DNA of 51,416 nt, from the NCBI GenBank assembly GCA_029561145.1, contig JAKQJM010000028.1:1-51416 (forward strand), in the 5' to 3' direction. Shown in pieces: positions 1 to 51,416 of this stretch. A program made the translations under genes and the position numbers. A model generated the notes under the pieces. It worked only from the letters and a program-made list of their open reading frames with translations, searched no databases and was not told the origin of the DNA. Within the stretch, counting starts at the first letter, position 1. Each line of letters opens with the position of its first letter. This DNA comes from Pseudomonadota bacterium. GTDB taxonomy: Bacteria; Pseudomonadota; Gammaproteobacteria; Xanthomonadales; Rhodanobacteraceae.

Positions 1-313
1 AGTCGGCGACCGCAACCAGGCGGTCGATGATCTTGAGACGCGCGTCCAGCAGGCGGCACGTTCGGCGCGCGTCGAGGTCAACAATGCGCTGGACGGTGTC
101 GGCAGCGAACTCAAGGCCGTCGACGAGCGCCTGCGTGATGCCCTGTCGGAACTCGGAGCGGCACTCAACGACAGGGCCGCCGAGGCCGCGGCATCGGTGA
201 CGAGAGCCAGCGCGGAACTGCGTGCCGACAAGCTGGGACGTGAGGATCTGTCCGGGATGCTGGCCGAGCTTGCCTTGCGCCTGAAGGGCGATTTCGACCT
301 CCCCAAGAACTGA
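1..313 (+). CDS. C-terminal end of a coiled-coil protein (5'-truncated by the window)
   Basis: Reading from base 2, an open frame of 103 codons ends at TGA 311-313. It has no start in the window, so it is the 3' end of a longer gene. The residues are Ala/Glu/Arg/Leu-rich with long heptad-like stretches (for example VDDLETRVQQAARSARVEV and LKAVDERLRDALSELG) and almost no aromatic residues, so a coiled coil is very likely. The tail ends in DFDLPKN. Only 22 bases separate its stop from the GTG of the next gene, and the three following genes overlap by 4 bp each, so it probably belongs to the same operon as the OmpA-domain protein, GTPase and hybrid kinase. I do not recognise a family. A scaffold or membrane-bound coiled-coil role is inference only. 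Confidence 0.6.
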   Translation, partial: VGDRNQAVDDLETRVQQAARSARVEVNNALDGVGSELKAVDERLRDALSELGAALNDRAAEAAASVTRASAELRADKLGREDLSGMLAELALRLKGDFDLPKN

Positions 314-335
314 TCAGCGCCTGCGGATCGCCAGG

Positions 336-2054
336 GTGAGCGACCTCGAACGGCTCAAGCATCTGTTGCTCGCCGATGAGCGCGAGACGCTGCTGCTTGC
401 GGAGCAGCGTATCGCCGCGCTCGAGCAGGCCAATCAGGAACTCGCGACCCTGCTGCCGTCCCTGGTGCGCGCGGCGCCGCAGGAACCGATGACGCGGGCA
501 CTGGCCAGTCCGGTGGCCGCCGCCCTCGGCAACGCCGTCCACGAGAACCGCGCCAGCATCATCGATGCGCTGTTCCCGGTTATCGGCCCGATCATCCGCA
601 AGGCGATCGCCGAAGCCTTGCGCGGCCTGATGCGCGACATGAACCAGGTATTCGAGTACGGTTTCAGTCCACGTGGAATCCGCTGGCGGATCGAGGCCTG
701 GCGCAGCGGGGTGCCGTTTGCCCAGGTCGTGCTCAAGCACAGCCTGAACTATCGCATCGATCATGTATTCCTGATCGAGCGCGACTCCGGCCTCGTCCTG
801 CATCGCGCCTCGTCGCCCGGCCTGCCCGAGCTCGATGCGGATGCGATTGCCGGCATGCTGACCGCGATCGGTCAGTTCGTGCGCGATTCGGTGGGACCCG
901 GGGGCGGCGAATCCCTTGAAGCGGCGCGCGTCGGTGAACACCTGCTGTGGGTGCTCGACGGACCGCGCGCCTCGATTGCGAGTTTCATCCGTGGCGTGCC
1001 GCCGGATACCCTGCGCGTGATCCTCAGCGATCGCCTCGAGCAGATCCACGCGCAGATGGCGGGTGATCGGCTGCAGGGAGTGGACCAGGCAGGCGCGCTG
1101 CAGACCGGCCTCGATCCCCTGGAACTCGTGGCGGCCAGCGCCGCGATGTCCGATCGTCGGGAATTGGCGACGTCGAAGTCCTTGCGCTGGCCGGTACTGC
1201 TGATCCTGATCCTTGTCCTGGCCGCGCTGACCTGGCATTTCGTTCGCGTCGAACGCTGGAACATGCGCGTCGACGCGCTGCGCGCGGCCCTTGCCACCCA
1301 TGCAGGATTCCTGCTGACCGATCTCGAATCGAAGCCCTGGCGATCATTGTCGATCGACGGCCTGCTCGATCCCGACGCCGTAGCGGTGGCGCCGATGGTC
1401 GAGGCCGCGGATCTCGGGGGCGTGCGGGCGCAACTGCGGACCCTCGGTTTTGTGTCGACCGATGATCCGGTCCTGGTGCGGCGCGCGCGGCGCCTGCTCG
1501 CCGCGCCAGCGACCGTCACGCTCGACGCGCGCAATGGCGCGCTGCGGGTGCAGGGAACGGCTGAACCTGCCTGGATCGACGCGAATCAGGCGCGAGCCGG
1601 GTGGCTCGCCGGCGTGCGTTCGGTCGATTGGCAGGTCAGGCCGGTCGATGATGGTTCCGCACGCAGGAACGCGGCGCATGCCGAGTTGACCGGACTGGCT
1701 GCGCGTTTCGAGCACGACCATGTGAGCTTTGCGCATGACGTCGACTCCGATGCCGTGTCGGCCAAGGTCCTCGATCAGCTCGCTGCCTCGCTCGTACGTG
1801 TTGCGGCGCTGTCCGTCGAGTTCGGCATTCCGGTCAAGCTGGGCATCGAGGGACATACGGACAGCGTCGGCAGCAGCGAAACCAACCGCAAGCTGCGTCT
1901 GGCGCGCGCAGTCTGGTTGCGCGATAAACTGCGAGATCGGGGCGCTCCAGCGGGACTGCTGCAACAAGCCGATTTGGGGGAGATCGCAGTGGAAAAGGAT
2001 TCGACGTTTCGAGGCGCCAGCCTGCGCCTGACAGTGGGCGCGTCCGGGCCATGA
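336..2054 (+). CDS. Single-pass membrane protein: cytoplasmic longin/roadblock-like region, TM helix, periplasmic BON-like and OmpA domains
   Basis: 572 residues from GTG 336; the next in-frame Met is residue 52, so GTG is the best start although no clear Shine-Dalgarno is visible. Residues about 1-45 look coiled. Residues about 105-240 form an alpha/beta unit (VFLIERDSGLVLHR, then LLWVLDGPRASIASFIRG) whose pattern recalls longin or roadblock/LC7 domains; this is inference from pattern, not a search. Residues 284-303 are one hydrophobic helix (WPVLLILILVLAALTWHF). Residues about 390-435 resemble a BON domain. Residues about 455-565 are an OmpA C-terminal domain with the peptidoglycan-binding signature GHTDSVGSSETNRKLRLARA (506-525). 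The expected topology is N-terminus inside and OmpA domain in the periplasm. The stop overlaps the GTPase start (ATGA), implying coupled translation. A bridge between cell wall and cytoplasmic signalling is likely. Confidence 0.85.
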   Translation: MSDLERLKHLLLADERETLLLAEQRIAALEQANQELATLLPSLVRAAPQEPMTRALASPVAAALGNAVHENRASIIDALFPVIGPIIRKAIAEALRGLMRDMNQVFEYGFSPRGIRWRIEAWRSGVPFAQVVLKHSLNYRIDHVFLIERDSGLVLHRASSPGLPELDADAIAGMLTAIGQFVRDSVGPGGGESLEAARVGEHLLWVLDGPRASIASFIRGVPPDTLRVILSDRLEQIHAQMAGDRLQGVDQAGALQTGLDPLELVAASAAMSDRRELATSKSLRWPVLLILILVLAALTWHFVRVERWNMRVDALRAALATHAGFLLTDLESKPWRSLSIDGLLDPDAVAVAPMVEAADLGGVRAQLRTLGFVSTDDPVLVRRARRLLAAPATVTLDARNGALRVQGTAEPAWIDANQARAGWLAGVRSVDWQVRPVDDGSARRNAAHAELTGLAARFEHDHVSFAHDVDSDAVSAKVLDQLAASLVRVAALSVEFGIPVKLGIEGHTDSVGSSETNRKLRLARAVWLRDKLRDRGAPAGLLQQADLGEIAVEKDSTFRGASLRLTVGASGP

Positions 2055-2551
2055 CACCGCAGGCACGCAAGATCTGCATGCTCGGCGATTTCGGCGTCGG
2101 CAAGACCAGCCTGGTCGCGCGGTTTGTGCGCAACACGTTTTCCGATGCCTACCTGACGACCGTCGGCGTCAAGGTGGACAGCAAGGAAGTTGCCCTGGCG
2201 AACGGACAGGCCCAGAAGCTCGTGGTCTGGGACATAGCCGGCAGGAGCGCGCTTGACGCGCTCAACATGAGCTACCTGCGCGGTGCCAGCGGATTGCTGC
2301 TGGTTGCCGATGGCACGCGCGAGTCGACCTTGCGCACCGCGATCGACCTGCTCATGCAATCGCGCAGCCTGCTGCCCGATGCGCAGGCTGTGCTGCTGGT
2401 CAACAAGCTCGATCTTGTCGAGCGCTGGGAGGTCGCGCCGTCGACCCTGGTCGAACTGCGCCACACACTGCCGGTGCTCGAGACCAGCGCGCGTGCCGGT
2501 GACGGTGTCGAGCAGGCATTCGCCGAGCTCGCGGGCAGGCTGCAGGCATGA
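2051..2551 (+). CDS. Ras-like small GTPase (bacterial Rab/Rup type)
   Basis: 166 residues, close to a bare Ras-type G domain. P-loop GDFGVGKT is residues 12-19. A switch-I threonine lies in TTVGVK (36-41). The G3 motif WDIAG is 60-64, followed by R65 where Ras has its catalytic glutamine. The G4 motif NKLD is 118-121 and the G5 motif ETSA is 144-147. There is no C-terminal cysteine or membrane segment, so membrane recruitment must come from partners. It overlaps the OmpA-domain gene upstream and the kinase gene downstream by 4 bp each (ATGA), so these three are made together. Prokaryotic Ras-like GTPases such as MglA act with roadblock proteins in polarity and motility; whether this one does is unknown. 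Missing Gln suggests slow intrinsic hydrolysis or arginine-assisted catalysis (inference). Confidence 0.9.
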   Translation: MTPQARKICMLGDFGVGKTSLVARFVRNTFSDAYLTTVGVKVDSKEVALANGQAQKLVVWDIAGRSALDALNMSYLRGASGLLLVADGTRESTLRTAIDLLMQSRSLLPDAQAVLLVNKLDLVERWEVAPSTLVELRHTLPVLETSARAGDGVEQAFAELAGRLQA

Positions 2552-4107
2552 GCAGCGAACTCTCCATTTCCGGTTTTTCAGCCGATGTCGAAAGTCACAT
2601 CGCGCGCTTCCTCTTTGAACGGGCGCAACCGTTGCTGCTCGAGTTCGACAAGTCCTGGCAACTGGTCAACCTGCAGGGGGACACGGCGCGATTCGGCTTT
2701 GATCTCGATGACGCCCGAACCGCGGCGGGTCAGCTGCAGGACCTGTTTCTCGGCATGCCGCTCGATGAAACGATCGATCTGCCTTTTGTGCAGATGCCGA
2801 ATGGGCGCAGCGCACACGTCCACCTGCTGGTCATCGATCGTGGCTACCAGGTGCTCCTGCTCGATGCGCAGGGGGAACATGATCGACAGCAGTCGCAGCA
2901 GCAGTCGGGCAATGAAGCGGTCCTGATCGGGCATCAGAAGACAAAGGCGATCAACCAGTTGCGCCAGATCCGCAGCGAACTCGAGTCGCAACGCGCGCGC
3001 CTGCAGGAGGCCAATGCGCTGAAGAACGCGCTGATCGCGACGCTGAGCCACGATTTCCGCACGCCGCTGACATCGATATTCGGCTACCTGCACCTGCTCG
3101 AGGAGGAGCCCGACAATTCGGCAGGTACCCGGCACGCGCTGCGTGCCTTGCGGCGAAACTCCAATTACCTGTTCACGCTTGCCGAGAACCTGCTCGAGTA
3201 CGCGCGCGCCGATACGCGATCGAGCCTGCTCGCTCCCGTGCGACTCGATCTCTCCGCGCTCGTTGCGGATCTGCTCGGCCTGTTCAAGCCGATGGCCGCC
3301 GAAAAGGCACTGACGTTCTCGATCGCGCTCGACAAAGCGGACAGCGAAGAACCCCTCCTTGATGAGCTGCGCCTGCGCCAGGTGCTGGTCAATCTGATCT
3401 CGAACGCCGTGCGTTATACGCAGAAGGGCGGGGTTGGCGTCCAGTTGCTGTGGAAGGACGGCGCATTGAAGATCGAGGTCCGCGACACCGGCATCGGCAT
3501 CGCCGAGGAATTCCGCGAGAAGGTGTTCATTGCCTTCAATCGCGTCGGCCAGGCTGCCGGTAGCGGCGCAGGACTCGGCTTGAGCATCGTCAAGCGCCTG
3601 GTCAGGCAGATGCATGGCACGCTGGAGCTGCACTCGAAGGTGGGTGAAGGTTCGTGCTTCCGCATTGTCCTGCCCGGTTTGGCGAAACTGGTTCCCGAGG
3701 CGGATGCGGATGCTGTGGAAGCAGCACCGTCGAGAATCGAGCGCATGCATACGGTCCTCATCGTCGATGACGGTCCTGACATCACCCACCTGCTCGAGGT
3801 CCTGCTTTCCGGCATGGGATACCGTGTGCGCATCGTCGGTGACGCCACTTCGGCCGTCGAAAGCGCGTTGGCGGATCCACCCGACGTGCTGCTGGTCGAC
3901 GTCGAGCTGCCTGGTCTGTCCGGCAATACGGCCGTGTTCCGCCTGCGTGCGAAAGGCTATCGCGGACATATCGTCACCTTGTCGGCGACGCCAACCGAGG
4001 AAGCGCGCAAGGTCGCGCTGAACGCCGGAGCGAACCAGTACATCACCAAGCCGATCGACATCGAGCAACTCGCTCGCACCATGCAGCGCGCCGTCGCGTC
4101 GTCCTGA
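2548..4107 (+). CDS. Hybrid sensor histidine kinase with C-terminal receiver domain
   Basis: 519 residues, no signal peptide or membrane helix, so soluble. Residues about 20-110 look like a PAS-type input fold, followed by a coiled linker (112-160). The HisKA box has the phospho-acceptor H168 in SHDFRTPLTSIFGYL. The ATPase domain shows the N box (NLISNAVRY, 282-290), the G1 box (DTGIGI, 313-318) and the G2 box (GAGLGLSIVKR, 340-350). A receiver domain follows (about 401-515) with the acidic pair in VDDGPD, phospho-acceptor D451 in LLVDVELPG and the conserved lysine in ITKPID. No DNA-binding output domain is present, so the receiver probably relays phosphate or modulates the kinase. It is the last gene of the operon and overlaps the GTPase gene by 4 bp. 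The combination suggests that GTPase state and phosphorelay state are coupled; the ligand is unknown. Confidence 0.92.
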   Translation: MSSELSISGFSADVESHIARFLFERAQPLLLEFDKSWQLVNLQGDTARFGFDLDDARTAAGQLQDLFLGMPLDETIDLPFVQMPNGRSAHVHLLVIDRGYQVLLLDAQGEHDRQQSQQQSGNEAVLIGHQKTKAINQLRQIRSELESQRARLQEANALKNALIATLSHDFRTPLTSIFGYLHLLEEEPDNSAGTRHALRALRRNSNYLFTLAENLLEYARADTRSSLLAPVRLDLSALVADLLGLFKPMAAEKALTFSIALDKADSEEPLLDELRLRQVLVNLISNAVRYTQKGGVGVQLLWKDGALKIEVRDTGIGIAEEFREKVFIAFNRVGQAAGSGAGLGLSIVKRLVRQMHGTLELHSKVGEGSCFRIVLPGLAKLVPEADADAVEAAPSRIERMHTVLIVDDGPDITHLLEVLLSGMGYRVRIVGDATSAVESALADPPDVLLVDVELPGLSGNTAVFRLRAKGYRGHIVTLSATPTEEARKVALNAGANQYITKPIDIEQLARTMQRAVASS

Positions 4108-4194
4108 GCGATGCAAGGATGCGACGTCGGCGCATCGACGTGCCTTGGTGTCGCAGCATGGGTTCCGCTCACCGGGACGGCGCACACCGCGTGC

Positions 4195-4200
4195 TAGCAT
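4195..4200 (+). promoter_or_regulatory. Candidate -10 element (TAGCAT) of pdxH
   Basis: TAGCAT ends exactly 6 bases before the pdxH ATG, with no Shine-Dalgarno between them and no good -35 hexamer. If used, transcription would begin at the ATG and give a leaderless mRNA. The same geometry recurs at dnaG and at the hydroxylase-sulfotransferase fusion. Confidence 0.35.
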
Positions 4201-4206
4201 TTCCGC

Positions 4207-4821
4207 ATGAACCCAGACACTGACCCATCGCGCCCGCTCTACATCGAGGCGATCGAAACCCTGCGCAGCCTGCTCGCCGAGGCGAAGGCAGCTGGCGATC
4301 CCGAGCCGACTGCAATGAACCTTTCGACCGTTGGCGCGGACGGCCGCGTGTCCTCGCGCATCGTCCTGCTCAAGCATGTCGATGAAGACGGTCTGCGCTT
4401 CTTCACCAATTACGACAGTGACAAGGCCGCTGCGCTGTCTGCTCACCCGCAGGCCGCAGTCGCGTTTCATTGGAAGACCTTGCGTGAGCAGGTGCAGGTG
4501 CGGGTCGAGGGCGGCGTGGGCAGGCTCGATGCGGCTGCCTCGGATCTCTATTTCGCATCGAGACCGCGCATGAGCCAGATCGGCGCGTGGGCGTCATTGC
4601 AATCGCAGTCCTTGCCGGATCGCGCGGTATTCGATGCGCGTGTTGCCGAGTTCGAGCAGCGCTTTGCCGGGGGTGCGGTCCCGCGGCCGCCGAACTGGGG
4701 CGGTTATCGGCTGCAGCCCGACCTTTTCGAGTTCTGGTACGGCGCAAGCTTCCGCCTGCACGAACGGCATCGCTACGAACTGCAGGCCGGTATCTGGGCG
4801 AAACGGTTGCTCTACCCCTGA
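4207..4821 (+). CDS. pdxH: Pyridoxamine/pyridoxine 5'-phosphate oxidase
   Basis: 204 residues. It oxidises pyridoxine or pyridoxamine 5'-phosphate to pyridoxal 5'-phosphate using FMN and oxygen, the last step of PLP synthesis and salvage. Family features are clear: the FMN-binding stretch SSRIVLLKHVDEDGLRFFTN, the segment FHWKTLREQVQVRVEG, the SRPRMSQIGAWAS loop with the Q-S-L region, and the C-terminal PPNWGGYRLQPDLFEFWYG and RLHERHRYE motifs. The terminal residues are KRLLYP rather than the common RLSP ending, a small variation. The length is slightly short at the N-terminus compared with E. coli (218), which is normal for the divergent N-terminal arm. The stop codon shares its final A with the ATG of the next gene (TGATG), so the two are probably co-translated. 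Confidence 0.95.
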   Translation: MNPDTDPSRPLYIEAIETLRSLLAEAKAAGDPEPTAMNLSTVGADGRVSSRIVLLKHVDEDGLRFFTNYDSDKAAALSAHPQAAVAFHWKTLREQVQVRVEGGVGRLDAAASDLYFASRPRMSQIGAWASLQSQSLPDRAVFDARVAEFEQRFAGGAVPRPPNWGGYRLQPDLFEFWYGASFRLHERHRYELQAGIWAKRLLYP

Positions 4822-5624
4822 TGGCGAATTCCGATCCGTTTCCGCAGCGCATCGTCTGTCTGACCGAAGAACCCACCGAAGTGCTGTATGCGCTCGGCGA
4901 GGAGCGACGCATCGTCGGTATTTCCGGTTTTACCGTGCGCCCGCCGCGTGCGCGCAAGGAGAAACCGAAAGTCTCGGCATTCACCAGCGCGAAGATCGGC
5001 GCGATCCTCGATCTTGCGCCCGATCTGGTGATCGGCTTTTCCGATATCCAGGCCGACATCGCGCGCGACCTGATCCGCGCCGGCGTCGAGGTCTGGATCA
5101 GCAATCATCGCTCGGTCGCCGGCATCCTTGCCTATATCCGCCGACTCGGCGCGATGGTCGGTGCGGCGGACAAGGCCGAACGCTATGCGATCGAGGCCGA
5201 AGCCCACATCGCAGCGGTCGAACGAGCGGCCGCCGCATTGCCGCGCCGGCCGCGTGTCTACTTCGAGGAATGGGACGATCCGCCGATCAGCGGCATCCGC
5301 TGGGTCGCTGAACTGATCCGTATCGCCGGTGGTGATGACGTGTTTCCCGAGCTTGCGGAAAAATCGCTGGCTCGCGATCGCATCATTGCGGATTCCAGCG
5401 AGATCGTGCGCCGCCACCCGGACCTCGTGCTCGGTTCGTGGTGCGGCAAGAGGTTCCGCCCCGAAACCGTCGCCGCCCGACCCGGCTGGCAGGAAATGCC
5501 AGCCGTGCGCAATGGGCATCTGTTCGAGATCAAGTCGCCGATCATCCTGCAGCCCGGGCCGGCTGCCCTGTTCGATGGGCTCCAGGCCCTGCATCGTTGC
5601 ATCGCCACCGTGGCAAACCGCTGA
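4821..5624 (+). CDS. BtuF-like cobalamin/siderophore-type substrate-binding fold protein without a signal peptide
   Basis: 267 residues from the ATG that shares its A with the pdxH stop. The frame stays open upstream of 4821, but that stretch overlaps pdxH and is not credible. The fold is that of periplasmic vitamin B12/iron-chelate binding proteins (BtuF/FhuD/FepB type): an early segment RIVCLTEEPTEVLYALGEERRI, then LAPDLVIGFSDIQ, a long central helix, and a late GHLFEIKSPIILQPGPAALFDGLQ. The N-terminus (MANSDPFPQRIVC) has no hydrophobic signal sequence or lipobox, so the product should stay in the cytoplasm. No btuC/btuD neighbours are present. It could be a cytosolic cofactor binder or a chaperone for a corrinoid; the ligand is not deducible here. 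Confidence 0.8.
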   Translation: MANSDPFPQRIVCLTEEPTEVLYALGEERRIVGISGFTVRPPRARKEKPKVSAFTSAKIGAILDLAPDLVIGFSDIQADIARDLIRAGVEVWISNHRSVAGILAYIRRLGAMVGAADKAERYAIEAEAHIAAVERAAAALPRRPRVYFEEWDDPPISGIRWVAELIRIAGGDDVFPELAEKSLARDRIIADSSEIVRRHPDLVLGSWCGKRFRPETVAARPGWQEMPAVRNGHLFEIKSPIILQPGPAALFDGLQALHRCIATVANR

Positions 5625-5658
5625 CGGTGCCGGTGGTCCGCCTTGTGTGCGATGCGCC

Positions 5659-6105
5659 CTACTCGGCGACGAAATTCTTGTTGAAGCGCAGCGTGAAATC
5701 CTTGTCGGATCCTTCGGGCCGGATCGAGAACTCGAAGGTGTAGGTATCCGGCGCAACGACGTCGAACAGGCCGATATAGGACACGTAGAGATCCGGGATC
5801 TCGCGGATCACGACGGGCGTCTTCTGTCCGGTCAGGTTGACCGCTTCACCGCGGATCGTCGCCGCGACCGCTGTGGCGGTTTCGTCGGCCGCGACCTTCT
5901 GCACCGAAAGATTGACCAGGCCGTGTTTCGGCGAGCGTTCGATCGAATATTGCGCGGCCATCTGCTCATTGAGGACCTGCGTCGACAGCGCGCTGTAGTG
6001 GACCAGGTAGTCGCCGAATTTTTCGGTGCCGCTCGAATCCGCGAAGGCGGCGGTCGCGAACGTGCCCAGGACAAGTGCGAACAGGCGGCAGGTCGGGCTA
6101 TTCAT
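5659..6105 (-). CDS. DUF4426 exported protein
   Basis: 148 residues from the ATG at 6105; an upstream in-frame Met at 6150 would prepend a proline-rich stretch with no function, and the shorter form begins with a proper signal peptide (CRLFALVLGTFATAAFA, cleavage near residue 22). The mature part is beta-rich and matches what I know of DUF4426: YLVHYSALSTQVLN near the start, VAATIRGEAVNLTGQ in the middle and FTLRFNKNFVAE at the very end. It is predicted to be periplasmic. It is the last gene of a minus-strand run after yggS, proC and yggT, a neighbourhood common in gammaproteobacteria. No biochemical function is established for the family. Confidence 0.85.
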   Translation of the reverse strand: MNSPTCRLFALVLGTFATAAFADSSGTEKFGDYLVHYSALSTQVLNEQMAAQYSIERSPKHGLVNLSVQKVAADETATAVAATIRGEAVNLTGQKTPVVIREIPDLYVSYIGLFDVVAPDTYTFEFSIRPEGSDKDFTLRFNKNFVAE

Positions 6106-6159
6106 GTCGGATCTCGGTTTCACAGGATGCAGGCAGGGTAGGGTCGGCACCGCCCGCGA

Positions 6160-6738
6160 TCAAGACGCCATGCCGAGACGCACGCCGAGGTCGAGCAGGG
6201 GCGCAACCAGGAGCGCCTGCAGCAGGGCAATCGAGAGCAACACGATCATCGGCGAGAAATCGAGGCCGCCAGGGGCCGGCATGCGCGTGCGCACCGGTCG
6301 CAGCACGGGTTCGGTCAACTGATGGATCAGCGGCACGACCGGGTGCCGACTGTCGCTGCCGGCGAAGCTGAGGATCACGCGCGCGATGATCAGCACGAGC
6401 AACATCATCAGGGTGAAGCCGATCAGGTCGGCGAATGCGATCAGCGCGAGACCTCCGGCGGATGGCAGCGGGCCGAGCACGGCAAAGATCAGCACGCGCT
6501 TGAGCAGGAGCAGCAGCCAGGCCAGCACGACGCCGGCGACATCGAGGCGTCGCCATGCAGGGATGATCCGACGCAAGGGCATGAGCACCGGATTGGTGGC
6601 CTTGTACAGGAACTGGCAAATCGGGTTGTGGAAATTCGCGCGCACCAGTTGCAGCAGCACGCGCAGGACGACCAGGCCGACGACGATGCCGAAGACGAAC
6701 TCGATCAGGATCTGCGCGGCATTGGCGAGATAGGGCAT
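6160..6738 (-). CDS. yggT: YggT family inner-membrane protein
   Basis: 192 residues, starting MPYLANAAQILIEFVFGIV. It contains the duplicated YggT unit: each half has two hydrophobic helices and an Asn/Pro-Val-Leu-Arg-Pro-type loop (TNPVLMPLRRIIPAWRR in half one; LTEPVLRPVRTRMP then GGLDFSPMIVLLSI in half two). Four membrane segments are expected. The start lies only 4 bases after the proC stop, so both are on one transcript. In gammaproteobacteria yggT commonly follows proC and yggS; roles in osmotic or membrane homeostasis have been proposed but not settled. Confidence 0.9.
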   Translation of the reverse strand: MPYLANAAQILIEFVFGIVVGLVVLRVLLQLVRANFHNPICQFLYKATNPVLMPLRRIIPAWRRLDVAGVVLAWLLLLLKRVLIFAVLGPLPSAGGLALIAFADLIGFTLMMLLVLIIARVILSFAGSDSRHPVVPLIHQLTEPVLRPVRTRMPAPGGLDFSPMIVLLSIALLQALLVAPLLDLGVRLGMAS

Positions 6739-6742
6739 GTCG

Positions 6743-7597
6743 CTATCCTCGGTCGAGTTCGCGTGACATCTCGGCGCCACGTATCGTCGCGGCCTCCACT
6801 GCCTTCGCCACCAGCTCGCGCAGGCCACCCTCAGCGAACGCCTGCAAGGCTGCAGCGGTCGTTCCGTTTGGCGAGGTAACGCGTTCGCGCAGGCGGCCCG
6901 GGGCTTCGCCATCCTCGCTGGCCATGCGTGCCGCGCCGAGACAGGTCTGGATCGCAAGCGCACGCGCGGTTTCGCGTGGAAGACCCTGCTTCGCGCCCGC
7001 ATCTTCAAGCGCTTCGATCAGCAGAAAGAAATAGGCAGGGCCCGAGCCGGAAACCGCAGTCACCGTATCCATCAAGTCCTCGTGCGCGATCCAGACAGCG
7101 GTTCCGCTTGTGCCGAGGATGGTTTCGGCCAGGGCGCACCCTGCACGGTCGACCGCCGCATTGGCAATCATGCCGGTCGCGCCGGCGCCGATCAGGGCCG
7201 GGGTGTTCGGCATGCAACGCACGAGCGGGAATCCGCCGCCGAGCCACTGGTCGATCTGTTCGATGCGCAAGCCGGCGGCAATCGAGATGACCAGCGGATG
7301 TTTCGTGGCCAGGACAGGCGCGAGACTCGTGCAAACACTGCGCATGACCTGCGGCTTGACCGCGAGCACGACGATGTCCGCAGCGCGCGCCGCATCGGTG
7401 CCATCCACAAATACATCGACATCGAAATCGTCGGCAAGCTGCTGCCGCAGTGCCGCGTTGGGCTCGGCGACGGCAATCCGTTCGGTCGGCATTCCGCTGC
7501 GGACCAGCGCGCCGATCAGGCTGCGCGCCATGTTGCCGCCACCGATGAAGGCGATCGAGCCGGATACGGGAAACGGAGCGTGGGGAATGGACGGCAT
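6743..7597 (-). CDS. proC: Pyrroline-5-carboxylate reductase
   Basis: 284 residues from the ATG at 7597; the longer open frame upstream runs into yggS in the wrong frame and is rejected. The enzyme reduces 1-pyrroline-5-carboxylate to proline with NAD(P)H. The Rossmann motif FIGGGNMARSLIGAL is near the N-terminus, followed by VVLAVKPQ, the conserved RCMPNTPALIGAGATG segment, and the C-terminal substrate/dimer region TAVSGSGPAYFFLLIEALEDAG with VTSPNGTTAAALQ. All key family motifs are intact. It sits between yggS and yggT on the minus strand; 133 bases without a gene separate it from yggS, and an AT-rich hexamer TATGCT (minus, 7632-7627) could be a -10 of its own. Confidence 0.95.
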   Translation of the reverse strand: MPSIPHAPFPVSGSIAFIGGGNMARSLIGALVRSGMPTERIAVAEPNAALRQQLADDFDVDVFVDGTDAARAADIVVLAVKPQVMRSVCTSLAPVLATKHPLVISIAAGLRIEQIDQWLGGGFPLVRCMPNTPALIGAGATGMIANAAVDRAGCALAETILGTSGTAVWIAHEDLMDTVTAVSGSGPAYFFLLIEALEDAGAKQGLPRETARALAIQTCLGAARMASEDGEAPGRLRERVTSPNGTTAAALQAFAEGGLRELVAKAVEAATIRGAEMSRELDRG

Positions 7598-7730
7598 TGT
7601 CGGTCCGGGCAGGTCTTCAATCGTCCAGCATATCAAGCGCGCGACGACCTGGAATCGGGATTGCGCCGACGCTGCCGGAACGGACATCAAGCGGGTTGGC
7701 GCCGCGCTTGCCGCAACCGGATCCCATCGG

Positions 7731-8414
7731 TCAGGCGCGCGGCCCGAACAGCAGGCTGCCCACGCGGACCATGGTCGCTCCTTCCGTGATGGCCAGCTCG
7801 AAGTCGTCCGACATGCCGATCGATAGGGTGTCGACATCGCGATGCGAATCGCGCAGGCGTTCGAAGCAGGTGCGCATGCGCACGAAGGCAGCGCGGCGAA
7901 TCCCGACATCGGCTGCCGGAGCGGGAATGGCCATGAGACCGCGCAAGCGCAGTCGCGGATGCGCTGCGATCGAGTCCGCCAATCCGGCGATCTGCCCGGG
8001 CTGGCAGCCCGCCTTGCTCGGCTCGTCGTCGATATTGACCTGGACCAGCACATTGAGCGGTGGCAGATGCGCCGGCCGGAAGCGGGCGAGGGGTTCGATC
8101 AGCCTGGCCCGGTCCACTGTCTGCAACCAGTCGAAGTGTTCGGCGACGTCCTTGCACTTGTTCGATTGCAGCGGGCCGATCATGTGCCACTCGATCGCGG
8201 TATCACCGAGTTCCGCCTGCTTGCCGAGTGCCTCCTGGACATAGTTTTCGCCAAACGCCTGCTGGCCGAGTGCCACGAGGCTGCGAATCAGGGCCGCCGG
8301 TCGGGTCTTGCTGACGGCGAGGATGCGAACCGGACGACCTGCCGCCGCCGAATTGGCGCGTTGTGTCACGGAAAGCCAGGCGGCCTCAAGGGATTTCGAT
8401 GATTGTTCTTGCAT
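7731..8414 (-). CDS. yggS: YggS/PLPBP family pyridoxal-phosphate homeostasis protein
   Basis: 227 residues. The family binds PLP on a lysine in an alanine-racemase-like barrel and buffers free PLP; no enzyme activity is known. The PLP lysine is K36 in ILAVSKTRPA. Other landmarks are FGENYVQEALGK, the IEWHMIGPLQSNK motif, VLVQVNIDDEPSKAG, LRGLMAIP, and the phosphate-binding end LSIGMSDDFELAITEGATMVRVGSLLFG. Length matches the family (about 230). It is divergent from pilT, an order common in proteobacteria, and begins the minus-strand run that continues with proC. A purine-rich AAGGCG precedes the ATG. Confidence 0.95.
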   Translation of the reverse strand: MQEQSSKSLEAAWLSVTQRANSAAAGRPVRILAVSKTRPAALIRSLVALGQQAFGENYVQEALGKQAELGDTAIEWHMIGPLQSNKCKDVAEHFDWLQTVDRARLIEPLARFRPAHLPPLNVLVQVNIDDEPSKAGCQPGQIAGLADSIAAHPRLRLRGLMAIPAPAADVGIRRAAFVRMRTCFERLRDSHRDVDTLSIGMSDDFELAITEGATMVRVGSLLFGPRA

Positions 8415-8448
8415 CGCCTTGATTTTGCCACGCTATACTCGGAAGAGG

Positions 8449-8487
8449 CCGTTCGAATGCAGGGAAAACCTGCAATCCGACGAACGG
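8449..8487 (+). promoter_or_regulatory. Two-tier stem-loop in the pilT leader
   Basis: CCGTTCG (8449-8455) pairs perfectly with CGAACGG (8481-8487). Inside this, GCAGG (8459-8463) pairs with CCTGC (8469-8473) around a GAAAA loop, leaving an asymmetric internal loop of 3 and 7 bases. A TATACT hexamer (8434-8439) lies just upstream as a possible -10. The structure lies about 150 bases before the pilT ATG and is more likely a leader element than a terminator because no U tract follows. I do not recognise a known riboswitch class. Confidence 0.45.
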
Positions 8488-8633
8488 GATTGGTCGTCAG
8501 CGCGTCGTGGAGCGCCTTGACCGATCCTGGATCAGGTGTTGCCCGCGTGCCCTGAACAGCACGCGGACTGACTCCGTCGTTTCCACATAGTATCGTTCAG
8601 CGTCGCCTTGGCGGCGTCATTCGGGGAAGACTC

Positions 8634-9671
8634 ATGGACATTGCCGAGCTGCTCGCGTTTTCGGTCAAGAACAAGGCATCCGATCTGCATTTGTCGGCTG
8701 GCCTGCCGCCGATGATCCGCGTCGACGGTGATGTGCGGCGCATCAACATTCCTTCGCTCGACCACAAGCAGATCCATTCGCTGATCTACGACATCATGTC
8801 GGACAAGCAGCGGCGCGACTACGAGGAATTCCTCGAAGTCGACTTCTCGTTCGAGATCCCGGGTCTGGCCCGCTTCCGCGTCAATGCCTTCAACCAGAAC
8901 CGCGGCTCGGGTGCGGTGTTCCGCACGATTCCTTCCGAAGTGCTGTCGCTCGAGGATCTCGGTTGCCCAAAGATCTTCCGCGAGCTGATCGAGCAGCCGC
9001 AGGGCCTGATCCTCGTCACCGGCCCGACCGGCTCGGGCAAGTCGACCACGCTGGCGGCCATGGTTGACCACGTCAACAAGCACGAGTACGCGCACATCCT
9101 CAGTGTCGAGGATCCGATCGAGTTCGTGCACACCTCGCAGAAGTGCCTGATCAACCAGCGCGAAGTGCATCGCGACACGCACGGATTCAACGAGGCGTTG
9201 CGCTCGGCCTTGCGCGAAGATCCCGATTACATCCTGGTCGGCGAGTTGCGTGACCTTGAAACGATCCGCCTGGCCCTTACCGCTGCCGAAACCGGCCACC
9301 TGGTTTTCGCGACCCTGCACACGAGTTCGGCGGCGAAGACGATCGACCGCATCATCGATGTGTTCCCCGCGGGCGAGAAGCCGATGGTGCGCTCGATGCT
9401 TTCCGAGTCCTTGCGCGCGGTGATCTCGCAATCGTTGTTGAAGAAGGTCGGCGGTGGCCGCATCGCGGCGCACGAGATCATGGTCGGCATTCCGGCGATC
9501 CGCAACCTGATCCGCGAGGACAAGGTCGCGCAGATGTACTCGTCGATCCAGACCGGCGCCCAGCACGGCATGCAGACCCTCGACCAGTGCCTGCAGGATC
9601 TGGTCAAGCGCGGCCTGGTCACGCGCCCGCAGGCGATCAGCTACGCGAAGAACAAGGAAATCTTCAAGTAG
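8634..9671 (+). CDS. pilT: Type IV pilus retraction ATPase PilT
   Basis: 345 residues, the standard length. This hexameric ATPase depolymerises type IV pili to power twitching motility and DNA uptake. Walker A GPTGSGKST is residues 130-138, the Asp box/Walker B region is ALREDPDYILVGELRD (191-206), and the His box is THTS-like LHTSSAAKT (228-236). The C-terminal PilT signature AIRNLIRE is at 288-295, which separates PilT from PilB. A good Shine-Dalgarno (GGGGAAGA) lies just before the ATG. No pilU follows, although pilT-pilU pairs are common in related genomes. The 219-base gap to the divergent yggS holds a hairpin leader and a TATACT hexamer. Confidence 0.97.
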   Translation: MDIAELLAFSVKNKASDLHLSAGLPPMIRVDGDVRRINIPSLDHKQIHSLIYDIMSDKQRRDYEEFLEVDFSFEIPGLARFRVNAFNQNRGSGAVFRTIPSEVLSLEDLGCPKIFRELIEQPQGLILVTGPTGSGKSTTLAAMVDHVNKHEYAHILSVEDPIEFVHTSQKCLINQREVHRDTHGFNEALRSALREDPDYILVGELRDLETIRLALTAAETGHLVFATLHTSSAAKTIDRIIDVFPAGEKPMVRSMLSESLRAVISQSLLKKVGGGRIAAHEIMVGIPAIRNLIREDKVAQMYSSIQTGAQHGMQTLDQCLQDLVKRGLVTRPQAISYAKNKEIFK

Positions 9672-9856
9672 CCCGAAGCGGACCCCAGTCACCCAGCAAG
9701 GGGTTGTGGGCGCTTTCGACTTGCGCGTATGCGTGGACGCCCCGTTGCGAGCGGCAACAGCCGCCGCGGCGATGCCGTGACATATCCGCGGACTCCCGCC
9801 GCAGTTGACTGCCCGCTCAAGCGAATCATCCTCGTGGACTGAGCGTGTCAGCCTCA

Positions 9857-9868
9857 AGACCTAGGTCT
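9857..9868. promoter_or_regulatory. 12-bp perfect palindrome upstream of the TonB-dependent receptor
   Basis: AGACCTAGGTCT is its own reverse complement and lies 88 bases before the receptor start, in a gene-free gap of 285 bases (9672-9956). It may be an operator half-site array or chance. It does not look like a Fur box. Confidence 0.25.
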
Positions 9869-9925
9869 CTGCGCGCTGTGCCTGCGACTCAAGTTGGTAA
9901 ATATTACACCCCGACTGGCGTCCGC

Positions 9926-9946
9926 AGGGGGCGTCACGCGCCCCCT
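9926..9946 (+). promoter_or_regulatory. GC-rich hairpin abutting the ribosome binding site of the TonB-dependent receptor
   Basis: AGGGGGCG (9926-9933) pairs perfectly with CGCCCCCT (9939-9946) around a TCACG loop. The Shine-Dalgarno GAGGA begins at 9948, one base after the stem. An 8-bp all-but-two-GC stem in this position should affect ribosome access or protect the mRNA 5' part. No U tract follows, so it is not an intrinsic terminator. Confidence 0.5.
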
Positions 9947-9956
9947 CGAGGAAAAA

Positions 9957-12167
9957 ATGAACAAGACAGTTATTGTCATGGGTGCATTTGCGTTCGCAAT
10001 CGCTCAGTGCCCGGTAGCCAGCGTCCGTGCGGAGGATTCCGCGCCGCCAGCCGACAATCCGAAGGACCGCGTCGAATTGCCGAAAATCGAAGTCCGTGAG
10101 CGGCGCTCGCCGGATGACACCCGACCGAAGCTCCAGCACATCATGAAGGAGGTCGATGGTCCGCTGATAACGGTGACCAAGAAGACCTCGATCACCAGGC
10201 TCGATTCGATCCCGACCGTGGTCGACAACAACCTGCGTGCGCTGTTCGCGCAGACGCCGGGTCTGTTCGTCTCCGAGCAGCAGTCGCCGGGGCAGGCCAA
10301 CCTGAGCTACCGCGGCATCGGCAATCCGCAGGAATCCGAGTTCGTAACGGTGCTGCTCGATGGCATCCCGCTGATGTCGGACTGGATCGGCTATCCGACG
10401 ATCTATACGCTGCCGCTGCCGCAGCAGATTTCCGAAGTGCAATTGATCCGCGGCGGCAGCTCGCTGCTGTACGGTCCCGAGCCTCCGCCGGTGGTCAACA
10501 TGGTCAGCCGCAAGCCGGTCACCGATCGTGCGCTGGCGGGCTATGCCGAAGCGGTCGTCGGCAGCAACGGCCTGTTTGGCTCGTTCAACCAGATCTCCGG
10601 TACGTCGGGGAACTGGGACTACCTGGCGGACGCGCACTATCGGACCAGCGACGGCGAGCGCGACAACGGCGATTCGACCGTGCGCGGCGCCGACCTGCAT
10701 CTCGGCTACAGCCCGGACGACATGGCGCACACGACGCTCGACCTGCACGTCTCGCAACTCGAGACCGGCGATCCCGGCAAGCTGAGCTATCCTCAATTCA
10801 TCGCCGATCCGGATCAGTCGCCGACCCCGTACAACAAGCTGTGGACCGATCGCTACGTGCTCGCCTTGACCGACGATCGTTTCTTCAGCGAGAAGACCGA
10901 GTTGGTGACCAAGCTCTGGGGCGGCTATCAGGACAATGCTTCGCGCGCGCAGGATCGTGGTGCTGCTCCAACCACGGCAACGCTGCAGGACGACCAGTTC
11001 CGGTTTTACGGCATCGATGCGCGCATGCTGCACCGCTGGGGCCGCGGCAACGCACTGACCGTCGGCACGACGATGTATCACTCGGACGCGCCATTCCGCC
11101 AGTTCACGACCGACGGCTTGACGCCCGATCGCTATGATCGCTATGGCGTTCCTTGCGCGAGCGTCGCATCGAAGAACTGTGCGCGCCTGCGTCAGGAACG
11201 TTCGACCGACTACGCCGCCGTGTTTGCCGAGAACGTGTTCCGTTTCGAGGGCGGCTGGCATTTCGTGCCGTCCGTGCGCATCGAGCGCGAGAAGGTCAAG
11301 ATCGATGAAACGATCCGCCCGCCGAACCTCACCCGCGGCCTGGTCGATCGGGAAGTCACCCATAACGTGCCCTTGTTCGGACTGGGCTTCGGCAACGATT
11401 TCGGTCGCGGCAACGAGACCTATTTCAATGTCTCGCAGGGCTGGCGCCCGGTGCGCTACTTCGACGTCGGCTCGCCGTTCGGCAATACTTCGCCGGATCC
11501 GATCAACGATCCCGATCCGACCCATGTGTTGTCGTGGGAAGCCGGTGTCCATGGCACGCCGGCCGATGGACTTTTCTACGACGTAAGCCTGTTCCGCATC
11601 GACGTCCAGGATCGCATCGAATCGCAGCAGATCCCGAATGCGCCTCCCGGCAACACGATCAACGTCAATACCGGCGACACGCGCCACCGCGGATTCGAGG
11701 GGCAGATCGACTACGACTTCCTTGCAGCTGCCGATCCGAAGACCAGCTGCCACCTGTCGGTGTTCGCCAACCTGAGCCTGCTCGACTCGGACTTCACTGC
11801 ATCGAACCGCGGGTTTGTCGGCAACACGCCTGCGTTCTCGCCGGACTACCTCGCCCGTGTCGGCCTCGCTTATCGCGAGGACAAGAAGTTCAAGTTCGCG
11901 CTGTCGGTGGTCTCGGTGGGCAGCCAGTACTGGCAGGATTCGAACCTCGACAATGCCCTGCCGACGCAGCCGGCTTACATTCCCGCCAAGGTACCGTCGT
12001 ACACGGTTGCCGATCTGTCTGCCGACTGGTGGTTGACGCCGGATATACGCCTGCTCGGCGGGATCTCGAACATCGCCGACAAGACCTACTACGCACGCGT
12101 GTTCGGCGGCGGCCTTGAGCCGGCGATCGGACGCACGGTTCACGTCGGTGCGGCCTGGGAATTTTGA
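9957..12167 (+). CDS. TonB-dependent outer-membrane receptor (FecA-like, ligand unknown)
   Basis: 736 residues from ATG 9957, which has a strong SD (GAGGAAAAA); the frame is open upstream but the signal peptide begins here (MNKTVIVMGAFAFAIAQC...SVRAE, cleavage near residue 30). The plug domain spans roughly 75-210: LDSIPTVVDNNLRALFAQTP, then LSYRGIGNPQESEFVTVLLDG and IRGGSSLLYGPEPPPVVNMV. The barrel follows and ends in the aromatic VGAAWEF needed for BAM recognition. The plug segment has EPPP where Fe-citrate receptors usually have a Gly-rich stretch. The layout is closest to FecA/siderophore receptors, but no Fur box or FecIR genes are seen. It is followed by a lipoprotein and a large exported protein on the same strand. 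Confidence 0.93.
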   Translation: MNKTVIVMGAFAFAIAQCPVASVRAEDSAPPADNPKDRVELPKIEVRERRSPDDTRPKLQHIMKEVDGPLITVTKKTSITRLDSIPTVVDNNLRALFAQTPGLFVSEQQSPGQANLSYRGIGNPQESEFVTVLLDGIPLMSDWIGYPTIYTLPLPQQISEVQLIRGGSSLLYGPEPPPVVNMVSRKPVTDRALAGYAEAVVGSNGLFGSFNQISGTSGNWDYLADAHYRTSDGERDNGDSTVRGADLHLGYSPDDMAHTTLDLHVSQLETGDPGKLSYPQFIADPDQSPTPYNKLWTDRYVLALTDDRFFSEKTELVTKLWGGYQDNASRAQDRGAAPTTATLQDDQFRFYGIDARMLHRWGRGNALTVGTTMYHSDAPFRQFTTDGLTPDRYDRYGVPCASVASKNCARLRQERSTDYAAVFAENVFRFEGGWHFVPSVRIEREKVKIDETIRPPNLTRGLVDREVTHNVPLFGLGFGNDFGRGNETYFNVSQGWRPVRYFDVGSPFGNTSPDPINDPDPTHVLSWEAGVHGTPADGLFYDVSLFRIDVQDRIESQQIPNAPPGNTINVNTGDTRHRGFEGQIDYDFLAAADPKTSCHLSVFANLSLLDSDFTASNRGFVGNTPAFSPDYLARVGLAYREDKKFKFALSVVSVGSQYWQDSNLDNALPTQPAYIPAKVPSYTVADLSADWWLTPDIRLLGGISNIADKTYYARVFGGGLEPAIGRTVHVGAAWEF

Positions 12168-12184
12168 GCACGCTGTCATTGCAG

Positions 12185-12218
12185 CGCCGCCGAAGGAGGC
12201 ACCATCTTCGGCGGCGTT
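12185..12218 (+). terminator. Terminator-like hairpin after the TonB-dependent receptor
   Basis: CGCCGCCGAAG (12185-12195) pairs perfectly with CTTCGGCGGCG (12206-12216) around a 10-base loop, 18 bases after the receptor stop. Only TT follows the stem, so intrinsic termination may be inefficient. Confidence 0.6.
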
Positions 12219-12336
12219 GTGCAGCGATCGACCGCAACAACGGATTTGCCCGCGTGTTTGCGCAAGCGTTTGCGGCTTGCCAGTGGTGCATTTCGCGTAG
12301 CATGGTGTCTTCCCATTCCATGTACGACGAAATTCG

Positions 12337-13176
12337 ATGACTGCCTCCCTGAACGCCGCAGCTCGCCACTCCCTTCTTTCGCTCGCTTTCTGCGTGTTGT
12401 CGATATTTCTGACGGGCTGCGTCGGCAACGGCCCGGTCAAGGCCGACCTCGATGGTGATCGCGCGCAGGCGGAAATCGTCCGCGAAGACAGGGCATTCGA
12501 ACTTGGCAAGGACATCGCGGTTGTCGAGATCGACAACCCCTACGGCGAGATCAATGTCCGCGACCATGACGAGGCCGAAGTCGGCGTGCACGCGGTAGGA
12601 CAGCTGCTGCCGGGAACCTACTCCCGCACACGCCTCGTCTCCAGTCGCGAGAAAGGCACGCTGAAGCTCGTGGTCGAATTGCCCGGCGGCGCGGGCGATG
12701 CCCGCTATGACATGGCCGTGTACGTTTCGAAGGACATGCCGCTGGTCCTGAACGGCGGACGCTTTCGCGTCGATGCAAAGAAGCGCAATGCGCGGCTGAC
12801 GATCACGACGATCAGCGGGAAAATCAATGCGTCCTCGCATGCCGCGCTCGATCTGTCGACCGATTCCGGCACGATCCAGGCGGCCCAACTGGTCGAAAAC
12901 TGGTTCGGCGTGAGTCGCTTGCGCAGCAAATCGGGCCGGATCATTGCTCTGGCGCCGCTGTCCGGCAATGTTTCGCTCAGCGCAGAGACCGGTGGAAACC
13001 TGCGCACGAACTTCGGCTTGAGCGTGCATGCGCGCGCCGAGGGCGGACATCAGGCAAGTGCGAAATATGGAACAGGAACAAGCGAGTGGCGCGTCGAGAG
13101 CGAGTCCGGAGAGATCGTTCTTGAACAGGCGGTCATTCTGGGGGAGGATAGGGACTCAGCCGAGGATTCTGATTGA
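12337..13176 (+). CDS. Predicted lipoprotein with DUF4097-like beta-repeat structure
   Basis: 279 residues. The N-terminus is a lipoprotein signal with lipobox LTGC, modified Cys at residue 28. After it come short repeated strand-turn units (VEIDNPYGEINVRDHDEAEV; LTITTISGKINAS; LDLSTDSGTIQA; LRSKSGRIIAL; LSAETGGNLRTN; WRVESESGEIVLE) with Ser-Gly turns, typical of DUF4097/DUF2807-type right-handed beta-helix proteins. The C-terminus is acidic. A TAGCAT hexamer at 12297-12302 could be its -10. It lies between the TonB-dependent receptor and the 976-residue exported protein. Function is unknown; a surface or periplasmic role is inferred from the lipobox. Confidence 0.8.
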   Translation: MTASLNAAARHSLLSLAFCVLSIFLTGCVGNGPVKADLDGDRAQAEIVREDRAFELGKDIAVVEIDNPYGEINVRDHDEAEVGVHAVGQLLPGTYSRTRLVSSREKGTLKLVVELPGGAGDARYDMAVYVSKDMPLVLNGGRFRVDAKKRNARLTITTISGKINASSHAALDLSTDSGTIQAAQLVENWFGVSRLRSKSGRIIALAPLSGNVSLSAETGGNLRTNFGLSVHARAEGGHQASAKYGTGTSEWRVESESGEIVLEQAVILGEDRDSAEDSD

Positions 13177-13256
13177 TGGCTCCCTGAGTTGGAGCCAGAA
13201 CCCCGCAGAGGGTGGGAATCGAAGTCCGGGCACCACATCCTGGTCGGGGTCAAATC

Positions 13257-16187
13257 ATGATGGTTCGCAAGACATTGCTTGTCGTGGCCGTTGCTGTGCT
13301 CGGAATCGCCTCGGCGATGGCGGCAGAAAAGGCTGTTCCTTCCCAAGTCTCCACCAACGCGGACGGTATCGTCGTGCGTACGGGTGCCGAATGGGTCAGT
13401 GCACCCTCCGTTCCGGAATCGTTTTTCCTCGATGCACGGACCCGCCCGATCATCTCGCCATGGCGGCCAGGCGATCCGATCCGCGAGATCCCGCGCCGCT
13501 TCGAAGGCGATCAACGCGTCATCGACATGCGTCCCGATCCGGTCAACCCGGTCGCCGCCGGCCCCGACATCCTCGTCGAACTGCAACGTGCGTTCGGTGA
13601 AGGAGTCGACAGCCGCGCTTTCACGACGCCACTCGTCAACAAGGACGCGCAAGGTTTCAGTGGTGTCTTTCCGCCCGATCCCAGCGGTGATGTCGGTGGC
13701 GGTTTCTACGTCCAGTCGATCAACGGCAGTGGCGGCTCCACCTACGTCGTCTACAACACGAACAATGGCTCGGTCGCTGCTGGCCCCTTCAACATGGAAG
13801 GCCTGGGTTCCGGCGGTGCCTGCGCGAGCGGAAACGGTGATCCTGTCGTCCTGTTCGATCAGCTGGCCAGCCGCTGGTTGCTTACCGAATTCTCGAGCAG
13901 CGGCAACAACCTCTGCATCTACGTGAGCGCCACGAGCAATCCGGTAACAACGACCTGGACCCGCTACGCGTTCGTGCCACCGAGTTTCCCGGACTATCCG
14001 AAGTACGGCGTGTGGCCCGACGCCTACTATGTCGGCGCGAACCAGAGCAACGGCGTGTATGCGCTCGATCGCACCAAGATGCTCGCCGGCCTGGCTGCGA
14101 CCCTCCAGCGATTCTCGGTGCCGACGCTTTCCGAACTCGGCTTCCAGATGTTGCCGCCGGCATCGATCAATGGCATCGACCTTCCGCCGGCCGGTGCGCC
14201 TGGTGTTTTCGTGCGCCAGGTCGATGATGAACGAAACAACCCCGGCAGCAATGATCCGGTGCACGACCGCATCGAGCTGTTCGCCTACCACGTCGATTTC
14301 ACGACACCGGCGAACTCGACGCTGACCGGCCCGACCCCGATCCAGATCAACGAATTCGATCGCGCGTTCTCGATACCGTCGGGTTTTGGCGCGATTCCGC
14401 AGCCCGGTGTATCGCGTCTGCTCGATCCTCTCATGGAAGTGATCATGTTCCCGGTGCACTACCGTGCGTTCGGCACGACCGAAACGATCACCGGCAATTT
14501 CGTGACCAAGATCGGTACGAACAACCAGTCCGGAATCCGCTGGTTCGAGTTGCGCAGGACCGGCGGTGTGGCCGGCGGCTGGTCGCTGTTCCAGGAAGGC
14601 ACATTCGCTCCTGCGGACACACCGGGACAGCAGACCAACCGCTGGATGGGTGCGACTGCGATGGACTCGGCCGGCAATATCGCGATGGGTTACAGCATCG
14701 ATCGCGTGACGCCTGCGCTGTTTCCGAGCCTCGCCTACGTGGGCCGGCAAGCCGGCGATCCGGCGGGAGTCATGACCACCGGAGAAACCATGCTGGTCAC
14801 CGGCGCGAGTTCGCAGAGCAACTTCGACCGCTGGGGCGATTACTTCCAGATGGGCGTCGATCCAGTCGATGGCTGCACGTTCTGGTTCACCGGCGAATAC
14901 ATGGCCGCGGCGAACTGGAATACGCGCATCGCCTCGTTCCGCTTTGATGCATGCGGCACGCCCACCTTCACGATGTCCGGTTCGCCGTTGACCCAGAACG
15001 TCTGTGCGGCCAGTCCGTCGCCATCGGCACTGACTCCGGTGGCCATCACGGTCGGTTCGGTCTCGGGTTTCACTTCGCCGGTAAACCTCGGTTTCGGCGC
15101 AGGCCTTCCCGTCGGTTTCGGTGGATCGTATACGGTGACACCGGTCAATCCGCCCGGTTCATCGCAGGCGAACCTGACCGTGACCAATGCGGCAGCGCCT
15201 GGGCTCAATGCGCTGACCCTGCGCGGAAGTTCAGGTGGCACCGATCGCGATCTCGCTCTCAATGTGACTGTGGCGACCTTGGTGCCTGCCGCATCGACAC
15301 TGAGTGCTCCGGCCAACAACGCCATCGACGTTTCGTCCACGCCGACGTTCAGCTGGACCGCGTCGAGCCAGAGCACCAGTTATCTGATCGAGATCGCGAC
15401 CGACGTCGGCTTCGGCAACATCATCCTCTCGCAATCGGTCAGCGGCACGAGCTTCCAGCCGGCGGCGGCGTTGCCGACGAACACGCAGATCTACTGGCGC
15501 GTCACGGCGAACAACATCTGCGGCGCGTCGACGCCGAGCGCGACCTTCACGTTCCGCACGATCAGCGCTCCGGGCGACTGCTCGGTGGGTTCGTTCACGA
15601 ATGTGGTGTACAGCGACAACATGGAGTCCGGCCTTTCGGGATGGACGCACAGCGCGTCGACCGGCACCGACACATGGACCCAAAGCACGGCACGTTCAAC
15701 GAGCCCGACCCATTCGTGGTTCGCAGTTGATCCTGCCCTGGCCTCCGACCAGCGACTGGTCTCGCCGACCATTGCCGTACCGACGACGTTGACCAACTTG
15801 AACCTGCAGTTCCAGCATTGGCGCGACATCGAGAACGTCAGCGGTTCGGCGACCGAGTGCTGGGATGGCTCGATCCTCGAAGCCTCGATCGACGGCGGCG
15901 CCTTCACCCAGGTAAGTGGAGCGCAGATCCAGGTCGGCGCTTATACCGGCGCGCTGCGCACGAGTGCGAACCCGCTGGCCGGCCTGCAGGCATGGTGCGG
16001 TGCGGTTCCGTTCAACAAGGTCATCGTCGACCTGTCGACATTCGCCGGCCACAACGCACAGTTCCGCTTCCGCCTGGGCAGCGACGCCTCGGTCGGACGC
16101 GAGGGCTGGTATATCGATGACGTCAAGGTCCAGGGTTGTTCGACCTCGGATGTCATCTATGCCGATGGATTCGATCCGACCCTGTAG
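13257..16187 (+). CDS. Large exported multidomain surface protein with Ig/FnIII-like and MAM-like domains
   Basis: 976 residues from the tandem ATG-ATG at 13257; 15 more in-frame codons upstream carry no signal features. A Sec signal peptide (KTLLVVAVAVLGIASAMA) is cleaved near residue 22. Residues about 50-565 form a Trp/Tyr/Asp-rich region that may be a beta-propeller; no catalytic motif is recognised. Residues about 570-678 look Ig-like, about 681-769 FnIII-like (STPTFSWTASSQSTSYLIEI), and about 787-961 like a MAM/jelly-roll ligand-binding domain (NMESGLSGW ... GWYIDDVKV). The protein ends VIYADGFDPTL; short tails of the form (F/Y)-x-(D/N)-GF(E/D) end many exported proteins in this bacterial order as far as I recall. 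A strong terminator follows. Likely secreted or surface-attached; substrate unknown. Confidence 0.82.
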   Translation: MMVRKTLLVVAVAVLGIASAMAAEKAVPSQVSTNADGIVVRTGAEWVSAPSVPESFFLDARTRPIISPWRPGDPIREIPRRFEGDQRVIDMRPDPVNPVAAGPDILVELQRAFGEGVDSRAFTTPLVNKDAQGFSGVFPPDPSGDVGGGFYVQSINGSGGSTYVVYNTNNGSVAAGPFNMEGLGSGGACASGNGDPVVLFDQLASRWLLTEFSSSGNNLCIYVSATSNPVTTTWTRYAFVPPSFPDYPKYGVWPDAYYVGANQSNGVYALDRTKMLAGLAATLQRFSVPTLSELGFQMLPPASINGIDLPPAGAPGVFVRQVDDERNNPGSNDPVHDRIELFAYHVDFTTPANSTLTGPTPIQINEFDRAFSIPSGFGAIPQPGVSRLLDPLMEVIMFPVHYRAFGTTETITGNFVTKIGTNNQSGIRWFELRRTGGVAGGWSLFQEGTFAPADTPGQQTNRWMGATAMDSAGNIAMGYSIDRVTPALFPSLAYVGRQAGDPAGVMTTGETMLVTGASSQSNFDRWGDYFQMGVDPVDGCTFWFTGEYMAAANWNTRIASFRFDACGTPTFTMSGSPLTQNVCAASPSPSALTPVAITVGSVSGFTSPVNLGFGAGLPVGFGGSYTVTPVNPPGSSQANLTVTNAAAPGLNALTLRGSSGGTDRDLALNVTVATLVPAASTLSAPANNAIDVSSTPTFSWTASSQSTSYLIEIATDVGFGNIILSQSVSGTSFQPAAALPTNTQIYWRVTANNICGASTPSATFTFRTISAPGDCSVGSFTNVVYSDNMESGLSGWTHSASTGTDTWTQSTARSTSPTHSWFAVDPALASDQRLVSPTIAVPTTLTNLNLQFQHWRDIENVSGSATECWDGSILEASIDGGAFTQVSGAQIQVGAYTGALRTSANPLAGLQAWCGAVPFNKVIVDLSTFAGHNAQFRFRLGSDASVGREGWYIDDVKVQGCSTSDVIYADGFDPTL

Positions 16188-16206
16188 TCAGATCTGCAGC
16201 AACGAC

Positions 16207-16245
16207 AAAGCCGCGCACGGGGCGACCCGGCGCGGCTTTTCTTTT
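16207..16245 (+). terminator. Rho-independent terminator after the 976-residue exported protein
   Basis: AAAGCCGCGC (16207-16216) pairs with GCGCGGCTTT (16230-16239), and the stem is followed by TCTTTT. It starts 20 bases after the stop codon. Confidence 0.9.
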
Positions 16246-16423
16246 GCGCGGTTTCCGCGTTGCCGGCCTTTCGCGTCGCACGTGCCCGCTTGCCGTCGAA
16301 TGCGATCCCGCTCCGACCGATATGCAGGTTTCGCCATTCGGCGTCGCTGAGCTTTCAAGCGCACCGGATCCCGGATTGGCCTGCCGATCATTCCCGCCTT
16401 GCAGGCGAACCCGGCCAACCGGG

Positions 16424-16457
16424 AATAAAAAAGCCCCGGGTGTTTCCACCCGGGGCT
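16424..16457 (-). terminator. Rho-independent terminator of the cold-shock gene
   Basis: On the minus strand an 11-bp perfect stem (arms 16447-16457 and 16432-16442) closes a GAAA tetraloop and is followed by a T-rich run (complement of 16424-16432, TTTTTTATT). It lies 24 bases beyond the stop of the cold-shock gene. Confidence 0.95.
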
Positions 16458-16481
16458 CTCAATTCGCTTTGGCGCGAAGGT

Positions 16482-16691
16482 TCAGGCGACCTGAACTTCG
16501 TCAGCCTGCATGCCCTTCTGACCCTGCACGGCGACAAACGTCACGCGCTGGCCTTCCTGGAGGGACTTGAAGCCGCTGCCCTGGATCGAGCGGAAATGCA
16601 CGAACAGGTCGGGGCCGCTTTCCGGGGTGATGAAGCCGAAGCCTTTGGCATCGTTGAACCACTTGACGGTACCGTTCTGGCGATTGGACAT
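16482..16691 (-). CDS. cspA: Cold-shock domain protein (CspA family)
   Basis: 69 residues, a single five-stranded OB-fold cold-shock domain. RNP1 is KGFGFITP and RNP2 is [15 protein letters not shown] replaces the common VHFSAI, a frequent variation. The N-terminus [12 protein letters not shown] and C-terminus [10 protein letters not shown] are canonical. The protein binds single-stranded RNA/DNA and melts RNA structures at low temperature or in rapid growth. The Shine-Dalgarno AGGAG sits 7 bases before the ATG. Upstream is a gene-free stretch of 399 bases, room for the long structured 5' leader typical of cold-induced csp genes, but I could not identify a cold box. Confidence 0.95.
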
Positions 16692-17090
16692 AACTAACTC
16701 CTGACAAACTCAAATGAAATGGTATTCACGTCCCCGGGAACTCCCTGGGGGCGAGACTGAGGTTGCTAAGGAGCGCGCAATCGGAACGATGGAATCGTGA
16801 AATTCGACCACATCGGGCCACGATTCACAGTGACCCTGGCAAACACAGTGCGCGTACTGTACAGATGATTGTTCGACAAAGCGACTGGGTAGAACGAAAA
16901 ATTTCAGGTTTGGTCTTGCAATGACTCGTCGTTTATGACAAGTGCGCCCGGTAGATCAACAAAAACCCAGCGATAACAATGAGTTAAGAGATCTTGCCGG
17001 CGGCTCCCTGTCGATCCGCGCCTACCTCTCCCGGCGGGCGGCGGTGACCAGTTCCTGCTCCATTCCTGTTGTCCTGGACCCTTCCCGCTG
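16692..17090. other. 399-bp gene-free region between cspA and thrC
   Basis: This holds the 5' leader and promoter of cspA (minus strand) and the 3' end of the thr transcript. A hairpin-forming stretch lies at 16732-16750 (CCCCGGGAACTCCCTGGGG), in the cspA leader close to its SD. An 8-bp palindrome CTGTACAG is at 16857-16864. Base composition at 16850-16985 is clearly more AT-rich than the genes around it, as expected of a promoter. I cannot assign -35/-10 elements with confidence and see no small ORF worth calling. Confidence 0.5.
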
Positions 17091-18389
17091 TCATTCCCGT
17101 TGCCGCAGGAACGTGCACAGGGCGGCGTAGTCAGAAGCCATGGGCTCGGCATGCGCAGGGCGATCGAGCAGGTCCGCGAGTGCCTTGGGCGGCGGCACGA
17201 CGCGGCCGACCAGCGGTTCGACGATCTGCTCGAACTTGGCCGGATGCGCGGTGGATACGATCGCCCAGTCCTGGGTTGCCCCGCCTCTGCGCAGTTTTTC
17301 GAGCGCGGCAACCGCGCATGCCGTGTGCGGGCAGAAGATCTCGCCAAGGCCTTGCAGGCCATTCCTGATCGTTTCGCGAATGGTCGTGTCGTCGATCGCG
17401 TGCACGGCGAAAGCGGCGCGCAAGGCGTGGTCGTCAGGATAGAGCCAGCGCAGCCGTTCGAAATTGCTCGGTGCGCCGACGTCCATCGCGTTGGCAAGGG
17501 TCGCGACGCTCGGCATTGGCGCGTAGTTGGCGCCCGCAAAAAACTGCGCGAGTACGCGATTGGCATTGGTCGCCAGCGCTATCTCGCCGATCGGCAAACC
17601 GCAGGCCCGCGCGAGTATCGCCGCCAGCGCATTGCCGAGATTTCCGGTCGGGATGACGAAACCCAGCGGCGCGCCCGTTCGCCGCCAATGGCCGAGCGCC
17701 GAATGCGCGTAGTAGGCCATCTGCGGCAACAGTCGGCCGAGGCTGATGCTGTTGGCCGAGCTGAGGGCAACGTCTGCCTGCAGTTCGCGATCCGACAGGG
17801 CTTGCTTCACGAGACGCTGGCAATCATCGAAACTGCCAGTCACGCGCAGTGCCGTGATGTTGTTGCCGAAGCAACCCAACTGGTGGGCCTGGCGCGGTGA
17901 TACCCGGCCCTCCGGATAGAGCACGACGACGCGCAGATTCGCCAGGCCATGGAAGGCTGCGGCGACTGCAGCACCGGTATCGCCCGATGTTGCGACGAGG
18001 ATGGTCAGGGGCGCATCAACCGATGTGCGCAGCCGCTGCATGCAGCCGGCAAGAAAGCGCGCGCCAAAATCCTTGAACGCGGCAGTCGGGCCATGGAACA
18101 GCTCGAGCAGATGGGTCTGCCCGACAGGCAGTGGCTTCAACGGGGCGGGAAAATCGAATGCCTCGGCACAGATCGCGATCAGTTCATCGGCGAGCGGATC
18201 GCCCTCGAAGAACGGTTGCAGCAGGCATGCAGCGACGCCGGCGATCGAATCGTCCGCGGCAAAATCCGCGGGAGTGAATCGCGGCAGCGTCGAGGGGACA
18301 TGGAGGCCGCCATCGCCTGCCAGTCCGGCGATCAGCGCAGTGCTCAGATCCGTCCTGCTGCCGGCATCGCGCGTACTCGCGAATTTCAT
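17091..18389 (-). CDS. thrC: Threonine synthase
   Basis: 432 residues. PLP enzyme that converts O-phospho-L-homoserine to threonine, the last step of the pathway. The PLP lysine is K106 in [16 protein letters not shown]. Other landmarks are the phosphate-binding [15 protein letters not shown], the [16 protein letters not shown] segment with the conserved N-S-I-N/S pattern, and [15 protein letters not shown] for the PLP phosphate. Length is typical for the proteobacterial type. Its ATG overlaps the thrB stop by 4 bp, so it is translated from the thrABC transcript controlled by the attenuator at 21.9 kb. It is the last gene of the operon. Confidence 0.97.
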
Positions 18390-19306
18390 TCAAGTACCTT
18401 CGCGGCTGGACCATTGATCGGAGAGATGAAGGCCTCGCTGGCAAAACCCGCCTGGGCGAAGGCAGTCTGCATTGCCGGTGCCGCAGCTTGGGCGCCCGCG
18501 CGGCTTTCAAACCAGGCGAAGACGCTCGGACCTGCCCCGGAAATGGAGGCACCCATGGCACCCTGGCGGAGCGCCGCCTGCTTGACCGCAGGGAAGCCGC
18601 TGATCAGCGAAGCGCGTCGCGGCTCGACCAGCACATCGGCAAGCCCGGCGCGAACCAGGCCAGAGTCGCCGCGCTGGCAGCCGATCAGGACGAGCGCGAG
18701 ATTGGCGCTTTGCCCGACGAAACCGGCCAACCCATAAGTGCCTTGCAGGGCCTCGCGCGCACGTCGCGTCTCGAGCACCGCATCGGGATGGACAACCACG
18801 CTGTGCCAGTCTTCCGGCACCTCGATACGCAGCAGGCGTCCGTGTGCTGCGAGCACGAGTCCGCCGAGCAGCATCGGTCCGATATTGTCGCCATGCCGGC
18901 TGCCACTTGATACTTCCTCGCCGTCAAGCGCGAACGGATACAACTGCTCCGCGGACAGCGGCTGATCCAGCACGGCATTCGCGGCAACCAGGGCTGCCAC
19001 GCATGACGCCGCAGATCCTCCCATGCCGGAACCCAGCGCAATGCCCTTGTCGAGCTCGATGGCGAAGCCGAAGCGCAGATCGAGCGCTTGCCGCATCGCA
19101 ACGAGGGCGCGCCCGGCAGTGTTCCGCATCGGGTCGGTCGGCAGGTTGCGCACGCAGCCGCGTATCGCATCGAACCGCACCGTCGGTTCATCGATGCGCC
19201 GCACGCTCACGCGATCGCCGATGCCGACGATGCTCTGGCCGAGGATGTCGAAACCAACCGCGACATTGCCGATGCTGGCCGGCGCGAACGCTGTTGCCGA
19301 CTTCAC
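18386..19306 (-). CDS. thrB: Homoserine kinase (GHMP family)
   Basis: 306 residues. Phosphorylates homoserine to O-phosphohomoserine. The N-terminal motif [20 protein letters not shown] is characteristic of ThrB, the GHMP ATP-binding loop is [17 protein letters not shown], and the C-terminal glycine-rich motif is [15 protein letters not shown]. Length is close to the E. coli enzyme (310). It overlaps both neighbours by 4 bp (thrA stop/thrB start and thrB stop/thrC start), giving tight translational coupling. Confidence 0.97.
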
Positions 19307-21843
19307 AGGCGTGCTCCGAGCGCCGCACCGAGGCGCAGCAGGTCGGCAAAGATGCCGGCGGCGGTGACCTCGCGACCCGCACCGGGTCCCTGCACGATCA
19401 GGGGATTGGTCGCGTAACGCCGGGTGGTGAACTGCACGCTGTTGTCGGTCAGGCGCAGGTTGGCGAATGCATGGGACGCCGGCAATTCGACCAAGCCGAC
19501 GCTGGCCTTGCCTTCGCGATCGAGCCGGGCGACATAGCGCAGCACGCAGCCCTTCGCTTGCGCGGCAGCGAACTGCCCGGCGATGCCAGGGTCCAGCGTG
19601 TCCAGGGCGGCGATCGCCTGTTCCTTGTCGAGATCGAGCAAGCTGCTCGGCACGAGTCCACGGACTTCGACGTCGCCGAGCTCCAGCGATTGTCCGGCTT
19701 CGCGCGCGAGGATCACGAGCTTGCGTGCGACATCGAGCCCGGACAGGTCGTCGCGTGGATCGGGTTCGGTATAGCCGAGTGCGAGCGCTTCGCGAACCAG
19801 CGCCGAGAACGACTGGCTGCCGTCATAGCGATTGAACAACCAGGCCAGCGTGCCGGATAGGATGCCTTCGATCGCGATCAGCTCGTCGCCGGTATCGATC
19901 AGGTCGCGCAGCGTCGAGATGACCGGCAGGCCGGCTCCGACAGTGGCCTCGTAACGCCAGCGTCCGCCACCGCTGGCGCGCGCGTCGCGAATCGCCTGCC
20001 AGCGCGCGAGTGGACCTGAGCCGGCCTGCTTGTTCGGGGTGATGACATGGATGCCAGCCGCGAGCCAGACGGGATAATGCGAGGCGACTGCATCGCTGGC
20101 ACTGCAATCGATGATCACCGCATGCGGAAGATGGGCAGCGTGAACGTGACGCGTGAAGTTGTCGAAGCCCGAGGAGTACTCGCTGGATGCCAGCTGCGCG
20201 GACCAGTCGGCGGCGAGGTCGCCGCGTTCGCTGGTCAGCAACCGATTGCTCGAAGCGATTGCGCGCACGCGCAGGTCGAGATTCGCCGCACGGCGCAGGC
20301 GCGGGATCGCTTCGCGCAACTGGTCGAGCAGGGTGCGCCCGACATTGCCCGGGCCGATCACGCCGACCGAAAGGGTCTGCGGCGACAGCCAGAATCCCGC
20401 GTGTGCGGCGCGCAAGGCGCGTGATGCATCGGCGCTGGCCAGGGCCACCGAGATATTGCGTTCCGAGGCGCCCTGGGCGATTGCGCGGATGTTGACCTGG
20501 GCACGGCCGAGCGTTGCGAACAGTTGTGCGGCGACCCCGGGTGTGCCGGCCATGCCATCGCCGACCGCGGCGAGCACGCTGATGTCAGGCGTCACCGTGA
20601 TCGCCTGGATCTGGCCCTGGCGGAGCTCACGGCTGAACACGGCGTCGAGAGCGACTTCGGCGCGCGCGCAGTCGGCTGCGCGCACGACCACGCAGATCGA
20701 ATGCTCCGATGACCCTTGCGAGATCATCACGACCGACACCTTGGCATCGCGCAGTGCGGCGAACACACGCTCGGCCGTGCCCGGTACGCCGATCATGCCG
20801 GCGCCCTCGACATTGACGATGGCCAGTTGATCGGCCAGCGAAAGTCCTCTCACCGGCCCGGCGGCCGAATCTCCTCCGCTCGCAATGCACGTTCCGGGAT
20901 GTGCCGGCTTGAACGTGTTGCGGATATGGATCGGCAATCCCAGTGCCATCGCCGGCAGCATCGTCTGCGGATGGATCACCCTGGCGCCGAAATAGGCCAG
21001 TTCGCAGGCCTCTTCGTAGGACAACGCGTCCAGCGGAACGGCTTCGGGAACCAGGCGCGGATCCGCGGAGAGCACGCCATCCACATCGGTCCATATATGC
21101 AGTTCGCGCGCATCGAACAAGGCGGCGAAGATCGCACCGGAGAAATCACTGCCGTTGCGACCGAGCGTGGTTGCGCGCCCGCTGGCATCGCGCGCGACAA
21201 AGCCGGTGATCACGACGCGACGTTGCGGATGCTGCGTGCGCCAATCGGCAAGCCGCGCGGCGCTGGACTGCCAATCGACCGCGACGCCAAGTTCGCCGTG
21301 ACTGACGACGAGCACGTCGCGCGCATCGAGCAGGGCGCAGTCGTGTCCGAGTGATTCGATATGGGCACGCAGCAGATGGGCGGACCAGACTTCGCCGAGT
21401 CCCTGGATCGCATCGAGCGCTTCGCGCGCCGGAATGCCGAGTACGGCCAGGGCCTTCAGGGTATCGGCGAGGTCGGCAAGGCGTGCTTCCAGCCAGACAC
21501 ACGATGCTCCCGATTTGTCGGCGAGCAGCTCACGTGCGGTGTGCAGATGGCGTTCGCGCAACGCGCTCCATTGCGATTGCCAGCCAGCGTCGCGGCGCGC
21601 TGCGGCTTGCGCCAGCGCGATCAATGCATTGGTGACACCCTGCATGGCCGAGACCACGGTGACCTGGATCGCGTCGTCACGTTCGAGAAGGATGGCTGCA
21701 ACGCGCCGGAAGCAGTCCGCATCAGCCAGCGAAGAGCCGCCGAACTTGTGCGCGGTGAGCGGGAGCTGGGCAAGGTCGGTCGGCCTGGCGATCGTGTGAC
21801 GCGTGGCGGCAAGCGTGGCTGACAGTTTGGCAAACGGGCTCAT
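19303..21843 (-). CDS. thrA: Bifunctional aspartokinase I / homoserine dehydrogenase I
   Basis: 846 residues, slightly longer than E. coli ThrA (820). Catalyses the first step (aspartate to aspartyl phosphate) and the third (aspartate semialdehyde to homoserine). The kinase begins with [14 protein letters not shown] (K33) and includes [14 protein letters not shown] and [18 protein letters not shown]. Two ACT-type regulatory units follow ([38 protein letters not shown]), the site expected for threonine feedback. The dehydrogenase part starts with [17 protein letters not shown] and includes [27 protein letters not shown] and [17 protein letters not shown]. First gene of thrABC; the leader peptide and attenuator lie 90-160 bases upstream. 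Confidence 0.97.
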
Positions 21844-21896
21844 CGGGCCTCCGGTGGGTGGCTCCGCGCTTTCCAGGACTGGGGGGATCGAGCATC

Positions 21897-21968
21897 CCGC
21901 AGCCTTGTCGGGCTGCGGATTCGTTGCGGCAATCTATCTGCGCACGACGAACCGCGCCCGAAGGGGCG
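21897..21968 (-). promoter_or_regulatory. Transcription attenuator of the thr operon
   Basis: Minus-strand elements in order: segment 1 CGCCC (21968-21964) and segment 2 GGGCG (21959-21955) form a pause hairpin with a CTTC loop; segment 3 CCGCAGCC (21918-21911) and segment 4 GGCTGCGG (21904-21897) form an 8-bp perfect stem with loop CGACAA. Segment 2 extended to GGGCGCGG (21959-21952) can pair with segment 3 at 6 of 8 positions, so it may be the antiterminator. The last Thr codons of the leader peptide lie on segment 1, as classic attenuation needs. Weak point: no U tract follows segment 4. Confidence 0.6.
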
Positions 21969-22002
21969 TAGTCATCGTCGTCGTCAAGGTGATTGTGCGC
22001 AT
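21934..22002 (-). CDS. thrL: thr operon leader peptide
   Basis: 22 codons starting ATG at 22002 and ending TAG 21936-21934, too short for ordinary gene calling. The peptide begins MRTITLTTTMTT and contains seven Thr codons and one Ile codon in the first twelve, then PLRARFVVRR. A Thr/Ile-rich leader upstream of thrABC is the hallmark of ribosome-mediated attenuation by charged tRNA-Thr and tRNA-Ile, as in E. coli thrL. It lies 90 bases upstream of thrA on the same strand, with attenuator hairpins overlapping and following it. No Shine-Dalgarno is visible before the ATG, and a consensus -35 sits 31 bases upstream, so the leader may be translated from a leaderless mRNA. I consider the identity secure from position plus codon content. 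Confidence 0.85.
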   Translation of the reverse strand: MRTITLTTTMTTPLRARFVVRR

Positions 22003-22032
22003 GCAGCAAGTGGAGCCGATCCGGCGCGTGGT

Positions 22033-22038
22033 TGTCAA
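22033..22038 (-). promoter_or_regulatory. Candidate -35 element (TTGACA) of the thr operon promoter
   Basis: A perfect TTGACA on the minus strand lies between the dnaG stop and thrL. At 17-base spacing the -10 position reads CTCCAC, which is poor, so the promoter is not proved. That spacing would put the start point at or next to the thrL ATG. Confidence 0.4.
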
Positions 22039-22057
22039 GCCGAGCTTGCCGGCGAAA

Positions 22058-23899
22058 CTATTGCGGTCGCCGATGCGCCGGCTTGCTCACCATGAGCTGG
22101 CGCAATTCATCGCGTTCCACGTCGGACAAGCCGCCTTCGAGCTGGCGTGCGATCAGGTCGTCCAGTCTTTGTTGGGACGTCTGGATGTCCAATTGTCCGA
22201 GCGCACCGACGAAGTCGGCACGAGCCTGGCTCGCATCGACAAGCAGATCCATCATCGCCAGCTTGTTCAGGGAAGACGCTTCATCGCGTCCGGCGAAATG
22301 TTCGAGCAGGGCGCCGGTCGTCAGCGTTGGCCGTTCGCGACAGATCCGGATCAGCTCGACCAGCAGGGCAACCCCGGGCTGGCGCAGTTCCGAGAAAGTC
22401 CACGGCGGCTGGATCTCGGCGGCCAGCGCCGGAGACTGCACGAGCAGGGCGACCGCGGTGCGCACGAGCGAACGCTGCGCCGGTCGCCCACCGCCAGGGC
22501 GAGCCGAACCCTGGGTGCCGGCATGGGCCGTGCCGACCGCGGATACGGTCCGTGCGCCGCTCATTCGCTCGAGTTCGACAATCATGAGATCGCGAAACGC
22601 GCCGTCCGGAATCTGCCCGATAAGCGGTCTTGCGCGTTCGGCGAGCCGCGCCTTGCCATCGATGCTGGCCAGGCTCACGTCCTTGCTGATCTCGGCGAAG
22701 AAGAATTCGCTGAGCGGGGTCGCCTGGCTGAGGCGTCGCTCGAAGCCATCGACGCCTTCGGCGCGGATCAGCGAATCGGGATCCTCGCCATCCGGCACGA
22801 ACAGGAACCACGCCTGGCGGCCGTCGCGCATGCGCGGCAGCACCGATTCGACTGCGCGCCATGCCGCCTGGCGACCCGCGCGATCGCCATCAAAGCAGAA
22901 GTACACATCTGCAGAGTTTCTAAATAGGATCTCTGCATGGTCGCTCGTGGTGGCCGTGCCGAGTGTTGCGACAGCCTGGGTGATGCCGAACTGGTGCAGG
23001 GCGATCACGTCCATGTAGCCCTCGACCACGAGCAGGCGCGCGATCTTCTGGTTGGCGTCGCGCACCTGCCAGAGGCCGAACAGCTCGCGGCCCTTGTGGA
23101 ACAGGGGCGTTTCGGGCGAATTGAGGTATTTCGGCCCACCCGCGCCCTTGCGTTCCGTTTCCTCGCCCTGCTCCGCACGGACATCCATGCGAGCGTCCGC
23201 TGCGCGAGTATCAGGCGGCGGCGTTCGATCAGCGTCCTTCTCGAAGACGCGGCCGCCGAAAGCGATCGTGCGGCCACGCCGGTCGAGGATCGGAAACATC
23301 ACGCGGTCGCGGAAGCGATCGTACTTGCCTCCGCGATCACCGCTGGCCAGCATGCCGGCCTTGTCGAGCAGGGCAAGGCGTTGCGGATTGGTGCCGAGCG
23401 CGTTCTTCAACGCATCCCACTGGTTTGGCGCGAAACCGAGGTTGAAGCGCTTGAGTGTCTCATCGTCGAGGCCGCGACCGGCAAAATACGCGCGAGCGTC
23501 CGGATGGCGTGCGAGTTGCGCTCGATAGAACGTCGCCGCCGCATCGAGCACGGTATAGAGATCGGAGACGTCCTCGCGCGGTGCGTCGCGCTGGCCGCCT
23601 TCGTATTCCACCTTGAGCCCGGCTCGTGCGGCCAGTTCCTCGATCGCATCAGGAAATTCGAGGCGGTCGTAGTCCATCAGGAAGCGGATCGCGCTGCCGT
23701 GCGCGCCGCAGCCGAAGCAGTGATAGAACTGCTTGGCAGGACTGACCGTGAACGAAGGCGAGCGCTCGTCGTGGAACGGACAGCGCGCCGACCAGTCGCG
23801 ACCGGCCTTCTTCAGGGTCACGCGCTCCTGGATCACATCGACGATGTCGATGCGAGTCAGGAGATCGTCGATGAAACGCTCGGGAATGCGGCCGGCCAT
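22058..23899 (-). CDS. dnaG: DNA primase
   Basis: 613 residues. Makes RNA primers for lagging-strand synthesis with the DnaB helicase. The N-terminal CHC2 zinc ribbon has C40, H43, C61 and C64 (WSARCPFHDERSPSF, FYHCFGCGAHG). The core domain has FGGRVF, the KYLNSPETPLFHKGRELFGL segment and the TOPRIM part VVEGYMDVIALHQ with YFCFDGDRAGR as the metal-binding acidic motif. The C-terminal third (from about 440) is the DnaB-interacting domain and ends RLMVSK-like LRQLMVSKPAHRRPQ. Its ATG is preceded at exactly 6 bases by TACACT and no SD, so it may be leaderless. It belongs to the rpsU-yqeY-dnaG macromolecular synthesis neighbourhood; no rpoD follows, thrL does. Confidence 0.97.
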   Translation of the reverse strand: MAGRIPERFIDDLLTRIDIVDVIQERVTLKKAGRDWSARCPFHDERSPSFTVSPAKQFYHCFGCGAHGSAIRFLMDYDRLEFPDAIEELAARAGLKVEYEGGQRDAPREDVSDLYTVLDAAATFYRAQLARHPDARAYFAGRGLDDETLKRFNLGFAPNQWDALKNALGTNPQRLALLDKAGMLASGDRGGKYDRFRDRVMFPILDRRGRTIAFGGRVFEKDADRTPPPDTRAADARMDVRAEQGEETERKGAGGPKYLNSPETPLFHKGRELFGLWQVRDANQKIARLLVVEGYMDVIALHQFGITQAVATLGTATTSDHAEILFRNSADVYFCFDGDRAGRQAAWRAVESVLPRMRDGRQAWFLFVPDGEDPDSLIRAEGVDGFERRLSQATPLSEFFFAEISKDVSLASIDGKARLAERARPLIGQIPDGAFRDLMIVELERMSGARTVSAVGTAHAGTQGSARPGGGRPAQRSLVRTAVALLVQSPALAAEIQPPWTFSELRQPGVALLVELIRICRERPTLTTGALLEHFAGRDEASSLNKLAMMDLLVDASQARADFVGALGQLDIQTSQQRLDDLIARQLEGGLSDVERDELRQLMVSKPAHRRPQ

Positions 23900-23905
23900 G
23901 CCGCT

Positions 23906-23911
23906 AGTGTA
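23906..23911 (-). promoter_or_regulatory. Candidate -10 element (TACACT) of dnaG
   Basis: TACACT on the minus strand ends 6 bases before the dnaG ATG. No -35 consensus is seen at 16-18 bases. The same -10-to-ATG spacing occurs at pdxH (4195) and at the fusion gene (38182). Confidence 0.35.
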
Positions 23912-23975
23912 GCGGTGGGCGGGCGGGGCCGATGCGCCGGGTCCGGGGTCGGCGCACCGTGTTGACGGTTGCGCG

Positions 23976-24428
23976 TCAGTTCACCGCGCCGACCAGGACA
24001 TCGCCGAACACGCGCGAAGGGGCGCCATCCTCGACCCGCACATAGACATGCACCTCGCGTTCGAAGCGCAACGGTTCAGCGAGGCCCAGGCTGGCGCGTG
24101 CGCGTCCGCCGAAGTCCGGCACGTAAGTGACGCCGATGCCGGAATTGGTCTGCGCGCCGATCGATGCATCACCCGAGCCCAGCCCGGTCTGAAGCACGGT
24201 GCGGCCATCGATATCGACATAGACACCGACCTGGGCGAGATCGAGGCCGAAACCCACCACGCTCGCGGCAACGAAAATGCCGGGCCCGCGCACTCGCGCG
24301 ATCGTGTACTGGCCAGGAAGCGGCGAGGCATGCAACTGGTGATAGCGTGTCGGCTGGTGGATCTCGGCGTGTGCCGGAACACTCGCGGCGAAAGCAAGTA
24401 CGGAGAACAGGACGGCGGCTCGGTTCAT
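23976..24428 (-). CDS. Small exported protein of unknown function
   Basis: 150 residues with a clean Sec signal peptide (MNRAAVLFSVLAFAASVPAHA, cleavage near residue 21). The mature part is beta-rich and Gly/Val-rich (GIFVAASVVGFGLDLAQVG, VYVDIDGRTVLQ, VYVRVEDGAPSRVFGDVLVG), so a small beta-sandwich is likely. No family recognised and no cysteines in the mature protein. A good SD (GAGGAG) precedes the ATG, and a small hairpin GGTGT-GAAAG-ACACC lies just upstream of that. It sits between yqeY and dnaG, an unusual place for an exported protein, and may be expressed with them. Confidence 0.75.
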   Translation of the reverse strand: MNRAAVLFSVLAFAASVPAHAEIHQPTRYHQLHASPLPGQYTIARVRGPGIFVAASVVGFGLDLAQVGVYVDIDGRTVLQTGLGSGDASIGAQTNSGIGVTYVPDFGGRARASLGLAEPLRFEREVHVYVRVEDGAPSRVFGDVLVGAVN

Positions 24429-24530
24429 CGAAAATCTCCTCAGGGGTGTCTTTCACACCACGGGAGACGGCGGCCGGAAGGGACAGGGCGAGCGGCATGA
24501 CGGCGAGTTCCTGCCGCCGCGAGACTGATC

Positions 24531-24977
24531 TCAGCCGGCGAGTCGTGCCTTGATCAGTTCGGACACCTGGCCCATGTCGGCGCGGCCGGCCACCTGCGGC
24601 TTGACCAGGCCGATCACCTTGCCCATGTCGCGTGCGCTGCTCGCGCCTGAATCGACCACTGCCCTGGCGATGATCTGCTCCAGTTCGGCGGCGCTCAGTT
24701 GGGCAGGCAGATAGGTCTGGATCACGATGACCTCGGCGCGTTCAACCGCGGCCAGGTCCTCGCGATTCGCCGCACTGTACTGCTCGATCGAGTCGCGGCG
24801 CTGCTTGAGCATCTTCTCCAGGACAGCGAGCACCTGGGTGTCATCGAGTTCGATGCGCTCGTCGACTTCGCGCTGCTTCACTGCGGCGAGGATCAGGCGG
24901 ATGATGCCGAGGCGATCCTTCTCGCCGGCGCGCATGGCGGCCTTCATGTCATCGGTAATGCGGGCCTTGAGTGACAT
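24531..24977 (-). CDS. yqeY: GatB/YqeY domain protein
   Basis: 148 residues, the usual length. The family shares the C-terminal tRNA-binding helical domain of the amidotransferase subunit GatB. Landmarks are LKARITDDMKAAMRAGEKDRLGIIRLILAAVKQ at the start (written here across two helices), the ELIVIQTYLP-type segment EVIVIQTYLPAQLS, and the C-terminal DMGKVIGLVKPQVAGRADMGQVS, which is the YqeY signature. It has no amidase partner here. It typically follows rpsU and precedes dnaG, as seen in this window. SD GAGGTG precedes the ATG. Function in tRNA quality control is suspected but not settled. Confidence 0.95.
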   Translation of the reverse strand: MSLKARITDDMKAAMRAGEKDRLGIIRLILAAVKQREVDERIELDDTQVLAVLEKMLKQRRDSIEQYSAANREDLAAVERAEVIVIQTYLPAQLSAAELEQIIARAVVDSGASSARDMGKVIGLVKPQVAGRADMGQVSELIKARLAG

Positions 24978-25036
24978 TGTTCACCTCGTAGCAAGTGGCG
25001 TGGGGTCCATGGGGTGTTTCCGGGTCCGGTCGCCGC

Positions 25037-25075
25037 AAACACAAACGGCCGGCACTGCGTGGGCAGGGCCGGCCG
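25037..25075 (-). terminator. Terminator-like hairpin after rpsU
   Basis: On the minus strand CGGCCGGC (25075-25068) pairs perfectly with GCCGGCCG (25053-25046), followed by TTTGTGTTTG. It lies 94 bases after the rpsU stop and 60 bases before yqeY, so it probably reduces read-through from highly expressed rpsU into yqeY-dnaG. Confidence 0.7.
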
Positions 25076-25169
25076 AAAGTTTCAGCCCGGATATCGCGGC
25101 GCCGGACAAGGCCGGAGCCGCTGTCGATCAGGTTGCGCTCGCGCCAGTGGCGCCACGCAACCGGATGAC

Positions 25170-25385
25170 TCAATACATGCGCTGGCGCTTGGTGACGTCG
25201 CGGGATACGCGGCGCAGGTGGCGCTTGACCGCAGCCGCGCGCTTGCGCTTGCGTTCCTGGGTCGGCTTTTCGTAGAACTCGCGCTTGCGCACTTCAGCCA
25301 GCACGCCGGCTTTCTCACAGGTGCGCTTGAAGCGGCGCAGGGCAAACTCGAACGGTTCGTTCTCGCGAACTTTGACGCTTGGCAT
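25170..25385 (-). CDS. rpsU: 30S ribosomal protein S21
   Basis: 71 residues from the ATG at 25385, preceded by the SD GCGGAGA; the 17 extra residues in the open frame upstream have no family counterpart. The sequence [20 protein letters not shown], then [19 protein letters not shown] and the Lys/Arg-rich tail, is canonical bS21. It binds the 16S rRNA platform near the anti-SD and helps initiation. It is divergent from tsaD, the standard arrangement in proteobacteria, and heads the rpsU-yqeY-dnaG group. Its own promoter lies across the tsaD start codon. Confidence 0.98.
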
Positions 25386-25434
25386 AGTCTCTCCGCTGTT
25401 AAACTCGACACCCGGGCTCTCGGGCGAGCCGCGC

Positions 25435-25463
25435 ATTCTATTTCATGGCCTCGATCAATGCAA
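25435..25463 (-). promoter_or_regulatory. Sigma-70 type promoter of rpsU
   Basis: On the minus strand TTGCAT (25463-25458), a 17-base spacer, and TAGAAT (25440-25435). Both hexamers are one or two bases from consensus and the spacing is ideal. The start point would be near 25428, giving a leader of about 43 bases to the rpsU ATG. The -35 lies inside the tsaD coding region. Confidence 0.7.
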
Positions 25464-26485
25464 AACCCGGTCCGGTGCTCGGCATCGAGACCTCCTGTGA
25501 CGAAACCGGGGTGGCCGTGTTCGAGCGCGGGCGCGGTCTGCTTGCGCATGCGCTGTACAGCCAGGTTGAACTGCATGCCGAATATGGCGGCGTGGTGCCT
25601 GAGCTGGCCTCGCGCGACCACGTGCGCAAGCTGCTGCCGCTGATCCGGCAGACCCTGGCCGAGGCCGGAATGGCGATCGACGACCTGGGCGGGGTCGCCT
25701 ACACGGCCGGGCCGGGTCTGGTCGGCGCCTTGCTGGTCGGTGCAGCCGCGGCCCGCTCGCTGGCCTGGGCGCTCGAAATCCCGGCGATTGGCGTGCATCA
25801 CATGGAAGGGCATCTGCTCGCGCCGATGCTCGAGGAGGATGCGCCAGAACCGCCTTTTGTCGCCTTGCTGGTCTCGGGCGGGCATTCGATGCTGATCGAG
25901 GTCGAGGCGATCGGCTGCTACCGCCTGCTCGGCGACACGCTGGATGATGCTGCCGGCGAAGCCTTCGACAAGACCGCCAAACTGATGGGTCTGCCGTATC
26001 CGGGCGGTCCCGCCCTGGCCCGGCTCGCCGAAACCGCCGAGCCCGGCCAGTTCCGCTTCACGAGGCCGATGACCGATCGTCCAGGTCTCGATTTCAGCTT
26101 TTCGGGGTTGAAGACCCAGGTGCTGCTGGCCTGGCAGCGCAGTGACCACAGCGATGCGATCCGTGCCTCGATCGCCCGCGATTTCGAGGAAGCGATCGTC
26201 GAAACCCTGGTCATCAAGTGCCGGCGCGCGATGCGGGCCACCGGGGTGAAACGCCTGGTCATCGCCGGCGGAGTCGGTGCGAATCGGCGCCTGCGCACCC
26301 AACTCGCGAAAGCGGCGGAAAATGATGATTTCAAGACCTACTTCCCGCGTCTCGAATTCTGCACCGACAACGGCGCGATGATCGCGCTGGCCGGCTCGAT
26401 CCGCCTGCAGGCCGGCCAACTCGATGATCCACAGATCAAGGTCTACCCGCGCTGGGATCTGGAATCCCTGACTGCACTCGCTTGA
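25445..26485 (+). CDS. tsaD: tRNA N6-adenosine threonylcarbamoyltransferase
   Basis: 346 residues. Transfers the threonylcarbamoyl group to A37 of ANN-decoding tRNAs, with TsaB and TsaE, to form t6A. Family motifs: [17 protein letters not shown] at the start; the metal-binding histidines in [25 protein letters not shown]; the [22 protein letters not shown] motif; [10 protein letters not shown]; and the C-terminal [13 protein letters not shown] and [13 protein letters not shown]. Length is standard. Starts 59 bases from divergent rpsU and has no visible SD. folB and folK follow on the same strand and may be co-transcribed (47-base gap). Confidence 0.97.
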
Positions 26486-26532
26486 CGGTTCCCGCCGACA
26501 CCATCAGCCCATAGCCGAGTCGAAACACATCC

Positions 26533-26916
26533 ATGGATATCGTTTTCATCGAAGACCTGCGCATCGAAACCGTCATCGGCATCTATGACTGGGAGCGTCG
26601 GATTCACCAGGTAGTCGCGCTCGATATCGAGATGCGTTTCGACAACACGCGCCCGGCAGCGACCGATCGTATCGAGGACACACTCGACTACAAGGCCGTG
26701 TCCAAGCGCCTGATCGCATTCGTGGAAAGTTCGGAATTCCAGCTCGTCGAAACCCTTGCCGAGCGCTGCGCGACGATCATCCTCGATGAATTCGAAGTGA
26801 GCCACGTGCGCTTGCGCCTTGCCAAGCCGGGGGCTGTGCGAGGGTCGAGATCGGTCGGCGTGCAGATCGAACGCCAGCGCGGCGGATTGCAGCCGGCGAT
26901 TCAAGAGCGGCAATGA
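26533..26916 (+). CDS. folB: Dihydroneopterin aldolase
   Basis: 127 residues. Converts 7,8-dihydroneopterin to 6-hydroxymethyl-dihydropterin in folate synthesis. It shows the family pattern: VFIEDLRIETVIGIYDWER at the N-terminus with the catalytic region, IEDTLDYKAVSKRLIAFVE in the middle, the active-site glutamate in VETLAERCATIIL, and the LRLAKPGAVRGSRSVGVQIER end with the conserved K-P. Length is a few residues above the norm (about 120). It is 7 bases upstream of folK, so both enzymes that handle 6-hydroxymethyl-dihydropterin are made together. Confidence 0.95.
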   Translation: MDIVFIEDLRIETVIGIYDWERRIHQVVALDIEMRFDNTRPAATDRIEDTLDYKAVSKRLIAFVESSEFQLVETLAERCATIILDEFEVSHVRLRLAKPGAVRGSRSVGVQIERQRGGLQPAIQERQ

Positions 26917-26923
26917 TCGCGTC

Positions 26924-27421
26924 ATGACCCAGAACCTCAACCGGGTCTATCTCAGTCTCGGCTCGAATATCGAGCCCGAAACGCATCTGCGAGCGGCGAT
27001 CGATGCCCTGCATGCGCAGTTTGGCGACCTGCACCTATCGAGCGTGTATCGCACCGAGGCGGTCGGTTTCGAGGGGCCGGCCTTTCTCAATCTCGCGATC
27101 GGGTTCGATACCGACTGGACGCCACTGCAACTCGACCGCTGGCTGCATGCGCTCGAAGACAAGCAGGGCCGGCGGCGGGATGTCGAGCGTTATTCAAGCC
27201 GCACGCTCGATATCGACATCGTCCTGTTCGGTGACCAGGTCGTCGAAGGTCCGGGTCACCTCCAGATACCGCGCGACGAACTCAAGTACGCCTTCGTGCT
27301 CGCGCCGCTGGTCGAAATAGCGCCCGACGCCGTGCATCCAGGATCGCGACAGACAATGGCGGTGCTCTGGAATGCCCATCCGCAGCGCGACGCGCCGCGC
27401 GAGATCGTCGCCCTGGACTGA
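26924..27421 (+). CDS. folK: 2-amino-4-hydroxy-6-hydroxymethyldihydropteridine pyrophosphokinase
   Basis: 165 residues from the ATG at 26924, seven bases after the folB stop; an earlier in-frame Met would overlap folB by 98 bases and is rejected. Transfers pyrophosphate from ATP to 6-hydroxymethyl-dihydropterin, supplying dihydropteroate synthase. Family motifs are VYLSLGSNIEPETHLRAAI, YRTEAVGFEGPAFLNLAIGF, and the signature EDKQGRRRDVERYSSRTLDIDIVLFG (split here around the conserved RDxxRxxxRxLDIDI core), and the late LQIPRDELKYAFVLAPLVEIAPD. Note RDEL replaces the usual PHPR motif in the substrate loop, a mild variant. Confidence 0.94.
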   Translation: MTQNLNRVYLSLGSNIEPETHLRAAIDALHAQFGDLHLSSVYRTEAVGFEGPAFLNLAIGFDTDWTPLQLDRWLHALEDKQGRRRDVERYSSRTLDIDIVLFGDQVVEGPGHLQIPRDELKYAFVLAPLVEIAPDAVHPGSRQTMAVLWNAHPQRDAPREIVALD

Positions 27422-27531
27422 CCGCGGCGGCACTCACGTCGCCAATGCCGCTGATGCATCTCGTGCATGCGTCGCTATACTCCGCATTCGCTGCCAGCGG
27501 GCAGCCCTCACGCCAGACAAGGGGAGTCGAC

Positions 27532-28377
27532 ATGTTGGAAAAGTTTTCGCAGAGCTGGTCGCTGGTCAAGGCCAGCGCGTCGGTATTGAAGTCCGACAAG
27601 GAATTGCTCGTGTTTCCGCTGCTGTCGGCGCTCAGCTGCATCATTGTCGCGGCGACATTCTTCGTTCCGGCGATCTTCGCGGGGGTCTTCAGCGGGCTTG
27701 ATCGCGAAAACATGAATCCCCTGTACTACCTCTTCCTGTTCGCGTTCTATGTGGTCCAGTACTTCGTCATCATCTTCTTCAACTCGGCCCTGATCGGAGC
27801 AGCGATGATCCGCCTCAACGGCGGCGATCCGACGGTTGCGGACGGCATGCGCATCGCGATGTCGAAGCTGCCGGCGATACTCGGTTACGCGGTGATCGCG
27901 GCGACCGTGGGGGTGATCCTGCGCGCCTTGCAGGAACGAGCCGGTTTCATCGGGCGTTTCGTCGTCGGCCTGATCGGCCTGGCCTGGACGGTGGCTTCGT
28001 TCCTGGTCGTGCCGGTGCTGGTCAGCCAGGACATCGGACCAATCGACGCGGTGAAGCGCAGCGCCGAACTGCTCAAGAAGACCTGGGGCCAGAACCTGAT
28101 CGGAACCGGCGGCATCGGTCTGGTATTCGGCCTGATGTTCTTCGCGCTCGTGATCGTGGGCGGAGGATTGATCGTGCTGGCCGTCAAGAGCGGCATTCTC
28201 GCGATCACGATCACCGCCGTCGTCGCCGTGGTGGTCGCCGTCCTGCTGCTGACCTTGATCCAGGCGGCGCTGCAGGGTGTCTACGCTGCCGCGCTGTATC
28301 GCTATGCGACCGAAGGTGATGCCGGCGTGGGCTTCGACAAGGCCATGGTCGCCGAGGCTTTCAAGGTCAAGGCCTGA
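27532..28377 (+). CDS. Polytopic membrane protein, DUF6159-like
   Basis: 281 residues from ATG 27532, with a good SD (AGGGGAG) eight bases before it. Soluble N-terminus (LEKFSQSWSLVKASASVLKSDKELLVFPL, the segment before the first helix) followed by about six hydrophobic helices: near 30-52, 66-90, 118-135, 147-165, 205-230 and 232-260. The loop VSQDIGPIDAVKRSAELLKKTWGQN between helices is amphipathic and conserved in this family as I recall it. No transport or catalytic motif is recognisable. A TATACT hexamer at 27476-27481 may be its -10, giving it a promoter separate from folK. Confidence 0.85.
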   Translation: MLEKFSQSWSLVKASASVLKSDKELLVFPLLSALSCIIVAATFFVPAIFAGVFSGLDRENMNPLYYLFLFAFYVVQYFVIIFFNSALIGAAMIRLNGGDPTVADGMRIAMSKLPAILGYAVIAATVGVILRALQERAGFIGRFVVGLIGLAWTVASFLVVPVLVSQDIGPIDAVKRSAELLKKTWGQNLIGTGGIGLVFGLMFFALVIVGGGLIVLAVKSGILAITITAVVAVVVAVLLLTLIQAALQGVYAAALYRYATEGDAGVGFDKAMVAEAFKVKA

Positions 28378-28604
28378 GGGCCTGGGTTCGGGAAGCGCAG
28401 AAATTGGACATTCTGCCGGCCCCGAACCCTCAACCGGCTTTTCAGGTCGCCTTCCCCGAACGGGGGAAGAGATCGGATTGAACCCCTCTCCCGCCGGGAG
28501 GGGGGCAGGAGCGAGGGCGCGATCGAAGTCCGGCATTCCGACGGCCTCGAACCTTATCCGGCCCTGCTGGCGACCTGCTCCCGCGGCGAGCAGGGAACGC
28601 ATTG
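28378..28604. repeat. Intergenic cluster of REP-like inverted repeats
   Basis: Between two convergent genes, 227 bases hold three hairpins: CTTCCCC-gaac-GGGGGAAG (28450-28469), a CCCCTCTCCCGCCGGGAGGG element (starts 28483), and CTGCTC-ccgcg-GCGAGCAG (28577-28595). The middle one has the CCCCTCTCCC/GGGAG form of palindromic extragenic repeats that are common in genomes of this order. It is a plausible bidirectional terminator and mRNA-end stabiliser. Confidence 0.6.
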
Positions 28605-29354
28605 CTACACGGAGATCGAGCGTCCGCCGTCGACACGGATGACCTGCCCGGTCACGAATCGCGCGTCGCGCAGCAACCAGAGCACGGCGCTCGCGACGTC
28701 TTCCGCGGTACCCGTCCGCTTGAGCGGCGTGCGCGCAATGATGTCGCTCCTGCTCGCCTGCGCATGGCCGGTTTCGGGCCACAGGACCGCACCCGGGGCG
28801 ATGCCATTGACGCGAACCTCGGGACCCAGCTCGTGGGCCAGCGCGAGGGTCATCGCCGCCTGGGCAGCCTTGGCCATGCAGTACACCGAATATCCCGGCA
28901 ACGGACGCTCGGCATAGATGTCGAGCAGGTTGACGATCGCGCCCGCGCGATCGCGCAGGTGGCGGGCCGCCGCCTGGGCGAGAAAGAACGGTGCGCGCGT
29001 GTTCGAGGCGAACAACTCGTCCCATTGCTCGGTGGTCACGGTTCCAAGCGGGGTCGGAAAAAACGCCGACGCATTGTTGACGAGACCATCGAGGCGACCA
29101 AACCGGCGTACCGTCTCGTTGACCAGGTCGGGCAGGGCATCGACATCGGCAAGCTCCGCCTGCAGAGTCAGCGTGCCCGCTCCACGCGCTTGCTCGAGAT
29201 CGTCGACCAAGGCAGCAAGTTCGTCGCCCGAGTTGCGATGATGCAGGGCAAGGTCATAGCCGGCACCGTGCAGCGTGCGCGCGATCGTGGCGCCGACACG
29301 ACGAGCCGCGCCCGTGATCAGCACGACAGGCCGGGCGCTTGGCAGATCCGTCAT
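28605..29354 (-). CDS. Pteridine reductase-type short-chain dehydrogenase (FolM-like)
   Basis: 249 residues from the ATG at 29354. SDR fold with the NADPH motif TGAARRVG (14-21); the Arg-Arg in place of Gly-x-Gly is the mark of pteridine reductases (PTR1/FolM). NNAS is at 93-96. The active site has D145, Y158 and K162 in DIYAERPLPGYSVYCMAK, and the NGIAPGAVLWPE segment closes the site. The predicted reaction is NADPH reduction of dihydropterin or dihydrofolate to the tetrahydro form. Its position next to folB-folK agrees with a folate/pterin role. It is convergent with the DUF6159-like gene and divergent from the MidA-like gene. Confidence 0.88.
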   Translation of the reverse strand: MTDLPSARPVVLITGAARRVGATIARTLHGAGYDLALHHRNSGDELAALVDDLEQARGAGTLTLQAELADVDALPDLVNETVRRFGRLDGLVNNASAFFPTPLGTVTTEQWDELFASNTRAPFFLAQAAARHLRDRAGAIVNLLDIYAERPLPGYSVYCMAKAAQAAMTLALAHELGPEVRVNGIAPGAVLWPETGHAQASRSDIIARTPLKRTGTAEDVASAVLWLLRDARFVTGQVIRVDGGRSISV

Positions 29355-29547
29355 TGGTGTTCTCCGTTCACGTCGGTATCCTGCGCAGAGTGCCGCAACT
29401 CGATGCAGCGAACCAGCCCGGCTATCGTCTGTCGCCGCAGGCAATAACGCCGGTGTGTTCGGTGCAGGCAGGAAATCAGGATGAAGACCGATCACCGCCG
29501 TGCCCCGATGCCATCAAACGCACTTCCATGAAATCGCCGGACTGGCC

Positions 29548-30738
29548 GTGACCCTTCCGTTACCGACCCCCGGCGACGATGAACTTGCCCTCTCCACGCA
29601 GCTGGCGGCCCTGATCCGTGCCGAGATCGCGGCGCAGGGACCGATGCCGTTCTCTCGTTTCATGGAACGCTGCCTGTATGCGCCGGGGCTCGGCTACTAC
29701 AGCGCGGGTCGAACGAAGTTCGGTGCCGCAGGAGATTTCGTTACTGCACCGGAGCTGGGCCCGCTGTTCGCACGGTGCATGGCCAGTGCGCTGGCCCCGG
29801 TGCTGCGCGAACTGGGTGAAGATGCGGAATTCTGCGAGCTTGGCGGCGGTAGCGGCGCGTTTGCCGAGGCCGTGATGCTCGCTCTCGACGATGCCGGCAA
29901 TGTGCCGCGCAGGTACCGGATTCTCGAGCCAAGCGCCGACCTGCGCGAGCGCCAACGCGAGCGCTTGTCGGTTTCGTTGCCGGCCGCCTCGTTCGCACGC
30001 GTGGACTGGCTCGATCGACCACCCGAAAAGGCATGGCGCGGTGTGCTGTTCGCCAACGAGGTCATCGATGCGCTGCCGGCGACCCGCTTCACGCTGAGCG
30101 AGGGCGAGGTCTTCGAGGAATACGTCAGCATCGACGCTGCGGGCCGATTCATGCGCGTTGATCGCCCTGCCGATGCGCTCGTCAGCGGCGCCGTGCGTCA
30201 CCTCGAGCGCGATCTCGGCACCTCGTTCGCCGACGGCTATCGCTCCGAGATCCTGCCGCAGTTGCCATACTGGATGCAGGCGGTGCTCGGCAGTCTGCAG
30301 GCAGGCCTCGTCCTGTTCGTCGACTACGGCTATCCGCGTGCCGAGTACTACCGGCCGGATCGCGACGATGGCAGCCTGGTGTGCCACTACCGCCATCGGG
30401 CGCATGGCGATGCCCTCTGGATGCCGGGTTTGCAGGACATCACCGCTTTCGTCGATTTCACGGCACTGGCCGAAGCGGGCAACCATGCCGGATTCGCGGT
30501 GGCCGGCTATTCGTCGCAGGCGCAGTTCCTGATTGCGGCCGGCCTCGCCTCGCACTTCGAGCAGGCCAGCGAAAAGGCTGATGCAGCCGAATGCTATCGC
30601 CTTGCCCAGCAGGTCAAGCGGCTGACCTTGCCGGGCGAGATGGGCGAGAAATTCCAGGTGATGTCGTTCGTCCGCGGACTATCCGGCGCGGCGCTCCTGC
30701 CCGGACTTGTCTCGATCGACCGGGGCTTCCGCTTGTGA
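29548..30738 (+). CDS. SAM-dependent methyltransferase, MidA/NDUFAF7 family
   Basis: 396 residues from GTG 29548, chosen because the preceding 16 codons (from ATG 29500) have no family resemblance; the true start is uncertain. Landmarks are the N-terminal MPFSRFMERCLYAPGLGYYS, GAAGDFVTAPELGPLFARC, the SAM-binding glycine motif CELGGGSGAFAEAV, RYRILEPSADLRERQ, FANEVIDALPATRF and GLVLFVDYGYPRAEYY. In mitochondria the homologue methylates an arginine in complex I subunit NDUFS2; the bacterial substrate is not established. It is divergent from the pteridine reductase gene and followed by ydcF with a 73-base gap. Confidence 0.9.
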   Translation: MTLPLPTPGDDELALSTQLAALIRAEIAAQGPMPFSRFMERCLYAPGLGYYSAGRTKFGAAGDFVTAPELGPLFARCMASALAPVLRELGEDAEFCELGGGSGAFAEAVMLALDDAGNVPRRYRILEPSADLRERQRERLSVSLPAASFARVDWLDRPPEKAWRGVLFANEVIDALPATRFTLSEGEVFEEYVSIDAAGRFMRVDRPADALVSGAVRHLERDLGTSFADGYRSEILPQLPYWMQAVLGSLQAGLVLFVDYGYPRAEYYRPDRDDGSLVCHYRHRAHGDALWMPGLQDITAFVDFTALAEAGNHAGFAVAGYSSQAQFLIAAGLASHFEQASEKADAAECYRLAQQVKRLTLPGEMGEKFQVMSFVRGLSGAALLPGLVSIDRGFRL

Positions 30739-30811
30739 ACGATGATCCACCTGTTCCCCTGCCAGCAGGCGCCCTCGTCCGCTGTGCGCCGACGACGCCC
30801 GGACCATCCCG

Positions 30812-31591
30812 ATGCTGAGTAGCTTGCTTTCACCGTTGCGCTTCGGGGTCCTGCTCGCACTGTTGCTCGTATTGACCTGGCGCAGATTGCCGCGCGGGCT
30901 GCGCTTTCTCGCCTCGCTGCCATTGATCGGCTGCGTGCTGTCGAGTCTTCCAGTGGTAGCCAACCTGCTCGTCGGCATCGCGGAATCGCGATTCCCGTCC
31001 GCGCAAACATGTGCGGTTCCGCTGCCGCAAACCATCGTTGTCCTCGGCGGCGGCATCTCGCGGCAGCCGGTGGATGCGGCGGACGTCGACTCGCTCGGCG
31101 AAACCAGCCTGCGTCGCGTGATCGGGGCGGCCGACCTGTATCGGGCACACGAGCCCGCGCGACTCGTGATCAGCGGCGGGACCTCGCAATACGGCGTCGC
31201 CGAGAGCAGCCTGATGGCCGCGCTTGCGCAACGGCTCGGCGTGCCGGCCGCTACCATCACGGTCGAAACGGAGTCGCATTCGACCTGGCAGAACGCCCGT
31301 TTCGTTGCGGCGCTCGAACCTCTGATCGATCGCCGCATCTGGCTGGTCACCTCGGCACTGCACATGCCGCGCTCGATCTACGCCTTCGAGCAAGCGGGTT
31401 TCGAGGTATGTGCATGGCCGACCGATTCGCGCCTTGGCCATGCGAACAGCATCGGCTACTACCTCCCGTCGATCGGTGCGCTGGACAAATCCGATGCCGT
31501 GATCCACGAATGGCTCGGTGAAGCTGCCTACCGCATGGGCTGGTTGCGCAGCGTTTCGCGCGATCCCTGGTCAGGCGGCGACGAGCGTTGA
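30812..31591 (+). CDS. YdcF/SanA-like DUF218 membrane protein
   Basis: 259 residues. Two hydrophobic N-terminal helices (about 8-22 and 34-54) anchor a DUF218 domain: QTIVVLGGGISRQ, TSLRRVIGAADLYRAHEPARLVISGG, a long helix, VETESHSTWQNARFVAAL and WLVTSALHMPRSIYAFEQAG. This pattern (ELE/YcdF-ElyC group) is associated in other proteobacteria with envelope polysaccharide or undecaprenyl-phosphate metabolism. The catalytic domain should face the periplasm. No SD is visible before the ATG. It is convergent with the DUF3016 gene (10 bases between stops). Confidence 0.88.
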   Translation: MLSSLLSPLRFGVLLALLLVLTWRRLPRGLRFLASLPLIGCVLSSLPVVANLLVGIAESRFPSAQTCAVPLPQTIVVLGGGISRQPVDAADVDSLGETSLRRVIGAADLYRAHEPARLVISGGTSQYGVAESSLMAALAQRLGVPAATITVETESHSTWQNARFVAALEPLIDRRIWLVTSALHMPRSIYAFEQAGFEVCAWPTDSRLGHANSIGYYLPSIGALDKSDAVIHEWLGEAAYRMGWLRSVSRDPWSGGDER

Positions 31592-31601
31592 ATCGTCGTG
31601 A

Positions 31602-32147
31602 TCAGGCGTCCTTGCGACCGAACTCGCGAGCGACCCAATCCTTCAGCATGCGCTTCTCGAATCGGTAGGATTCACTTGGATTGACCGTGCCACGATCAAG
31701 GAAAGCCGGGTCGCGCAGCTTGCGTTCACCGCTGGCGATCACCTGGCCGTTCGCATCGGTGAGATTGAACGTCAGGTTGATGTGCGGTGGATAGATCGAC
31801 TTGACGATCCTCACATCGCGGTAGTCGGCCCCGAGCCACGGCTCGAACTGGCCGGCAAGCTTGACGTCGGTGATCGTCACTTCGAGATGCTGACCCGGTT
31901 GCAGCACCGAATCCGCACGTCGCACCAGGGTCTTGCGGAACTCGGCCAGCCAGGCTTCCGGCTTTGGCTGGCGGAACTGATGGCCGTAACGGAGCTCGGT
32001 GAAGGCGGCCGGATCGGTCCACGCGACGCTGACCCGCGCAGAGTCTCCTTTGGCCTCGCCGGCCTGGGCGAGAGCCGGCGCGCCAATCAGGAAGGCTGCG
32101 AGAGCAAGTCCGGGAATCAGGTCTTTCAATGTGCGCTGGATCAACAT
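31602..32147 (-). CDS. DUF3016 exported protein
   Basis: 181 residues from the ATG at 32147 with a signal peptide (LKDLIPGLALAAFLIGAPALAQA, cleavage near residue 30); the extra residues from an earlier Met at 32225 would bury the signal. The mature part has the DUF3016 pattern as I know it: SVAWTDPAAFTELRYGHQFR, LEVTITDVKLAGQFEPW, the segment DVRIVKSIYPPHINLTFNL, and the end NPSESYRFEKRMLKDWVAREF. Periplasmic, no cysteine in the mature chain. The family is frequent in Xanthomonadales and Shewanella-type genomes and has no assigned function. Confidence 0.87.
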   Translation of the reverse strand: MLIQRTLKDLIPGLALAAFLIGAPALAQAGEAKGDSARVSVAWTDPAAFTELRYGHQFRQPKPEAWLAEFRKTLVRRADSVLQPGQHLEVTITDVKLAGQFEPWLGADYRDVRIVKSIYPPHINLTFNLTDANGQVIASGERKLRDPAFLDRGTVNPSESYRFEKRMLKDWVAREFGRKDA

Positions 32148-32262
32148 GTCGATCTCCAATGGGTAGCACCGCAACGTGGTGCCGAGCTGACTCTCAGGAC
32201 GTCGTCGCGGTTCGAATCGTTGCACCGACGCGCCAGGTGTTGCGCCGGCAGTCGGCGATGAT

Positions 32263-33603
32263 TCAGCTGGTGCCTACCAGGGCAAATGCGTCCCGGGTCA
32301 GGTTTTCCGGTGCGCCACTCGTGCAGGCGACGTCGTCCTCGATGCGGATGCCACCGTACTTGCGGAACGAATCCACCCGATCCCAGGCGATGTCCTTGGC
32401 GTGCCTGGTTTCCCTGAGTTGCGCCAGCAACATGTCGATGAAATAGATCCCCGGCTCGATCGTCACCACGGCGCCGAGCTCGATCGGACGCGTCATGCGC
32501 AGGTACGGATGACCCTGCGGGCGTTCGATCGTTGCGCCGTTGTCATCGGCCGCGAATCCGGCCACATCGTGGACCTGCAGGCCGATCGGATGACCCAGCC
32601 CGTGCGGAAAGAAGACGGTGGACGTCCCTGATTCGACGGCACTTTCGGCACTCATGCGGATCAAGCCGTGCTCCTTGAGCACCGCAGCGAGTTCGCGATG
32701 CGCTGCAAGGTGCAAGGCGGCATAGTCCTGCCCGGCGCGTACGCCCGCGCACAGGCGCTGCTGGGCCGCATCGACGCTGTCGATCAGCGCCTGGAATTCC
32801 CCGGCATCGCTGGCCGCATGCGTGCGTGTGATGTCGCTGGCATAGCCATGGAAGCTCGCGCCGGCATCGATCAGGAACGAGTGCACGTGGGACGGCGGTG
32901 CGTGGCGCAGGTCGTGGTAGTGCAGGATCGCGCCGTGTTCGTTGAGCGCGATGATGTTGGAATAGGGCAGTTCGTTTTCCGTTTGCCGTGCAGCCTGCAG
33001 GTAGGCCATGTGGATCGCATACTCCGATTGGCCGGCGTGGAACGCGGCCTCGGCGGCGCGGTGCGCACGCGCGCCGATCTTGCTGGCGACGCGCATCATG
33101 GCGAGTTCGTAGTCGGTCTTGGCCATGCGCCGGTAGTGCAGCGAATCGATCAATGCCTGCGGATTGTTCGGCACGAAGTGCCCGAGTGCCGCGTTGTCCT
33201 CGCCGATGATCGCGCAGCGCGCGCCGTGCTTTGGCAGTTCGGCGAGCGCGTCCGCAGCCTCGCGGATGATGACGATGTCGAAGTGCTCGACCCAGTAGCC
33301 TGCCGGGGAATCCGGAACCACGTGCCAGTAGTCGGCCGGTTGCAGGAAGATCAGCTTTGGTCGTTGTCCCGGCGTGTAGACGATCCATGAGCCGGGTGCC
33401 TTGGTCACCGGCAACCAGTGCTTGAAATGCGGATTGACGAAGAATGGATAGTCGCGATCGTCGAGGAACTGGTAGCGCAGGACGCCGGCCGGGATGACCA
33501 GATGATCGAAACCCGCGCGCGCGAGCGCCGCATCGCCGCGTTGCTTGAGTGTGTCGATGTGCGCGGCGAACAACGGGTGCAGATCGGGATGCTGGGTATC
33601 CAT
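32263..33603 (-). CDS. pepQ: Xaa-Pro dipeptidase (prolidase)
   Basis: 446 residues from the ATG at 33603 (SD AAGGA precedes it); a far longer open frame upstream crosses the thiC leader and is rejected. M24 pita-bread metallopeptidase that splits Xaa-Pro dipeptides with two divalent metals. Metal ligands are recognisable: Asp in FLIDAGASFHGYASDITRTH (both aspartates), His in FFPHGLGHPIGLQVHDV, Glu in VTIEPGIYFID and Glu in YGGIRIEDDV. Length and the N-terminal domain (HWLPVTKAPGSWIVYTPGQR) match the E. coli PepQ type. Divergent from thiC; GGCACAAT on the minus strand may supply its -10. Confidence 0.96.
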   Translation of the reverse strand: MDTQHPDLHPLFAAHIDTLKQRGDAALARAGFDHLVIPAGVLRYQFLDDRDYPFFVNPHFKHWLPVTKAPGSWIVYTPGQRPKLIFLQPADYWHVVPDSPAGYWVEHFDIVIIREAADALAELPKHGARCAIIGEDNAALGHFVPNNPQALIDSLHYRRMAKTDYELAMMRVASKIGARAHRAAEAAFHAGQSEYAIHMAYLQAARQTENELPYSNIIALNEHGAILHYHDLRHAPPSHVHSFLIDAGASFHGYASDITRTHAASDAGEFQALIDSVDAAQQRLCAGVRAGQDYAALHLAAHRELAAVLKEHGLIRMSAESAVESGTSTVFFPHGLGHPIGLQVHDVAGFAADDNGATIERPQGHPYLRMTRPIELGAVVTIEPGIYFIDMLLAQLRETRHAKDIAWDRVDSFRKYGGIRIEDDVACTSGAPENLTRDAFALVGTS

Positions 33604-33734
33604 GGCAATTCCTTGAGGCAGGCCGCCATTGTGCCGCGTTGCACCTGAAGACGCGATTGCCGCGAGGCGTGATTTGTCCCGCTCTGTCACGTTGCTGGCC
33701 TGGATGCCGCCGACATGCTTGAATGCGTTCCTGG

Positions 33735-35794
<2,060 letters not shown>

Positions 35795-36102
35795 AATCGC
35801 CCGTTCGAGCGAAACGGGCAGCCCCGGAACGGACAGGGGGCACGCTTGAGCGAACGTCGGGCGATGGCGTGCCGACACGGTAGTCTTCGCCTTGCAGGCG
35901 CTCTGCACTTTTGCAGGCGCACGGGATCACACTGCTCGCGAACGGGTTCGTCGCGGTGCTGGTACTGGTGAACAATGGTCAAGACTCGGGCCGATGGCCT
36001 TCCTGTTGCAAAGTCGCAGGATAAGAATTGGAATGGCTTCGACGCGATGTCGCGCACGACCGCGGAGACGTGGCTTTTCCAGACGATATGAGGAGTACAG
36101 CC
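35795..36102. other. 308-bp gene-free region between thiC and yegP
   Basis: A hairpin GCCCGTT (35799-35805) with AACGGGC (35813-35819) follows the thiC stop but lacks a U tract. Two copies of TTGCAGGCGC lie 23 bases apart (start near 35892 and 35913). The rest presumably holds the yegP promoter, which I cannot place with confidence. No small ORF is convincing. Confidence 0.5.
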
Positions 36103-36438
36103 GTGGCAGGTTGGTTCGAGTTGAGCAAGAGCAGTGACGATCAGTACCGTTTCGTGCTGAAGGCGGGAAATGCCGAAATCATATTGACCAGTCAGATGTA
36201 TTCAAAGCGGGCTGCAGCCGAAGGGGGCATCCGCTCGGTGCAGGCCAACAGTTCCAGTGACGCGAACTACGAGCGCAAGACCGCTTCCAACGACAAGTTG
36301 TTTTTCAATCTGAAGGCTGCCAATCACCAGGTGATCGGTTCCAGTCAGATGTATGCCTCGGAAGCCTCGCGCGAAACCGGCATCAACAGTGTCAAGACCA
36401 ATGGCTCGAGTACAACGGTCAAGGACATGACTGCCTGA
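36103..36438 (+). CDS. yegP: YegP family protein (tandem DUF1508)
   Basis: 111 residues from GTG 36103, which follows the SD AGGAG at a good distance and gives the family N-terminus MAGWFELSKSSDDQYRFVLK; the ATG at 36088 would place the SD inside the gene. Two DUF1508 repeats of about 50 residues: FVLKAGNAEIILTSQMYSKR then FNLKAANHQVIGSSQMYASE. The end VKTNGSSTTVKDMTA is also typical. Small cytosolic beta-sheet dimer; function not settled. Resemblance to E. coli YegP is high throughout, so it is under strong selection. Confidence 0.95.
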   Translation: MAGWFELSKSSDDQYRFVLKAGNAEIILTSQMYSKRAAAEGGIRSVQANSSSDANYERKTASNDKLFFNLKAANHQVIGSSQMYASEASRETGINSVKTNGSSTTVKDMTA

Positions 36439-36732
36439 ACCTTGCGCGCCCGCCGAGCGCGGCGGCGTGTCGCACGCGTTGGTCGTGGCATCACTGCGTT
36501 TGACCCGCCGAGCGGGCTCGATGACCCACTCGGGCCGGAATGTTTTTCCGGCGCTTCGTGATCGTGTCGATCAGGATTGCCAGCAACGAAGTCCGGATGT
36601 GTCGATCCGGGCTTCGATTGTCGACTGGCCTGTCGGCCTGTCGTGGATCTTGCGCGCACTGGCGTCGTCGTCGATACGTGAATCCGGTGCCTGCGAAACC
36701 GGGCGAAGCATGTCGACTTGCCGAGGAATCGA
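36439..36732. other. 294-bp gene-free region between convergent yegP and M20 peptidase genes
   Basis: Contains a 7-bp stem GCCGGAA (36534-36540) with TTCCGGC (36546-36552) around TGTTT and, right after yegP, an imperfect GC-rich inverted repeat (near 36449-36470). These probably end the two convergent transcripts. Short open frames here have no family features and are not called. Confidence 0.45.
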
Positions 36733-38064
36733 TCAGTCGGCGCTGGCAGGCTTCAACAGATCCAGTGCGGCGACGGTCATGGCTTCGATGCCGAGTCGTA
36801 TCGAGGGCTCGGGGTCGATCTTGAACCGCGCCGAATGGTGTCCGGCGACGGCAGGTCCGCCAGCCCTGGCGGCGTCGAAAGCGGCTTGCGGCGTGCCGCC
36901 GACATTGAAGTAGAACCCCGCTACGCCGAGCTCCGGCTGCACGAAGTAGGCGAAGTCTTCGGCACCCATGCCGGTGCGTGGCTGAGACTTCAGGGTTTCG
37001 TCGCCGAAGGTGCGAACGAACACGGCGCGCATTCGGGCGGTCAATGCCGGATCGTTGAGAGTGACCGGAGTCGACTCGACGGCCAGGTTCACTTCCGGCA
37101 AGCGGTCTTCCGGCATGCCGTTCATGCGGCCGACGTTTTCCGCAATGCGCTTGATGCCATCGAGCAGCACCTTGCGCACCGCTTCATCATCCGAACGTAC
37201 CGTCAGTTGCAGCACGGCGCGGTCGGAAATGATGTTGTGCTTGGAGCCGGAATGGAACGCGCCTACCGTCACGACACCCGGCGACAGCGGTGATATCTCG
37301 CGGCTGACCAGGGTCTGCAAGGCGAGCACGATTTCAGCGCCCATGACGATCGGGTCCTTGCCCTGTTGCGGGCTGGCGCCGTGTGCGCCAACGCCATGCA
37401 CGATGATGTCGATGGTGTCGGAAGACGAACCAACGATGCCCGGATCGGCAATGAGGGCGCCGGTCGGGCTGTCGGCATCGACGTGGAAGGCGAGCGCGTA
37501 GTCGGGTTTCGGGAAGCGCGTATACAGGCCGTCCTCAAGCATCTTGCGCGCGCCGGCGATGCGTTCCTCCGCAGGCTGCACGACAAACACCAGGGTGCCG
37601 TGCCAGTCTTTTTTCAGCGACGCCATGCGTGTCGCCGTTCCAAGCAGGGCGGTGATGTGCGTGTCGTGGCCGCAGGCATGCATGACGGGCGATTCGACGC
37701 CGTCGATGCCGACCTGCACCGCGGTCGATGCATTGGCCAGGCCGCTGGCTTCCTTGATCGGCAGGCCATCCATGTCGGCGCGAATCAGCACGGTCGGGCC
37801 TTCGCCGTTGCGCAACACGCCGACCACGCCGGTACCGCCGACTTTCTCGGTAACCGTCATGCCCGGAACCCTGCGCAATTCCCTGGCCATGCGCGCCGCG
37901 GTCGCCGTTTCCAAGTAGGACAATTCGGGGTGTCGATGGAACCAGTCGAACATGGCGGCAAGGCGATGGTCGTAGTCGTTCTTCACGGCGGCTGAAAGTT
38001 CCGATGCCGCCCGGGCCTGGCCGGACAAGACGACTGCGAGACAGAACAGCAAGGCAGGGCGCAT
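36733..38064 (-). CDS. Exported M20 family amidohydrolase/metallopeptidase
   Basis: 443 residues from the ATG at 38064; the open frame upstream runs antisense into the fusion gene and is rejected. A signal peptide (PALLFCLAVVLSGQARA) is cleaved near residue 19, so it is periplasmic. M20D features: FHRHPELSYLET, TVLIRADMDGLPI, the metal-binding HACGHDTHITALLG, FVVQPAEERIAGARKML, AFHVDADSPTGALI, and GMGAEDFAYFVQ; all metal residues appear present. Such enzymes hydrolyse N-acyl amino acids or conjugates (hippurate/IAA-amino acid hydrolase type). TATACT on the minus strand at 38099-38094 is a good -10 candidate. It is divergent from the hydroxylase-sulfotransferase fusion. Confidence 0.92.
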   Translation of the reverse strand: MRPALLFCLAVVLSGQARAASELSAAVKNDYDHRLAAMFDWFHRHPELSYLETATAARMARELRRVPGMTVTEKVGGTGVVGVLRNGEGPTVLIRADMDGLPIKEASGLANASTAVQVGIDGVESPVMHACGHDTHITALLGTATRMASLKKDWHGTLVFVVQPAEERIAGARKMLEDGLYTRFPKPDYALAFHVDADSPTGALIADPGIVGSSSDTIDIIVHGVGAHGASPQQGKDPIVMGAEIVLALQTLVSREISPLSPGVVTVGAFHSGSKHNIISDRAVLQLTVRSDDEAVRKVLLDGIKRIAENVGRMNGMPEDRLPEVNLAVESTPVTLNDPALTARMRAVFVRTFGDETLKSQPRTGMGAEDFAYFVQPELGVAGFYFNVGGTPQAAFDAARAGGPAVAGHHSARFKIDPEPSIRLGIEAMTVAALDLLKPASAD

Positions 38065-38181
38065 GGCATGAATCTCGGGCGACGGGAGCGCAGAGTATAG
38101 GCAGTCCGGATAGCGGGTGCGGGTCCCATGCGCAAGCGCCGGTGCGTCAATCTTGCCGGCGAAGGCGATCGGCAAAGATGC

Positions 38182-38187
38182 GATACT
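38182..38187 (+). promoter_or_regulatory. Candidate -10 element (GATACT) of the fusion gene
   Basis: GATACT ends 6 bases before the ATG at 38194, with no SD between. A leaderless transcript would result. No -35 at standard spacing is seen; TTGCCG at 38153-38158 is too far (23 bases). Confidence 0.3.
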
Positions 38188-38193
38188 GCCCCG

Positions 38194-40101
38194 ATGAAAT
38201 TGCAGGTTCCGTTTGTGCAACTGCCCCTCGTGTTCGATGCGCCGCGACTTCTCGCCGAAGTCGATCGGCTCGGCGAGAGCGCATGGCGTCCGCATCCGCA
38301 GGGCTTTGCGGGCAATTCGGCCTTGCCCTTGATCGCGGTCAATGGGGATCCGTCCAGCGATTCGATCTCTGGGCCGATGCGTCCGACCGCACATCTCGAT
38401 GCGTGTCCGTATCTGCGCCAGATCCTTGCCAGTATCGGCGCGGTTTGGGGGCGCAGCCGGCTCATGCGTCTCTCCGGTCATGCCGAAGTGCCCATGCATG
38501 CCGACCTGGCCTACTACTGGCGTGACCGCGTGCGCGTGCACGTGCCGATACAAACCCAGCCTACGGTTCGTTTCCAGTGCGGTGACGCCGAAGTGAACAT
38601 GGCCGAAGGCGAGTGCTGGATCTTCGACACCTGGCGCCTGCACCGGGTGATCAATGCCAACCCGGCGCAACGCATCCACCTGGTTGCCGATACGGTCGGC
38701 AGCGAACGTTTCTGGGAACACGCCAGCGGCGGGCGCGTGCCGGGACGACCGGTACCCAACTGGCAACCGCGCCGGATCGGTCCCGATCCGGAACGCGTTC
38801 CTGAACTCGTCTACGAATCCGAGAATCTCGGAAGCGTGATGACACCCTGGGAATTGCGCGAGCATCTCAATTTCCTGCTCGGCGAATCGATACCGACGCC
38901 ACAGATGGCCACGATCCAGCAGGTGTGCGCGCGCTTCAATGCAACCTGGCTCGGACTGTGGGCGCGCTATGGTCCGAGCGAGAAAGGCTGGTCGGATTAT
39001 CGTGCCGCGCTCGAACCGTTCTCGGCGGAAATGCAGCGATTGGCGGAAACCCTGCTGCTCAGAAACGGCATGCGCTTCCTTGGTGCGTTCCGCGCGATGA
39101 TCGTGCAGGCGGCGCTGAGCGATGATCCTGCGCGCGGACTCGAGGTCAAGGGTGACTACGATCCCGATGCTTTCGCCGAATCACCCGGTAGCGAAAGCAG
39201 GACCGTCACGGCCGCGACGCAACCACGTGTCGAGTCGAATCCGGACCGCACGCCGGTCGATCGGACCGGGCGGCGATTCGATCGCCCGGTCATCATCCTG
39301 TCTTCACCACGTTCGGGTTCGACCCTGCTCTTCGAGACGCTGATGCGGGCGCCGGGTCTGCACACGGTGGGTGGCGAGAGCCACGTCCAGATCGAAGGTC
39401 TGGACGAACTGCATCCGGCAGCGCGCAACTTCGATTCGAACCGACTCGATGCCGATGCGGCGACGCCCGAGTTGATCGAACGGCTGCGCGAACGATTCGA
39501 GGCTGGCTTGCGCGATCGCGATGGTGGGCGTCCGCCGACCGGGCCGATTCGACTGCTCGAGAAAACACCGAAGAACGCGTTGCGGATCCCGTTCCTGCGC
39601 AAGGTGTTTCCCGATGCGCATTTCGTCTACCTGTATCGCGATCCGCGTGAGGTGCTGTCGAGCATGATCGAGGCCTGGACCTCGGGCAACTTTCGAACCT
39701 ATCCGCGATTGCCGGGCTGGCAAGGTCCGGCCTGGTCGCTGGTGCTGGTGCCGGGGTGGCGCGAATGGAGCGGTCGCCCGTTGCCCGAAATCGTCGCGCG
39801 CCAATGGGAGGCGACGACGCGCATCCTGCTCGACGATCTGGCGGCGGTCACCGGCGAGCGCGTTCATCGGATCCGCTACGACCGCTTCCTCGCCGATCCG
39901 CAAGCCCAGGTCCGCCGACTCTGCAACGAACTCGATCTGGCCTGGGATCTTGAACTCGAAGCCCATCTGCCGCATTCGCGCTACACCATGTCGGCCCCTG
40001 CGCCCGAGAAATGGCGGCGCCATGAACGCGAGATCGAGGCAGTGATGCCCCTGATCGAGGCGACACGCATGCGCGCGGAGTCCTTCTTGCGCGATCGCTA
40101 G
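38194..40101 (+). CDS. Fusion of an Asp/Asn beta-hydroxylase-type 2-oxoglutarate oxygenase with a sulfotransferase
   Basis: 635 residues from ATG 38194. Residues about 1-190 are an Asp/Asn beta-hydroxylase-type (PF05118-like) double-stranded beta helix: Fe ligands H102 and D104 in VPMHADLAYYW, RVHVPIQTQPTVRF, then GECWIFDTWRLHRVINANP with H150 and the 2-oxoglutarate arginine R160 in QRIHLVAD. Residues about 200-355 form a helical and then disordered linker (Ser/Arg/Thr-rich). Residues about 364-635 are a PAPS-dependent sulfotransferase: 5'-phosphosulfate loop LSSPRSGSTLLFETL, RLLEKTPKN, the 3'-phosphate motif FVYLYRDPREVLSSM, and YDRFLADP. No signal peptide, so cytosolic. The natural prediction is hydroxylation followed by O-sulfation of one substrate. 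The substrate is unknown. Confidence 0.88.
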   Translation: MKLQVPFVQLPLVFDAPRLLAEVDRLGESAWRPHPQGFAGNSALPLIAVNGDPSSDSISGPMRPTAHLDACPYLRQILASIGAVWGRSRLMRLSGHAEVPMHADLAYYWRDRVRVHVPIQTQPTVRFQCGDAEVNMAEGECWIFDTWRLHRVINANPAQRIHLVADTVGSERFWEHASGGRVPGRPVPNWQPRRIGPDPERVPELVYESENLGSVMTPWELREHLNFLLGESIPTPQMATIQQVCARFNATWLGLWARYGPSEKGWSDYRAALEPFSAEMQRLAETLLLRNGMRFLGAFRAMIVQAALSDDPARGLEVKGDYDPDAFAESPGSESRTVTAATQPRVESNPDRTPVDRTGRRFDRPVIILSSPRSGSTLLFETLMRAPGLHTVGGESHVQIEGLDELHPAARNFDSNRLDADAATPELIERLRERFEAGLRDRDGGRPPTGPIRLLEKTPKNALRIPFLRKVFPDAHFVYLYRDPREVLSSMIEAWTSGNFRTYPRLPGWQGPAWSLVLVPGWREWSGRPLPEIVARQWEATTRILLDDLAAVTGERVHRIRYDRFLADPQAQVRRLCNELDLAWDLELEAHLPHSRYTMSAPAPEKWRRHEREIEAVMPLIEATRMRAESFLRDR

Positions 40102-40228
40102 CCCATCGTTCAGCCGGCGCTACAAGTCGGTCGGCACAATGGGGGCGTTCAAGGTCTGCCGAAATCACGTCCGGGTGATCCCGGAACGCTGCGGCATCCG
40201 AATCGTCACCGACTCAAGGAGCTGACTC

Positions 40229-40849
40229 ATGGCTGCAGCTAGACCCTTCGTCTCAGACATCGCGAACATTCGCAAGCGTGCGCGTGAGCATATCGAGCGT
40301 GGCGCCGTCACCGACGGCTACAAGGCCGACCGCGACACCGTGATCAAGATACTCAACGAGGCGCTCGCGACGGAAATCGTCTGCGTACTCCGCTACAAGT
40401 ATCACCACTACATGGCATCGGGCATCAATGCGCAGAGTGTGGCGGCCGAATTCCTCGAACATGCCAACGAGGAGCAGGGGCATGCCGACCAGATCGCGGA
40501 GCGCATCACCCAGCTTGGCGGCGCGCCGAATTTCTCGCCGGAAGGAATGCTGACGCGCAGCCATTCCGACTATGTGGAGGGCGATGATCTCGTCGACATG
40601 ATCAAGGAAAACCTCGTGGCCGAGCGCATCGCGATCGACAGTTATCGCGAGATCGTCGCCTATCTCGGCACGGCCGACTCGACCACGCGCCGCATCATGG
40701 AAGGAATCCTCGCAGTCGAGGAAGAGCACGCCGAGGACATGAGCACCCTGCTCGAGCAGCTTGGCAAGAAAGGCGAGCCCGCGAAGCCGGCCAAACGCCG
40801 CTCGGCGCCCGCGAAGGCCGACAACAACGGAAGGAAGTCCGCGCGTTGA
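40229..40849 (+). CDS. Ferritin-like protein (bacterioferritin/Dps superfamily) with a basic C-terminal tail
   Basis: 206 residues. Four-helix ferritin core: helix A with LNEALATEIVCVLRYKYHHY, helix B with FLEHANEEQGHADQIAERI, helix C with MIKENLVAERIAIDSYREIV, helix D with ILAVEEEHAEDMSTLLEQL. The E, ExxH, E, ExxH set gives a di-iron ferroxidase site. Residues about 180-206 form a Lys/Ala/Pro/Arg tail (KPAKRRSAPAKADNNGRKSA) that looks like a DNA- or RNA-binding extension. SD AAGGAG precedes the ATG. It lies between the fused hydroxylase-sulfotransferase and the convergent split pair. Storage or detoxification of iron is likely; a link to the Fe(II)-dependent hydroxylases is only a possibility. 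Confidence 0.9.
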   Translation: MAAARPFVSDIANIRKRAREHIERGAVTDGYKADRDTVIKILNEALATEIVCVLRYKYHHYMASGINAQSVAAEFLEHANEEQGHADQIAERITQLGGAPNFSPEGMLTRSHSDYVEGDDLVDMIKENLVAERIAIDSYREIVAYLGTADSTTRRIMEGILAVEEEHAEDMSTLLEQLGKKGEPAKPAKRRSAPAKADNNGRKSAR

Positions 40850-40865
40850 GCGCAACGAACGCTCA
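40847..40865. terminator. Hairpin shared by two convergent stop codons
   Basis: TGAGCG (40847-40852) pairs with CGCTCA (40860-40865) around CAACGAA. The first arm begins with the stop of the ferritin-like gene and the second ends with the stop of the sulfotransferase on the other strand. Short and without U tracts; a weak bidirectional end at most. Confidence 0.4.
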
Positions 40866-41558
40866 GCCGTCGAAGCGGTAACCGTACTTCTGGATGAGCG
40901 ACTGGTCGCGTTCGGCTACGAGCGCGACCAGTTCTTCATCGTAATATTCGTCGATCGAATCGCGTTTCGACGCATTGCGCGGCGCTGCCTGTTCGATGAA
41001 ATCGCGTAGCGCGGGCGCCATGGCGCCGTCGATGCCCTGCAGGAAATCGAGCAGATCGGCGCGCAGGTTTTCGACACGACCGATCGTCGCCCGATGCATT
41101 GCGTCGCCGTACATGTAGTCGTGGAGATAGCTGTAGAAGCCCATGCCCGAGTCGCGGATCGGCGCGAGCGCAAAGCCGGGCAGATTCAGGCCCTGATTGG
41201 CGTAGGCGTTTGGCAACAGGCCGATCAAGGCATCGAGCTTTCCGCTGCCGCTGCCGAGATCGAGCAGGTTGCGCAAGGTGCCGCGAAAATCGAGCGAACG
41301 GTTTTCACTCGCCGCCCGAAACAGGACATTGGGTTGCGCCATCCGCGACTGGAACGCGTACCAGGATGCGTAGTAGCTCCACGGACTGCGCACGAAGCCG
41401 AGCACGGGCAGGTCAGCCAGTTCCGCCGGAATCGCCCGGCTTGGCAGGTGGTAGCCGAGCATCCGCGCCTCGGGAAAGAAGCGCATCAGGCATTCGTTGA
41501 CGAAGGTGCCGCCCGATTTGTGCAGATGGACATAGACGAACTTGCGCGTGGCGATCAT
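40863..41558 (-). CDS. Stand-alone sulfotransferase family protein
   Basis: 231 residues from the ATG at 41558, which overlaps the hydroxylase stop by 4 bp; a longer open frame upstream only shadows the hydroxylase. The N-terminal FVYVHLHKSGGTFVNECL is the 5'-phosphosulfate (PAPS) loop of the cytosolic sulfotransferase type (K-S-G-G-T), and LGFVRSPWSYYASWYAF gives the 3'-phosphate site (R57, S58). The C-terminus EYYDEELVALVAERDQSLIQ is typical of short bacterial members. No TM segment is seen. Translation coupled to the hydroxylase argues that both act on the same substrate. Pairwise similarity to the sulfotransferase half of the fusion is low outside the loops. Confidence 0.85.
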   Translation of the reverse strand: MIATRKFVYVHLHKSGGTFVNECLMRFFPEARMLGYHLPSRAIPAELADLPVLGFVRSPWSYYASWYAFQSRMAQPNVLFRAASENRSLDFRGTLRNLLDLGSGSGKLDALIGLLPNAYANQGLNLPGFALAPIRDSGMGFYSYLHDYMYGDAMHRATIGRVENLRADLLDFLQGIDGAMAPALRDFIEQAAPRNASKRDSIDEYYDEELVALVAERDQSLIQKYGYRFDG

Positions 41559-42211
41559 GCGCGGCGGGCTTGGGCCGCACCGGCACTCAGCAGCGCCTCG
41601 ATCGCGCGATCGCTTCGTCCAAGGCCGCGATCGGCCTTGGCCAGCAGGCCCACCAATGCCGGACTGCAAAGGAAGTCGCAAATCATGTGGATGCGCGACT
41701 GGCCTGCATGCGCATTGACCACGCCATGTTCGGCGCTGTTGTTGAGCGCCCAGATTTCGCCCGGACGCATGTGGTAGTTGAGTCCCGCGCAATACATCCA
41801 GACGTCGTCATTGGTCGTGATCGGGAAATGCAGCCGGATCGTCTTGCTGAAATAGTCGGCGCGATCGATATGCGGAGCGATCACCGCCCCCGCCGGCAGC
41901 ATGGCTAGCAGGCAACGCATCGGCTGGGCCGGGACCAGCTGCTCGATCAGTTCGCGCAGATAGGGTACGTGCGCGATCGCCTCGCGCTCGGCGATCGGCA
42001 GTTCGCCTTCGGCCGGCGCGTGGCCGCGCAGGAAGATCGCCTGGGCCGGATTGTGCACACCGACACGCCCGCCACGGTGGCCCCACGAGCCATCCGGCAG
42101 CGCCGCGATATCAGCGAGCGCTCGTTCGACATCGAAATCGATGCCAAGGCGCGCGCAGCCGCCGATCAGGGTGACCTTGTCGAGCAGAGGTTGGTCGGGA
42201 AGGTTGAGCAT
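41555..42211 (-). CDS. Stand-alone Asp/Asn beta-hydroxylase-type 2-oxoglutarate oxygenase
   Basis: 218 residues. Fe ligands are H114 and D116 in VIAPHIDRADYFSKTIR and H162 in ALNNSAEHGVVNAHAG; R173 in SRIHMICDF should bind 2-oxoglutarate. The C-terminal part aligns by eye with the N-terminal domain of the fusion protein: both share the pattern G-E-x-W-x4-to-6-H-x-V-x-N-A-x4-R-I-H-x3-D. This makes the two oxygenases paralogues. It is the first gene of a two-gene unit with the sulfotransferase. No signal peptide. Predicted to hydroxylate an amino-acid residue, peptide or small amide; no substrate gene is seen nearby. Confidence 0.88.
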   Translation of the reverse strand: MLNLPDQPLLDKVTLIGGCARLGIDFDVERALADIAALPDGSWGHRGGRVGVHNPAQAIFLRGHAPAEGELPIAEREAIAHVPYLRELIEQLVPAQPMRCLLAMLPAGAVIAPHIDRADYFSKTIRLHFPITTNDDVWMYCAGLNYHMRPGEIWALNNSAEHGVVNAHAGQSRIHMICDFLCSPALVGLLAKADRGLGRSDRAIEALLSAGAAQARRA

Positions 42212-42290
42212 GGATGGCCCGCAACGTTTCCTGTTGGGCCCTAGTCTATCGCGAGAACGGCGCGACGCCGGTCTTGCCGGCTCTGTCGGA

Positions 42291-43061
42291 TCATGCGGCG
42301 TAGATCGCGCGACAAGCTTCGGTCAGGTTGCTCATCGCGGTACGGTAGGGGCCGGGACCATGACTGATTCGCGCCACGCCAAGCGCCGCGAGCTGCTCGA
42401 ATGTGGGTGCCGGCGCCGACTTCATGATGTTGAGGGGCAGCGGCGATTCCTTCGCGGCACGCTCGATCAGGCCCGGATCGACGAGACCCGGTATGAACAG
42501 GCCATCGGCGCCAGCATCGGCATAGGCGCGCCCGCGTTCGAGCGAAGCGCGCAACAGCGCGAGGTCATGGTTCGCGCGCGGTGTCTGCATGAAATCGTCG
42601 GTACGTGCATTGATGAAGAACGGGATGCCCGCAGACTCGGCCGCCACGCGGGCTCGCGCGATGCGCCTGGCACCGTCCGCAGGCTCGCGCAGCGAACCAT
42701 CCTGCGGGAAGCTGTCTTCGAGATTGCAGCCGATGGCGCCGGCTTCGATGACGCGCGCAACGCTTCGCCCGACATCGGCGGGCGTTTCGCCGTAGCCGCT
42801 CTCAAGGTCGATCGAAACCGGCAGCTCGACCGAACCAACGATCCGCTTCAGGTTGTCGATGACGAAGTCGAAGGGGACCCGTTCGCCATCTTCATATCCA
42901 TGCGCTGCAGCGACCGACCAGCTGCCCAGGGCGATCGCCTTGGCGCCACCTGCCGCGACCGCTCGTGCGGAACCGGCGTCCCAGGCATTGAACAGCACGA
43001 GCGGCTTTCCGCGGACATGGAGCAAGCGGAATTGCTCGGCAAACAGGTTCTGGTCGGACAT
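42291..43061 (-). CDS. Isocitrate lyase/PEP mutase superfamily enzyme
   Basis: 256 residues from the ATG at 43061. TIM barrel with the superfamily pattern: PLVLFNAWDAGSARAVAAGG at the start (the NAWDAxSA motif typical of the oxaloacetate-decarboxylase/phosphonomutase-like bacterial group), LPVSIDLESGYGETP (metal-binding Asp/Glu), GCNLEDSF, FFINARTDDFM and GADGLFIPGL. The isocitrate-lyase KKCGH-type cysteine motif is absent, so it is not glyoxylate-cycle AceA. C-C bond lyase or decarboxylase activity on an oxaloacetate-like or methylisocitrate-like acid is likely, exact substrate unknown. It lies 79 bases upstream of the hydroxylase-sulfotransferase pair on the same strand and may share its transcript. 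Confidence 0.88.
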   Translation of the reverse strand: MSDQNLFAEQFRLLHVRGKPLVLFNAWDAGSARAVAAGGAKAIALGSWSVAAAHGYEDGERVPFDFVIDNLKRIVGSVELPVSIDLESGYGETPADVGRSVARVIEAGAIGCNLEDSFPQDGSLREPADGARRIARARVAAESAGIPFFINARTDDFMQTPRANHDLALLRASLERGRAYADAGADGLFIPGLVDPGLIERAAKESPLPLNIMKSAPAPTFEQLAALGVARISHGPGPYRTAMSNLTEACRAIYAA

Positions 43062-43144
43062 CGGAATCCCGGATAGACAGGCCGACGACGGGTCGACGTG
43101 GTGCACCGATTGTCCGCCGAAACGACTCGCGCAGGGAGGTGAGG

Positions 43145-43327
43145 TCACGCGGCGAGCAGTTTCTCGCGTTCTTCCTGCAGCAGGCGCTCATTGACGCGGA
43201 TGAACTCGGCGAGCAGTTCGTCCTGCGGCGTGCTGGCCAGCTCGGCCTTGGCGCAGCGGATCCATGCTTCAACGCGGGTCAGGGTCTTGATCGCGGCGAG
43301 TGTGTCGCGGGCTTCTTTGCGCATCAT
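43145..43327 (-). CDS. 60-residue charged helical protein of unknown function
   Basis: 60 residues from the ATG at 43327, which has an excellent SD (AGGA at good spacing on the minus strand); a second Met at 43324 is possible. The sequence is almost entirely charged helix (MMRKEARDTLAAIKTLTRVE, then ELASTPQDELLAEFIRVNER and LLQEEREKLLAA), one cysteine, no membrane segment. The longer open frame from 43417 has no SD. It lies 83 bases upstream of the PEP mutase-family gene on the same strand. I do not recognise a family; the clean RBS is the main support for it being real. Confidence 0.6.
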   Translation of the reverse strand: MMRKEARDTLAAIKTLTRVEAWIRCAKAELASTPQDELLAEFIRVNERLLQEEREKLLAA

Positions 43328-43456
43328 GTCTTTCCTGGAGGAGCGGACCGCTTCCGCTTCGAAGTTTCGTGGGATGAGCCGATGCCCGTTGTGGGCAAGG
43401 CGGACAGCATCAGGCAACGTCGTTCGGCTGTCGTTGGGGTTTCATCGCGTCGGCAT

Positions 43457-43472
43457 GTAGGAAATATCCTAC
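43457..43472. promoter_or_regulatory. Perfect inverted repeat GTAGGA-AATA-TCCTAC
   Basis: A 16-base inverted repeat with 6-bp arms and AT-rich centre in the 356-base gap between the divergent 60-residue protein gene and the DUF3224 gene. The form fits a dimeric helix-turn-helix regulator, for example a LuxR/NarL-type response regulator. Symmetric placement means it could control either gene. The rest of the gap has no visible gene. Confidence 0.5.
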
Positions 43473-43683
43473 GCGACGTGTGCGAAATCCCGGTTCGTTG
43501 CCAGTTGCGTGACGGCTGACACGACTCCGGAATCCTGGGTTTGCCAGGCAGTCCGGCCGGGTGGTCGCGCGTAGTCGAGCAATGCGTGCATCATGCAATC
43601 GACCTCCACGGGCACACGGTGGAGGATTCGGCGCGTTTGCAGCGCCTTTCCAGCATCGTTGGTTTTCGCCCCGGGAGGTAATC

Positions 43684-44181
43684 GTGAAAACACGAACCGT
43701 GATCGTGCCAGTCATCGCGGCGATCGCCGCCACAGCCACCTGTTTCGCCATTCCGCCCCCCAGTCCAAAGGAGATTCCGGCCATGCATGCCAGTGGTGAG
43801 TTCGAGGTCAAGGTTACTCCGCAGAAAGCCGACAATGCCGATGCCGAGGCCGGCGGATTCGCACGACTCGCGCTGAACAAGCGCTATCACGGCACACTCG
43901 ATGCCATTGGTCAGGGCGAGATGCTGGCGTCCGGTGACGGCAGCACGGCCGGCGCCTATGTCGCGATCGAGAAGGTCAGTGGCTCGCTGGCTGGCCGCAA
44001 GGGCAGTTTCGTGCTCCTGCACAGCGCCGTCATGGTCGGTGGCGTGCCACGCGACTGGTCGATCACCGTGGTGCCTGAATCGGGTACCGGGGAATTGAAA
44101 GGGCTCGAAGGCAGCGCTCGCATCACGATTGCCGGCGGCAAGCATTCGTATGCTTTCGAGTACCGCTTGCCGGAGTCGTGA
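43684..44181 (+). CDS. Exported DUF3224-type protein
   Basis: 165 residues from GTG 43684, which follows the SD GGGAGG at good spacing and starts a signal peptide (KTRTVIVPVIAAIAATATCFA, cleavage near residue 22). The mature part shows the DUF3224 (allene-oxide-cyclase-like barrel) pattern: SGEFEVKVTPQKAD, HGTLDAIGQGEMLASGDG, GAYVAIEKVSGSLAGRKGSFVLLHS, and the end GTGELKGLEGSARITIAGG with YAFEYRLPES. Most family members are cytosolic as I know them; this one is exported. Function unknown. A long hairpin lies 100 bases after the stop. Confidence 0.85.
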   Translation: MKTRTVIVPVIAAIAATATCFAIPPPSPKEIPAMHASGEFEVKVTPQKADNADAEAGGFARLALNKRYHGTLDAIGQGEMLASGDGSTAGAYVAIEKVSGSLAGRKGSFVLLHSAVMVGGVPRDWSITVVPESGTGELKGLEGSARITIAGGKHSYAFEYRLPES

Positions 44182-44282
44182 ACGGATCGGGGCGGGCGAA
44201 TGAGCCTTGCGTGATGTGCGAGCGTTCGAGGACGGGCCATGGTTGCGGGCGCTCCCGGATATGAGTGCCACCCAACGATGCT

Positions 44283-44318
44283 GCGCAAGGCAAGCCGTAA
44301 CGTCGGCTGGCCTTGCGC
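44283..44318 (+). terminator. Long hairpin between DUF3224 and DUF2333 genes
   Basis: GCGCAAGGC (44283-44291) pairs with GCCTTGCGC (44310-44318); after one A/G mismatch AGCC (44293-44296) pairs with GGCT (44305-44308) around GTAACGTC. This gives 13 paired bases. No U tract follows, so it may protect the mRNA end or act with Rho rather than as a classic terminator. The rest of this 254-base gap has no gene. Confidence 0.5.
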
Positions 44319-44435
44319 CGAGTCCGAACGCTTGCCGGCTGCGCGGTTCATCGCGCTCGTGCGAAGATGATCGGCATCGAACGTGTTCGGAACGGCTGTT
44401 TCCTCGCTGAGGAGCAGCGCAACCAGGAGGCTCCC

Positions 44436-45449
44436 ATGGACTCGCCCACGCCCACCGCCAGTCGCTTGCCATGGATGCTTCGTGGCGGAATCGCCCTTGT
44501 TCTGGTCTATGCCGTGGTCATTCTCGCGCTGATGTGGTGGGGGGATACCGAACCGGCCTATTTCGATCCGGTCAAGGCGACGCAGGAGCGGGCAGCGGCG
44601 AAAAAGCAGCCGGTCGTGATCGGCTCGGCCACGACCAGCGCATTGATCCGCAGCGTCGAGGTCATGCTGGACAAGCGTGGCGGCTACCTCAGCAACGACA
44701 AGTTTCCGCCGGGTCTGCTGATGGACAACATGCCGAACTGGGAATTTGGCGTGGTTACCGCATCGCGTGACCTGTCGCGTGCCTTGCGCAACGATTTCAG
44801 CCGGTCGCAGAGCCAGTCGACTGAAGACAAGGACCTGCAGGAGGCCGAGCCGCTGATGAGCTCGCCCAATGACCGCTGGCTGTTCCCGAGTTCCGAGGGG
44901 CAGTATCGAGCGGCGATGGAATATGTCGACAAGTACGCCACGCGATTGGCCGACAACGACAACAACGATGCGTATTTCCATGCGCGCGCCGACAACCTTG
45001 TCGATTTCCTGTCGGTGGTATCGACCCGGCTCGGATCGTATTCGCAGGAGCTCTCGGCCAGCGTCGGGCAGGTGCGTATCGGTCCCGAAGTTGCCGATGA
45101 TCCGTCTGCAAGGCAGGGAAAACCCGTCGCCGCCGGCACGCAACAGACGCCGTGGACCGAGCTCGACGACAAGTTCTACGTGGCGCGCGGGTACACCTGG
45201 GCGCTGCGCGAGCAGCTTGAGGCGATCCGCGTGGATTTCGGCGCGGTCCTGCGCGACAAGAACGCGATGATCAGTCTCGATCAGGTGATCCGTGAAATCG
45301 AGGAAGCGCAGAAGCCGCTGGGCAGCCCGATGGTGCTGAATGGCTCGCCATTCGGCTTCTTCGCCAATCACTCGCTGGTGCTGGCCAACTACGTCTCGCG
45401 CGCCAACGCGGCCCTGATCGAACTGCGCGAATTGCTCAGACGCGGCTGA
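44436..45449 (+). CDS. DUF2333 family inner-membrane protein
   Basis: 337 residues from ATG 44436 with an SD (CAGGAGG) seven bases before. One N-terminal membrane helix (MLRGGIALVLVYAVVILALM, about 12-32) and a large periplasmic alpha-helical part. The DUF2333 marks are TTSALIRSVEVMLDKRGGYLSND and PPGLLMDNMPNWEFGVVTAS, followed by the ALRNDFSRSQSQSTED segment; the last part (DQVIREIEEAQKPLGSPMVLNGS and GFFANHSLVLANYVSRANAA) is also conserved. Widespread in gammaproteobacteria and uncharacterised. No operon partner here; an ECF sigma gene follows on the same strand after 113 bases. Confidence 0.88.
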   Translation: MDSPTPTASRLPWMLRGGIALVLVYAVVILALMWWGDTEPAYFDPVKATQERAAAKKQPVVIGSATTSALIRSVEVMLDKRGGYLSNDKFPPGLLMDNMPNWEFGVVTASRDLSRALRNDFSRSQSQSTEDKDLQEAEPLMSSPNDRWLFPSSEGQYRAAMEYVDKYATRLADNDNNDAYFHARADNLVDFLSVVSTRLGSYSQELSASVGQVRIGPEVADDPSARQGKPVAAGTQQTPWTELDDKFYVARGYTWALREQLEAIRVDFGAVLRDKNAMISLDQVIREIEEAQKPLGSPMVLNGSPFGFFANHSLVLANYVSRANAALIELRELLRRG

Positions 45450-45562
45450 AGCCGCCTCCAGCGATATCCGGGCCAACACTTGCCGATGTGATTTTTCCCG
45501 TCGTGCTGCGAATCATGCAGGCACACGGGCACAATCAGGCAGGCAAGGGGATGGCACGGACC

Positions 45563-46078
45563 ATGGCATTCACGGTGGATGGATCGCGACGCGCGCATTT
45601 CAGCGAGTTGCTGGAACGGCATCGCAAGATCGTCTTCAAGGTTGCCAACAGTTATGCACGACTGGTCGATGATCGGGCCGATCTGGCCCAGGAAATCAGC
45701 GCACAGCTCTGGCGGGCGTTCCCGGGCTATGACGAATCCCGCTCGTTCTCGACCTGGATGTATCGCATTGCGCTGAATGTCGCGATCTCGCATCTGCGCG
45801 ATGCCGAGCGCCGCGACACGCACACCTTGCCACTCGACGAATCCGCGCACGCAGCGGCGATTGTCGGCGCGATCGCCGAGCCGGATCATCGCGTGCGTGC
45901 ACTTGAGGCTTTCATGGGTCGGCTTGATCCACTTAGTCGTGCCCTGCTGCTGCTCATCCTCGAAGAGCGCAGCTATCGCGAGATCGCCGAGATCCTCGGC
46001 TTGAGCGAAACCAACGTGGCGACGCGCATTTCGCGTCTCAGGCAACGCATCCGCAACGACACTTCCTTCAACGGCTGA
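45563..46078 (+). CDS. ECF-type RNA polymerase sigma factor
   Basis: 171 residues from ATG 45563; other in-frame Met codons at 45488, 45515 and 45551 lie upstream, and the best SD (AAGGGG, ending 45550) fits none ideally, so the start is uncertain. Region 2: HFSELLERHRKIVFKVANSYA, then DRADLAQEISAQLWRAFPGYDESRSFSTWMYRIALNVAISHLR (the core-binding and -10 recognition helices, split here). Region 4: LDPLSRALLLLILEERSYREIAEILGLSETNVATRISRLR, the helix-turn-helix for -35. No extra domain. The next gene, 6 bases downstream, encodes a four-TM protein that may be its regulator. Target genes unknown. Confidence 0.88.
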   Translation: MAFTVDGSRRAHFSELLERHRKIVFKVANSYARLVDDRADLAQEISAQLWRAFPGYDESRSFSTWMYRIALNVAISHLRDAERRDTHTLPLDESAHAAAIVGAIAEPDHRVRALEAFMGRLDPLSRALLLLILEERSYREIAEILGLSETNVATRISRLRQRIRNDTSFNG

Positions 46079-46084
46079 TCAGAC

Positions 46085-46756
46085 ATGGACACGACTATGG
46101 AACTCGACGACATGAAAGCGGCCTGGCAGACCCTCGATCGCCGCCTCGAACAGCAGCATGCCTTGAATCTGCAACTTTTCCGTGATTCCCGAGCCGACAA
46201 GGCGCGCACTGGATTGCGCCCACTGTTCTGGGGGCAGGTCGCGCAGATCATCTTCGGCGTGCTGATGATCCTGCTCGGGGTTTCGGTGTGGAGCAGCCAG
46301 CGCGAGAACATCGGCCTGTTCGTCAGCGGAATCATCGTGCATGTCTATGGCGTGCTTGCGATCATGCTCGCCGGCATCACGCTTGGCATGATCCAGCGAC
46401 TCGACTACGCGGCACCGGTAGTGACGATCCAGAAGCAGCTCGCCCGGCTGCGCGTGTTCTACATCCGCAGCGGCATGATCGTCGGTTTGTCGTGGTGGCT
46501 GTTCTGGATTCCTTTCGCGGCCGCAGTTTTCGCCTGGCTGGCCGGGGTTGATTTCTACGCCAACATGGGTGCGGCGATCGGCTGGTGCATTGCCGTTGGA
46601 GTCGCCGGCGCGTTCGCCACCTGGGCTTTCCATCGATGGGCGCAGCGCAGCGGACGGACACGGCTGCGCGAGGCCATGGACGACAGCATGACCGGCAGCA
46701 GCCTGCGCAAGGCGCAATCCATCCTCGACGAAATCCGGCGCTTCGAGCAGGACTGA
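46085..46756 (+). CDS. Four-TM membrane protein, probable partner of the ECF sigma factor
   Basis: 223 residues from ATG 46085, six bases after the sigma stop. The soluble N-terminus MELDDMKAAWQTLDRRLEQQ is a predicted amphipathic helix with a conserved MK-x-AWQ pattern I associate with proteins encoded beside such sigma genes. Then come about four membrane helices: near 48-68, 76-102, 131-151 and 158-185, then a cytosolic tail ending SILDEIRRFEQD. It lacks the HxxxCxxC zinc motif of classical anti-sigmas. Coupled location suggests it sequesters or senses for the sigma factor. This is inference; a transporter-like role cannot be excluded. Confidence 0.8.
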   Translation: MDTTMELDDMKAAWQTLDRRLEQQHALNLQLFRDSRADKARTGLRPLFWGQVAQIIFGVLMILLGVSVWSSQRENIGLFVSGIIVHVYGVLAIMLAGITLGMIQRLDYAAPVVTIQKQLARLRVFYIRSGMIVGLSWWLFWIPFAAAVFAWLAGVDFYANMGAAIGWCIAVGVAGAFATWAFHRWAQRSGRTRLREAMDDSMTGSSLRKAQSILDEIRRFEQD

Positions 46757-46904
46757 TTGCAGCGGAAAAATCCGCCGATCCTTGCCCTCATAAAATGAAC
46801 GGACTGCAAGCGTCATTGAAGCAAGCCGGATACGGCGCTTGACCCGGACAGACAAAACGGAAACCCTCGATGGATCCGCTCCGGATGACCTTGAGGAACT
46901 GCCG

Positions 46905-47180
46905 ATGACCATCGCCATCGATCACCAGCCCGACCGTCAGCGCTTCGTCGCCCTCGTCGAAGGATACGAGGGCGTGCTCGAGTATCGTCTTTCCGGAAAC
47001 ACGATGACGATCACCCATACCGGCGTGCCGACCAGCCTCGCTGGTCGTGGTATCGCCGGTGACCTGACCCGCTTCGCGCTGGACACGGCGAAGAAGCAGG
47101 GCTGGAAGATCGTCCCGGCCTGCTCCTATGCCGAAGGCTTCTTCAAGAAGCATCCGGAATACGCCGACTTGCTGGCCTGA
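46905..47180 (+). CDS. Short GNAT family N-acetyltransferase (YjdJ/GTLF3B-like)
   Basis: 91 residues from ATG 46905 with a strong SD (GAGGA); the open frame begins at 46839 but lacks family similarity there. Matches the short GNAT group (about 90 residues): FVALVEGYEGVLEYRLSGNTMTI, then TGVPTSLAGRGIAGDLTRFAL with the acetyl-CoA pyrophosphate loop, and VPACSYAEGFFKKHPEYADLL at the end. The substrate is unknown; human GTLF3B/NATD1 is the nearest eukaryotic relative. It stands between the membrane protein gene and the convergent ppa gene, 60 bases between stops. Confidence 0.9.
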   Translation: MTIAIDHQPDRQRFVALVEGYEGVLEYRLSGNTMTITHTGVPTSLAGRGIAGDLTRFALDTAKKQGWKIVPACSYAEGFFKKHPEYADLLA

Positions 47181-47240
47181 GGCCTGGTCTTGCAGGTTTC
47201 GACCCGGCACTGGTGCGCCGGGTCGCGGGGGAATCCCGAT

Positions 47241-47777
47241 TCAGGCGTTGCCCGCCCGATGGCGTTCGACGCCGGCGAGGATCTCCTGCTTGGCGGCATC
47301 CGCATTGCCCCAGCCTTCGAGCTTGACCCATTTGCCTTTTTCGAGATCCTTGTAGTGCTCGAAGAAATGGCCGATGCGTTCGAGCCAGTGTCTGGATACC
47401 TGGTCGATGTCGTTGATGTGGGAGTAGCCTTCGAACACCTTCGCGATCGGCACGGCAACGAGCTTCTCGTCGGCGCCGGCCTCATCGCTCATGCGCAGCA
47501 CGCCGACTGGGCGGCAGCGGATCGCCGAGCCGGGAACCAGTGGCAGTGGCAGGATCACGAGCACGTCGAGAGGATCTCCATCGCCGCCGAGCGTCTGCGG
47601 GATGTAGCCGTAGTTGCATGGGTAGCGCATCGGCGTCGACAGCACGCGGTCGACGAAAATCGCCCCGGTGGCCTTGTCGACCTCGTACTTGACCGGTTCC
47701 GCATCCTTCGGAATCTCGATGATGACGTTGATTTCGTTCGGCACATCCTTGCCGGTGGAGACGAGTTGCAAAGCCAT
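47241..47777 (-). CDS. ppa: Inorganic pyrophosphatase (family I)
   Basis: 178 residues from the ATG at 47777; the long open frame upstream shadows another gene. Hydrolyses pyrophosphate to two phosphates and drives biosynthesis. Metal-binding residues sit in the signature DGDPLDVLVI and the flanking acidic residues: EIPKDAEPVKYEVDK, MRYPCNYGYIPQTLGGDGDPLD, and DEAGADEKLVAVP. The K-Y and Y-x-N-Y-G-Y motifs are intact. Standard length for the soluble hexameric type. TATGAT on the minus strand (47841-47836) may be its -10. The 279-base gap to the divergent flavoenzyme gene has no further gene. Confidence 0.97.
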   Translation of the reverse strand: MALQLVSTGKDVPNEINVIIEIPKDAEPVKYEVDKATGAIFVDRVLSTPMRYPCNYGYIPQTLGGDGDPLDVLVILPLPLVPGSAIRCRPVGVLRMSDEAGADEKLVAVPIAKVFEGYSHINDIDQVSRHWLERIGHFFEHYKDLEKGKWVKLEGWGNADAAKQEILAGVERHRAGNA

Positions 47778-48056
47778 GCGGAGCTCCTCGGATGATTGCC
47801 GCGCCTGAAGGCGCGGGCAGGGATTTCGGGGCGCCATCATACGGGGTTGCGTGCTGCGCTGCAGCATCAAGCTGGGCGTCGCGCCAGCGAAGGGGGGAGG
47901 TTCTTTCCTGTCCAAGGGCCCGCGCGGTGCCTGCGCGGGCGGCGTGCAAGCATCCGAGGCCTGCCCGGTTCCGCATGACATGGACGGAGAACCGTGCAAA
48001 TCGTGCCGCACGCTATGCTTGCGCTCCCTTTTCGCTGTTGCCGAGGAGTTGCTCCG

Positions 48057-49514
48057 ATGACCCTGCGCAGTGTTGACGTCGCGATCATCGGCGCGGGTAC
48101 GGCCGGAATGGTGGCCTATCGCCAGGTCCGCAAGCTCACCGATCGGATCGCCCTGATCGAAGGCGGGCCGTTCGGTACGACCTGTGCGCGGGTCGGCTGC
48201 ATGCCGTCGAAACTCCTGATCGCTCCCGCCGAAGCAAGGCATCGGTTGCAGGTGCTGCCCGAATTCGGAATCGGTGTCGGCGAGGGCGCAGTGGACGGGA
48301 GCACGGTCATGCGCCGGGTGCGTGCCGAACGCGACCGCTTCGTCGGTTTTGTCGAGGATGCCGTGAACGGTTTCGATCAGGCGCATATCGTGCGCGCCCA
48401 CGCGGCCTTCGAGGATGCGCACACGCTGCGCCTGACTGCGGTCGAGGGCGCGTCGCAGGTCGACCGGATCAAGGCCGGGCGCATCGTCATCGCGAGCGGA
48501 TCGCGCCCGACGATTCCGTCGTCACTCAAGCCGGCCGGCGATCGACTGATCGTCAACGACGATGTCTTCAACTGGCAGGACCTGCCTGGATCGGTCGCCG
48601 TTTTCGGCATTGGCGCGATCGGTGTCGAGCTCGGTCAAGCCCTGCATCGGCTGGGTGTGCGGGTGCGCCTGTTCGGGCGGGGTGGCGGAATCGCCGGATT
48701 GTCCGATCCCGAAGTGCGTGCCTGCGCCGCGCGCACGATTGCGGCGGAAATGCCGGTCAGTCTTGATGCACGGGATGTGCGCGTCGCTCGCGACGGCGAG
48801 GCGGTTGTCGTCGATTTCGTTGACGACGCGGGTACCGCGCGCAGCGAGCGCTTCGAATGGTTGCTGGCGGCCACGGGGCGCACCTCGAATGTCGACCGGC
48901 TTGCGCTCGAGCGGACGGGACTCAAGCTCGACCAGCGCGGCGTGCCGGTATTCGATCCACTGACGATGCAGACCAGTGAGAAGCACATCTTCATTGCCGG
49001 CGATTCGGCCGCGGATCGACCGATCCTGCACGAAGCCGCGGACGAGGGACATCTTGCCGGTCACAACGCGGCGCGCTTCCCCGAGGTGTTCCGGCATGCG
49101 CGGCGCACGCCACTCGGCATCGCCTTCAGCAATCCGCAGATCGCTTTCGCGGGTCGGCGCTACGCGCAGCTCGTTGCTGATCGGATCGATTTCGCGATCG
49201 GCGAGGTCTCGTTCGTGGACCAGGGTCGCTCGCGCGTGATGCTGGTCAACCAGGGGCTGTTGCGGATCTATGCTGAAAAGGGCAGTGGACTGCTGCTCGG
49301 CGCCGAGATGATCGGACCGGACAACGAACACATTGCGCATTTGCTGGCCTGGGTCATCCAGCTGCGCAAGACGGTCGGCGAGGTGCTCGAACTGCCGTTC
49401 TACCACCCCGTCATCGAGGAAGGTCTGCGCACGGCCTTGCGGCATCTCAACGAAGCGCTCGGCATGGGACCGCATCCACCGCTGCGTTGCATCGATTGCG
49501 GCGCCGGCGCCTGA
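48057..49514 (+). CDS. Dihydrolipoamide dehydrogenase/mercuric reductase-like FAD-disulfide oxidoreductase
   Basis: 485 residues from ATG 48057 (SD GAGGAG at 10 bases); open frame upstream starts at 47994. FAD motif IIGAGTAGMVAYRQV near the N-terminus, redox-active disulfide C43-C48 in GTTCARVGCMPSKLLI, NAD(P) motif VFGIGAIGVELGQALHRLG, FAD-binding FIAGDSAADRPILHEAADEG and C-terminal His-Glu couple in PFYHPVIEEGLRTALR. The class is the Lpd/glutathione-reductase family. No lipoyl complex genes are nearby, so it is probably not the PDH E3. The extreme C-terminus has an extra CIDCGAGA pair. It is convergent with a TVP38 membrane protein gene; in many bacteria these two families are fused or adjacent. 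Confidence 0.92.
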   Translation: MTLRSVDVAIIGAGTAGMVAYRQVRKLTDRIALIEGGPFGTTCARVGCMPSKLLIAPAEARHRLQVLPEFGIGVGEGAVDGSTVMRRVRAERDRFVGFVEDAVNGFDQAHIVRAHAAFEDAHTLRLTAVEGASQVDRIKAGRIVIASGSRPTIPSSLKPAGDRLIVNDDVFNWQDLPGSVAVFGIGAIGVELGQALHRLGVRVRLFGRGGGIAGLSDPEVRACAARTIAAEMPVSLDARDVRVARDGEAVVVDFVDDAGTARSERFEWLLAATGRTSNVDRLALERTGLKLDQRGVPVFDPLTMQTSEKHIFIAGDSAADRPILHEAADEGHLAGHNAARFPEVFRHARRTPLGIAFSNPQIAFAGRRYAQLVADRIDFAIGEVSFVDQGRSRVMLVNQGLLRIYAEKGSGLLLGAEMIGPDNEHIAHLLAWVIQLRKTVGEVLELPFYHPVIEEGLRTALRHLNEALGMGPHPPLRCIDCGAGA

Positions 49515-49518
49515 TCGA

Positions 49519-49537
49519 TCCGCCGCGCATCGGCGGA
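49519..49537. terminator. Bidirectional terminator-like hairpin
   Basis: TCCGCCG (49519-49525) pairs with CGGCGGA (49531-49537) around CGCAT between the convergent flavoenzyme and TVP38 genes. No strong U tract on either strand. Confidence 0.5.
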
Positions 49538-49545
49538 CGCAATCG

Positions 49546-50370
49546 TCAGACCACGTCGCTTTCGTGCGGTGATGTCGAACGAGCGGACGTGACGTCGGTA
49601 TTCGCAATGACCTCGTCGGTGGCCGTTTCAGCGATCGCACGCAGCACGGCGCGATGCGCTGCCTTCGAGATGACGACGAGGGCGATCAATCCAACCGCGC
49701 AACCGCCGTAGATCAGCAGCTCGTGTCGCCAGTCGTGGTTATTGCTGCCGAATCCGGTGCTGATCAACTGGTTGCTGGCGTGTCCAAGGTACACCTCGAT
49801 CACGAAATGCAGGACCAGGACCAGGCTGGCGAGCAGGAAGCCGGCGAAGCGGACGCCCGCTGCGCCAAGCAGATAACTGATCAAGGCCGGATTGAGCGGG
49901 GTCAGGCGCAGCAGCAGTTGCACGCGCAGCTCGTCGCGGATCACCGCCGCCTGGATCGTACGCATGAGCGGTCGGGTTTCGAGGGCACGCTGGATCGGTG
50001 CGCGCAACAGACGGCGTGCCAGAGCGTACTGCAGCGCCGAAGCGAGCAGGTTGCCGACCAGCATGAGCCCGATTCCCCAGGCGAGTCCGAACAATGCGCC
50101 TGCGGCAAGGCCGAACAAGGATTCGGGAATGATGACGGACGTGCCGATCACGACCAGGCCGACGAAGGCCACGCGTCCCCATGGCCCGAGCTCGGCGATC
50201 CATGCTTCGATCGCGTGCAGGTGTCGTTCTGCTTCATGGCCGACGAGGATCACGGCAGCGATGACGAGGATCACCGCCAGCGCCAGTGGCAGGATCGAAC
50301 GGAGCTCGCGCCTGAGCAGGCGGCGTCGACGCTCGGCATGTGGCAGCTGATCGAGGCGAGGGTCGTTCAT
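49546..50370 (-). CDS. TVP38/TMEM64 (SNARE-associated/DedA-like) membrane protein
   Basis: 274 residues. Basic N-terminus (PHAERRRRLLRRELRS) then six or so hydrophobic helices. The family core is LGPWGRVAFVGLVVIGTSVIIPESLFGLAAGALFG, followed by LLASALQYALARRLLR, and the second re-entrant loop VQLLLRLTPLNPALISYLLGAAGVRF, which resembles the DedA fold with the conserved R-x-x-P. A C-terminal cytosolic tail (TSARSTSPHESDVV) is variable. DedA-fold proteins are proposed lipid scramblases or proton-coupled transporters. Convergent with the FAD-disulfide oxidoreductase gene, 31 bases between stops. Confidence 0.9.
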   Translation of the reverse strand: MNDPRLDQLPHAERRRRLLRRELRSILPLALAVILVIAAVILVGHEAERHLHAIEAWIAELGPWGRVAFVGLVVIGTSVIIPESLFGLAAGALFGLAWGIGLMLVGNLLASALQYALARRLLRAPIQRALETRPLMRTIQAAVIRDELRVQLLLRLTPLNPALISYLLGAAGVRFAGFLLASLVLVLHFVIEVYLGHASNQLISTGFGSNNHDWRHELLIYGGCAVGLIALVVISKAAHRAVLRAIAETATDEVIANTDVTSARSTSPHESDVV

Positions 50371-50445
50371 GCGGACCCTCCAGGTCGAGTCATGCGATGC
50401 GGCGACGCATGGCAGCCGTATCCGGTCGCTTGACCGGACGTGCGT

Positions 50446-51416
50446 TCAGTCGAACAAGGCGAGCAGTTCATCGCGCTTGAACGAGCGGCTTTCGGGCTCG
50501 TCGCGACGCCGGTATTCATAGGTGCCTTCGGCGAGGCCACGATCACCAATGACGATGCGGTGCGGAATGCCGATCAGTTCGGCGTCGGCGAACATCGGTC
50601 CGGGCCGGAGGCCGCGATCGTCGAGGGCCACGTCGATGCCGCGCGCGGCCAATTCCGCATGAAGCCGCTCGGCTTCGTCGCGCACGGCTTCGCTTGCGGC
50701 CATGTTGATCGGGCAGATCACGACCTGCCAGGGCGCCATCGCTTCGGGCCAGCGGATGCCGGACTCGTCGTGGTTCTGCTCGATGGCGGCAGCGACGATG
50801 CGGCTGACGCCGATGCCGTAGCAACCCATCGACATGATGCGTGCCTTGCCCTGATCGTCGAGCACGCTCGCGCCGAGCGCTTCGGCGTATTTGATGCCGA
50901 GCTGGAAAACATGACCGACCTCGATGCCGCGGGCGATCGACAACGTGCCCTTGCCATCCGGCGAGGCATCGCCTTCAACCGCGTTGCGGATGTCGGCGAC
51001 CAGATCCGGCTCGCGCATGTCGCGGCCCCAGTTCACGCCGGTCAGGTGAAAACCCTTTTCATTCGCGCCGACGACCATGTCGGCCATCGCAGCGACGCTG
51101 CGATCGGCGATGATGCGGACGCGGCGAGTGACCGGCTGCGTGATGCCGTTCGACGCATCGACCTGGGTGAGAGTGTTTCCGGGGGTTCTTACTTCCTTTT
51201 CCAGCCCGACCGGTCCGAGGAAGCCGGCCTCCGTGCCGAACATCGCGCGGATTTCGCCGTCATCCGCCAGCCGATATCCGGCCAGCCCCGGGATTCGCGC
51301 CAACTTCACTTCGTTGACCATGTGGTCGCCGCGGACCAGGGCGATGATGAATTGCGGGTCGCTTTCATCATCCACGCACAACGCGACCGTCTTGACCGTG
51401 CGATCAAGCGGAATCT
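50446..51416 (-). CDS. proS: Prolyl-tRNA synthetase, C-terminal part (5' end outside window)
   Basis: The frame is open to the window edge, so the N-terminal part is missing; 322 residues are present (ending ...[12 protein letters not shown]). Begins within the bacterial-type insertion (YbaK-like editing domain): [38 protein letters not shown], and [27 protein letters not shown]. Then class II motif 3 in [30 protein letters not shown] and the anticodon-binding domain [20 protein letters not shown]. Standard bacterial ProS with editing domain. The nearest upstream gene in the window on this strand is none; the TVP38 gene follows it after a 75-base gap. Confidence 0.97.

Follow-up and report, generated by a model that had tools for sequence, protein, structure and literature searches.

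Two gene units on opposite strands of a 51,416-nucleotide stretch of DNA (hereafter 'the window'), one a single gene that joins a 2-oxoglutarate oxygenase to a sulfotransferase (ST) and the other an overlapping pair of genes for a separate oxygenase and a separate ST-fold protein, can be read as two branches of a single hydroxylation-plus-sulfation system, operating together with a TonB-dependent receptor cassette that lies on contig C73 of the same genome, a reading that we give about an even chance of being correct. According to this scheme, the proline-hydroxylase-like oxygenase of the fusion would add a hydroxyl group to an unactivated carbon, and its ST, carried on a flexible linker of ~40 residues, would then sulfate what the oxygenase had made, with PAPS as donor and most likely at the new hydroxyl; the divergent pair would perform like chemistry at a different site or on a different partner. 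A peptide or protein chain, encountered in the cytoplasm before export, would probably be the substrate. We infer that the enzymes are catalytically active, act in that order through one shared oxygen atom, and serve the C73 cassette.

The fusion protein (635 residues; positions 38194-40101, plus strand), delineated by profile match, alignment and a predicted model, consists of a PF05118 oxygenase, a helical middle domain and a PF13469 ST. Its oxygenase domain (residues 1-190; 38194-38763, plus strand) matches PF05118 over residues 65-167 at 51.7 bits (Pfam cut-off 22.6), and its ST domain (residues 362-634; 39277-40095, plus strand) matches PF13469 over residues 365-585 at 96.7 bits (cut-off 27); both assignments agree with alignment and fold. 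Between them lie, on the same strand, the middle domain (residues 191-312; 38764-39129), which stays with the oxygenase in unfused relatives, and a probably disordered, low-confidence linker (residues 321-359; 39154-39270; pLDDT below 50 at 321-324 and 326-359), and the predicted model has no fixed domain arrangement (pTM 0.56). In the PF05118 family, two histidines and one aspartate bind the metal and an arginine binds 2-oxoglutarate, roles that we take to be filled here by H102, D104 and H150 and by R160; PAPS is presumably bound, as in the ST family, by the PRSGS loop (372-376), R482 and S490. The preliminary description had placed this protein, its two domains and its oxygenase residues correctly, and the decay of active sites among homologues that it had considered as a possible objection is not seen in the fusions aligned: metal ligands and PAPS-loop residues (HDHR; PRSGS, R482, S490) are invariant in 50/50 aligned fusions, a set that comprises P0001, 46 of the 71 fusions admitted by a filter on length and three-part make-up (which would miss decayed or truncated fusions), and L047, L048 and L054. 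A single scan returned 453 relatives of the fusion. With regard to a plasmid or phage origin, P0001 has 12 matches to plasmid records (2 of which cover 80% or more of it) and one to phage records, over 12% of its length.

The second unit, on the minus strand, is separated from the fusion by gaps of 0.76 kb (to the ST) and 1.45 kb (to the oxygenase). Its oxygenase (218 residues; 41555-42211), assigned by profile and tree, scores 55.1 bits against PF05118 (cut-off 22.6) and carries the HDHR pattern at H114, D116, H162 and R173, and its gene overlaps that of the ST by 4 bp (ATGA, 41555-41558), the residues and the 4-bp overlap being as originally described. The label first attached to the split ST (231 residues; 40863-41558) had rested on motifs, since neither Pfam (E up to 1) nor NCBIfam (E up to 0.1) returns a match. 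Its predicted model (pLDDT 87.9) lends that label a weak measure of agreement, in that the best 50 of 262 PDB matches are sulfotransferases (including Teg12, which we take to be one), with a best E of 7.8e-4, one match at E ≤0.001 and TM-scores of 0.31-0.58. The protein also shares motifs and 28-30% identity with four others, one of which was scored and belongs to PF03567 (56.7 bits, cut-off 22); judged by its sequence, the split ST is best called PF03567-like, yet below membership of that family. The fusion (pN/pS 0.28-0.36 against three congeners), the split oxygenase (0.31-0.36) and the split ST (0.41-0.50) are all under purifying selection.

The two units had been presented as a single enzyme combination in fused and split form, a view that we abandon: the oxygenases, at 30% identity, are paralogues in only a loose sense and fall into different, supported clades (in a tree flagged for long branches), and the STs belong to different families. 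For the same reasons, an origin of the divergent pair by fission of the fusion is rejected. True split versions of the fusion, with adjacent or overlapping genes, are found in other genomes, at loci L173, L178, L180 and L181, and three-domain versions occur alongside fused and split ones. A ferritin/bacterioferritin-like gene that lies between the window's two units (40229-40849, plus strand; profile match) was considered as a further component and set aside as probably no part of the system, since two (L040 and L041) of the four congeners with both units have no space for it between them.

One argument that oxygenase and ST act together is how regularly they are found together. Among 200 Lysobacterales genomes there are 56 relatives of the split oxygenase (two of them the window's own), of which 17 are fused to an ST and a further 27 are unfused with an ST within 3 kb; this figure of 44/56 is partly circular, because three of the profiles used (ST2, P3 and STx) were made for this analysis from genes beside oxygenases. 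A stricter count, tallied by hand and confined to PF13469-type STs, finds one within 3 kb of 22 of 39 unfused oxygenases. The expected frequency of a chance ST neighbour is about 1.4% per oxygenase (an estimate that ignores shared ancestry); co-occurrence no better than chance, which the preliminary description had named as a refutation, is not what is found. As a control, LpxO-like members of PF05118, a label given on frame length (267-331 aa) and strength of match, have an ST within 3 kb in one case (G054) of seven in 30 genomes. For eight of the 56 oxygenases no ST is within reach, and three of these eight lie within 1.5 kb of a contig end.

The partners of these oxygenases vary, and include fused STs, split STs, STs with TPR domains (TPR-STs), PF03567-type STs and a weakly PF13469-like ST family. 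One locus (L138) packs five oxygenases and five STs, recognised by Pfam or by our own profiles, into 13.8 kb, and a single frame in G016 carries both an oxygenase and an ST half. Fusions in either order had been envisaged, and the reverse order is represented by one probable case, L187, in which the ST part is seen only with our own profile (179 bits) and Pfam lists no ST. Gene calls in unannotated loci were made with a simple codon-usage script, and their starts may be off. Across a wider set of PF05118 domains, HDHR is kept in 60/65; three of the exceptions are TPR-AspH-like proteins with H-x-G, and the other two are decayed oxygenase-TIGR03032 proteins whose lost metal ligands count against the generality of the pairing (no literature on DUF4915/TIGR03032 was found in open-access full text). 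A PF05118 gene on contig C95, at first taken to be LpxO-like, is a TPR-AspH-like protein, with no ST seen within 9 kb.

It could be argued that these are ordinary enzymes whose proximity reflects chance, or conserved gene order around thiC, with no functional link. The 56 oxygenases come from related genomes and are therefore not independent, and thiC is in view at 30 of 77 fusion loci, a finding in keeping with conserved gene order. (The 77 derive from 80 loci, three of which lack a called fusion; seven loci duplicated between collections were removed before neighbour clusters were counted, and were retained here.) Against this, the linkage spans clades, families, orders and several ST families, includes direct fusion, and far exceeds the chance frequency given above, so that we disfavour this explanation as highly improbable. 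A role for thiC itself as a functional partner, through thiamine chemistry, was likewise set aside in favour of conserved gene order, because 47/77 fusions have no thiC in view (some stretches being short). The functional link between oxygenase and ST is thus supported, and the original interpretation as a whole partly so.

What is new beyond that interpretation is the setting of these genes, which includes TonB-dependent receptors, TPR-STs, and PF13640 and other 2-oxoglutarate oxygenases. The C73 cassette consists of a receptor, two TPR-STs and two PF13640 oxygenases, and an XOO1806-family protein is encoded next to the receptor; TPR-AspH-like proteins are also present in receptor clusters. 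On an Asticcacaulis plasmid, a receptor, a PF03567-like ST, a PF05118 oxygenase, a TPR-ST and a fusion follow one another on a single strand, and the genes of the first three enzymes overlap by 4 bp. Among the 30 fusion loci with thiC in view, none has a TPR-ST and five have a receptor in view, so that the receptor link of thiC-type loci, the window included, rests on comparison within the genus. There, the pilU receptor cassette and the oxygenase-middle oxygenase are both present in eight of ten genomes and both absent in two; three genomes carry the oxygenase-middle unit within the cassette, unfused, whereas in five it is joined to an ST and sits at the thiC locus. A point against this association is that even the two cassette-less genomes encode receptor homologues (36-37% identity), and contain weak PF13469 matches, at other places. 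Receptor identity follows the enzyme set: receptors from four other species with the fusion are 76-87% identical to the window genome's cassette receptor, and those from three species with another enzyme set 49-51%, a pattern that ordinary kinship could also produce. An APS kinase gene, for PAPS, is present in the genome, and an Rfam search of the receptor's conserved upstream stretch returned no match.

Among solved structures, the fusion's oxygenase half is closest to L-proline cis-4-hydroxylase (4P7W; profile E 5.2e-12), and its fold matches those of proline hydroxylases (4P7W and proline 3-hydroxylase, 1E5R; E 2.4e-11), at only 18-19% identity. Proline hydroxylases are single-function enzymes that act on free proline and have no ST, and this preference for a free amino acid speaks against a protein substrate. 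The AspH/LpxO-type hydroxylases share the PF05118 family, and AspH is itself a fold match of the fusion's oxygenase half; however, whereas the seven LpxO-like members span the whole profile (E 2.5e-46 or better), the window's two oxygenases lack such a full-length match, covering only positions 49/50-154 of 157 (E 1e-13 to 1e-14). The ST half finds its best fold and sequence matches in tyrosylprotein sulfotransferases and the CurM sulfotransferase, at 18-22% identity; the former are eukaryotic Golgi enzymes and the latter is part of a polyketide synthase. A further parallel is RaxST, a PAPS sulfotransferase of a related bacterium (Xanthomonas) that modifies the secreted peptide RaxX by tyrosine sulfation; we know of no oxygenase partner or TonB receptor for it.

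These likenesses also permit the two activities to be separated, with the enzymes marking different residues of one peptide or protein (hydroxyproline or hydroxy-Asp/Asn on the one hand, for instance, and sulfotyrosine on the other, as in the plant peptide PSY1). The proximity of the ST half to tyrosylprotein sulfotransferases and of the oxygenase half to proline hydroxylases would suit such an arrangement, as would the TPR domains of several partner enzymes, which would favour peptide binding. That fusion recurs, and that the oxygenases pair repeatedly with different families of ST, are more simply accounted for if one enzyme produces the other's substrate, and we consider marking of separate residues somewhat unlikely.

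The pair might instead act on a small molecule (a free amino acid, a lipid or a carrier-bound acid) or on a dedicated small peptide, the sulfate perhaps serving as a leaving group to create a double bond, as it does in elimination by CurM. The matches of the ST half to CurM and olefin synthase sulfotransferases are consistent with this account, and of the oxygenases with solved structures the nearest take free proline as substrate or belong to a nucleoside-antibiotic pathway. Enzymes of these kinds are on record beside RiPP-type genes: ortholog numbers 1738-1748 of one tabulation place an aspartyl beta-hydroxylase and two sulfotransferases near lasso-peptide B2, PqqD and asparagine-synthase-like proteins (PMC10040529), and an excerpt of another study describes sulfotransferases in 17 biarylitide clusters and an Asp/Asn beta-hydroxylase in another RiPP cluster (PMC13417212). 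At the loci studied here, by contrast, nothing recognisable as a RiPP precursor or maturation gene was seen (with general rather than dedicated RiPP tools), and no carrier protein, thioesterase or RiPP gene was noticed in the 45 commonest neighbour clusters, most of them without a family scan. Among 329 small frames in the gaps of eight cassettes no clear candidate for a precursor gene stood out, those that recur being antisense to the receptor leader or within the TPR parts of STs. Since TPR-linked STs and AspH-like TPR oxygenases moreover suggest larger substrates, tailoring of a small molecule or RiPP seems distinctly unlikely.

The reading that we prefer, a coupled hydroxylation and sulfation linked to the receptor cassette, may also be extended, tentatively, to a general surface-modification system of Lysobacterales and Caulobacterales, in which several families of 2-oxoglutarate oxygenases and PAPS-dependent STs would place O-sulfated hydroxy-amino-acids on a TonB-dependent receptor or on a peptide handled by it; in so general a form we think it rather unlikely. 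The enzymes in that extension would be cytoplasmic and often adjacent or fused, and the receptor would be the most constant of their partners that are not enzymes.

No description of bacterial hydroxylation followed by sulfation of one site was found in open-access full text (which misses most subscription papers). The coupled scheme predicts a mass shift of +95.95 Da, from O plus SO3, at a single residue, which could be sought by mass spectrometry in genera with cultured strains (Dokdonella, Rhodanobacter and Asticcacaulis). If true, it would constitute a bacterial modification system in which hydroxylation and then sulfation occur at one site, would assign a role to several hundred proteins, among them some that carry no annotation beyond 'sulfotransferase' or 'aspartyl/asparaginyl beta-hydroxylase domain-containing protein', and would provide receptor-linked modification clusters with a testable question as to their substrate.

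The genome that holds the window (3.6 Mb, completeness 99.42%) carries there a 635-residue fusion of a PF05118 oxygenase to a sulfotransferase (38194-40101, forward strand), together with a separate oxygenase (41555-42211, reverse strand) and a separate sulfotransferase (40863-41558, reverse strand), all three just as the preliminary description had them. Each gene is under purifying selection (pN/pS 0.28-0.50 against three congeners). The separate sulfotransferase had no match in Pfam and NCBIfam searches; it shares 28-30% identity and common motifs with four small proteins of related loci, of which the one that was scored is PF03567. Its predicted model (pLDDT 87.9) recovers sulfotransferases, weakly, among the 50 PDB matches listed, where the best E value is 7.8e-4 and only that row reaches 0.001 or better.

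Other genes of the window deserve a brief mention. A ferritin-like gene (40229-40849, forward strand) sits between the fusion and the split pair, and at 17 of 107 loci a member of its cluster lies close to an oxygenase. A TonB-dependent receptor (9957-12167, forward strand) lies ~26 kb from the fusion and is a different gene from the receptor on contig C73 that is discussed below. At 2078-2551 (forward strand) lies the gene for a small GTPase of the Ras type (PF00071, E 1.3e-27), overlapping that of a hybrid histidine kinase (2548-4107), a finding that seems out of the ordinary for a bacterium.

The association of such oxygenases with sulfotransferases was measured by using the separate oxygenase (P0002) to search 200 Lysobacterales genomes (E cut-off 1e-10). 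This yielded 56 matches in 49 genomes (the window's own genes are two of them), all located in fetched stretches or in the window. In 17 cases the oxygenase is fused to a sulfotransferase; in 27 others a sulfotransferase lies no more than 3 kb away, and in four it lies at 3-9 kb. The remaining eight have none, and three of these are no more than 1.5 kb from the end of their contig. Because 30 of the genomes contain 239 PF13469 matches in ~120 Mb, a neighbor within 3 kb would be expected by chance in 1.4% of cases, so the co-occurrence that had been proposed does exceed chance. When PF13469-type partners alone are counted, 22 of the 39 unfused oxygenases qualify (binomial 7e-31, a figure that ignores ancestry). 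Of the seven LpxO-like members of PF05118 that were taken as a control, one lies no more than 3 kb from a PF13469 gene; this control excludes TPR-AspH-like PF05118 genes, several of which are also near sulfotransferases. An LpxO-like gene at G054:C8:450708-452127, with a PF13469 gene ~0.6 kb off, is a possible lead toward a hydroxylated-and-sulfated lipid A.

A profile scan of 84,980 species, with one genome each, found 453 relatives of the fusion. The best 80 of the 453 were retained, in 77 of which a fusion was called, and they include Dokdonella, Rhodanobacter, Dyella, Rudaea, Pseudoxanthomonas, Luteimonas, Arenimonas, Caulobacter/Caulobacteraceae and Hyphomonadaceae; plasmid-borne copies are present in Diaphorobacter and Asticcacaulis. 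Across the 50 aligned fusions, no variation occurs at H102, D104, H150, R160, R482, S490 or in the PRSGS loop. Second copies occur nearby at some loci (two fusions in L068/L170 and in L077; a fusion and a free oxygenase in L048). Some fusions bear a third domain, TIGR03032/DUF4915, recognized by family scan in L050, by alignment in L049 and by our own profile in L183 and L208, and in Diaphorobacter this protein is encoded by a separate next gene with a 4-bp overlap. Overall, the domain is joined to an oxygenase or an oxygenase-sulfotransferase in L049, L050, L057, L058, L172, L182, L183 and L208, and adjoins one in L254; no mention of DUF4915 or TIGR03032 was found in the open-access literature. 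Of the four oxygenase-TIGR03032 proteins without a sulfotransferase (L057, L058, L172 and L182), L058 and L182 have lost the metal ligands, and in the same alignment three TPR-AspH-like domains display H-x-G in place of H-x-D, as does human AspH.

The pairing takes several other forms. Unfused homologues of both halves are adjacent or overlapping in L173, L178, L180 and L181, and short oxygenases adjoin TPR-sulfotransferases or, in L179, L185, L188, L218 and L206, touch a weakly PF13469-like sulfotransferase (the two scored, L179 and L188, reach 27.9 bits, the cut-off being 27). A search for fusions in either order had been suggested; the order opposite to the window's has one candidate, L187, which looks like such a fusion and whose sulfotransferase part was detected only by our own profile and not by Pfam. 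The window's two pairings had been regarded as fused and split versions of one enzyme couple. A tree of 65 domains assigns the two oxygenases to separate supported clades and nests, among the fusions, free oxygenases whose sulfotransferase partners are of other kinds (several joins, including that of the separate oxygenase, carry a long-branch warning); in addition, a relative of the split pair in genome G092 (L169, 9.5 kb) has no fusion in view. The split pair is therefore a second, separately assembled pairing rather than a split form of the fusion.

The model of the fusion (pLDDT 89.0, pTM 0.56) is confident for residues ~1-310 and 362-634, with a low-confidence stretch (321-359) between them; no mutual arrangement of the two domains was predicted with confidence, and the protein looks in this model like two domains on a flexible tether. 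The oxygenase part is nearest to L-proline cis-4-hydroxylase, then to proline 3-hydroxylase, a nucleoside-antibiotic hydroxylase and AspH, and the sulfotransferase part is nearest to tyrosylprotein sulfotransferases and CurM.

The surroundings of the fusion differ according to whether thiC is in view. The 47 loci without it include a TPR-sulfotransferase in 20 and a TonB-dependent receptor in 15, versus none and five, respectively, of the 30 loci with it; set against a background of 145 receptors in ~26 Mb from six genomes, the enrichment is strong for sulfotransferases and modest for receptors. Two Rhodanobacter loci (L081 and L082) bring together a receptor, several TPR-sulfotransferases, a fusion and an AspH-like TPR oxygenase. 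Within 13.8 kb, locus L138 has three oxygenases over the Pfam cut-offs (two PF13640, one PF13759) and one below, with one PF00685 sulfotransferase by Pfam and, by our own profiles, two PF05118 domains and four sulfotransferase domains. In Asticcacaulis, a receptor, a PF03567-like sulfotransferase, a PF05118 oxygenase, a TPR-sulfotransferase and a fusion follow one another on one strand, the first three enzymes overlapping by 4 bp (in the record, this fusion is annotated for its sulfotransferase half only, the full frame being our own translation). Its oxygenase and small sulfotransferase are remote from those of the window (35% over 82 residues and 30% over 73, respectively).

It is the genus comparison alone that ties the thiC-type loci, the window's included, to a receptor. 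The pilU neighborhood was compared in ten genomes of the genus, eight of which have a cassette there, comprising a receptor, an XOO1806-family protein, one or two TPR-sulfotransferases and oxygenases. In the window's genome it forms a second oxygenase-sulfotransferase cluster, situated between hslO and pilU (L222, G000:C73:1-20000), with the receptor, two each of TPR-sulfotransferases and PF13640 oxygenases, and a 350-residue protein with a sub-threshold PF13469 match. Five cassette genomes, this one included, share the two TPR-sulfotransferases, the 350-residue protein and PF13640-type oxygenases (Pfam-scored in C73 only; the P4H-like one was not found in G006), and at the thiC locus they have, together with the split pair, a PF05118-sulfotransferase fusion. 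In G007-G009 the cassette itself includes the oxygenase with its middle domain, and a search for the fusion found none. G001 and G005 have pilU and no cassette gene within the 19 kb fetched; a search with the fusion protein gave no match at E 0.001, and each has one strong, LpxO-like PF05118 match, weak PF13469 matches (three and two, respectively) and receptor homologues at 36-37% elsewhere. Between the cassette receptor of the window's genome and its counterparts, identity is 76-87% in the four other species that have the fusion and 49-51% in the remaining three. This co-presence is suggestive rather than proof, since ten genomes are few and related. Upstream of the cassette receptor and in its signal-peptide region (MRLTNNELLKAVRLALYAG...; L222 ~15430-15520, reverse strand, with counterparts in L053 and L234-L237), conservation between species is striking; an Rfam search with the upstream stretch gave no match.

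No substrate came to light: when 329 small frames from gaps in the eight cassettes were compared, none stood out as a clear precursor gene. No hydroxylase-sulfotransferase system of this kind was found described in the open-access literature, where the nearest hints come from passages in PMC10040529 and PMC13417212. The oxygenase-sulfotransferase association is real, conserved and non-random, and linkage strongly supports a coupling between 2-oxoglutarate oxygenases and PAPS sulfotransferases. Both catalytic activities are predicted, as is their action in sequence on one oxygen atom; from such single-site chemistry, through a peptide or protein substrate, to a role for the receptor, the steps become increasingly inferential.
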